Shown here one piece after another: positions 1 to 64,000 of a stretch of 64,000 bases of DNA. This stretch comes from Branchiostoma floridae (lineage: Eukaryota; Chordata; Leptocardii; Amphioxiformes; Branchiostomatidae), in contig NC_049979.1 of assembly GCF_000003815.2 (NCBI RefSeq), positions 16,519,595-16,583,594 on the forward strand. Direction: 5' to 3'. Within the stretch, counting starts at the first letter, position 1. Each line of letters starts with the position of its first letter. Below the pieces are notes generated by a model that saw nothing but the letters and a program-made list of their open reading frames with translations, made no database searches and was not told the origin of the DNA. The translations under genes were made by a program, and so were the position numbers.

Positions 1-239
1 TCGTACAACGCTAGACTAGGTTATCTCCATCAGTCCATGGTTGAAAATATCTGACTAATGACATTGTGAGAAGGAAAAGGTACCCAGAACCCAGAGGAAT
101 GACAGGGACAATGTCCACTGTCTCAATGACATTTGCTTCCGTGGGTCAGTGTTTCCATCAGAAGAGGCGGCAGCAAATTTCTTATAGGGTGATTTAACTA
201 TTTCTGACAAAATTCAACACATGGAGCGCTGAAGGCACG

Positions 240-800
240 ATGCATCCTAGGGGTTCGGGGGGTTCGCTTCCCCGGAAATGTTTTGAATTCATGACCCTCT
301 GAAATGCTATTTCCTGCATTTTCCGGTAAATTTTTCCGACAGAATAATAAAATTTTCATCAAAAGTACACATGGTTGTAGCTTTGACCTCCGGCCTCCGA
401 TATATCTTTACCATTTCGAGCTCGGAGGGCACGAGACATTGCAAGATAAGTCCGGGGAAATTTTAAAATCTGGACTGTCTGAAACGCCATTTCTTGCATT
501 TTGAAGGACAAATTTTGCCGGCCGACGAAGCAAAATCATATGACATTTTATTAGACAGAAAAGTTTTTTGGGTGACGACCAACACTCCAAACGTTTTTCC
601 AGCGACCTGGAATGGTAGAGACTAAGTAATTTTTGCCTGAAAGTACGCTAAGTTTGACATTGAAATCTGTATGTGTGAAAAGGTTTTGGGGGGCAACGCT
701 TCCACAACATATTTTTACCCGAAGTGGCCAGGAGGCTCGGAGAAATTTTGAAATCTGGACCCTTTGAAACACCATTTCCTGCATTTTCAGGGGCTCTATC
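240..800. repeat. Degenerate tandem repeat, about 3 units
   Basis: A phrase of the form GACCcTtTGAAAcaCcATTTCcTGCATTTTc recurs near 289-314, 470-502 and 755-788, each time after 'AAATTTTgAAATCTGGAc'-like sequence. Unit spacing is uneven (about 190 and 285 bases), so this is an old diverged array. No conserved reading frame runs through it and I do not recognise the family. Confidence 0.5.
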
Positions 801-1079
801 TGGCATTTGACTTCATGGGTATAACTTGTTACGAAGAAATTCTTGGTAACGCTTAATGGTGAATTCAGGATAACAAATAACGATTAACGTTGAATTAAAA
901 TGACCAATAACGCTTCACGAAGAATATGCCAATGGCGCTTAACGTTGAATTAGACTAGTGAAATGAAGACCTTGCTAACGTCTATGCTCTATAAACCGTT
1001 GGAAGGATATGTTTAGAAACCTCCGCACAAATTTGTGACAACGGGAACTTTGAACTAGAAAGGCCGACATTTGCTTGAG

Positions 1080-1860
1080 AGCAAATACAGCATATTTCAG
1101 CCATCTCCCTCCCCATGCAACAATAGACTATTTCAAAATCCTTCATTTGAAAAATCACTTTTACTAATGACGGTTTAACCCAAAAATGAATCTTACAAAC
1201 TTCCCCCGTTCAAGAATGGACTCCAGTGCACCCTATGTGAATTCGCACAATAGACCAGTCCAGAAATACTCCCACTGAAACCCTGGCCTTTTGAATAAGA
1301 AACCAAATCCAAAATTGAATTTAGCAAAAAAAGGTACCAGTGCATGAAAAGGTATAATAGACCAGTCTAAAAACACTTCCACTAAAAATTGAATTTTGAA
1401 TCATCACCCGTCCAAAACTGAATTTGAAAAAATCCCCCTTCCGTGTACAAAAATGGACTCTTCCATGTAAAGTAGAGCTGTCCAAAAATACATCCGCTAA
1501 AATAGGACTTTGACATAATCACTAAAGTCCAAAATATGTATTTTTAAAAAAGCCCCCCTCCATGCAAGAATGGACTCTTCCAGCACACCCATGTAAAATT
1601 GCAAATTTGACCAGTCCAAAAATAACCCTACTGAAAGACTTTGACAAACTTGTAGTCACCAAAGTCCAAAAATGAATTTAAAAAAAAAAATCCCCCCTCT
1701 GTGCGAGAATAGACTCTTCCAGTACACCTTCTGTAAAATTGCAAAATAGACCTGTCCAAAAATACACCCACTGAAAGGCTTCACCAGTCCAATTAAGAAT
1801 TTTTAAAAAAATGAACCCCTCCGTGTAAGAATGGACTCTTCCAGATAACACCGGGCTCGC
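1080..1860. repeat. Degenerate tandem array with 'GAATGGACTCTTCCAG' motif
   Basis: The phrase AAGAATGGACTCTTCCAG, followed by 'cacaccc.tgtaaaattgcaaa.t.gaccagtCCAAAAAT', recurs around 1211, 1449, 1567, 1707 and 1828, with A-rich and C-rich runs between copies. Period is roughly 120-130 bases in the better-preserved right half. No coding potential is seen; this looks like an eroded minisatellite or the inside of a transposon. Confidence 0.55.
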
Positions 1861-2009
1861 TGATTGGCTGCCACCCCCCCTCTTTAGGATATAGATTCAG
1901 GCTGTGATTGGTTACCTATCAAATTAGATTAAATAGACATACATACCAGTAGGTGTAATCTGCAGTTGGGGGGGTCAACGACCTTAAGGTCATTGACCCC
2001 TCTGGCTAT

Positions 2010-2650
2010 TGGAAAATGACAAAAAATCCCCAAATATATCATTTTGAAGTGGTTTATGCCAAAAATTATACATGTGTCATTTGAATAAATATCTAGTGCA
2101 CCATTTTACCAAAATTTAGGTCATTTAGTTTTAAAACCAGAGCACAGGAGCCAAAAGTGTACGTTTTTGGTCATAAAATGGCCAAATAATCGCAAAATTA
2201 AGCATTTTGTTGTACTGTATGCCTCAAGTGTTAATGAATCCATGTGCGCATATGTCTAGGGCACCTCTATACTAAATTTCAGGTCATCCGGTTCTAAAAC
2301 CAGGGTACAGGAGCCAAAAGTGTCCTTTTTTGGTAAAAAAATGACCAAAAAATCGCAAAAATAAGCATTTCGTTATACTGTACACCAAAAGTGATATTGA
2401 ATTTATATGGGGGAATTATCAAGGCACATCTGTGCCAAATTTCAGCTCATTCGGTTATAATACCAGGGTACAGGGGGCCAAAATATACAGTTTTGGTCTT
2501 AAGATGACCAAAAAACCTTAATAAAATCATTTAAGAGACAGATATGAAAAAAATGAAAAAAACGTCCGAGGGTATTGGCCCACTCTACCTTTGTGCCAAA
2601 TTTCAAGTCATTCGGTTCAGGAACAACGGAGATACCGTGTTCTGAAGATT
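2010..2650. repeat. Degenerate tandem array, ~160-170-bp unit
   Basis: Four copies of a phrase close to 'CCAAATTTCAGGTCATTCGGTT' lie near 2110, 2273, 2440 and 2596, followed in the first three by 'aaaaCCAGgGtACAGGaGCCAAAAgTgt'. Spacing is about 160 bases. This is the third different tandem array in the first 2.65 kb and is non-coding as far as I can see. Confidence 0.6.
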
Positions 2651-3881
2651 TGACAGGAGAAAGAAGAAAGAAGAAACATTACGAATACAATATATTTCAC
2701 CATACCTGTGGTATGGCTGAAATATAACTAACATTATAAGGAGGTTAGTAACAAAATATGTATGCACACAATATACACCAGAATTATGCAAGGCAAACAC
2801 TATCTCCCCAAGCCATTTCCATTGAATCAGGGGTCATCCAGGAATCATTGAATTAGTTTAGTTAACTGGTTCAAGCGAACTCCTCTACTTCCTATCAGTT
2901 TAAGACTTCATTTTACACAATGTTCAATAGCTACAGCATGATACAATGATACTGGTTGTCACATTAGGTGGAGCATTCCTTGTTTTTTTGTAATGAAGCA
3001 TTTCATAAACTTGTGCCATGAAAAAATTTGGTAAATAATAAACCTATCACAATAATGCTGCACAAATTGGAGATCAGAATTTTGCAATCCGATTGAAAAA
3101 AATGCGTTTACACTCCTTTTCACTCAGTCAATCCGATTATTCACACACATTCCAAGCGAATTGCCATTCCGTACCTGGACTTCAGGTACTTTACTTTCGT
3201 ACAACATTGTTTGTGGGTTTTCTCAAGCCCACTCTCAATCATGATGCCGAGGGAGATCTGCTCAAATTTTTCGAGTTTGCTCTGTGTTTCCTCTCTCCTC
3301 CAGGTTTTTTTCCTTTCCAGACATTATTGATAGGCACAAAGATAAGTAATGTGACCAAAACTGTCAGTGTATGGCGTGTATTCTGGCTCCCGCACTACGC
3401 AATCTAACCCTTTGTACCTGGAGATACAACCTCCAACTGGGGGCAAATCGGAACTTTGCATAGAATCTATCTATGTTGCATTGACATTCACGATTCGAAC
3501 CAATTGGATTGTTTGAAAGTGTTTCAAACTACATCGCGGGGACGGATTGCAAAGGAGCTGGATAGGTGAAAATCCAAGCCGTTTGGAGCGTTCACATTCA
3601 AAACAACGATCCGGATCCTTGCAGTTTAATCGGATTGCTTTTTTTGAATGTGAACAGGTCTGATACTTTATAAAACATGTAGGTGGTCTAACAGATGAAA
3701 GGTAATGTACAGACTGTCAGATTTCATTGGCTTATTTGCCATCCAATGTTTATGCATAGTGATAACATGTGGCATCAATTAAGACCTGCATCAGAAAGAC
3801 AAACTTTGGAAGATAGAATAAGTAATAGTGGCGCTAATTTCTTCATATTCATACTTTCACCCACCTTCTGATATCTTGCAG

Positions 3882-4005
3882 ATGTATAGGACAGGATGCA
3901 GGATGTTCTTCGGAAGAAGCCAACAAGTTTCCGTCATCTGCCAGGAACACTTGCACTTCCTCTTACTCAAGATTCTAACATGTATGAAGTCAGTTACAGT
4001 ACCAG
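3882..4005 (+). other. Candidate orphan exon (splice-site bounded)
   Basis: The segment is preceded by TATCTTGCAG and followed by GTAAGTTTTT, both good consensus sites, and is open in one frame from an ATG at its first base (41 codons plus one base). The peptide has no family I recognise. It could be an exon of a non-coding RNA, a far-upstream untranslated exon of the downstream transporter gene, or chance. Confidence 0.2.
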
Positions 4006-4959
4006 GTAAGTTTTTATACTTGCCCTTTGTGCAACATAACAAGTTTATTTGACTTGGTTATTGAAACCTTTCTAGGAAGGGGGGTGTTTTAAGTGGAAAA
4101 ATTTACTTCCTTATGAGACCTCACGCAAGCAAGTTACGTCATGCTTTTGCTTTTGATGCCATTGCACCAGTCCTGCAAATACTATTCAGCTATAAATGGA
4201 CTATTAAAGCCTCTCAAAGCCTCTCGAAGCTGATGCAATGGTCAATTGATAAAAGAGACAAAAATTGCTGGCAAAGGGCTGGCTCACATGAGGAAACTTT
4301 CTGGTTGTATGACAATGGCATGTCAAAGTCAAGTTTTTTGCTTCATGTGAACACATCCGTGGAGTTGGCAGACTGATATTTTATGACCGGGTCGTATATT
4401 AACCTCACTGGGTGGGTGTACGACCACTTGCGGCCACCAGGGTGAGGTCTGCAACACTTCTTGTGAACACAATTGCATCGCCCTTATTTCTCCAGCATAA
4501 ATCTCTGTTTCTGTCAGACTTCTTTATCTGTATTTTTTCCTTTTTTTTTGCTGTTTCATCTACTTTGCTTGTTTCCTAAGCAGCAGCTCAAACTGGAGCA
4601 GTGAGGAAACTTGCTGTTTGATAGGATTGTGGAAAATGATAAAAATGGAGGCATATGCAGAAATAAGTGAGTCCTGGGTCTGTTTGAGAACAGAAAGCTG
4701 ACAGAAAACTTTGACATGTGTCATTGTCTTACGACCAGAAAAAGGGGCCCAACAAAGATAAAAGTAAACTATTCATGGAGGTTCAGAACTTGGCTGGAAG
4801 CCAACTTCAATAACAAAGATGGTCACCTGGGTTGCAACCAGTGACTGCTGCTGTGTGCAGTTCATTGATCACTGGGATATAAGAAAACAATGGTGATCTC
4901 ATTATGTACACTATTTAAATGTCAAGAATGTTTGAATAACAGTTTTTTTTTAATTCCAG

Positions 4960-5080
4960 GAAATCTGCACACCTGGGCAAGACACAGAGAGTTGACCATA
5001 TTTGGTGATATAAGCTAACTTTTACTAAGGATCCAGCAAATTCCTTGAAAAAGAATGACTCACCATTTTACATGGAACAG
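4960..5080 (+). other. Candidate orphan exon (splice-site bounded)
   Basis: Preceded by a T-rich tract and ATTCCAG and followed by GTGAGAG. It has stop codons in the frames I checked, so it would be untranslated. The sequence around its acceptor (4920-4985) is repeated at 5097-5150, where the AG is absent, so this may be part of a duplicated repeat instead of an exon. Confidence 0.15.
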
Positions 5081-5096
5081 GTGAGAGTTTTAGTCG

Positions 5097-5440
5097 TCAA
5101 GAATGTTCAAGATAACTTTTTTTTTTGAAATCTACACACCTGGGCCTTGGGAAAGGCACTTTACACAACTTTCCTCACTTTACTAAGGTTAGGGCTGTCC
5201 CTCAGATAGGACATTAAATGGATGTCCCATGCTTGAGGAGAGCCACACCTTGAGCACATTAAAGAACCCACCACACTCGTAAAAAAAGAATAGGGGTTCT
5301 TCGCGGTGCGAGTGGTTCAAAACCCACAGTCCTTTGGCCACATATGGGGCAATTGCTGTCATATTGAGGTCACCTGAGTTAGCGCTGAATAACAGCTGCT
5401 CCATTCTCCTATGCAGAGGGACCACAGTCATGTCGAAACA
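5097..5440. repeat. Likely interspersed repeat fragment
   Basis: Begins with a second copy of the 4920-4985 sequence (GTCAAGAATGTT...T-run...GAAATCTaCACACCTGGGC), then continues through a GC-balanced block unlike its flanks ('gggaaaggcactttacac', 'gccacaccttgagcac', 'aaagaacccaccacact'). Its composition and boundaries suggest a SINE-like insertion. The family name is not something I can assign from sequence alone. Confidence 0.35.
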
Positions 5441-6439
5441 GGCAGTCAGCTAGTGCCATTGGGGACCGGGCGTAGGAGGATGAGCCGCTCCCGATCCTTG
5501 TGATCTATCGATTATGATGACCATCAGAAGAATTAGAAAATTGTATAAACCATAAATTCTCAACATACTTTCCTCTGCAGTCTCTGTTTTATTAGCAAAC
5601 CTGGTGATCCCTAAGTTTATGGCATCCCTGAAGTCCAAAGTTACAATTGATGAAACAACTTCCTTAATTGTCATATTGGTACTCGATTTGCTAGGTCCAA
5701 TAATCTGAAGCCTTAGAAACCTTGTCAGATTTGGATTCTCTTTAAGGTGAAATATATTATATATATCAGTGCCATTCTTACAGACAGTCTGAAATTATCA
5801 TACAAAATTAAGTTGTATGCTATTCACATGATCTGAATTCTAAATTGATCAGCCAAACAGTTCTGATTCTTGAAAAATTTGCAAGAAAATTATTTTCCGA
5901 AGAGGTCTGATTACATTACTGTACAACAATGACTTTGATGATAGACAAGACAGGCCAGAGGCAAACTGGCAATTCTGAGAAGAGGCAAAAGTAGCAACAA
6001 TATCATACTGCTAGAATGAAGCAGGTTGATCATAAACATGTTTTCAATATGGTTTGGTAGTGTGCCAAGTCAGAGGATCAGAGGGTACTGACCTTATCAC
6101 ATAGTATTACAGTATGTTACACTCACCTGGAGGCTTTGTTTTCCATCAAAATCAGTTCACAACAGTCACATGCACACATTATTTACTGTGACTCAGTCAT
6201 ATATGTACTCATAATGCATTCATTGATAACCATACATCACATCTTTCATGTACTGCTAGCATGCCCTACACTAATATTTGTATTTGCATATGTAGGTCAA
6301 TATATTTGTACATTATTCCAAATGCGAGACCAGATCACCCATACATATATGTGCTGTAATCCTTTTAATGTTATTGATGAAATTTTGTTGCACTGTATCT
6401 GTATGTGGCCATTGCCATACGTTGTATGCTGTACAATTG

Positions 6440-6526
6440 TCGAGCAATAAAGTTCATCCATCCATCCATCCATCCATCCATCCATCCATCCATCCATCCA
6501 TCCATCCATCCATCCATCCATCCATT
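6440..6526 (+). repeat. (TCCA)n microsatellite behind AATAAAG, retroposon-like tail
   Basis: About 18 perfect TCCA units follow directly on 'gcAATAAAGTTCA'. An AATAAAG hexamer-like signal running straight into a short tandem repeat is the usual 3' end of L2/CR1-type LINEs and their SINEs, so the unique sequence upstream (roughly 6130-6440) may be the end of such an element. Similar tails occur at 13067, 31760 and 33590. Confidence 0.6.
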
Positions 6527-6642
6527 TGCTCAGACTGATGGACTTGCATTGTTGCAAGGAAGCATTTTAGCATAGAAATGAAGATGCCTACAAGCCATCT
6601 TAAGATTTAAAACTTGAATTGATCATAACAGACTTATGAATT

Positions 6643-7205
6643 ACTGTAAATGCAGAAATATTCGCGGTGGATTAATATTCGCGGTTTTCGCGGCGGACGC
6701 TTCACCGCGAAATTAAATCCACCGCGAATATTTCGTCTGCTGGCGCCGCCTAAGGTGCCCCTTTTCCGCTCCATGTACATACTACTACTGTCTTTGTCAC
6801 TGTATAATGAAATGTTTGACATATTTACTACGGTGAAGTCTTGACTGAAGACACACATGTAATTTTTTCATACGACCAACTGTATTACAGTACTGTACAG
6901 TATGTTCACCATGATACAAAGGTCGTACTACTGTATACTATTACGTATTGAGAGGGTAGATACGATTAGATCAGTAACAGTGGCTCACGCAAGAACAAGT
7001 CAAAAGCATGGAAACTGTTCTATCCGTCTGTATAGGACCCTTACCGGGTAACCAGCAAGTGTTTTCCGACTGGCGGTTTGTAGAGGCGCCGGGTTTTACC
7101 GACGGCAGTTCGTGACTACAGTGCAGTGCTGAAAATGCATTGAATTTCGCGGGATGGCGCTACCGCGAAATTAAATCCACCGCGAAATGTCCATTTTGCC
7201 GTATA
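6643..7205. repeat. CGCGG-rich palindromic repeat, long form
   Basis: The left part (6643-6740) starts TACTGTAAATGCAGAAA and contains ATTCGCGGTTTTCGCGGCGG facing CCACCGCGAATATT. The right part (about 7112-7205) starts GACTACAGTGCA and ends with ACCGCGAAATTAAATCCACC. A related shorter copy at 19868-20060 has the same two halves adjacent, so the ~370 bases between the halves here are either an internal insertion or a segment the short form lost. Non-autonomous transposon is the likely class. Confidence 0.5.
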
Positions 7206-7245
7206 TATCATGACCCTGGACATATCATGTCCAGGGTCATGATAT
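7205..7245. repeat. Perfect inverted repeat (19-bp arms, 3-base loop)
   Basis: Bases 7205-7223 and 7227-7245 are exact reverse complements around the loop ATC, with the core GACCCTGGACAT/ATGTCCAGGGTC. It can form a strong hairpin or cruciform. It lies immediately right of the CGCGG-rich repeat and has no gene nearby. Confidence 0.9.
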
Positions 7246-10200
7246 TTATTATCTTTGCCAGGATCACTGCTGCTGGATGTCGTGGAGCCCCTATGACCAC
7301 TGTGGTTATGGGCTGTGAGTGAGTCCCAGGAAAAGTATGTTCTTTACAGATCTGTGCCTTTTGTGTGTGTGTATATGTGTCTATTTCTTTTGTGGGTCAG
7401 CATACAAATGTAACTCAAGAAGTTTATGACTATGAAGTTGGATATGTTTTGACAACATGAAGGACAAGTTTGATACCATCCTAGCATCTTTTTGGGAAAT
7501 GCAGCGGCTTTCCATGCTGGAGATTTGGAGGAAAAGAACTCGAGAAGGGATTGATGGATTGTCATGATTTTTGGCATGTACCAGATAGCTATATTAACAT
7601 TTATCGTTATGGAAGTCAGATCTTACAGGATTATGCAAATCAGATGAATTCATTATTATTATGGTTCTTCCAATCCACCACCAGATCTGCTGTGATACAT
7701 GTAGTTCTGGAACCCAGGGTGACCTTCAGTAACTCGTGCTGACCATCAGTTCACCTGTCACCTGAGTCAATGACCGGTGAAAAGTCATCCCAGATTCTGG
7801 GAAGAACTACAATGGCTCACTTCCTAGTATGTGCATATTGCGTACTTGTAAAATGCTTCCGGACCAACAAACATTTGTTTGAGAGGCTAGACTCAAGTTG
7901 TTTTTTACCTTCAAGTCAAAGACTGATGAAATGTCATGGCCTTGCAGATTCTGGGAACAACTACAATAGTTCAGGTCCTAGTATTTGCATACTTGTAAAA
8001 TACTTCTAAAAACATTTGATTTAGAGTCTAGACACATGTTTTTGTGACATTATTGTTGTGACCTGTCGGTCACAAAACAGTACAGTTGTCAGCCCAAAGT
8101 CCTTGACTGTAGGCATGATAAATTGTGACATTTAAAGTCTGACTCAACTTTTTCCAAGAATAAGATGTTACTGATGACAGCAGTAATTTTTAGTTCAAGG
8201 ATATAACATCTATTACCCTAATACCTCCACGTTTACTGCGATTTCACAAGCGATACTAATTTGACAAATGATCAACGTACCATTTTCTTCAGTTCCATGT
8301 TGCTAGTACAGCTGACCTTTGACACTTTTTTTGTGTGTCTTTTTTGTCTCTTGTCCTGCCAAAAACATAATATCGTAATTGTAACACACCACGGAATTGC
8401 ACGGAGTATGGACGCGTGGTTAGGAGGGGGTTCGATATTACCGCCAGGAAGAAACACGGCACAATTAACTGCCGCTACATACCTTTATACATCCTCCCTT
8501 GTTCCTTTCTTTCTTGTTAGTAATTGCACAAAACAAAAACCTGCATGAGCATTCAAAACAATCATGAGAAAACGGACGTATACTGTTAACAAATTTTCAT
8601 TTAACTTTGGTCCGTCACAACTGCAATGACATAAATCTTTACTGCTAGCGTAGGGATAAAATGGCGGGAAAATGGCGGCGTACGTTCAATTTTGCCCATT
8701 CAACCGCAGGTCCGGGCTATTATACAACGGGTCTTCACACTTTTACACGAGTTGTAGGTCACCAACAGAAATTTAGTATTGCTGTTGAATCATGCTCGTC
8801 TTGTGCCGTGAGCAGGTCACTGGTGTGATTATTATCTACAAATCTGGCGATGAACGTGACAGTGTGTAACTGTTCGTCCCACGTCGAGCTCGCCTGCCCT
8901 GAAAAGGGACTGAAAACTTTTGGCATTGTTGTCTTCGAATGCATTGTTATTGAAGCCTTTTTGAAAATGTGTTGAACTCGTGGATGTCTGAAGTGTGCAT
9001 ACCTCGTAAATTACTGTTGCTGCACTAGTACTATTAGATCTCCTTAAATTCATCGTTTATTTATTTGGCGGTATTATAATTAGTGGCGGTATTATGTTAA
9101 TGGATGGTACATTTGTAAGAGCATCAGGCACTTAATGTGATTTTCCTGTCAATCATGAAGTTTTTTTCACCGCATAATTTATATCTTCATGTTTAATTGG
9201 GAAGATTCAGTGCAAAATAGCCCACAATTAAGTACTGTAAATTCTTTTATTTTTGTAGTATAAGGGGATAGGAGGTTCTTGCTGTGTTTCAAGTTTGCGG
9301 TTGGAAAAATTCTTTTAGCACATTAAAGCATGGGTAAACTAATAATGTTAAAAGATACTACTGTAACAGTATAATTACATGTACATAGAGCACAGTCACT
9401 CAGATTCATGTGCATCATAGCCTCAGGCATACAGTAGCTTTGGGATTGTTTACAGAATTACACCAGTTACATGATACAAATGTATAAGGTTACAGCAAAC
9501 GTGCCAGGTTAGACAAAATGACCTGGGCTATTGTCTCAGTGGGATTGATCAACATACTATAGTACAGTACTTGACTGCTTTTGTGTTGTAGGCATGCGCT
9601 GAGAGGTTGTTAACAGTTTAACAATGACATCACAAGGAAGGAAATTGCCACAGGATGTGGCTTTGTTTCCTCTTCCAAGAAGAATTAATGACAGGAGAAT
9701 CAACAAAGGTTCAACTTTTGTTGACCTTTAAGCCTCTGACATTGCACACTGTGTAATTTTGTATGATTATGTTAGATATGTCTCATTGACAGCTAAAGGA
9801 AGTAATGCCATAAAAAAAATGTGTAAAATGTACATATTTTCAAAATTTCCTCAACAGAGCAGGTACGATCTCTGGTTACAGCTGTACTCCAGCGACTGAA
9901 AAGTTCCTTTTCCAAGAAAAAGTACAGAAGAGTCAACAAAAGCACGACCTTTGTTCTGTGTGCGTACCCGGTAAGTCAAACCCAACATCTGACGTTGTTG
10001 CATGAAACACACCGTGTACTATTGATCGTGTCAGACATGTTTATTGACACTGAAGTTAAGTAATGCCATCGTAAAATGTACAAAATGTACATGTATTCAC
10101 AACAGCCTCACGCTTGAAGCCTGTTACTCGACTTGGGACCTGTCAACAAAACAGGTATGAGTACTAGTACTGATTTCCTTCCTCTAACCAGACTATGTTT

Positions 10201-10587
10201 ATATGTAACAAAACAAGTGCTTTTAAAAAAGCTGGCATTTTGCCAATGTTTGCGTGTGTGAACGTTTTTTTCTAGTTATTAGAATGTCATATAAATAGAA
10301 CAGAGTAACTAAACCTGATATTGGCGCATGGAGAGATTCACATCTGAATCTAGATCTAGACGCCACCTGTTAAAATTTGCGTGAACTGCAGCAAATTTCA
10401 CTACACTGCCTGTTTTTGAGTGAGCTCTGTTGCGGGGCATTTTTAAGTTTTTTTTTTTTAATTTTTATTTCTATTCGGCAAAAAAACGAAGCGGCGAATC
10501 CGTTAACCAAAGAAATAAATTGGTGTGGCCAAATGGATGTAAAAATTAGTATTTTAATGGATGTAAAAAAGAAAAAAAAAAAAAAAT
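7246..10587. other. Intergenic DNA, nothing recognised
   Basis: AT-rich sequence with only short open frames on either strand, no protein domain, no clear tandem array and no clear inverted-end element that I could find. The region around 9060-9100 repeats 'GGCGGTATTAT' twice, which is too short to interpret. Confidence 0.45.
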
Positions 10588-10659
10588 CTACCTCCCCGGA
10601 TTCGAACCGGGTGCATTGGTTTAGAATGCGTAAACTTTAACCACTGCGCCAGTGCGAAC
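10588..10659 (-). tRNA. tRNA-like sequence (pseudo-tRNA or SINE head)
   Basis: Read on the minus strand it has an A-box-like TGGCGCAGTGG and a perfect B-box GGTTCGAATCC inside a 5-bp T-stem (CCCGG/CCGGG), followed at once by a long T run that would end RNA polymerase III transcription. A possible anticodon arm GCATT/AATGC is present. The acceptor halves pair poorly, the D-stem is weak and the variable loop is too short, so it is probably not a working tRNA. It is better read as a decayed tRNA or a tRNA-derived SINE promoter. Confidence 0.45.
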
Positions 10660-10908
10660 ATGTTGGAAAAATGCCTGTTTTAACAGGTTTAGAAATGTTT
10701 GGCATGGATTGAACAGGTCCGTTCATCTCAACATCACAACGGCGACTATTCTGGCCTCAGAGCATTTTGCCGCTAAGGCGGCAAAATGCAAAAATGTAAT
10801 ACAGTCATCAATATGTAGATTTCCTGTGAGCACATTTTAAGGTTTATGTTTGGTCTTTGCTTTTGATATTTAGAGATATTCTATCAGCCCTTAAACAGTT
10901 GCTAATTA

Positions 10909-11751
10909 GGCCATGTTGATTTGATTATATGGATGACATCCACTGGGAAGTCCAAAACTGATGCGAGCGAGCGAATAAAAAAAAAGTTTGGCCCCCAAAA
11001 AAAGTGGCCAGGAAGGTTTAACATAGGACTAAACACACTCAGTATGCTATACCAACAGTTAGGTGTAGGGACCAGTACATCATACGGGTGCAAAACATTT
11101 TTTTTCTTCTTCAAGTTCTTGGACCAATCCGAAAAAAACAGACCAGAAAAAAAATTGGAGGAACAGGTTTCGCCAATTACAAAATGGACACACTATGTTG
11201 GCAGGCATTTGGGGTCTTACTGGGGGCCAAGAAGACAACAAGAGCGAAGTCAAGTAGAGTTTATATTCAATTGTACCAAGTTTCTACAGTCAAAGGTACA
11301 GAGACAGTTAGCCTTTATTACATGGAGATGGGATTTTAAGATACCAGTGGGAGTCCAATAATCCACCAAACAGATTCCTTTGTAGCAAAACTGACCAATT
11401 ACCATTGTTTTGAGTATTGCCAGTTCTCAAGTTTCCAGGTCCAGGTTCAGGTCCGTACCTGGAAATGATCCTCTGGATCTGAATTTTATTGTACTGGTAC
11501 CTCCCCCTACCAACAATAGATTTTTTCTTTCTGTCCTTTCACATCTTATTATTTGACTTTAGATTTATTTTGGCATTCTATGGCATTAGTTATCTGTTTT
11601 CTGATACTTTTTTTCAATCTACGGAATATTTGTGCTCATTTTACAGCTGCTTTGCACAATTTATGGTGTGGTTGAAAACTTTTTTTTTTTGGAAACGGCC
11701 GAAAATTGGTGCAAGCGCGGATGTCATCCATATAATCAAATCAACATGGCC
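10909..11751. mobile_element. PIF/Harbinger-like non-autonomous DNA transposon
   Basis: An 843-bp element with perfect 33-bp terminal inverted repeats (10909-10941 and 11719-11751), outer ends GGCCATGTTGATTTGATTA. It is flanked on both sides by TTA (10906-10908, 11752-11754), the 3-bp target duplication typical of PIF/Harbinger. The inside has poly-A/poly-T stretches and short open frames (the longest, 10921-11361, starts within the left inverted repeat) that I take to be non-coding. No transposase is visible, so it would need one supplied in trans. Confidence 0.75.
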
Positions 11752-11754
11752 TTA

Positions 11755-12248
11755 TATATAAAATAAGATTTTGTCCACTTTGAATTGGCATTCTTTAGTA
11801 TGCTGAGTGATGTAGTGAACAATAAAGTAAACAAGCAGAGTCTTGTACTCTAGATCTATAGACAGCTATATACAATGTATTACATGTAATCATAACAGGC
11901 AACCATCATTTCTAAGTTGGAATATATTAAAACCTGGTCCAATTTGTTCATCATGGACTATTGTACATGGAGATGGGGATATACCTACACCGTAGTACAG
12001 CACAACTCTGAAAAAGTTTCTTGACTACATGTACATGTATGTACTATAATTGTAGTCACTGTGATATTATAGAATATTGACAGTAATAAATCTCTATGTG
12101 GTAGATCTACAAACTCTAATAGTAAAGAGTATTCTATTGATTATAAGAGATGTCCCACACCTGTACATTTTCATTCCTTTGTACATATAGTTTTCTTAGG
12201 AGCACATACATATAACTATGTGATCTCATCCTTATATTATCATCACAG
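11755..12248 (+). other. Upstream region of the ABCC5-like gene
   Basis: AT-rich DNA between the transposon and the first coding exon. It ends with ATTATCATCACAG at 12248, a plausible 3' splice site 11 bases before the start codon, suggesting that the first coding exon is preceded by an untranslated exon further upstream. I cannot identify the promoter. Confidence 0.4.
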
Positions 12249-12259
12249 ATTGACAACAA

Positions 12260-24045
<11,786 letters not shown>

Positions 24046-25538
24046 GGAGTTTAATGGCACATGTACTGTAGTAGTAGTAGGCATACTTGCATCTCTTGGG
24101 AAGAATATCTATGAACAAATGTTTTCCTGAACAATAGTTTGTCGACATTTTAATTAGGATATTGCCTTCAAGTTACATTTGAGCATCATAGATCACAATG
24201 TTTTAGCTTTTGAAAGTACAAAAAAGAGTTTAGGCAAACATTGCTTTTGAAGTTGGTTGTAACAGATTAATTGATTTTACACTATGGTCTTTAGAAATGG
24301 TTATGACAATTATTGTTAGTAATGTATGGAAAGTGCAATAAGGTGACAAGATACTGATTCAACAGTGCACACCAATAGCTGTGGCTGTTCTATTGGTTTT
24401 GATATTGATTGATTGTAAGCTTGAAGATTTGATACATGTTAAGCATTAAGTTGAAACACTGTATCATGTTATATTTTATTTGCACAATTGTGTTGCAGCT
24501 TGGTTATCTGAGCACAAAGATTGGCCACATACATTTCTTTTTGCTGTTCCAACTCTGTCAAGCACTTTTCTGTTATCTTTTTCATTATCATTTTTATTTG
24601 AATAGAACCTATATATATACCTGAAAACCTGTGTCTGATGCCATTATCATTTTGAATAGGAATGATAGAATTACTTTTGGGTAAGTCACCATTCTAATCT
24701 GAGACACCACCCCTGGTGTATAACAAAGTGCTTAAGTGCTAACAAGCTAGCTGGCAGCAGCTTTACCTGTAATTCACATGTTGTCATAAAATGTACAATC
24801 CTTTAAGTAACAAGACAGTTTTTGATCATGGGAAGTGAGTGACTTTAAGTTCATAAGGAAAAGTCTTGATCCAATATTCTGCTATATTCTTTCCTTGGGC
24901 TTTGCCTCCCATACATTGAGGAGATACAGGTATGCTAGTATGTACAGTGTCATATCTCTATCTTGTTAGCTTAGCTTTTTCTAAGGATTCTTTCTAATGG
25001 TATCATCCAGCTAAAGTATATTTACTGGTGACTGACTGTAGGGGACTTAAGAAAGAAGGATTCACACAAGCTAATAGAAGAAAACAAGGTGTGTACATGT
25101 CAAACGATTTAATATATACATTTCATCATTGTATGTCATGTCAACTGCGGATTTTGTACATGCAAAATGACATCCGTCCCGATAATTGTTCACCTGAGGC
25201 TTAATACCCTTTGTCCTGTTATGCAATTTGTAAATGCACTTTTTTACATGCTATGCTTGATGCTTTTGACATTGTGTCCTTAACTGCAGGAATAGCTTAT
25301 GCAATGACAAAACTAAAATCTATGTACACACATGTAGATAAAGCAGAATCTTAAATTTTACACAGAAACACACAATTACACACACACACATCCACTGATT
25401 TCTAGAAAAACAAAGTACAGAACAAAAAATGTGTATGTTAGATCTAAGGGACAATGCCCCTTGACATAAAGCAAAAGCTGGTGTGATTGACTATGGATGG
25501 AAGTAATGAAATGTTGTAATGGCTATTCTAACTTTTGT
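24046..25538. other. Convergent 3' spacer (ABCC5-like / CD73-like)
   Basis: The two genes end facing each other and this stretch must hold both 3' untranslated regions. It is AT-rich, with a CA-rich run near 25376-25390. I see no AATAAA close behind either stop codon that I would trust as the polyadenylation signal, and no other gene. Confidence 0.5.
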
Positions 25539-28500
25539 TCAACCTTTCATCCCATTTTCCATGGCAAAAACTGGGTTTGCATGAGCCTGTTTTCTGCTTG
25601 TCATGGTGAAGTTGTTTCTACTTCTCTTCACACACCGAATCACACAGGCTATAACAGCAACGGTTAGGATCAGAGCTGCAGGGATTCCCACGGCTAAGGC
25701 GATGATGTTCTTGTTGTCAAAGTCGCCGTCATAGTGATCATCTGGCTCTGGAAATAGACCTCAGTGTCAGTACGTCATATAGACATGAAATCAAAGATAT
25801 GTGGGTAAAGGTCGGCTAAAGCTAAAGATAAAGAATGACTTGAATTGAATTGGGAAAAGACGGAAGCACACTAGTACTGTGCATTGTTAATTTCTGTGAG
25901 ATTAACACGTCAGTCGCTCTACAAGTTACGTTCCATCACCTTTACCTGTTGTGAAAACAAGGCCAGTAGTAGGTGCTGCCATAGTTGGACAGGGCTGCAG
26001 AACATGCGCCCCCTCCTGTGTTGAGTTGATGACCTTGATGCGTCCCTCCAGCCCTACAGACACGGGCGACGTGGTCTTGATGTAGGCAATCAGGATGTCT
26101 GTGTCGAGGTCACCTGTAGGGTGGACAGGGATATTTACTATATTGTAGTAATCCTTATAATTAACGTTTTGACTTTTATTCGAAACACTTGTTTCACATC
26201 TACGTATAGTTATCAGAACGTTACATACCTGGTATGTAGTGAGCTGTCTTGTTCTCAGCAATCATGTTGTATCCGTCCCCGCCGTTTGCCAAGAACGTCG
26301 GCATGATGATCTTGTAGCTGGCGGCGGGGTCCAGCGGTCGGTACTCGGGGATGAGGCAGCCCGTGCTGCAGCGTGCCTCTACTCTCACCACTCTGTGACC
26401 CGGGTCCTTCGTCTTGTCGTACACGACGCGAAGACCTGAAAGTAGAATGAACAATGCTGTATTTCTCTTTTCTCGTACCATGGGCATGGTAAAAGCTGTT
26501 GAGACACGAAAGTTTGCAGTCCTTGGAAACGAGAAACATGTCCAATAGAGTTTCCGACGAATTTCCTCAACAGATCTTGCTCATTGACACTGACAAAAGG
26601 TAGTGGATGCTACCTGAAACGGCCGAAAAACTTCCTAAATCATACACAGTTGCTTGAGTAAATGCTATTTGGCATTTCCAATCCATACCAACCAGAAACT
26701 TGCAGGAACCTTGGATGGCCGATAAGGCTTGCTGAGTGCTCCAACATGCGCACCACATCCTCCCCGCGCAGCTCCACGATGTCGATGGTGTTCATGAAAG
26801 GGATACATCCGACGATGTCTCCCACGGTGATGGTTCCTAATAGAGTAATTGACCAACTTCATCTTTAATGCACTAAATGCATCTAAATGGGAATACGTTA
26901 ATGTACTTACTGTATAAATGTTTGATCATGCATCGACACTTCATGTTTCTGTATGTACCACGGATAATGCAGAACATGAATGATCGTTCGTTTACTTAAG
27001 TTGCCCTTGTGACTACCGTCGGTCAGCATAGACTCGAAAGAATAAGTAAACAAATAGAGACTTTGGTATGCTTGCCTTACCCCATTGTCTAGTTGAAAAG
27101 TTGGCACGGACGTGCGGGTCAAACAAAGTCAACTGAATTTTACCAAGGTTCTTTTGGTTGATTTGCTCGCTTACTTCGCAGGTTAAGACGGGCTGAGTCG
27201 TCAACAGTCTTCAAGTAAGACGTTAACCTTATGTTGGGTGCGACGGCACGACCACATATCATTCTTTGTTTGAAAGTCGCCTGTGTTGTATGCAATTTGC
27301 CATAGTATTTGCTGTGCCCAATATGTTAACAAGCTCTTCCGTGGAGGTAATATTCGTATTTTGAAACTCATTGGTTCTTATGTGTTTCAATTCAGACTTA
27401 TTCCTACCGATAACTAAACAGTGTCCACCAATTAGAATCGATATGGCCAAATACAAATTCAGAGGTGAGACATCTGTGCCTACCTTGGCCTATGATGGAT
27501 CTGATGCCGCCGGAGTTCAGGACGGCAATGGCGACATCGTTCCAGCTGGTTTCGTCTGGATGTTTGATGTTGTGGTGAACCATGGAGTCTGTGATCAGGT
27601 TACCTGGTGATGTAGCAAGGGTTAGAATCATTCACACATTTTGTATATGAAAAGACAACCGCTATAGAATAACACCAAACTGATTTGGTGTTACGGGCCC
27701 CTGTGTGCATTCTTTCACGAACCAGCGATGTATATGATTTCTTCAAATTACAGTATATCATGATAAAACACAGCAATGAGAAATTAGCTGTGAACCTAAC
27801 GGCCGAATGGAACACTTGTCGAGTCTAAATAAAGGCACAAACAAACAAACAAACAAACAAACCTATGTTGCATTCCCCAAAGTCGCATTCCCCGCCAAGT
27901 AGTACTTGTGTTGTCCCCACGGACTGCTCCGTCTTGTTGGCGAGGCTTGTCGCCAGCCTGGCCACTTCGGCGGAGATGTTGGTGTCTGTTCATGGGGAAA
28001 CAAGTGTTATAAAATTATATGAAATATTGTATAGATTGGACGCTAATAGGTCGGTGATTACCTTGCTGCAAACTGTGCACTGTTCCGCACTGTATTTGTT
28101 CGATTTTAACGGTTAACCAGACCTAAAAGAACATTGTGTGTTCAAAAGTAGATGTTCCCTATGTTCATAATTATGGCATAATGCTATCATTAATAGCATG
28201 TGCTGAATAACAACTCACTCGCTTGAATCACGGAGGTTAAGTCAAGTGTGATTTCTGGTTAAAATAGATCAGTTTTTCGTACCTTTCGGAACTGTGTCGT
28301 TCAGAAGGATCGGGTCCCCCGCCCAGTGTGTAACTTTACCGTCGTCATCAAACGTCACCCTGAGGTGTCCCAGGTACTTCCCGAAGGCGTACGCCTGGAC
28401 CACCAGGACGGGGCTCGTCGGGTCGTGGTCAGGGTAGACCGCGATAGGGTACACGCCATATGGCTCTTCGTTAGATGGAGGTTTACCTACGACACAAGAG

Positions 28501-30535
28501 GGTTGTCTTATACATTCCATTTCATAAAAGTTCTACAACTGGTTTATATAAAATTTGATACTTTCTATTCTAACATAGCAACGTTACCTGTGTATAGGAA
28601 TGTGTTGGTGTGTCCGCCGACCACAATGTCCACTCCGCGCACACGCGAGGCCACCTCCTGGTCCACGAATATTCCTGTGGTTGAAAGCCAGGCGAAGTTA
28701 TATTTGACTGTCCTAACTTTCAGAAAATTTGCAAACAATGTTATCCTCATACATCTAGTTTACAAATATTTGAAACTCTAAAATCAGCGTGCACCGCCCT
28801 GCTTCGCATACCACCGAATTCAATGTAGTACAAGTCTCCTATTTAGTGATATACGCCAGTGCAGTGATAGCCTTTGCACAGTCTCAGTGCCGAAGTATCT
28901 CGTACCTGCATGGCCCAGGGCAATAATTTTGTTGACTCCCTGGTCCAGTAGTTTGTCTACCTCTTCCTGTACCGACTCCACTAGCGCGGAAAACACCAGA
29001 TTATCCCCTGTACACAAGAACAAGACAGATGTATTAAAATGTACGCGCAAATTTCGTTCTTTGCTTACTAGTATTTGACAATTCGTTTTGATTTCGTTTT
29101 AACAGTGGCAGCATACAATTATAACAGATAAGATATCTCTTTGTGTCGTTTGTAAGCTGAACGTTTGCTTGCCAATGAGGATTCACAAGTCCCACTAACT
29201 GACGGCTGGACCTGACGTCATAACAACTTACCTGGGTCGGAGATGAAGGGAGTGTCTGTAGTTGTGTAGCCGACGATACCGAGATATTCTCCGCTCACGT
29301 TCAGGACCACGGAAGGACTGTATGGAGGGGAAATGGGAATAGATGATTGATATATTGATGGTGCACGGAGGCATACCAGGAAAGAATATGGGGTAGGAAA
29401 ATGGAAGCAACATGGAAGATATGTTGACAAGTTGGAAATGTAGTTAGTAATACGTAACTTAGGGGGCTGTACAAGGCGGATATACATGCAATGTCTGCCT
29501 AAATACTTGCTGATCCAATTCCTGATCGCTGATATGATATCGTCAGTTTTATCTTCGTATAGGCTGCTAACAATGAATCACGTCCGGCAAAGTTTCTATT
29601 TTTGTAGTCCAAATATATATCTACTACGTGATTGCTGAAATACTTGAAATGGAACTTGTGATAGTGAATATTGAATTTCTTTCAAAAGAGAAAAGAGATT
29701 ATTACTGGGTATGTATGAAATGAGATGTCTAACCTAAAGAGAGATCGAAGCTCAGGTTCCCTGCTGGCGTTTATGTTGGCGCTCACACAGGAAAGTTTAC
29801 GTTCCTCAGAAAGCACCAGTTCTTCTACTCCGTCGTCAAACTCGTGGTTGCCGATAGTCTGAAATATAGACATGTACCATTTTTTTTATGAAAAAGGAGA
29901 CTCAGTCACTGTGCTTACAGTATCATTGCTGTTAGGGTGTTTCAAGTATGTGTGTGTATGGAAATTGGGCTCCCGATCCCTTTTGTAAACATTTGTTCTT
30001 TTGGTGGGAGGCAATCTAATCTTTTTTACCATCTACTGTTACAACAACTACATTGAATAAACTAAGTTTAAAAGCGTTTTCTACGCGGAACTCAGTCCAA
30101 AAATGCTCAGGAAAAATCTCGGGCTTAGGTATGCACTTTATCGACAGTTAACTTCACACCTACATGCATTTCATTGACTTGATGCATCTCTAGAAATACT
30201 AGTAGTAATAAACTAACCATGGCATCGTAGCGCAGTTCGTTCATAAATTGTGACAACACGGAGCTCCGAAAGAAGTAGTACCACAGCGTTCCCTGGAACC
30301 AGTCGCCGGCGTCAAGCAATATCACGTTATCTTCAATAGTTCGGACCTCTTCGACCTTGCTGGCCATGCGGGCGACTCCTCCGAAACAAGGCTGGCCCGG
30401 CCGGCACCTGCCGCCGAACGCGTTGGCCTCTTGAATACGGGAGTGGACATCGTTGGTGTGAAGGATGGACAGATGAAATGGACGAACAATGCTGCCTGAT
30501 AAAAGAAAAGGCAGAAGAACGAAATAACGCCACAT
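25539..30535 (-). CDS. NT5E: CD73-like ecto-5'-nucleotidase with TM anchor
   Basis: Hydrolyses extracellular nucleoside monophosphates such as AMP to the nucleoside. Twelve exons, read right to left, give 630 aa: 30535-30218, 29858-29734, 29317-29232, 29007-28906, 28674-28588, 28486-28283, 27985-27863, 27603-27484, 26836-26693, 26435-26229, 26113-25946, 25747-25539. A signal peptide (MWRYFVLLPFLL, residues 1-19) precedes the metallophosphatase core: D29/H31 (TNDVH), D78 (LLDAGDW), N110-H111 (GNHEFD), H209 (LGHAG), H232 (GGHTN). The C-terminal nucleotide-binding domain follows (SGGIRS, FLANGGDGY 484-492). The last exon encodes an acidic stalk, one hydrophobic helix (about 575-598) and a basic 32-residue tail, not a GPI-addition signal as in human CD73. 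An upstream in-frame ATG at 30577 exists, but residue 1 here is set just before the hydrophobic core. It shares a divergent spacer with the acyl-CoA synthetase. Confidence 0.92.
27838..27862. repeat. (AAAC)n microsatellite abutting a splice donor
   Basis: Five to six CAAA/AAAC units directly touch exon 7 of the CD73-like gene. On the gene strand the donor reads AG|GTTTGTTTG, so the intron begins inside the repeat and lacks the usual GTRAGT. Confidence 0.75.
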
Positions 30536-30622
30536 CTTTTTATCTAGAAACCGCAAACAAAATGTGCCAAGCCGCAAAGCAACGTGTGCTTAAACAAAGT
30601 ACATATGTGTGTGTATTGTAGG

Positions 30623-30632
30623 TATATATATA
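30623..30632 (-). promoter_or_regulatory. Candidate TATA box of the CD73-like gene
   Basis: TATATATATA lies 88 bases before the chosen start codon of the 5'-nucleotidase gene. A transcription start about 30 bases downstream would leave a short leader of about 60 bases. Position fits, but AT-rich runs are common here. Confidence 0.3.
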
Positions 30633-32565
30633 GATGGGCAGTTGCATCAAGGGAGGAAGTACACGGGGAAAATCCTTTGTAACGCAGTGACGAATACTGT
30701 GCAATTTCGGTACCCCATATACAGTATAGTCATTAAGTCCAGTGTGTTTGTGTATGAAACACAGATCATGATGGAAACCTATTAAATGACTCTTGACTAT
30801 ATTTGGGCAGGTAAAAAGTGGTCAGGAAGTCAACGATGGTCACCAAGTCACTCAACTTGCTCACGAGATAAGAAGTCATACTCTCCTCTGGCCGTAATGC
30901 GTCACGTCTATCCATAAAAAGAATTCGGGCCACCTTCCTGCTTTGCATTTTCCTGAATTACATTTAAGGAAACCTGACATACGGACCGTTATAAACTATT
31001 CGCGGCTTGAACGTTGATAAAAGTACGTCTCCTATTAGCGAACATTCGCATTTCCCACCCTCCAATTCCAACCTATGTCTTAGAAGCAGTTTTTGCGAAG
31101 TTTTGCTGGCCCTCCAAAGGTTAAGGCAGTTTTACTGGGAAAGGATGTACAAACGTGAGGTAGCCGACGCCTTACATCTGCTTGCAGATCGAATTTCGAC
31201 AGGCCTACGCCCACGCAAGCGAGTCTCTCCCGGGCACTCCGCTTCCCAAGGACAGAACATTGTACCGGAAAAGACTCGAGTTGATATACCCTGGGTACCT
31301 CCCTGCATTACATCTCACCGGATATCTAAGGTCCTAGATATGAAGAGTGAAAAGCGGCCTGCAGGCCGATTTGAGCTTCTCATGAATAATAAACAAAGGT
31401 TCAAACAAAAAAGAACTTCTTAAAGTCTTAAAAATTGTATCATTATGTTAACTACCGTCACAGATGAATTTACATTCAAAAAAAGAACTTCCTTGGCTGC
31501 CGAACTGATTCTCTGACGGGCCAAACGTTAACGTTACCTTCACCAATACCGTCATACTAAGCTGTGTGTGACGGATAGACTGGAATAAGAGATCGTTTCC
31601 TTCCAGATATGGGAATAAAAAATCATTTTTAAGACTAAGCGAGTGTTCAAATATATGCAATTCCCATATTTTATATCAAGTATCCATATTAAAGTTATGA
31701 ATATTCGAAAATATTCACGCCCCTGAGAATTTGTGGGGTTTTGATGTGATTTGACCATAATGAATGAATGAATGAATCCTTTATTATACGTGCATACCCA
31801 CTGGGTTAAGTACAAGTCGCAACAAAACATACATGAAATATAAAATTATACAATGCCAACCAACACAAGAAACATATTCTACTAAGTGAACTCGGCTTCT
31901 TCTCGCTTCTTTGTGATACTGAAAAAATGCTGTAGTCAAAAGTGTGTGTTTTATATGGGCCACGAGGAGGAAATGCCATGAAGGAAAAGAAGTAACCGAC
32001 GTCTTGATGAATTGTGTAGTCATGCTGAAAAGTATTTTCTACCATTAACGTGATGACTGGAGGGCAATACCCAAGTAGTGCGTAAACAACCACGCCTAGG
32101 ATGTCTCTGACCGGAAAGAAATCCAACGTTAGAACATCATATAACTTTGACATGAGTTATCTCAAAATGTAAAGATATATGCCACTGCATTAAAGAATCG
32201 GGGAAGACAAAACATGGCCCAAACTGCAACTTTTAACCACAGAATCGCATAGATGTAAAGAATGTTGTTGATGTGAAGGTATTGGATTGTATGACTGGGT
32301 TGACGAGTAGAAAAACGCTGGTGTGGAAATTACCGGCAGGCGGCAAGGAAGGCCTCGTGCAAGTTTTACACGTAGAAATGTATTACGTGTAGTATAACGT
32401 TAAAGGTGAAACATAACCTAAAGCAAACACAACGTGAAACTGTTTTTCTTGTACGTGAACTATACCAAAGTTCAATGCCATAGTATTGAAAAGAGCGGGC
32501 GCGCGGGTGACTCATATCATATGGTGACCCACGACCTTTGAAACGGCACAAGGAAGTGGCATGGC
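30633..32565. other. Divergent spacer (CD73-like / acyl-CoA synthetase)
   Basis: No recognised gene. Contains an open frame of 138 codons (31007-31423, +) with no domain I know. At 31760-31778 a (TGAA)n run is followed by TCCTTTATTATACG; on the minus strand this reads ..TATAATAAAGGATTCA(TTCA)n, a retroposon-like 3' tail. The spacer probably holds both promoters. Confidence 0.45.
31760..31830 (-). repeat. (TTCA)n tail of a minus-oriented retroposon
   Basis: On the minus strand AATAAAGGATTCA runs into four to five TTCA units, matching the AATAAAG-plus-microsatellite signature also seen at 6446, 13067 and 33590. The left boundary of the body is not visible; 31830 is nominal. Confidence 0.45.
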
Positions 32566-32784
32566 ATGACTCGATCGTCGGCAAACTTTTCTCGGAAAAC
32601 GTCCTCGCCGAAGGCGCTGTTATTACGACCTACACAGTCAGGCGCGTCACGTCGTGTCTGTAATCCGCAGGTGTTCTCGGTCTCACAACACCTGGGCAGT
32701 CGCATCGTTGTCACTTACGGGACATCCTGCCGTCCACCTGCCGTCACAAACAAGTACCTGGTGAATCTGAAGCGACGGTCGTAG
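32566..32784 (+). CDS. Possible mitochondrial presequence exon of the acyl-CoA synthetase
   Basis: A 72-codon open frame just upstream of the synthetase whose peptide has many Arg/Lys/Ser and no Asp or Glu at all, as expected of a mitochondrial targeting sequence; ACSF2 proteins start with such a presequence. A strong donor (TAT|GTGAGT) lies at 32791, but it is past the in-frame stop and in a phase that does not fit the next exon seen (33384). An exon hidden in the N gap, or a different donor, would be needed. The orientation and position fit; the link is unproven. Confidence 0.3.
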   Translation: MTRSSANFSRKTSSPKALLLRPTQSGASRRVCNPQVFSVSQHLGSRIVVTYGTSCRPPAVTNKYLVNLKRRS

Positions 32785-33188
32785 CAGATATGTGAGTACT
32801 GCATACCACGCGTGTTGTCTCCGGAATGATTCTCACTATGTGTTATTGGCAACCTGCCAACCTATGCAATCTCGGTCGTGACAGTGTCGGTATCACTGCT
32901 ATCGCGTTTAGCACAATTTATATTAAGTTAAGTGTGTTTGCAGATTTTTGGAAGCGTTAGTTTATAACTTGTAACTTAGCGATTAGAATCAATCAGTCAT
33001 AGATCATCACATTGCGATTCCGTGAATCGTGGGTACAAAAATCTTTCCAACACCCAAAGTAACATTATGATAGTACTTTTAAACAAAAATACATGTAACG
33101 TTAACAGCAAACCTCAAATTAAGTATTTGTTTATATGAACGGGGTGAACTTGGTCAACTTGACCGTAAGCAACGCGTTACGCTTTAAA

Positions 33189-33288
33189 NNNNNNNNNNNN
33201 NNNNNNNNNNNNNNNNNNNNNNNNNNNNNNNNNNNNNNNNNNNNNNNNNNNNNNNNNNNNNNNNNNNNNNNNNNNNNNNNNNNNNNNN
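33189..33288. other. Assembly gap (100 N)
   Basis: Exactly 100 N, a placeholder length. It falls between the candidate presequence exon and the first certain exon of the acyl-CoA synthetase, so part of that gene's 5' end may be missing. Confidence 0.99.
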
Positions 33289-33383
33289 ATACTTTATCAT
33301 TTTAAAATGGCTGTGCAGGGCTTACACACTAAAATACCATATAGATGACTTTAATTTGCCTACATGACTGTTATAACTTATAG

Positions 33384-36300
33384 GTCAAAACTCACACAAA
33401 GTTCCTACCATGGAGTGGACTCCACACCACTGCTCCAGGAGAAGACCATTGGGCAGCTGCTACAGGAAACAGCACAGAAGAACCCAGACAAGGAAGCACT
33501 GGTGTTCTGTGCTGAGGGCGTCAGGAAAACATTCTCACAACTGTTGCAGGAGGTGTGCTTCTATCATCTTATCAATGTCATATCTGCACAATAAAGACCT
33601 CACCTCACCTCACCTCACCTAGTCCCATCCTCATCAGGAGGGTCGGGGACTATGGTAGCCTCCAGCACAAGTCTAGATAAAGACATATGATGCAATAATA
33701 TACATGTAACGTAAGAGCAAATGGGGACAGGGATATAAGGGAAGAAAACATAATTTGACATATTGGATGCAATGTCACTAGAAGTATATGATTCTGCCAA
33801 TACACCCAGTAAGTATGATATAGAAAACAACACATTTTTTTTTTCATTTTCCCCCTAATATAAACCAATGTAGACTGATGCTCTAGCTGCTGGACTACTT
33901 GCCCTTGGCTTCCAACCAGGCGACCGTCTGGCAGTCTGGTCACCGAACCGGTACGAGTGGGTGTTGACACAATATGCATCTGCCATGGTTGGCATAATAC
34001 TGGTGGCAGTCAACCCTATGTTTGGGCCAGAGGAACTGAAGTATGCTCTGAACAAGGTACCAGTCATTCACAATTTGATAACAGCTTTCAATAGCTAGAC
34101 ATCTTCTACATTGTAGCTTATCAAAATTTCAAGATTGAGTAAGATTGAGCATTTCAATGTTAGCATTGAAACATGTCAATGTGTTAAAGGAAATGAATAT
34201 AAATCTACAGCATAGTTACAGGTTTTGAGTTCAATCTATCAGCATTCTGTGAGTCTTCATTGATATTGTGATATTGTGATATTGAATAAAATAGAATATA
34301 TCGGCACAGACTAAAGTTGAAATGCTCCTAGTATGGCTGTATAGCACATAACGTTACACATTTGATTATAATATGATTAATGACTTCAGAAAAGTTGTAC
34401 TACCAATAATGAATTACTGTACAATCATATATTTTTGATCATTTCTTTCATCTATGTGTCTCCTTCAGGTGCAGCCTCAGGGTATTGTGATTGCTCCAGC
34501 ATCTCCAAAGAGAGACTTTTACAAAGTGCTGATGTCTGTGGTCAGCTCTGATGCGGGATCCTCCAGTCTTAGTCAGCTGAAGGTCATCAGTATGAAAGAG
34601 GGGGAAACGGAGGGGTAGGGCAATTCTTTTGTAATCTGATACATTATTGTCAACTTGACAAAATTATTGCACGTTACTGTCAACAATTCTATGAAATATT
34701 GAATTTTCCACATTTTTCTAATGCACTTCAGTGATGTTCTGAAGTTTTGGGAAGTTACCAAAAAAGGAGGAGAACAGGAAGTGGAGAGACTGAAGCAGCT
34801 GCAACAAACCCTCCAGCCTGACCAGCCCATACACATCGCCTTCACCTCGGTAATGGATGGAGTAGATCAGACATTTTTATTACTTTTTCCTGCTTCTTTA
34901 ATCCTTTTGCAAAAAAAAAAAACTACTCAATTTGTGTCAAAAGTTAAGCAGTGTTATCCCTGTAACAACATGTTTGACTTAGAAACACAATGAGATGCAT
35001 GTTGTCATAGGGATTGAAATGTTCATCACAAATTGACTTTCAGGGCACTACAGGGCCTCCTAAAGCACCAGTCTTCTCTCACCGCCATGTGATCAACAAC
35101 TGCTACTTCACCGGCCGCAGACTCAACTATCATGAGGAGGTAAATAAAAAGTTTGAAGTGAAAATACAAAATAGTCAGTCAATGAAAGTCATCAGTTAAG
35201 TTACACCACACAAATTTGGATGTTTGTTTACAAGGTGTCAGATATTGTTGATGCATATATGTATGACACTCTAACAGGTGTCATCAGGTGCGTCACACAT
35301 AATGATAATGTGTTGTTATAGGACCATCGGCTGTGTGTTCCCATGCCCATCTGGCGTGCCCTGGGGATGATCGTGTGTAACCTGAACCCACTGGTGTTCG
35401 GACATACTGCTGTCTACAGTGGTCCTGACTTCAACCCTAAAGCTGTGCTGGCAGCCATCCACAAAGAGAGGTAAAATGCATTGTTATGTTTTTTCTTGAT
35501 AAAAATAGCCCAACATATCTGTACAAAAGTATTTCTTTTAAACTGTCACTGTGACAATGGTTCAGCATAATCATAGAAATCTAATGATCATTTCTTTTTC
35601 ATAGGTGTACATCTGTCTATGGCAATTCTCCAATGCTAATGGCCTTAGTCAAGCAGCCAACCTTTGGAGACTATGATGTCAGCAGCTTGAAAACAGGTAG
35701 GAGGTCATAAAAACTGTTGTCAAATGATGCAATAAAGATATGTAACATTGAAATTATACTTAAATGGTATAGATATGATAATGATATGTTGCTGTGCACT
35801 TTTGCATCATTTTGTGTTTTCTGCAGCAATGATTGGTGGGCAGGGTATAGGGGGTTCGGACCTGCCACTGCAGATGCTGCAGATGTTTAAACAGAAGCTG
35901 AACCTCATCAATGTGACGGTAATATTTTACAAAGCAAAATTTTGTGTTCTAGCTCAACTGTTTATGTTCTGAGCTTCCTTCCTGTGACTGTAAAATGTGT
36001 CTTTTTCTTATATGTTTGGTCAATGGAGACTGTAATATTCTCTTGTCGCACAGTATCAGATATTTGATTCCATCCTCACCTCACCTCACCCAAAACTTAA
36101 TCTGCCATTGAGGCAGCGATACAATCAACATGAGTTTATTTGATATGTTTGTGTTTGTGTTTGTGTACAGGTTGCCATGCCCATGACGGAGTGTGGCCCA
36201 GTAGCCTTCCAAAGTGTCCTGGGAGACCCAGAGGAAAAGCTGACTTCAACTGTGGGCCGTACCCTCTCCCATGTGGAGGTAAGGTGTTTAAAGGGGCATT

Positions 36301-39300
36301 AAGTTATCGTCTCTTTCAGAGAATATTCTGAAGTAAAATATCTGAGGGATGAGAGGATATCCCTTCACCTACAAACCTCTCTCTAACTAAGACTGAGTGG
36401 GATAGAGATTAGTGCAGTGCCCCACAATGCTGGACTACATGTAGACTGAGAGGAATCAGAGAGTAAGGCACAATAGACACCTGTTAGGTACATAAGAAAT
36501 GACTACATTGTAGATATTGCTGTAGTTAAATGATTGTTCTGTAATCAACCTTTACTGCATTTGGTTTTTTACTGGAATCTCTCCAGGTGAAAGTTGCTGA
36601 TGATGCCGGTTGTACCGTTCCTGTGAACACTCCTGGGCACTTCCTGACCTGTGGATACTACACCATGCTTCAGTACTGGGGTGACCAGGAGAAGACGGAC
36701 CAGGCTTTCACTGCAGATGGCTGGTTTCACACTGGGTGAGTTCATCAAGGGAGCAATATATTTAAGCTGATAATGGATAGGAAATATGATAGATTAAACA
36801 TTGCAAAACATTATCTTCTTAAAAACACTCTTTTGGATGTGATTGAATGGAAGAGGGAGGGGTTCATTGATGTGGAATTTGTCCTAAATATATCAAAAAT
36901 ATTTTGCCACTTGTTTGAAGAATGAGGCTGACTGTTTTATTTCCCACTCATCAGGGACATCATATCTATGGATGAAGATGGGTATGTTCAACTTCTGGGG
37001 AGGGAGTCAGAACGTATCAAACTTGGAGACAGCTACATCTTCCCTAAAGAACTAGAGAATGTCTTAAGGTCCCACAAACAAGTCAAAGATGGGCAGGTAA
37101 GACCAACAGTTGAAAATTCTTCTTTTCATGAAAGTGAAATTATGATTTATAACACCAGGTAATGTTAATGGCTTTGAAAGTTGGGAGCATCAGAAAAATG
37201 CTGCATTACAGAAAGTGAAGAGTCAACTTGTCCTTTTATTTGTGTGTCCAGATTGTAGAGTTGTCCGTTTCTGGAGAAACCAAGCTGTGCGCATGTGTTG
37301 TACTGGAAAGTGGAGCATCACTGTCCGAAACAGACATGTTGGATTTCTGCAAGGATAAGGTATGTGATCTTCATAAGGTATATCATTATACTGTTGTTGT
37401 TTTTTACGCTATAGTTGACAAGATCTTACATCTTATGAAGATCACATAAGGTTCATGTACTTTATTCTATTCTATCTATTGAAGACAAGTGATTTTTGAT
37501 GACAGATTGTATACAATACTAGCGTTACAATTCACTAAAATGTAAAACCGTTTTTTTGTCATCATCAGCTGCCAGCCATCCAAGTACCACAGTTTGTGTG
37601 CTTCTTTGACACTTTCCCTCTGACTCCTACTAAAAAGGTCAGTACTGGACTTTGTCAATTCTTATTTTTTACATCAGATTTTTTTCAAGCAGATTTGCCC
37701 TCTTATGATAATTCAATTACAACTAGTGTTCGGCGACCTCATACCTCCATGAAAATTTAGAGCTTTTGTAAATTTCATGCAACTGACTAACACATTAACA
37801 TAATTTAGGCATTGTGTTGTTCAGCATTGACTAACGTACACATGTCACAATTATAAAATTCCCATTATTAATCATAAAGCGGTTTTGCAATTTTTACATA
37901 AATTATGCAAATAAGTTCCTCATTACCATATTTGGTATCTGCTTATATTCCACCTATCATAATTAACATGTGTTACATTTATTGAAGTCCAGTTATTGAA
38001 AACAATGGAATCATACAATTTCCTCATTAATTATGCAAATTAACTCCTCATTTGCATAACATGTATATCATTATGAACATTTTGCATAAGGTACCCGCAT
38101 GCCTAAAATGCAGGCAATTCGTCCTTCCTTTCTGCAGTTATCCTCTTTAGAGTGTCTTGATAAAAACACCCCTGCAGTTCCACAATTAAATGTTAGGAGG
38201 CTGAAACTTAAAGACTGAAAGCTGTCTGCCACTCAAATGTCAAGACCATAGCATGTCTGGAACAAGAGATACATTGAAAAAACTGCTATGATAGAATAGT
38301 CTCATTAATTATGCAAATGTACTCCTATTTTGCATAATTAGTATCTTATCTTGTAAAATATTGTCTAAGGTACCTACAAACCAAAAATGATGAAAATCCG
38401 TTGTTTCCTTCTTGAGTTATCGTCTTCAGAAGTTTTTGACAAAAATGCCCCTGCTATCCCAAAATTAGACGCTAGGGGGCCCAAACTTATGTCACTTATT
38501 CCTGAGCACAATAGCTATCTAAGACTCAAAAATCGTGATCATAGCATGCTCAGAACGCCGAGATAGCAAAACCGGAAGTTGTGCTGCAGTACCAAGGGAA
38601 GCCGCTAGGGGGCCCAAAATCTAATCATTTCTAGCTTTCATCACACCCTACCAACACACCAAGTATGAAACCAATCCACCCAGCTGTTCTTGAGTTATCT
38701 TGTATACACACACACATACACACAGACAGACAAACACAGGGTAAACTAGAGTTCGGCGACCTCATACCTCCATGAAAATTGAGAGCTTTCGTAAATTTCA
38801 TGCAATTGATTAAATTAACACATTAACATAATTTATGCATGGTGTTGTTCATTATTGAATAACGTACACATGTCACAATTATAAAATTCCCATTATCAAT
38901 CATAAAGCGGTTTTGCGATTTTTCAATAAATTATGCAAATAAGTCCCTCATTACCATATTTGGTATCTGCTTACACTCCACCTATCATAATTAACATGTG
39001 TTACATTTATTGAAGTTCAGTTATTAAAAACAATGGAATTATACAATTCCCTCATTAATAATGCAAATTAAGTCCTCATTTGCATAACATGTATATCATT
39101 ATGAAAATCTTTGCCTAAGATACCTGCATGCCTAAAATGGAGGCAATCCGTTGTTCCTTTCTGCAGTTATCCTCTTTGGAGTGTCTTGACAAAAACGCCC
39201 CTGCAGTTCCACAATTAAATGTTAGAGGGCTGAAACTTGCTCCACTTTGTCATGGCACTAAAAGCTATCTACCACTTAAATTTCAAGACCATAGCATGTC

Positions 39301-40260
39301 TGGAACAAGAGATACATTGAAAAAAACTGGTATGATATAATATTCTCATTAATTATGCAAATGTACTCCAATTTTGCATAATTAGTATCTTATCTTCTAC
39401 AACATTGTCTAAGGTACCTACATACTAAAAATCATGAAAATTCGTAGTTCCCTTCTTGCGTTATCATCTTCAGAAGTTTTTGACAAAAATGCCCCTGCTA
39501 TCCCAAAATTAGACGATAGGGGGCCAAAACTTATGTCGGTTCTTCCTGAGCACAAGAGCTATCTAACACTCAAAAATCATGGCCATAGCTTGTTCAGAAC
39601 ACCGAGATAGCAAAACCGGAAGTTGCACTGCAGTACGAAGGGAAGCCGCTAGGGGGCCCAAAATCTAATCATTTCTAGCTTTCATCACACACTACCAACA
39701 CACCAAGTATAAAACCAATCCACCCAGCCATTCTTGAGTTATCTTGTTTACACACACACACACAAACACACACACAGACACACAAACGCAGGGTAAAATA
39801 TAACCTCCATGACATTTCATGGAGGTAAATATAACCTCCATGACATTTCATGGAGGTAATTAGCTTGCCAATAATGAAGAAGGTGCTACAGCTGCATGTA
39901 TTGTACGTAAAGGTCAATAAAAGAGCTTCATATTCATGTATGGCACTCACAAGTTCTTAACATCACTAGTAAGTTCTAGATATGAATAAATATTCATTGA
40001 CTAGCCATTTAGTAGACTACTATACAGTGGCAATAGCTTCAATTCACATGATTCTGGCACATGACTCATACGTTTTTGACACTCTTTCTTTTCAGTTTTT
40101 TTTTGTACAATGCAAATGACTATAAAAAGTAACAGTTAAGTGGTTGTAAATGGAAATAGAAAAGTGACAAAAGATCAATGCACTTCTGTCATTACAGGTC
40201 AAGAAGTCTGAAGTCAAGTTGGAGGCTGAAAGGAGATTGAAGCTGTCTTCCAGTGGCTAG
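33384..40260 (+). CDS. ACSF2-like acyl-CoA synthetase, divergent (5' partial)
   Basis: ANL-superfamily enzyme; ACSF2 relatives activate medium-chain acids to acyl-CoA in mitochondria. Fourteen exons seen: 33384-33552, 33874-34056, 34469-34614, 34732-34849, 35044-35139, 35322-35470, 35605-35696, 35827-35918, 36171-36278, 36587-36735, 36955-37096, 37252-37359, 37569-37637, 40198-40260; about 560 aa, all junctions in frame. Visible: P-loop TSGTTGPPKA, MTECGPV (A5 region), HTGD (A7, ribose Asp), GRESERIKLGDSYIFPKELE (A8 region), FPLTPTKKVKK with the A10 lysine. Several normally fixed residues differ: PKG is PKA, the A5 tyrosine is replaced (MPMTE), and the A8 hinge KD..GGE is ER..GDS. The C-terminal domain is short between QVKDGQ and KLCACV. 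It may be an enzyme with changed substrate or a weak/inactive paralogue. Exon 1 and the true start are not established. Confidence 0.85.
33590..33620 (+). repeat. AATAAAG followed by (CACCT)n, retroposon-like tail
   Basis: AATAAAGACCT runs into about five CACCT units in the first visible intron of the acyl-CoA synthetase gene. Same arrangement as the tails at 6446, 13067 and 31760 but with a different repeat unit. A second short CTCACC run lies near 36075. Confidence 0.5.
37741..39858 (+). repeat. Two tandem copies of a ~1.02-kb repeat (last ACS intron)
   Basis: The sequence beginning CGACCTCATACCTCCATGAAAATT occurs at 37733 and again 1023 bases later; the two units stay alignable throughout (shared blocks such as ATTATGCAAATAAG, GCATGTCTGGAACAAGAGAT, CCGCTAGGGGGCCCAAAATC) and each ends in a CA-rich microsatellite. 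The left end TACCTCCATGAAA is the complement of TTTCATGGAGGTA at 39819-39858, where a 30-base hairpin motif is itself duplicated, so the whole looks like a DNA element with short inverted ends copied head to tail. It fills the 2.5-kb intron 13. Confidence 0.8.
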
Positions 40261-40476
40261 CCTTCTATGAGAAACTGAGTATAACAGAGTGACTGCATTT
40301 ATCAGTTAAGAAACAACAGTCTGCCGTTTGTAGAACATATTGTGAAAGTGGTTACTTTTATCTAATTATACTGGGTGATTACTGTATGACAGTATGGAGG
40401 ATTTTATCACAAGGACATTCTTTTATCTATTTCAAGAAAGGTGTGTTACGTCGAATGGTGGTTATACCGGCTATAT

Positions 40477-40508
40477 AGATACAGATACAGATACAGATAC
40501 AGATACAG
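40477..40508. repeat. (AGATAC)n microsatellite
   Basis: Five near-perfect AGATAC units in the probable 3' untranslated region of the acyl-CoA synthetase. Confidence 0.85.
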
Positions 40509-40809
40509 AAACCTGATGTATTATGTTCTGACTCTGTGAAATGTAAATGACTAAATACATGTGTATCAAAAAGTCACTTGGACTCATCAATAGAAAGTCG
40601 TCAAAAGTTTCTGAACATTAAAAAATGTATTTTTATTCCTAATAATCATAAGAAATAACACTGTTTGCATGATCCACAGTTCAATTGATAAGCATAAATA
40701 TTGGAAAAATAGAAGTTATTCAATGTAACATACTGGCTCAGTATGTTGTGAGATATTCATATTGCTGCAATGCTGTATAATGTATAATGTATATGGACCA
40801 AATGCTTGT

Positions 40810-40815
40810 AATAAA
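40810..40815 (+). terminator. Candidate polyadenylation signal of the ACS gene
   Basis: AATAAA about 550 bases after the stop codon, in TTGTAATAAAGTACC. It is the first canonical hexamer I see downstream of the gene. Confidence 0.45.
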
Positions 40816-40954
40816 GTACCCACTCAAATATGAAGCAGGTCTTTATATTGTTTATATGTATGTGTCTTAAGATCAGATTTTTCTTGTAAAAGGTGTAGTT
40901 AGAACTTCAAGATAAAAATCAACTTCTTTTTGAGATGCACAATCATATGTTGAA

Positions 40955-42060
40955 CTAGAGTTCAACGAACCCATCTCTTCGCCAAATAATCATGCCTTTA
41001 TTCAAGACTTTAAGGTCTTATTCATGTATTACTAAATCATGCCTTTATTTAAGACTTTAAGGTCTTATTCATGTATTACTAAATAGTACCTACCCCCAAA
41101 CCCCACAAATGCTACCAAAACAAGACCTGATTGTACAAGATGACCTGATAGCACCCCTGGTCAATCAGAATTTCAAGCTTTTCAGTGTCCAGCTCACGGC
41201 TTGTCAGTGTTTCCTCCAGCAAAAACATCTGTCAAACAGATGTGTCCATAGATATAGGTCAAGTGAGATACATGTATATACAAAACAGTTTATTTCTGTT
41301 AATTGGCCACTGATTACAATTAAATGCATCTTTCCATGTAGATTATTATTTTAAGTACTCATTCTATCTACATACCAAAAAATCCTGATGATCCGTCAAC
41401 ACGTTCTCGAGTTATTCTCGTTCAAAGTTTGAAAGGAAATCGGTGCCTGCAGTTCCCAAAAAGCCGCTAGGGGGTCCAAACTCACAGCACTTACTCTCTG
41501 CCCCAAGGGCTATCTACCACTCAAAAATCATGACCACAGCATATCCAAAACACGAAGTGTCAAAAATAAAAGTTTTGCTGCAGTACCTTAGGCAGTCACT
41601 AGGGGGCCCATTATCGAACTTGACCTTCGTTTTCTTGACCCCCACCCACCTACCAAATATCATCAGGATCCATTCAAGGGTTCTCGAGTTATCTTGCTTA
41701 CAGACAAACGCACTTACATACAAATCCCGCTACAGCGCCGTAGGTAAGAGCCAGGTAAACTATTTTCGCACTTGACCTTCCTCTCCAAAACCGCTACACA
41801 CCTACCAAGTTTCTTGAAAATCGCCCAGCTAGATTTTGACTTATGCTGCCCAAAACAAACTGCAAAAAACATACCAAGCTCGCTGCAGTACCGTAGGAAA
41901 ACGCCAGGTAAACCGTTTTCGAACTTGGCATTCCTTTCGACAACCGCTACACACCTACCAAAAATCACAAAGTTCCATCTACAATTTCTCGAGTTATATG
42001 CTGTTGACCTACATACAGACCCAAGTCGACAAAAACATACTCTATCGCCATTGGCGAAGA
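40955..42060. repeat. Diverged relative of the ACS-intron repeat
   Basis: Starts CTAGAGTTCAACGAACC, similar to CTAGAGTTCGGCGACC of the intron repeat, and shares 'GCCGCTAGGGGGtCCAAACT', 'CTATCTACCACTCAAAAATCATGACCA' and 'TTCTCGAGTTATCTTGCTTACA' blocks, in several partial re-iterations ending near 42060. Near its left end (40989-41083) a 47-base unit with TTTAAGGTCTTATTC is duplicated. Short open frames on both strands are by-products of the repeats. Confidence 0.55.
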
Positions 42061-44843
42061 GAATTAGATGAGAAATATCTGGAAAACAATGACACAAAGG
42101 TTGTTGGGTCTAACATGCTGCAATTGTTTGTAATGACTCCAAATGGACGTTTTGTGTCTTTTTAACCACCTTTACCTGGTGAAGGGTTCAATTGTGTAGA
42201 ACATTTTTGCAAACCCACCTGCAGTTAAAAATTTTGCCGCTAGAGGTCTCTGAATCATTGACTCAGGAACACATCCTGTTGAACCGCTGAATATATCCTC
42301 ACTGTGTACAAGTAGGCAAATATATCCACGATTGTTTATACCGTAGAATCAATAATGTAAATGACATAATAGACCCTTTATGTTGATGTATCCATACCTA
42401 TTTCCATACCTATAGATATTCATATATATGTGTTTAGTTTAACTGTTGTACTGTAAGTAGTTGTTATATATGTAGACCTTACGAAAGTCGCTGTACTTTT
42501 GTCGTGTCAATAAAGATTGTTTATCTGCCAAACACACCATGTCAAGAGTTTCTAAGCTGCTTTCCTTCCCTTAACTCTTCTGTATTATTAGCCCAATCAT
42601 ATACACGTATATACTAGTACATTGTATGATATAACAACATCCTTCGAAATTATGTCATTTTTGAGATATGCCTACTAGTATCTTAGGGCCGAACGATTTT
42701 AATAAAGAATAGCGTTTCCAGCTGTGTCATGATAAAAACTCATTCATCGCTACTGCTCATATGGGTGTATAAACTTCCGCATCATTTATAGGTATTTATG
42801 GGAAACAATGAGTACCTTGTTGACAGTTGGGATGAGGTGCGCGAACCACTTCCTGTGCTGATTTACGAACCTGTTGTGAGTGAGCCGCGGCCGTGACTCC
42901 AGGTGTTATATCATAAGGAAGTTAAATTTCTGGTGTTGTGACGTCCTCAGCCTGTCAGGGTCAATGACCGCAACTTAATACATTAAAGATAACGTCATAT
43001 TTCCAAACCGGCGCCTGTCTGGAAATGTGACGAAGGCAATGTAAATTGTTTGTCGGCCCCTGCTGTATGTTGAAGGTCAATGTACAGGGATGAAAATCAC
43101 ATAATTGCTTTGTTCATGCCTTCGTGTTGTCAAAAAAAAATTTAGTTTAGCCAACTTCAACTTGGCATATGTTATAGGGGTTACAGTATGTGTACGTACT
43201 GACTGACGCAACATGGATCATTGCCAAGAAAACGGGAGGAACCGGATGTTAGCAGGTACAACAACAGAATGACCACCGAACAAGTAATGACACTGACCAA
43301 CACTGGCACAGAACACAGCAGGATGCCATGGAACTGTGAGAACCCTGCACTAATCAAGGATACATGCTGGCACCGTTCTGCAGTAATTGTAAGAGAACTT
43401 TAAACCTGACTTCTATGATATTTTTTGTTATTAGGTGTCTCATGAGCGGACACAGACAGTCTCAATTTCATCAGCTAGCAATGGAACACTTTTTCAAGCT
43501 TTATTCGCATGTCCATCAAGTAACAAATATCCAAATTTCTAAACCAACCAGAACCAATAATTTTCACATTACTGAAATGTACTTAAAAGTACAGTTACTT
43601 AAAAGTACATTTTATTCAGTAAGCGTGCTTCAGATTTGGAGTACTTGCTAGTCAACTATAAAAAACAGCAACCCCATGTTCTATATTTCTTATTGTTTCC
43701 TTGCGAATCTCTTATCTTTAAGTACTTAACTCCACGGGAGACGCCATGATACCCGTAATAGGTCAACAACCTGACGATTACCAGGGTCGTGCCCTCTGCG
43801 AACCGGTATTATCTGGTTCACCTTTTTACACGACCCATCAGGATGTTTGATCACAACCGCAGACCCTCCCTGTGTTACTTCCTTCCCTGTGCATCAACGT
43901 CATAAGGAAACAAATTTCTGCAGAAATCACAGAGAGCCAACACGTCCCACCCTTGACACCCTTTCCTAGAAATCACGAACAATATTGCCAAGGCCAATTA
44001 ACACAGGACTATAAAAACCCAGTAGTTCCATGTGAAGCTTACATAACTGTTAGTCTCGTCAGCCAGATGGTCATCTTAGGGAGTCGGAAGTCTCCTGATA
44101 AAAAGTGTTAGTTTTGCAATTTTGTCTTCAGAACACCTCATCAGGGAAATCAACGAGAAATTAAAGGTAGGAAGAAACTTTTAGTATGAATTTTGCGTGC
44201 TTCAACAAAAATGACCTGATATCGATAGTTTAATAAGCGTTCTCGATTTTAGTCATGTTGTCAGAGTTCAGACAGTCCCCAGCATACACACCTGGTGTGT
44301 TGAATCTTTGTGCGTTTTTGACGATCGGGCGGGCGGCGCTCAGCCCGGGTATAACTTATATATTGCCTATAAACGCGGCCGTTTGATGACGAGTTATACT
44401 TTTTCTGTCTTTTTTTGCAACTCACTGTGCCAGCAGGATGTAGAATTAAGACAGCTGGATGTGTTTGCGGTCTGAATCGCGCTGGATGACGATAGTTACC
44501 CATTATATCATATGCTTCGCCGAGAAGGTTGTGCTTTTGGTGTTGTTTGTTTGTGTGTTATGTGGGTAGGTGTCATATGTATACAGTAGCCACCGGCACG
44601 CAAATCAGGAATGACTACCCGGTTGCAAATTCCAAATCCTTTTTTTTTTCTGAGGTTACCCACCGGGCAACCTCAGCCCAAAGCTAGGATGTCCATTAAC
44701 ATTTCAGATTGTTTAAGTTCTGTAATCGTTAATCATTCTACTTAGTAACCAGACAGCAAAGAAAAACGGCTTGATAGATACACAAACCTTGAATAAAACT
44801 ATGCATGATACAAAATTTGTTACATGACAATGACAACTAACGC
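42061..44843. other. Intergenic DNA, no recognised gene
   Basis: AT-rich with only short open frames. AATAAAGATTG at 42508 could be another polyadenylation-like or retroposon end. Nothing else that I can support. Confidence 0.45.
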
Positions 44844-45053
44844 TAGTTCATCCGCGGGGTATTCTATATCCGTTGTTAACGTTTTAATGAGAAACAGGGT
44901 ATTGGGGGATATTAAGTCGACGGACTGTCGTTTGTTTCAAATTGCAATATTTAATATCGCAGTTTTAAACCCACAGTCCGTCGACATGATATCGCTAAAT
45001 ACCATGTTTTGAAAATAACGGATATAGGTTACCCCGCGGATAATGGTGAACTA
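44844..45053. mobile_element. Palindromic MITE, copy 1
   Basis: About 210 bp with outer ends TAGTTCA/TGAACTA, then CCGCGGGGTA..CTATATCCGTT on the left and the complement (AACGGATATAGGTTACCCCGCGG) on the right. The arms continue inward to GTCGACGGACTG (near 44920) facing CAGTCCGTCGAC (near 44976), with an AT-rich centre. The almost full-length hairpin and lack of coding capacity mark it as a foldback/MITE. Confidence 0.75.
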
Positions 45054-45437
45054 CCGTCACATGTATGTGCAACGGTACTTAAGTATTGGCCTAAATGGAT
45101 ACAGCAGAACTTGACACAAGCTAGGTATAAACACCTTGCCTGTGTGTCTCTAGCTCTTCATGTACGGTGGCGCTAGTGATTTTCTTCATCGTGCATCCAG
45201 TGACATAGACATTTCTATGCCTAGATTTATCACGTTCTTTCTATCAGTCATAAAACAGAACTCATTTTTCGTGTTAGTGAAGCTCAATGACTCAATGATG
45301 ACATAATTATGCGCACGCTTTAGCGCATACCAAGCGGTACCGATGTTCGCTCACTTTGCCTTGCCGTGACTCCATTTCCGCCTCTTGTCCCCTTTCGCGT
45401 CCTCGGCTGACCAGCTAATAAAAACTCCTGTTACTCC

Positions 45438-45610
45438 TAGTTCACCTTCTTCCGCGGGGTAAGCTATACCCGTTGTATTTAAAAAGGGGATATCAGGTTG
45501 ACGGGTGGTGGTTTGAAAATATTGCAATTTGAAACCACTCTCCGTCTGCTTGATATCCCTGAAAACCCTGTTTTTAGATACAACGGGTACATGTTTTCTA
45601 CTATTTCCCC
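45438..45610. mobile_element. Palindromic MITE, copy 2 (right end eroded)
   Basis: Begins TAGTTCACCTTCTTCCGCGGGGTA..CTATACCCGTTGTAT, clearly related to copy 1, has inward arms GATATCAGGTTGACGG / CCGTCTGCTTGATATC and right-hand ATACAACGGGTA. The terminal CCCCGCGG..TGAACTA of copy 1 is not recognisable here, so the right end is approximate. Confidence 0.65.
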
Positions 45611-46854
45611 CCCACGGCCCACCTATGGGGTCTACTAGAGATTAGCTCGATATGTTTGTACCTTGCTTGCACCTCTGACTCAGTTTCAAACTCTAAACGT
45701 ACGAGGCACGGTAAACCACGCAATTCCGTTTCTTGTAAAAAAGATGTACATTTCGGGTGCTATGGCAAATTGCTGTCACTCTTGAAGCTTTTGCAAATTT
45801 CCGTCCTGAGCAGTGATTGGTTGGTAGGTTAATTGATCTACCTGCACGCCGAACATGTACTGTGCCTTACTGTGCCAAATATGATCAGTCTGTTACATTT
45901 GCTGTCTCTGTGCATCACGTGACTCACGGTGTTTCACGTGTCAAAACTGTCATGAGCGGTAAATTCAAGATGACGACTTCTGACTTCTACGTATTCCAAC
46001 GATATCTTGGCTTTAAAAAAACTCAGAATCGGTGTTAGCCAGGCACTGGTCCATCATATATGATCATATTAGTAGGAAACATATGTATTCCGCAAAACTC
46101 ATAACATTATGAATTTTGTAAAACTCATGAGAATTCGGTTAGATTGGTATATTTCTAAGGGGTGAATAGTATGAATTTTGCAAAACTACAGAATACTGTC
46201 GTCTTCGGAGAATATTTGCTGCGAAATAGGTTTTATTTACATAAAATATCCGTAGTAATATGTGTGGCACAATCTACAAAATGGGTAACGTTACGGTTCC
46301 TTTAATCATTCCGATGTACCGTTGGTGTTAACGCGTACGCTAATATCAACCTAAAGGTATAAAGCAAAGTTCTGCTCCTGGAGAAGTAGCTCTATTATTA
46401 GATACAAACCATAGAATAGCTCTACCGACATCATGAGCAATAGGGAGCATCCACGGGGATGAAGGGACAGGTCTTTCTCCCTCGTGTACATCGGGTCTTT
46501 GTCACTTCGTTTAAATCATTCTGTATAGTTAAGGGCATGACTATACGGGAACTATTATGATTGTGTGACACAGATTACGTACACTTTAAGTGTAAGATTC
46601 TGCAAAACAAATTGCCAATACAGAATATTTCATGTAGTTTCATCCTATTCTACAATAACTACTTTCCAATGACTCAAGCTGACATTTCCTTAACCACACA
46701 TTTAGTGTTATTGATGTCAGGTAACCACCATTTTGCAAGTCAACGCTTTTCTCTACAGCTATTTGTACTAGGTTATATGAACAATGCTTAATGTTTATGT
46801 AACATTGTGTCTCATCTCAGGTCCAGGACAAGAAGACCACATTACCCGTACCGT
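45611..46854. other. Upstream region of the polyketide synthase gene
   Basis: No recognised gene. TCTCATCTCAG ends at 46820, a possible 3' splice site 34 bases before the start codon, so the 5' untranslated region may be spliced. No convincing TATA box. Confidence 0.4.
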
Positions 46855-49800
46855 ATGACGGGACCAGTGGACGCCATGGCCTCTCAACAGGCAGAGCCCA
46901 GCAAGGTGGGTTCATCCCTTAGCCTTAAAGGCCCCCTCTCACTTGACGTGGGGCACGCTTGCGGCATTGCTGCGTTCGTTCACTGCGGCACTGTTGTGTT
47001 AATTTCGCCGATTTTGTCTTGCACTCACACTGACGTGCGGCACTGTTGCGTTTCTAGACTAAATGAACATGTTATTGACAATTGCAGCGTTGTCAATTTA
47101 TGAAAAATCACCGTAAAATGATGAGAATGCCCCAAAATGAGATTTATAATGAAAAGATTTCCCTTATGATAATGAATTATATGGTACATATGCTATAAAT
47201 AACCTTGAAAGACTTTTACAGTAAAGGAAATGACCCAAATAAACGGACACGAACTATATACCAGATTTCACTCGATGTGTACGTTTTGCACCATGTAACG
47301 TTATGTGTAATTATGTATGTTTATATGTTTATTCACCAATTTTGCAAATTTCTAAAATGAAAATGTTTGATATTTCATACTTTTTTTGTATGACGCTGAG
47401 TATTTTCATTGTCGGTGGATGGCTTGCCAGCCTATTGATGTCTAAGTCTATCATATTTGTAAAAAGTGAGAAAAATATGGCCCATGGGTCTGAATGACTG
47501 CAATTTTGTATTTTATCGGTGGCAGGCTGCCAGCAATGATTAGCTTGTAACGTTATAACGCAAACGCAAACTCGTTATCATGATCATCCAACATAAATAA
47601 TTTCTTTTTGAACGTTGTACGATAACCTTTATCTCTACATCCTTAGGTTAATCGATAAACCAGTTACTTATTTTTTGTTTTCAAGTATAAAATACTGACC
47701 TACTTTCCATTAAATAAATCAAAAGATGTATTTTTAAGTTAACTCTGAATACGGATACAAGGTAAGTTTTCTGGAATTCGCAGTGTTTTAACTGGATCGA
47801 AAACCGCTGTAAAATTATTAGAAATGCATCTAAAATAGTTTTTCGGTGATAAAATGGTGTTTACTTTTGATTCTTGGTGTAAAATAGGCAAAATATATCC
47901 TTGATACTGTTTGGGGCATGGTGGCGGCACTGTTGGGGCATTGTTGGGGCACCGTTGGGGCACCGTTGGGGCACTGTTGCGGCACTGTTGCGGCATCTTG
48001 CCACTTGCGTTATTTTTAAACTTTTTAAAAAACGTCGCGCTTGCAAGCGGCACTTCTAGGTTTGCTTGCGGCACCTCTAGGTTTGCTTGCGGCACCTCTA
48101 GGTTCCGTGGGGGTACATCTGCGTTTTCGAACGCAGCAATGCCGCAAGCGTGCCCCACGTCAAGTGAGAGGGGGCCTTTAGCCTAGCCATGTCCATCTTT
48201 GAATTGTTTACCTTTTATATGAAGAAAATTATTTTCATTATCAAATCATGTCTGCAACCAGTGTATCATTTTGCTGTCGATGTATTCCACAGATGGAAGA
48301 CAGCAATAAGGACCATTTCGACGGGTTCCCCGAGGAAAGAAACTATCGCGCACAGAGCAGAGAAAAGCGATGTGAAGAGACACAGCAGTCATGTCAACAT
48401 CCAGGTCCAGACGACAGCCACTATGCACTCGCTATAGTCGGAATCGGTGAGCCATAAAGGAATCCAACTTTCTAACACTACTGAACCAAGAACCTTTATA
48501 AGAAGTCTGGTACCATATTTTCCTATCCATAAGATGCTATACCAATCAATACTAAGTGTGCGTTATCTGTAATCAATTTCAGGTTGCCGAATGCCTGGCG
48601 GCACAGACACTCCCTCGAAGTTCTGGGACGTCATCAGAGAAGGAAGAAACGTCATCACCGAGGTTCCACCAGAAAGATGGTCCCTTGAAGCCTACCACAG
48701 TACAGACCCACACCAGTCAGGTACCCACGTCACACGCAAGGCTGGGTTTGTGGACGACATCGACATGTTCGACCATACCTTCTTCAAGATCTCACCTCGT
48801 GAGGCCGCCATGATGGACCCCCAGCAGCGCCACCTGCTGGAAGTGACGTACGAGGCGTTTGAAGATGCAGGTATCACGCCTGAGAGTGTGTCTGAGTCGT
48901 GTGGTGTGTTTGTAGGAATAGGCATGATAGATTATGCTTTGTTCATGGCAGGAGACAAACACCTGTTCAACTCATATGTAAACACAGGAATAGCGCATAG
49001 CGTGGCCGCAAACAGAATCTCCTATGCTTTCAACCTGAAGGGACCCAGTCTTGCTGTAGATACCGCATGCGCAGCATCAATGACAGCCCTCCACATCGCG
49101 TGTTCCTCCTTGAGGAACAAAGAATGCAGCGTCGCCCTCGTGGGGGGCAGCAATGTGCTCCTCATGCCGGAGGTAACCGTAGCTTTCAGCGCAATGGGGG
49201 TTCTGTCACCTGACGGATTCAGCTGTCCATTTGACGCATCTGCCAACGGCTACGTCCGCAGTGAAGGGTTTGGAGCCGTCCTGATCAAGCCTCTCAGCGA
49301 CGCCATACGAGACAGAGATCACGTGTACAGCATCATCAGGGGAAGTGCCATATCCGATAACGGCTTCAGTCACAGCATCACCATGCCGTCCTCCAGTGCA
49401 CAGGAGCAGCTCATGAGGACAACCTACGCCCGCTTCGGAGTTCCCCTCTCAGATGTCCTGTACGTCGAGGCTCACGGGACCAGTACGCCCGTCGGAGATC
49501 CCGCAGAAGCTGAAGCCATCGGAAAAGCCTTCGGTCAGCATCGCGCCTCCCCCATGAGGATCGGGTCTGCCAAGAGCAATTTTGGACACATGGAGTGCGC
49601 TGCAGGAATGGTGGGTGTCATCAAGACAGCACTGATGCTGGATAAGCGAACCCTCTGTCCCTCCGTCAACTACACCTCACCGACTCCTAAAGTTGACTTT
49701 GAAGAGCTGGGCATCTCTGTACAGACCAAAGTAGAGAACTTTCCTGACAACCAAAACGTGACGCTTGGCGTGAACTGTTTTGGATTTGGTGGAGCCCTGG

Positions 49801-52800
49801 CCCATGTCATCATGGAGGAGCACAACGCTACACCGCCAGTAGCTCCGACCCACCACGGGAGGGGATGGCAGTTCGGACCAAGTGACCAAGAGGGTGACTT
49901 CATCATTCTGCCGCTGAGTGGAAAGTCTTCAGACGCCCTCAGAGACCTTTCTTCCAAGTGGCTGACGTTTCAAGAAGAGAAAGATGCCCTCAGCGTTTCT
50001 TCATGGGTAGCGACACGCAGAAACCACTATCAAAATAGACTTGCTGTCGTCACCAATTCTGGGGCCAAAGCAAGAGAAGGCCTGCAATGTTTTGTCAACA
50101 AGATGGCTGCTGACGATGTCATCACCGGAATATCACAGAATGCCCGTCCTAAAGTTTGCTTTGTCTTTCCTGGTCAAGGGCAGCAATGGGATGACATGGG
50201 AAGGAAGTTGTATCAGCTAGAGCCTGTGTTCAGGGAAACAGTCGATGTCTGTGACCAGATCTTCACACAAGTCAGTGGATGGTCCCTTATGCAGAAGACC
50301 GGATTGTTCAACACAAGCGACGGTCCCGCCGAGTTCACACTTGCAGAAATGAAAGTCTCCCAACCCGCAATACTCTTCACCCAGGTGGGGTTGTTTGCTT
50401 TGCTGAAGCATTGGGGCATTTCCCCTGACGTGATCGTCGGTCACAGTCTAGGAGAAGTTGCAGCAGCCTATGCGTGCGGTGGTCTGACTTTGGACGAAGC
50501 TATCCGGGCTATCTACATCAGAAGCACAGAACAAGCCAAACTGCAGGGATGTGGGAGCATGGCAGCCATGCGTGCATCAAGGAAAGAGGCTGAGGAGCTT
50601 GTTGCCAAGAGTCAGGGAGTGAAACTGGCGTGTGACAATTCTCCCACATCTGTCACAGTAGCAGGAACGACAGAAGCCATTGCTGCACTTCAAGATCAAA
50701 ACCCAACAAAGGTCAAAATGCTGCGTGTCTCCTGTGCCTTCCACACCGACCACATGGACCCCATCAGAGAGTCCTTCCTCGAGGCGATGTCTTCCGTACA
50801 GCCTGACAGACATGGAGAAGCTCACGCACCTTTGTACTNNNNNNNNNNNNNNNNNNNNNNNNNNNNNNNNNNNNNNNNNNNNNNNNNNNNNNNNNNNNNN
50901 NNNNNNNNNNNNNNNNNNNNNNNNNNNNNNNNNNNNNNTGGTGGAAAAACATCAGAGGAGAAGTCAAGTTCACGTCAGCCATTCGGTCCATCATCCAAGA
51001 TCACAATCCTGACGTTTTCATCGAACTTGGTGCCTCCGCTACGCTGTTGTCGTCCGTCAGCCAAACACTCAAGCATGAAAGCTGCCCAATAAAAGTCACC
51101 GTGCCATGTGGACAACGTCAGCAAAACGACCACAAATGCATGCTACGTGCCTTGGCCACATTGTACGTGAATGGGGTGGACATCGACTGGACAAATGTAA
51201 CTCAGGACGCAGCTGAATGGACGCCTGCCCCAACATACGCCTGGCAGCACCAACGACATTGGCAAGAGGCCGAATCCTCGCGGAAAAGGAGGCTGGGTCT
51301 CGAAGATCGCACCTTCAAGGGACAAAACGGGCACATCACCCTTGAGAAGTTCCCCTTCCTTGCAGATCACGTAGTGAACGACAGCGTGGTGTTTCCTGGG
51401 GCGGGATATATTGAATACATGGTGCAGATGGCTGTAGATAGCTCTGAGAACCCAACACTGCAGGACATTCAGTTTAAAAACGTCCTTGTTTGGCCAGACG
51501 CTAGTGACCTCAACAAAACTAGCGCCACCATCCAGCTGACGTACACAAAGGAGGGAAGGAAGCTAGAGGTAGCCACAGACAGAGTACACGCTGGGTGTCA
51601 GCTCACTCAACCTAGCAATGTCAACTCTGAGAGTGTTCTGGACACGACGACTACAGGGGCCATGGAAAAGATCACGGGTCAGAATTTTTACGAAAGATTC
51701 AGTGACTTGGGACTGATGTACGGCCCCGAGTTTCAGGTCGTGAACGAGGCCTTCGTGGGCGACTGGAAAGCCATTGGCTTCCTGAAGCCAGCAACGGATG
51801 CGCAGCAAAGAGTCCAAACTACAACACTGGATGGGTGCTTTCAGGTTGCCCTCGCTGCCATAGGACCCTGCTCAACTCTATATCTCCCCACTCAGATCAC
51901 CACATTCAGCATGCTTGTACCCTCCCTACCACTCGGGGAACACATGGTAGTACATGCCACAGTTGTCTCCCGTTCCAGCATGTCAGTCAAGGCCAACATA
52001 ACACTGGCGACAGTCCAGGGGAACATCCTTGCGCAAATCGACGGCTTCGAAGCGACAAATGTTTCCGGTATCAACTCTGACGTCGACACAGACAGCTGCT
52101 TGTATGAAACAAGATGGCAGCCTGTCATCTCTCCTCTGCCGGAAACAAGTATCTTCTGCGACCTGTTCAAAGACGAACATCTACAGAAACAGTACAGCGA
52201 TGAAATGGAGATGATAGAAGCAGCAGAGAAAGCCCTGCCTAACCTCAAACGTCTAGCTTTATCCTACGTTCAACTCGCGTTGGATACTGTTCCAGACGCC
52301 GAGGTCAGCCCAAGAAACAAGAGGTACATAGAGAGGCTCAGAACCGTCATCGACGACGTGGATAAGACCGCATTTGACACGATGTCACTAGATGAGATCC
52401 ACAAGTCCCTGGATGAGATGAGAAAAGACGTACCGGCGATGAGGCTCGAGTTCAGCATGCTGCAGCGCCTTGGGGACATTCTGCCGACCATTCTCCGTGA
52501 CCCCTCAGCTGCCCTGCCGATTCTCTTTGCCGCCGACTGCCTAGCTGACTACTTCATGGACTCACTGACAACAAGACTGTACTACCGAGCTTGCACTGAT
52601 GCCATAGAACAAGCCGTGAAGACCGCACTCGAACGGAAACAAACTGTTCGCATTCTTGAAGTCGGAGGTCGTATGGGGGGACTGGCGCGCTACCTACTGA
52701 AACCTCTCAAAAGCCAAGGAGATGCGGGGCACATTGAGTACGTCTTCACCGACCTGAACACAACCTTCTTTGCACATGCCAGCCAAGTCCTTGAAGATTA

Positions 52801-55800
52801 CGCTTTTGTCAAGTATCAACAGCTCGACATCGAGAAAGCGGTGGAGCCACAGGACTTCATCCCAGGAACGTTTGACATCGTCGTCTGCATGGACACCCTT
52901 CACTCGGCGGTGGACGTGATGGAAGGCTTGAAGAACATGCAAAGTCTTCTCTGTCCCGGTGGCTGGCTTGTCATGTTCGAAGCGACAAACGCTTTCTACA
53001 TGTGCGAGGTTGTGTTTGGATCATTGGAGCTTTGTTGGGTGTATGATGATGACTACAGGATGGACACATGTTGGCTCTCCAGGGAAGGGTGGAGCAACCT
53101 ATTTGAAGATGGAGGAATGCACGATGTTGTGAGTGTGTCATCACCTCAGGAGTTTTTCCATTCTATCACCATCGGTAGGAAACCCACGCCCTTACAACAA
53201 GCAGCTCCTGCTATTTTGCAAACTAATGACAGCCAACAGTGGCTTCTCGTGGGGCCCCCTGACAGCCCCCTTATCAACACAGTTCAGAGGCTGCTACCCG
53301 ACAACACAATGGTACGTTCCATCGGTGACAGGATCGACATTCCCAACAATGGCCCTCCCTTGCGAGTTGTGTACGTCTGGCCAGAAGACGACAAGTCCCT
53401 GGTACACGCCCGGTCCCTAACCAACGCCCTGTACCAGGCGTCCGAGAGAGTTCAGGACATGTGGGTTTTCACAGTAAGTGGCAGTGTTGAGTGTGCCTGT
53501 CCGACAGCATCTGCCGCCACGGGCTTCTTCCGAGTTGTAAACAACGAGATCAGAGACCTCCCAATCTACACAGTAGATCTACCGTCAGACATTCTGAACG
53601 GCTTGACGGACGTGGTTGAGACCTTGCTGAAGTCTGACCCACCGACCGAGAGGGAGCTATCCATCCGTAACGGCGAAGTCCTGACCCCAAGGCTCGTGAA
53701 GGCGTCCATCTCAGACGGCATCAGCACGTCGCCCTCCGGAAGCTGGGCTCTGGATATCGCTCCTGGGAAGACAGGAACATTGGATGACATGGCGTTCTAC
53801 GGGCAGGCATCCACATCTCTGTCAGACAACGGAGTCAAAGTCAAAGTTCATGCAGCCGGCTTGAATTTCAAAGATGTAATGATGGCTCTGAGTCTTCTGG
53901 AAGGGCTCAAGTTGCAAACACAGTTTGGCCTGGAATGTTCAGGAACAGTCGTGGAAGTCGGTAATGATGTGAAGAGGATCAAAGTTGGAGACGAGGTCAT
54001 CGCCTTTGGTGACCACTGCTTCGCGTCACACGTGACTTGTGACGAGCACTTTGTCATGGCCAAACCTCCACACACCAGTTGGACGGATGCAGCTGGGTTC
54101 AGCATGGTGTACATCACTGCGTACTACGCCTTGATCGAGAGAGCACGGCTACAAGAAGGGCAGACACTGCTGATACACTCTGCCTGTGGTGGGGTGGGAC
54201 AAGCAGCCATACAAGTGGCAGGCATGGTGGGGGCCCGTGTGTTCTGTACGGCCGGATCTGAAGAGAAGCGCAACTACCTACGGCAGATGGGAATGACACA
54301 CGTGTCTGACTCCAGGTCTACCCAGTTCTACCATGACGTCATGGAATGGACAGATGGCGAAGGAGTAGATGTCGTCCTCAGCTCCTTGTACGGTGAACTG
54401 CAAACTGCCACCATGAAGTCTCTAAAACCCGGAGGCACGTTCTGCGAAATCGGGAAACGCTCCATTCTCGAAGGCGTAGGCATGGACATGGGGCCACTGT
54501 TGAACAACAAGACGTTTCTGTCTGTTCAGCTAGATCTGCTGATGAAGGAGAGACCGAAGTACGTCCGAAAGATGATGGAGACAATCTGCTCTCTTCTGGA
54601 GAAAAGACATATCTCTCCTGTGCTGACGACAGTTAAAACTATTGACGACTACAAGGAGACGTTTCGGTGGATGTCAAAGGGCCAACATGTCGGCAAGGTT
54701 GTCTTTGAGATGCCAGTCAAGTTTGAACCGGAGAGCTTGGTGCCATCTTCTCACATTCTAGAGGAAAACGGTACTTACCTCATCACTGGCGGGTTTGGAG
54801 GGGTTGGACAATCCCTGGCCCGTTGGCTGGTAGACCATGGAGCAAAGCACATTGCCCTCCTGTCCAGAAATGGGTGCAAAACAGCTGAAAATGTTCACAC
54901 TGTCGAGTACATGGAGTCCAAAGGTGGAAAGGTGTACACGTACGAAGCGGACGTGTCAAACAAGACATCGTTGACAAACGTGCTGAACCATCTCAGAGCC
55001 GACCCCTCGCTTCCTGCGCTGAAAGGCATCTTCCATCTCGCTGCTGTCATTGATGATGCCAATGTGTTGGACGTGAAGGACAGTCAACTGGAAAAGTCAC
55101 TAGCAGCGAAGGCGTGGGGAGCCCTCCACCTGCACGAGCTGACACAGGACGATGACCTGGACATCTTCTTCCTGCTGTCATCTGTCACTGCCGCCTGGGG
55201 GAATCCAGAGCAATGTGGGTATGTGGCGGCCAACAGCATCCTGGATGCTCTCGCTGAACACCGACACCGGCGGGGACTTCCAGCACTGTCTCTCCAGCTT
55301 GGAGCCGTCAGAGGTGTGGGGATCCTGGAAGGCAACACTAAAGCAGCCAAAATCGTCACAGGGAAGGGTATGCTGACTCTCCACATTGACGAGTGCCTCC
55401 AGATGCTGCCACGCCTGCTACAGGCCAGGGACACTCCTGTTGTCACATTAGCCAATATGGTAAGTACAGCTGATATACGGTTTTAGTTGTTTTCATCACC
55501 ATGTCGGTTTGCATAAACATATTTTCAATTTATCCTGTATTTATGGTAGCATGTAGTAACAGTAGCGATGTGCATTTGTTATCACATGTTGTCTATCACA
55601 CACATCTGCTGATTGTGCTTCTGTCTTTAACATCAAAACAGGATTGGGCCAAATGCATGCAGTTCTCCTACCCGACGAGCATGAAGTTCCGTCATCTTGC
55701 AGCTGGAAAGAACAAGGAGAAGTCCGGTACGTTTCTGTGACGTCATTACTTTTAATGATCTGTTGATGGTGTGTTTTCTTTATATGCTGTGTACATTTCA

Positions 55801-56145
55801 TCATCACGGTTCAATAGGTACATTGTCTTCCATTGCTATGCATTCCCATACTGATAACATCTTCTTGACAAAATAGTTGACGCTGACTTGAACGAAGACG
55901 ACCTACGCGAGCAGGTTCTGGAGCAGCTGGGACAGATCCTCTGCATGCCGCCCAGCCAGATCGACCCCGACCAGCCCATGATCAACTACGGCGTGGACTC
56001 CCTGATGGCCGTGGACATTGTCAACTGGATGAACAAGAACTTCGACCTCAGCGTGTCCCAACTGGACATCTTGGGCGGGATGACAACGACCACGCTAGTA
56101 GGGAAAGCTGTAGTTGGGGAGGTAGCACTTCCCTTGCGCAAGTAA
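46855..56145 (+). CDS. Type I polyketide synthase, KS-AT-DH-(MT)-ER-KR-ACP
   Basis: Iterative megasynthase building a reduced polyketide or branched acyl chain from malonyl units. Five exons: 46855-46905, 48293-48446, 48583-55459 (includes 100 N), 55642-55726, 55877-56145; about 2470 aa. KS: C231 (DTACAAS), H366 (EAHGTSTP), K399/H404 (KSNFGH). AT: S690 (GHSLGE), Arg in IYIRS, H789 in CAFH, a malonyl-type motif. DH: His at 51368 (ADHVV...FPG, motif Gly replaced by Asp) and Asp at 51830 (LDGCFQ). Methyltransferase-like fold near 52640-53150 with altered SAM motif (EVGGRMGG). ER: LNFKDVM and SACGGVGQAA (54178). KR: TGGFGGVG (54787), catalytic Ser/Tyr (LSSV, GYVAAN at 55217). ACP: GVDSL serine at 55999. 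It ends 46 residues after that serine with no thioesterase. The KS is closer to PKS than to animal FAS (DTACSSS, no TE). The frame switches across the N gap, as expected of a placeholder length. Confidence 0.92.
46926..48180. mobile_element. DNA transposon with perfect 53-bp inverted ends (PKS intron 1)
   Basis: Bases 46926-46978 and 48128-48180 are exact reverse complements (outer end TAAAGGCCCCCTCTCACTTG). The 1255-bp element fills most of intron 1. Inside, near the right end, are GC-rich tandem runs (GGGGCACCGTT/GCGGCACTGTT units at 47919-48000; GCTTGCGGCACcTCTAGGTT units at 48035-48105). No transposase is visible. Left flank TAGCCT and right flank (TA)GCCT could be a target duplication overlapping the terminal TA; the superfamily is undecided. 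Confidence 0.8.
50839..50938. other. Assembly gap (100 N) inside the PKS AT domain
   Basis: Exactly 100 N between APLY and WWKNIRGE, within the C-terminal part of the acyltransferase. One base of a codon remains before the gap and a codon starts right after it, so the true missing length should be 3n+2 bases for an open gene; 100 is not. Confidence 0.98.
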
Positions 56146-57686
56146 TGACCACGAGGGGGTCAGCGTAGGATGGTTAACCCGAACCTGTACCATTAGCTGC
56201 TAACGCTACGATTTTTAAGATCATGGTCTGACATACATGTACCCGAATGCGAGCTAGACAAACAACTCAAAACCACTCAATGTTGTCTTGGGATAGGTAT
56301 ATACTTCTTTTCTTTTGCGATGTCTCAGGAACAGTACCGTTTTTAAAGTTTGGACAACGTCTGTTTTTATGCAATTTTATCATGTAAATGATACTGCTTC
56401 TTCTTTTTGCCTTGAATCTAGTTTTAATAGAGTCGTAATAAGTACAAATGTGTGGTGATATATGGTACTTCAGTAGTAGCAGTTTGTTTCTGCTATGGAT
56501 AAAGGGCTATGGATGAAAGCTGGTTCTGTCCTGCCCTGCCCTGTTTAGCTATGTTAACGTTATAAAATGTCTATCTATGTATGTATGTAATTGATTAAGC
56601 TTATACTCGTGACATTTTAAAAACGACAATTATTTATACTATTAATACTTTTAGTCGATTCATACTATGTTATATTCAAGATGTACATCTTGCTGGCCAG
56701 TAAAAGGCATTCTTAATATATTTTGTATCAAAATATTTTGTATGACTCATATATACTCGTATAAACCAAGCCAGTATAGTCACCAGTTAAACACGGAAAC
56801 ATATCCTTTGTTTTTTTTGATGCAAGACTTTCATTATTTAAATCCTATTATTGTTGCATAGTCTCATACTAGTAATGTAAAGAATCTCACGCAAGCTTTA
56901 GTGTTGATGATCAGCCATACACTACCCTCACTACCCCCCCCCCCCCCAATGCCATTTGCAATGTATAATAAAGCACAAAGGATCGAGCTGATACATAGGG
57001 AATACCACATTTGCGCCAGGCATGCCTGTGCGTTTTTATATACTCGTAGTAGACGGTGGGACAAGTACACCTTCTTTTTTCAGTGTAGTTTTTTTTATGA
57101 CCTAAAGAATAAAAGTAGATGATGAACTCACATTGTTTCCGCGTTGTCTCCGTTTTAATGTAAAATGACATCTTAATAGAGCACCGTGAATAGCGTCATG
57201 GCCTTCTTCAATGGTTCTCCATAAGTTGTAATTAAATCACAGGTAATCTAATATAAACATCTCAAGGCCACAATGTCTCCGAACTTGACATAGATAATCT
57301 GCGCTCAGATTATTAGTCTCCAGACTCTCCACCAGACTCGTTTGGGTCTCACTAGTTTTGTGTTGCTTCTGGGAGTTTCGAAAAGAATTCCTTCCCAATT
57401 TGAAAAGAACCACCACAAATCCCAATTACAAATCTATTTTGACAAAAGTAATTATATGCTAGTCAGAGCATTTACATTTCACACTAAAGGAGGTACCTAC
57501 TTATGTTAACATAATCAAGGGTGTTGAATCGATAGAAATGAATTGTTTAAAAACTTTAAATATTTTCGGAAGTAAAATTATATATTGCTGATTGACATAT
57601 GGAATAATAGTGACAGATGCTTTTTAAAAAGACAATTTCTACCACAGTGCATGATACGAAGTGACCATGTTATAAGAGGCATGTTT
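56146..57686. other. 3' flank of the PKS gene
   Basis: Probable 3' untranslated region then intergenic DNA. Holds a C-run (56935-56947) and AATAAA at 56967 and 57106, either of which could be a polyadenylation signal though both are far (over 800 bases) from the stop. No gene recognised. Confidence 0.4.
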
Positions 57687-57692
57687 ACTAGT

Positions 57693-58422
57693 CAGGGCTC
57701 GAAATACCACATGCATATGCAAGTTTGTGCATGTAAAATTGGTGTGGTGCAAGTAAGTTTGGACCAAACTTGCACCAGTGCAAGTTACTTTTATCCACTA
57801 ATACCTGACTTTAGAAAAAGCTTACACACACCAAGAATATTGTCTGCCATTGAAAGGTAAAAGAAAACAACACTGAATAAAAAAATAGCCTAAATTTGTT
57901 ATTTCTAAACTTGGTTAGACATCCAGGTAAACAAAATTTGAAGACAATTCCATCTCTATAATGCTAATAATTCCTATGGTGTTGTCTTACCTTGATTTGC
58001 ATATGAGTAAATACATTTTGCATACAATTTAGTGACTTTGATATGATCAACAGTACTGGATTTTCCAGTTATATGTGTTTGTATTGAGATGTTCTAGCGA
58101 TGGTTAAGAATAGTGATGGAAGTCACTCGAAGAGTCCAGAAGAAATCTATTGATCTTATCAAGTTGTAGACATTGAATTGTCTTAAGCCTAAATTCACAT
58201 TTGTTGTACAATTTGAAATCCAAAATAAAATACGCTTTGGAAAACAAATATCCAAACATGTGGTCTTTATGTATCCCCATATATTTGCAAATTTTCAGAA
58301 GAAGAATAAAGGGTTAACAGTTCACTATTTTGGGTTGTGCAAGTAAGTTTCTTTTGGTGCAAGTTACCTTTGGCTTAACTTGCACTGGTGCAAGTTGACT
58401 GAAAAGTGTATTTCGAGCCCTG
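57693..58422. mobile_element. hAT-like non-autonomous transposon
   Basis: A 730-bp element with ends CAGGGCTCGAAATAC..GTATTTCGAGCCCTG, flanked by ACTAGT on both sides (57687-57692, 58423-58428). A CAG..CTG terminus fits hAT elements, which normally make 8-bp duplications; here I see 6 identical bases. Subterminal motifs 'TTGCACCAGTGCAAGTTAC' (left) and 'AACTTGCACTGGTGCAAGTT' (right) repeat in opposite orientation. The inside is AT-rich with no transposase frame. Confidence 0.75.
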
Positions 58423-58428
58423 ACTAGT

Positions 58429-59437
58429 ATTTTAGGTTACAGTAATAATGCATGTATTTCTTTAGTCATTTTACAAATACAGATATATTTTGATACTTTT
58501 GTTCTGTTTTCAAAGAAATTGAAGGATGGTTATTATATTATAAAATGGGTAATACTGATAATAAGTCATAATTGAATATTAGAAATTGTAGTGCCAGATC
58601 AAAGGAAGGGATTTACGCGTCATGAAACGTAAAAAGCTGAGAACTTGAATAATCATATCATTCTTAATGAAGCAGAATTTTGATTTATTTCCACCTTTTT
58701 TTCCTGAATTAAGTCCCAAAAGCAACAAATGGGATCGGTGTGGCCTTGGTTAAAAACAGTACAAGTTAGCTAAATGATACGAATACTAAGTAATTTGACA
58801 AAGGCCATAAAATTACAGATTTGCAAATTACTGGCAAATAATTTGCCAAACTTGGCAATTTTGCACTATGTTCAGTCAACACAATGACTACTGATTCCTG
58901 AATACGCAAAAACGGCGCCGTCACCAACAGTTTGACATGTCTTTATTTTATTGGGAGACGTTTCTATCTATGGACCGGTTATCAATCCACCGGTGTGACG
59001 GAGCTTAACTTCTGCCATGTCTATGTAGGCAGTGCCAGTCATTCTCACATCTCACTATATTTGAGACTATACAAAGCTACAGACAACATTTACACTTTTT
59101 CCTGGGATCTCTATGGCATTCTATGATGAAATTTTCTACGTTCATACCCTAATCATATTCATTTGCTACTAATTAGTTTTACCGTGTAGCTGTAAACATT
59201 TGTTAACATTAAACTTACCGACGAGGCGGAAAACTATATGAAACACCAACCTGGTACTACATCTTTTAGAATTTTAAGGCTTAACAGATTGTTACAAAAT
59301 TATGATAAATAGACTTAATTTAAAATAACCACATTAATCGCTTTGAAATTTATATCAGTGAGAATCAAGGAAGCACTGTGTGACAAACATTCCCAAAATA
59401 CAGCATTCCTGAGGAAGAGATTTGATGTAGAGTCATA
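58429..59437. other. Intergenic DNA, 3' side of the FMO gene
   Basis: AT-rich, no open frame with a known domain. A TTTATT (AATAAA on the minus strand) near 58941 could serve the monooxygenase transcript but is almost 500 bases from its stop codon. Confidence 0.4.
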
Positions 59438-62400
59438 TTACAACAAACAATATAGCGCCACCAGCAGCATTCCGAACAACACGATAAACTTTACGATTTT
59501 GGCCAATGAAAGGAAGGACTGTTCCTTGTCCAGAGCAGGTGACCTGAAGGGGTACAGGGTGTTGGCCAGGGCTGACTTGGCGTGGTCAGCTGCTCCTGAC
59601 CAGGGGTGTGGCCCCAGCAGGCGGTACTGGACAGAGAAAGCGGGGCCGAAGTAGCAGAGGAAAGCTAGTTTCGGGTCCCGAGGAAGGAGCTTCCAAAACG
59701 ATGGTTTCACTCCGATCTCTTCGGCAATGTCATCCCGGTACGGCACGTTCATCATCTGTAAAAGGAACGAGATATCTTAGAATCATTCAGACCTATAAAC
59801 CAATCATAAGTAATATAGATGATAACCAATTATAAGATACAGTTTATCAATGTGGTAGCATATTTTTTCCTTGCACCTAAAGTTCAAGATGGAAGTTGAT
59901 GTTACGTAGTCCACGATTTCTTCTGCTTTATGTCGTGTTTATGAACTTGACTATGGACCAAACGTTACCGCCTTGCTTCCCCCAGTAAAGAAATATTACC
60001 CCTGTATCCAGTCTAACAAAACTGTGTTACCTGAAGTTTGACGTAGCCGAACCGCTGCTTCAGCTCCAGCTTGTCGGAGCGGGCCCGCTCCAGCATGGTC
60101 TCCTTGTCGGGAAGCTTATTCAGGCCCTGGGACAAGATAGGTTGGCTGTGTTATGACTCCAGATAACTACAAATCCTATCTAAAACTGATATGATTCTTT
60201 TCTTACGAGAGAGGACGTAACAGTTCTTACTTGCTTATGAATTGCCCATTTGTTTGCCCAGTGACACATGTACTGTCTACCCTGATCACTTAAGTCAAAT
60301 TAATATTTTCAGGACGTTCAAACTGGAAACGAGTGACCTTAGGGAGGAATCACTGTTACAAAACGACCCACTTACCAAGAACACCCTGACGGCCCAGCGA
60401 GCCTGCAGTTCGTAGATAGGAGGATGGGCCCCTATGGTAGACAGGCAGCCGATCACGGACAGGGTGGGTTTTGTCAGCTCCGCGGGGAACACCAACTTGT
60501 ACAGGTTCAGGTCCTCCGTGTTATCTGAGGAGGAACAGGATTGTCAGTCAAAGTGCACGAAAGTTGTCAACTGCTCCTGAATAAAATAAGCTTTGAAAAT
60601 TGTCGTATGCTTACACTTCGTTGTTGTCAGGGTATTTTATCAGTTAGAAAACTATGCACGGGACTTACCAGGAAGAATGGACTTGTCACTGAAGTTAAAC
60701 GCCAGACTGAAGCCAGTGGCGAACACCACAGCGTCCAGTCCGTCCACTGTACTGCCGTCCTCGAACCGAGCGGTGTGCTGGGTGAACCGGGAGAGCTGGG
60801 GCTTCGTGATGACCTGTTGGGGACAGGTGTGTGATTATCAAAAGGTAGTCACAATTACATATTAGATTAGACGTGAAGCGCTATAAAACTGTCACTGACA
60901 CACATAACAAGATAGATAACTGAATAAACAGTCTGACAACAGATCATTAGAAGCACAAACACCAAGTAGAATGCATGAAATGTTGTGTATTGTTCAATCG
61001 TTCAATCGACACATTTACAGTATGCATTATATAAACTTACCTGCCCAGTGGCCAGTCTGTAGCCTATTTCATCATTGGCCATGACGGAATGTTTGAGCGG
61101 TTCGGCCGGACACGTCAGCCCGTAGTTGTCATGGCACACTCTGGCGTTCGCCTCGCCCTTAATGATTTTGTTGACGATGAACTCGGGCATGCTCATGAGT
61201 ACCCGGCGCAGCATCATGTCCCGCGGCATCCCGGCCTGAGCCAGCCGGGGGAGCACCCAGGCACCGTCCCTCAGACTCAGGTACACCTGCGGAACGGCAA
61301 GGGTTGTCAGGATGAACAGTGCACGTTCATAGAGAAGGGTCAAATAGAGCCTCAGTACTGATTAAAAAATTTTATTTTGAAGTACCACTCGGATATGCAC
61401 AATTGGAGTTATGGGTCTTGGCGGACTGGTTTATCGAAGGGAAGAAAAAAGTCAACATGAAATTAAAGAAGACTATAGCACAGCAGTTGTCATAAACTCT
61501 CACCTGTGACGCCACCTGAGCGATCTCCGCCGCCACGTCGCCTGCAGAGTTTCCGGCCCCTGATGATAGATTTGTGGATGAATGAGGTTATCTACAGTCA
61601 TTTGACTTAAGAGTTAAACACAGGACTAGAATGACTGAATCTGGGTATGTAAGTGGAAGGTGATAACTAACCTACAACAACCACCTTCTTCCCTCTGAAC
61701 TGTTGAGCAGTCCGGTACTCCTGACTGTGCATGGTGACGCCTGAGAAGCCCGACAGACCTGGCACGTCTGGAACGTACGGCCGGGCGAACACGCCGTTAC
61801 ACACCTGGGGAGGAAGTAGAGAATCATGAGGAAAGTTTAGCCTGGAGTTCAGCCTTGTTAGCTTTGATCCGCTCCCGAAAGTGGCTACCCTTCGGGAGCG
61901 GACCAAAGCGAACAAGGCTGGACTCCAGGCTAGTAAAGTTGAGATGAGTTAACTTAGCGAAGGAAAATAAGTACAGTATGGAAGTACCAAAGGGGGATGG
62001 ACCGTCACGATCACAGCTTTGAAATAATCACATGTAGAAGATGTCGCAAGTGATCGGTTGGATCTATTACATTTCGTCGCAGATTATCAGTGATCTCTGT
62101 GTTTCACATTTCTATTTCTATGGGCACGTACCATGATGGCTTCAAAGATGTCTTTCTGTTCCGCATCGCTGTGCCCCGTCTGTACGGTACGGACCTCCCA
62201 CCGGCCTGTCTCATCAAAGTCTTCTGTCTTCTCTATGTGACTGACCTGGAGTGATAGACAGGGTTGAACGTAAGAAAGGAGAACAACAGAACAACGATTT
62301 AGAATAGATGGTATAGAAGCTGAAAGTGGTTCAACAACAAAAAATTCCCACCTGTGTGCCGAATCGGATGTGTTTCTTCAGGTCGAAGTGCTGAGCGTAG

Positions 62401-62851
62401 TCCTGCAGATATGTGTACACACGGTGGTACGGCAGGTAGGGGGGCGTGTCCTTAGGGAAGGGGAAGTCGCTGAATGACATCATTTCTTTGCTGGAGTTGG
62501 TGATGAGAGAGCGGTACATGGCGGCGCCCTGGTTGGGCCTGACGTCGTCGGAGTAGTGCCATACGCCGCCTGGAATATTTATATTATAAAATTATTAGCA
62601 CTAGCACGCAATAGGTAGAAGCCAAGGGGACAGGGAAAATACACCTCTATTCTAATCAATAAGACAGGTACATGCCATACTGTGCCTCTATATCAGTACC
62701 ATGCAGACTACCACAAAGAACTATACTATTAGTCATAACTTTCAAAGTAGTCGTGGGTTGGCATGGCAGCTGGTGGAATATTGACGTTTGACTTAAACGA
62801 ATGATAGGTATTGCTAACAGGCTAGGCGTGATGTAACATATACCAACAGTC

Positions 62852-62900
<49 letters not shown>

Positions 62901-63099
62901 TGTTCACACGCACCAATGGAATTAGTTATCTTATGTTTCAACGCTGTTGAACTGAACAATGAAGACGTAATGTCTGGTTCTTACCGAGATCATCATGTTG
63001 CTCGAAACACACAGGCTGAAGCCCCTCCTCCAGACAAGCCTTGATTGACGTGAGTCCGCTCACCCCGGCTCCTATGATTGCCACTTTCTTAAAACCCAT
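59438..63099 (-). CDS. Flavin-containing monooxygenase (FMO family)
   Basis: NADPH- and FAD-dependent oxygenase of soft N/S nucleophiles (some relatives do Baeyer-Villiger oxidation), anchored in the ER membrane. Ten exons, right to left: 63099-62985, 62569-62352, 62245-62132, 61804-61672, 61559-61504, 61286-61041, 60813-60669, 60524-60376, 60126-60031, 59755-59438; all in frame, 529 aa, the usual FMO length. FAD fold GAGVSG (10-15); FMO signature F169xGxxxH175xxxY179 ([11 protein letters not shown]); NADPH fold GAGNSAGD (194-201); FATGF (325-329); hydrophobic C-terminal anchor about 511-529. The acceptor CTTTCCTTCCCTAG lies two bases before the start codon, so a spliced untranslated exon precedes it. 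It converges on the PKS gene. Which vertebrate FMO it matches best cannot be said. Confidence 0.94.
61838..61932. repeat. Foldback element in FMO intron 4
   Basis: Two ~42-base arms (61838-61879 TAGCCTGGAGTTCAGCCTTG.., 61891-61932 ..CAAGGCTGGACTCCAGGCTA) with few mismatches around an 11-base loop. The whole is a near-perfect hairpin of 95 bp, far more GC-rich than its intron, and looks like a tiny MITE. Confidence 0.8.
62851..62902. repeat. (CA)n microsatellite in FMO intron 1
   Basis: A CACACG start followed by about 20 CA units with one AAA interruption. Confidence 0.9.
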
Positions 63100-63101
63100 G
63101 G

Positions 63102-63887
63102 CTAGGGAAGGAAAGAACAACAGGATTTTTTGGGACGACAAGAACCGGTTACAAATGCTGACTTTTAAAGTCTACTCAAGAAATAGTTTTATATGTCTTC
63201 AAATATCTAATTTTATGAATTGTGTAAATTATAAATTGTCACATTGGTATGGCGCCTGGATAAAGCAGCACAGTGTGTTGTACAGCGAGGGTTTTCTGAT
63301 AACCACTGAGAATTCACCCACTACATTATCCCATTATGACAATATGCTAAGAAACGTATCAAAGTGTAGCAAAGAGAGGAAGATCAAGGAGCAATGAATA
63401 AAATCTCACCCGTGCTGCCACCTGTGCAAGTCTTACCTGGGGACTAAGCTTTCCAAACAAACGTCGTCTTACCTGATTCAGTTGGTAACCTTTCCACACA
63501 ATGAAACTCTTGAACTGTCGATGGCACTCTACTGGTAGTTTTGCGTACTCCTGTAGTGTACGTGGAGTACGTGGACTGCGCTTCCCAGTGCTCAGACAAT
63601 GTGTGTATGTAAGGCTCAGTTCTGGGAATGGGAGCGCCCAGTGAGTCTTGACTGGATAGGACATCGAAGGTCACAGCAGCCAGGAAGAATTACTTTCCAC
63701 AACCACAGTGTCCTTGGCGTGAGTGTGCGTGTGCGTGTTCCGCTGGGCTCGCACCTTCTCACCACCGGAAATGACGAACAGGACCAGTACGGGGATTTAC
63801 ATGTATAGTCCGCAGCAGGAAGTTAACACCAAAGCGGGATTCCGAAGCACTCCGGAAGTAGACACTGGAGTTTTACGGTGAACCACA
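63102..63887 (-). other. FMO 5' region with two candidate untranslated-exon donors
   Basis: On the minus strand, strong donors CCCAG|GTAAGA (exon end 63437) and AATCAG|GTAAGA (exon end 63473) lie 0.34-0.37 kb upstream of the FMO start exon, which itself begins at a splice acceptor. They are good candidates for a leader exon with alternative donors. No other gene recognised. Confidence 0.35.
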
Positions 63888-64000
63888 ATGCACGTCATGG
63901 ACTGTTACTCGTACGGAGGTCAACACGTCTTGAAGGTACTCTCCAAGCAGAGGTCGAGTCGCGGAGATATACTAGTAGTCGAAAAAAATACAGAGCGGCT
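63888..64000 (+). CDS. Possible first exon of a further gene, cut by window end
   Basis: An ATG at 63888 opens a frame that stays open to the edge (37 codons). The peptide contains QHVLKVLSKQR..GDILVVE, which recalls the start of a BTB/POZ domain (usually L..LN.QR..G.CDV.LVVE), but the usual Cys-Asp step is not there. It would run divergently from the FMO gene. Chance is a real alternative. Confidence 0.25.
   Translation, partial: MHVMDCYSYGGQHVLKVLSKQRSSRGDILVVEKNTER

Follow-up and report, generated by a model that had tools for sequence, protein, structure and literature searches.

The window, the whole stretch of 64,000 nt that was analysed (C1:16519595-16583594, in an assembly of 513,431,437 bases and 431 contigs), contains a five-exon gene on the forward strand at positions 46855-56145, encoding a protein with the domain order KS-AT-DH-MT-ER-KR-ACP (Table 1). 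The five exons have GT/AG borders throughout and join into one open frame, which is 820 aa long up to an assembly gap and 1624 aa long beyond it. The first 16 residues, encoded by exon 1, have no match in the paralogue stretches that we searched, and the counterpart in the paralogue L015 is seen only from exon 2 onward. The flanks of the assembly gap share a frame only if the number of bases actually missing leaves a remainder of 2 on division by 3; all four paralogues described below have 16 codons at this position, and thus no domain is hidden in the gap. Bacterial contamination as the source of the gene is ruled out by the introns in it and in its four paralogues, the 35-Mb contig on which it lies, the animal-type neighbours, and the presence of the paralogues on three contigs. 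The nearest gene seen on the 3' side, identified by eye, encodes a flavin monooxygenase on the opposite strand, running from ~63100 down to 59440; Pfam matches confirm the two exons tested.

Table 1. Exons, protein domains and other features of the gene, in window positions
Feature	Position	Strand	Remarks
Exon 1	46855..46905	+	First ATG (putative start), non-domain N-terminus; open frame and GT border
Exon 2	48293..48446	+	Ends inside the KS start (AIVGIG); 83% identical stretch in paralogue L015
Exon 3	48583..55459	+	Remaining KS, then AT, DH, MT, ER and KR in one exon
Exon 4	55642..55726	+	KR-ACP linker
Exon 5	55877..56145	+	ACP (YGVDSLMA; PF00550) and stop TAA 56143-56145
Likely poly-A signal	56967..56972	+	First AATAAA 3' of the stop
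Assembly gap	50839..50938	.	100 N as filler for about 47 bases, inside AT
KS	48431..49673	+	Cys231, His366, His404; spans intron 2; PF00109 293.5 bits, PF02801 133.1 bits
AT	50160..51181	+	Ser690 in GHSLGE, His789 in CAFHTDH; holds the N gap; PF00698 match split in two (172.5 and 22 bits)
DH	51329..52066	+	HVVNDSVVFP, LDGCFQ; PF21089, PF14765; residues conserved across all five paralogues
C-methyltransferase-type domain, probably inactive	52097..53182	+	PF08242; SAM motif I reads GGRMGG; His/Glu pair retained; PDB C-MT matches
ER	53726..54712	+	SACGGVGQAA; PF08240, PF00107, PF13602
KR	54770..55312	+	TGGFGGVG; K, S, Y, N catalytic set; PF08659 196 bits

A Pfam scan identifies KS, KS C-terminal, AT, DH, methyltransferase, ADH_N and ADH_zinc (for the ER), KR and PP-binding domains, and chance is excluded since the best of these matches has an E-value of 1.9e-87. 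A preliminary description of this DNA had reported a single protein that runs from KS to ACP and stops soon after the ACP, as both the open frame and the Pfam scan confirm, and the residues that it named (C231, H366, H404, S690 and H789) are all found exactly where it had placed them. Its claim of a complete set of domains holds for the DH, ER and KR, whose motifs are intact, but overstates the methyltransferase, in which the SAM loop is defective. The active-site motifs of the KS, AT, DH, ER and KR are intact in all five paralogues, even with pairwise identity down to 63.6%; the catalytic tyrosine of the KR is likewise present in all five, and the ACP serine motif is seen in all four of the others.

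The paralogues come from a genome search with PF00109, in which the best 38 candidates were scored, yielding 35 matches that group by position into 15 loci. Among these 15 KS loci, at least five have the layout described above within a single, very long exon: this gene and those at C1:16.52 Mb (95.2% identical to it), C11:12.31 Mb and C11:12.28 Mb (about 80%), and C4:29.7 Mb (64%). The C1 genes and the C11 genes form two head-to-head pairs, with KS regions about 50 kb and 36 kb apart, respectively, while the C4 gene is present as a single copy. Each paired gene is closest to its own partner (95.2% for the C1 pair and 93.7% for the C11 pair). By the NG86 method, dN/dS stays under 1 for each domain of every pair for which it could be computed (n = 4 pairs, with two values saturated in the most distant pair), ranging from 0.05 (KR) to 0.53 (MT-ER stretch) between this gene and L015, from 0.05 to 0.20 between L016 and L017, and from 0.09 to 0.23 between this gene and L016. 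The spacer of the C1 pair holds an ABC transporter; a PKS cluster with this transporter as a member is ruled out, because the one exon searched has no match on C11, the site of the second PKS pair, its best other match being on C12.

By its KS, the protein is closer to PKSs than to FAS. Among the best 60 of 148 matches (the lowest of them at 238 bits, and the EcPKSs not among these 60), the KS scores 410 bits against CurL, 382 against PikA1, 344 against Dictyostelium PKS16 and 306 against LovB, but 270 against mammalian FAS; the 604 bits recorded against 7zma add up the scores of two KS domains. Identity is 45% to CurL and 37-41% to mammalian FAS. In maximum-likelihood trees of 24 and 20 KS sequences, in which FAS is represented by mammals only, the animal PKSs all come from this genome and Dictyostelium PKS16 is left out, the five paralogues form one clade (support 100/99 and 100/100) and pig and human FAS form a separate one (100/100). 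The rows of the intron-split lancelet genes were assembled from tblastn pieces that cover 317-426 of 430 positions, and the trees carry long-branch warnings. For the 20-sequence tree, four rows regarded as long branches or outgroups (L036, a mitochondrial-type KS and two FabF-like sequences) were removed, and the five paralogues and FAS are still apart. Bacterial sequences were drawn from a scan with 13 loci, of which only two resemble PKSs (36 and 43%); four of the 13 were used in the first tree and one in the second. An AU test does not reject a single clade of the five paralogues with FAS (p 0.334) and gives p 0.075 for all lancelet PKSs as one clade. Thus, a KS phylogeny, proposed earlier as a check, puts this KS outside the pig and human FAS clade with weak deep branching; because the KS scores favour PKSs and the trees keep mammalian FAS apart, the five-paralogue clade is by sequence not FAS, with a sister relation to FAS still allowed.

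We compared the gene with two animal enzyme classes of similar layout. Animal cytosolic FAS shares the KS, AT, DH, non-catalytic MT, ER, KR and ACP (in part PMC10764717), but the lancelet gene lacks a TE and has 5 exons, and, with no C-terminal TE and a KS outside mammalian FAS, it is not a canonical animal FAS. The sea slug AFPKs EcPKS1 and EcPKS2 resemble it in a FAS-like layout that lacks a TE, but their KS is described as FAS-like (PMC10764717), unlike that of the lancelet gene, and the ER of EcPKS1 is described as lacking NADPH-site residues (PMC7280274), whereas the lancelet ER keeps SACGGVGQAA. An AFPK is ruled out by the higher KS scores against CurL and PikA1 than against FAS, in an alignment outside which the EcPKS KS lies. 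According to Lin et al. 2024 (PMC10764717), AFPKs are found only in molluscs and arthropods, and mollusc PKS genes have few introns, located near the N-terminus.

Pfam detects no thioesterase in the gene. The stop comes soon after the ACP both here and in all four of the other paralogues, at slightly differing places, and over its aligned parts the ACP exon is the same as that of L015 (100%) and about 91% identical to those of L016 and L017. A genome-wide search with PF00975, in which the best 15 candidates were scored, gave six matches, five strong ones on C1 and one on C180, and none at this locus; the five on C1 are each separated by 6-9 kb from a KS belonging to another PKS gene. A further 3' exon coding for a thioesterase, the possibility against which the preliminary description had set its reading, has left no sign in the sequence: the stop and the putative poly-A signal follow the ACP, and PF00975 has no match here; the intergenic frames were inspected by eye only. 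Taken together, the Pfam domains, the KS matches, the trees and the stops after the ACP support the description of the protein as an animal type I PKS that lacks a TE. A search for a thioesterase acting in trans, also suggested earlier, does return a candidate: the match on C180 consists of exon pieces that appear to encode a stand-alone thioesterase of type II, and OLAH (4xjv, named S-acyl fatty acid synthase thioesterase) heads its 13 PDB matches with E 1e-21.

Proteins of this kind are already in print, since the survey of Hojo et al. 2015 (PMC4604110) reports 13 B. floridae PKSs, five of which have the architecture KS-AT-DH-MT-ADH-KR-ACP, one with a further alpha and one with a leading AMP; its Table 2 gives them as XP_002605916, XP_002605913, XP_002610100, XP_002610103 and XP_002608071. 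Their architecture and their number agree with the five loci found here, and two near-consecutive accession pairs among them are matched by our two physical pairs. From these counts, rather than from a comparison of the sequences, we infer that this gene encodes one of the Hojo et al. proteins. Our literature search found no functional study of the lancelet fully reducing PKSs. What is new here is the intact reducing set, the SAM-loop defect shared by the paralogues, their arrangement in pairs, the free thioesterase, and a FAS that was not found.

We consider it likely, from the domains and residues, that the gene encodes an iterative single-module animal PKS of the lancelet, one of a clade of five paralogues, which makes a reduced or partly reduced chain, retains the remnant of an MT, and releases its product by some means other than a built-in TE. 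The AT would load malonyl units onto the ACP; we take its CAFH motif as a pointer to malonyl loading. The KS would condense these units iteratively, and the KR, DH and ER could reduce every beta-keto group as far as a saturated methylene; the product would thus be an acyl chain that is reduced, at least in part. Release could occur through hydrolysis by a separate thioesterase of type II, for which the OLAH-like protein is a candidate, through transfer to another acceptor, or spontaneously. The last route has a precedent in EcPKS1, which lacks a TE and is reported to release its product spontaneously through pyrone formation (PMC7280274, Nat Commun 2020). Because SpPks1, CrPKS and EcPKS1 all yield products with no TE of their own, the need for release in trans that had been asserted for this protein does not follow.

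A more far-reaching reading, which we regard as unlikely, is that lancelets lost canonical FAS and that this clade makes the ordinary saturated fatty acids of the cytosol, released by the OLAH-like thioesterase. Canonical FAS was not found in this one assembly with a FAS KS, a FAS ER or the thioesterase profile, with the best candidates scored. The pig FAS ER has eight matches in the genome, strong only at the five paralogue loci (36-37% identity), the other three scoring 29-32 bits; the pig FAS KS has 26 matches, each falling within the loci found with PF00109 and none above 49% identity. The five strong thioesterase matches adjoin the KS of other PKS genes, and the DH, ER and KR motifs of the clade are intact, as this reading would have it. 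Acetyl-CoA carboxylase, searched for as a control with the profile PF08326, is detectable exon by exon, in six pieces on C147, one of which has four stops, and the PF00109 search recovered KS pieces down to 33 residues. FAS is usually about 60% identical between animal phyla, and we expected that a FAS at this identity should have shown, because the carboxylase and these short KS pieces were found. However, the control was a profile and the FAS queries were single proteins, the absence is from one assembly in a search scoring the best candidates only, a FAS gene may be missing from the assembly, and the presence of five divergent copies is more in keeping with secondary metabolism. Type I FAS is reported in all ParaHoxozoan phyla, although lancelet, cephalochordate and Branchiostoma do not appear in the main text of that study (PMC10764717), and our search of the literature on lancelet FAS, including passages of PMC2976758, found nothing on point. 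If canonical FAS is truly absent, an animal would have swapped a core lipid enzyme for a PKS.

The preference for a reduced product has also to be weighed against the echinoderm enzymes. SpPks1 of sea urchin and the crinoid CrPKS have the order KS-AT-DH-pseudoMT-ER-KR-ACP and no TE, as here (Li et al. 2024, PMC11414698, where the MT is termed a pseudo-domain), and one sea urchin PKS is likewise given the same layout with a defective KR by Hojo et al. (PMC4604110). SpPks1 and CrPKS make unreduced aromatics, a 14-carbon one in the case of CrPKS, and layout therefore does not fix chemistry. By analogy, the lancelet enzyme might use only its KS, AT and ACP, which suffice for SpPks1, to make an unreduced aromatic precursor of a pigment, with cyclisation taking place off the enzyme and the reducing domains standing idle, and NADPH is indeed described as having no effect on SpPks1 or CrPKS (PMC11414698). 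We think this quite improbable: the KR tyrosine missing from SpPks1 and CrPKS is kept by the lancelet gene and its paralogues, and the KR and ER here are constrained (dN/dS 0.05-0.22). The reduced product proposed in the preliminary description is thus plausible on account of the intact DH, ER and KR motifs in all five paralogues, but the same domain order goes with unreduced aromatics in SpPks1 and CrPKS. Because an echinoderm-pigment layout is here combined with an intact reducing set, the clade is well suited to testing what decides whether the chemistry of an animal megasynthase is aromatic or fatty-acid-like.

The fungal highly reducing PKS LovB shares the KS-AT-DH-MT-ER-KR-ACP plan, but differs in its distant KS (a match of only 306 bits) and in that the SAM loop is broken in the lancelet gene. 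LovB releases its product in trans and has a degenerate ER. The MT domain of the lancelet protein has seven PDB matches with E-values up to 1e-5 (CurJ at 105.7 bits, AprA, PsoF, DisA, 7dmb, LovB and PksCT), all methyltransferases or PKSs containing one. Nevertheless, SAM motif I, which reads GAGTGG in the five PDB alignments shown of these seven, is GGRMGG in this gene and GGRSGG in the C4 paralogue, and the central Gly is replaced by Arg in all five paralogues. Since the SAM loop is broken in every one of them, the domain is probably an inactive structural remnant, unable to hold SAM normally and playing no part in catalysis. Conceivably, though with little probability, the domain is instead live and the product a reduced chain with methyl branches, like those made by fungal highly reducing PKSs: the His (LHS or LHT) and Glu pair, presumably the residues that carry out the C-methylation chemistry, is kept in all five paralogues, and the domains of the other four are 60-97% identical to that of this gene with a dN/dS of 0.13-0.20, a constraint about as strong as in the other domains, which might point to a methyltransferase that is altered yet still active. 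The Arg in motif I, common to all five, argues against this and for the structural remnant.

Among the five long frames of other KS loci that were scanned, L023 and L025 have KS-AT-DH-KR parts, L022 has DH-KR-AMP-binding, L020 has KR-AMP-binding and L029 has AT-DH-KR, and a zinc-type ER domain is found in none of the five. The KR stretches of three of these frames also match PF13561 (enoyl-ACP reductase) and were counted as KR.

The window PKS gene and three of its paralogues form two pairs, and members of a pair resemble each other more closely than they resemble the other pair: identity is 95.2% between L015 and the window gene and 93.7% between L016 and L017, but ∼80% between pairs. Because identity is higher within pairs than between them, the sequence comparison suggests that the two pairs arose by separate inverted duplications, or that gene conversion has acted.

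Five further PKS genes lie on the contig that contains the window (C1); their KS domains are closely alike, and in each of them a thioesterase domain is found 6–9 kb from the KS. These five are likely the PKS type bearing TE and C domains that is described in the 2015 survey (Hojo et al. 2015, PMC4604110). Matches to acetyl-CoA carboxylase were confined to a single assembly contig, C147.

Intron 1 of the window PKS gene contains an element bounded by perfect 53-bp terminal inverted repeats, with GGCACTGTTG-like units internal to it; by its look, this is a young, non-autonomous DNA transposon. The flavin-containing monooxygenase gene, whose last exon closes with a hydrophobic tail, is the tail-to-tail neighbour of the PKS gene. 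In the ABC transporter gene, one membrane-domain exon scored above the Pfam cut-off and one ATPase exon below it. The gene with the weak metallophosphoesterase match resembles a 5'-nucleotidase gene; the extents of these last two genes were judged by eye.

Locations of PKS genes and other features in the window and elsewhere in the assembly
Feature	Location	Strand or orientation	Remark
PKS pair 1	C1:16508-16518 kb (L015) and window PKS gene	head-to-head	
PKS pair 2	C11:12268-12277 kb (L017) and 12312-12322 kb (L016)	head-to-head	
Five further PKS genes	C1: 15.87, 28.87, 34.26, 34.39, 34.45 Mb		
OLAH-like type II thioesterase (L014)	C180:168543		exon pieces; small contig
Acetyl-CoA carboxylase	C147:60599-110319		pieces
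∼1.26-kb element	window 46926-48180		inside intron 1
Flavin-containing monooxygenase gene	window 59440-63100	-	
ABC transporter gene	window ∼12250-23530	+	Pfam on exons
Weak metallophosphoesterase match	window ∼28272-30589	-	
Additional 100-N assembly filler	window 33189-33288		second in window
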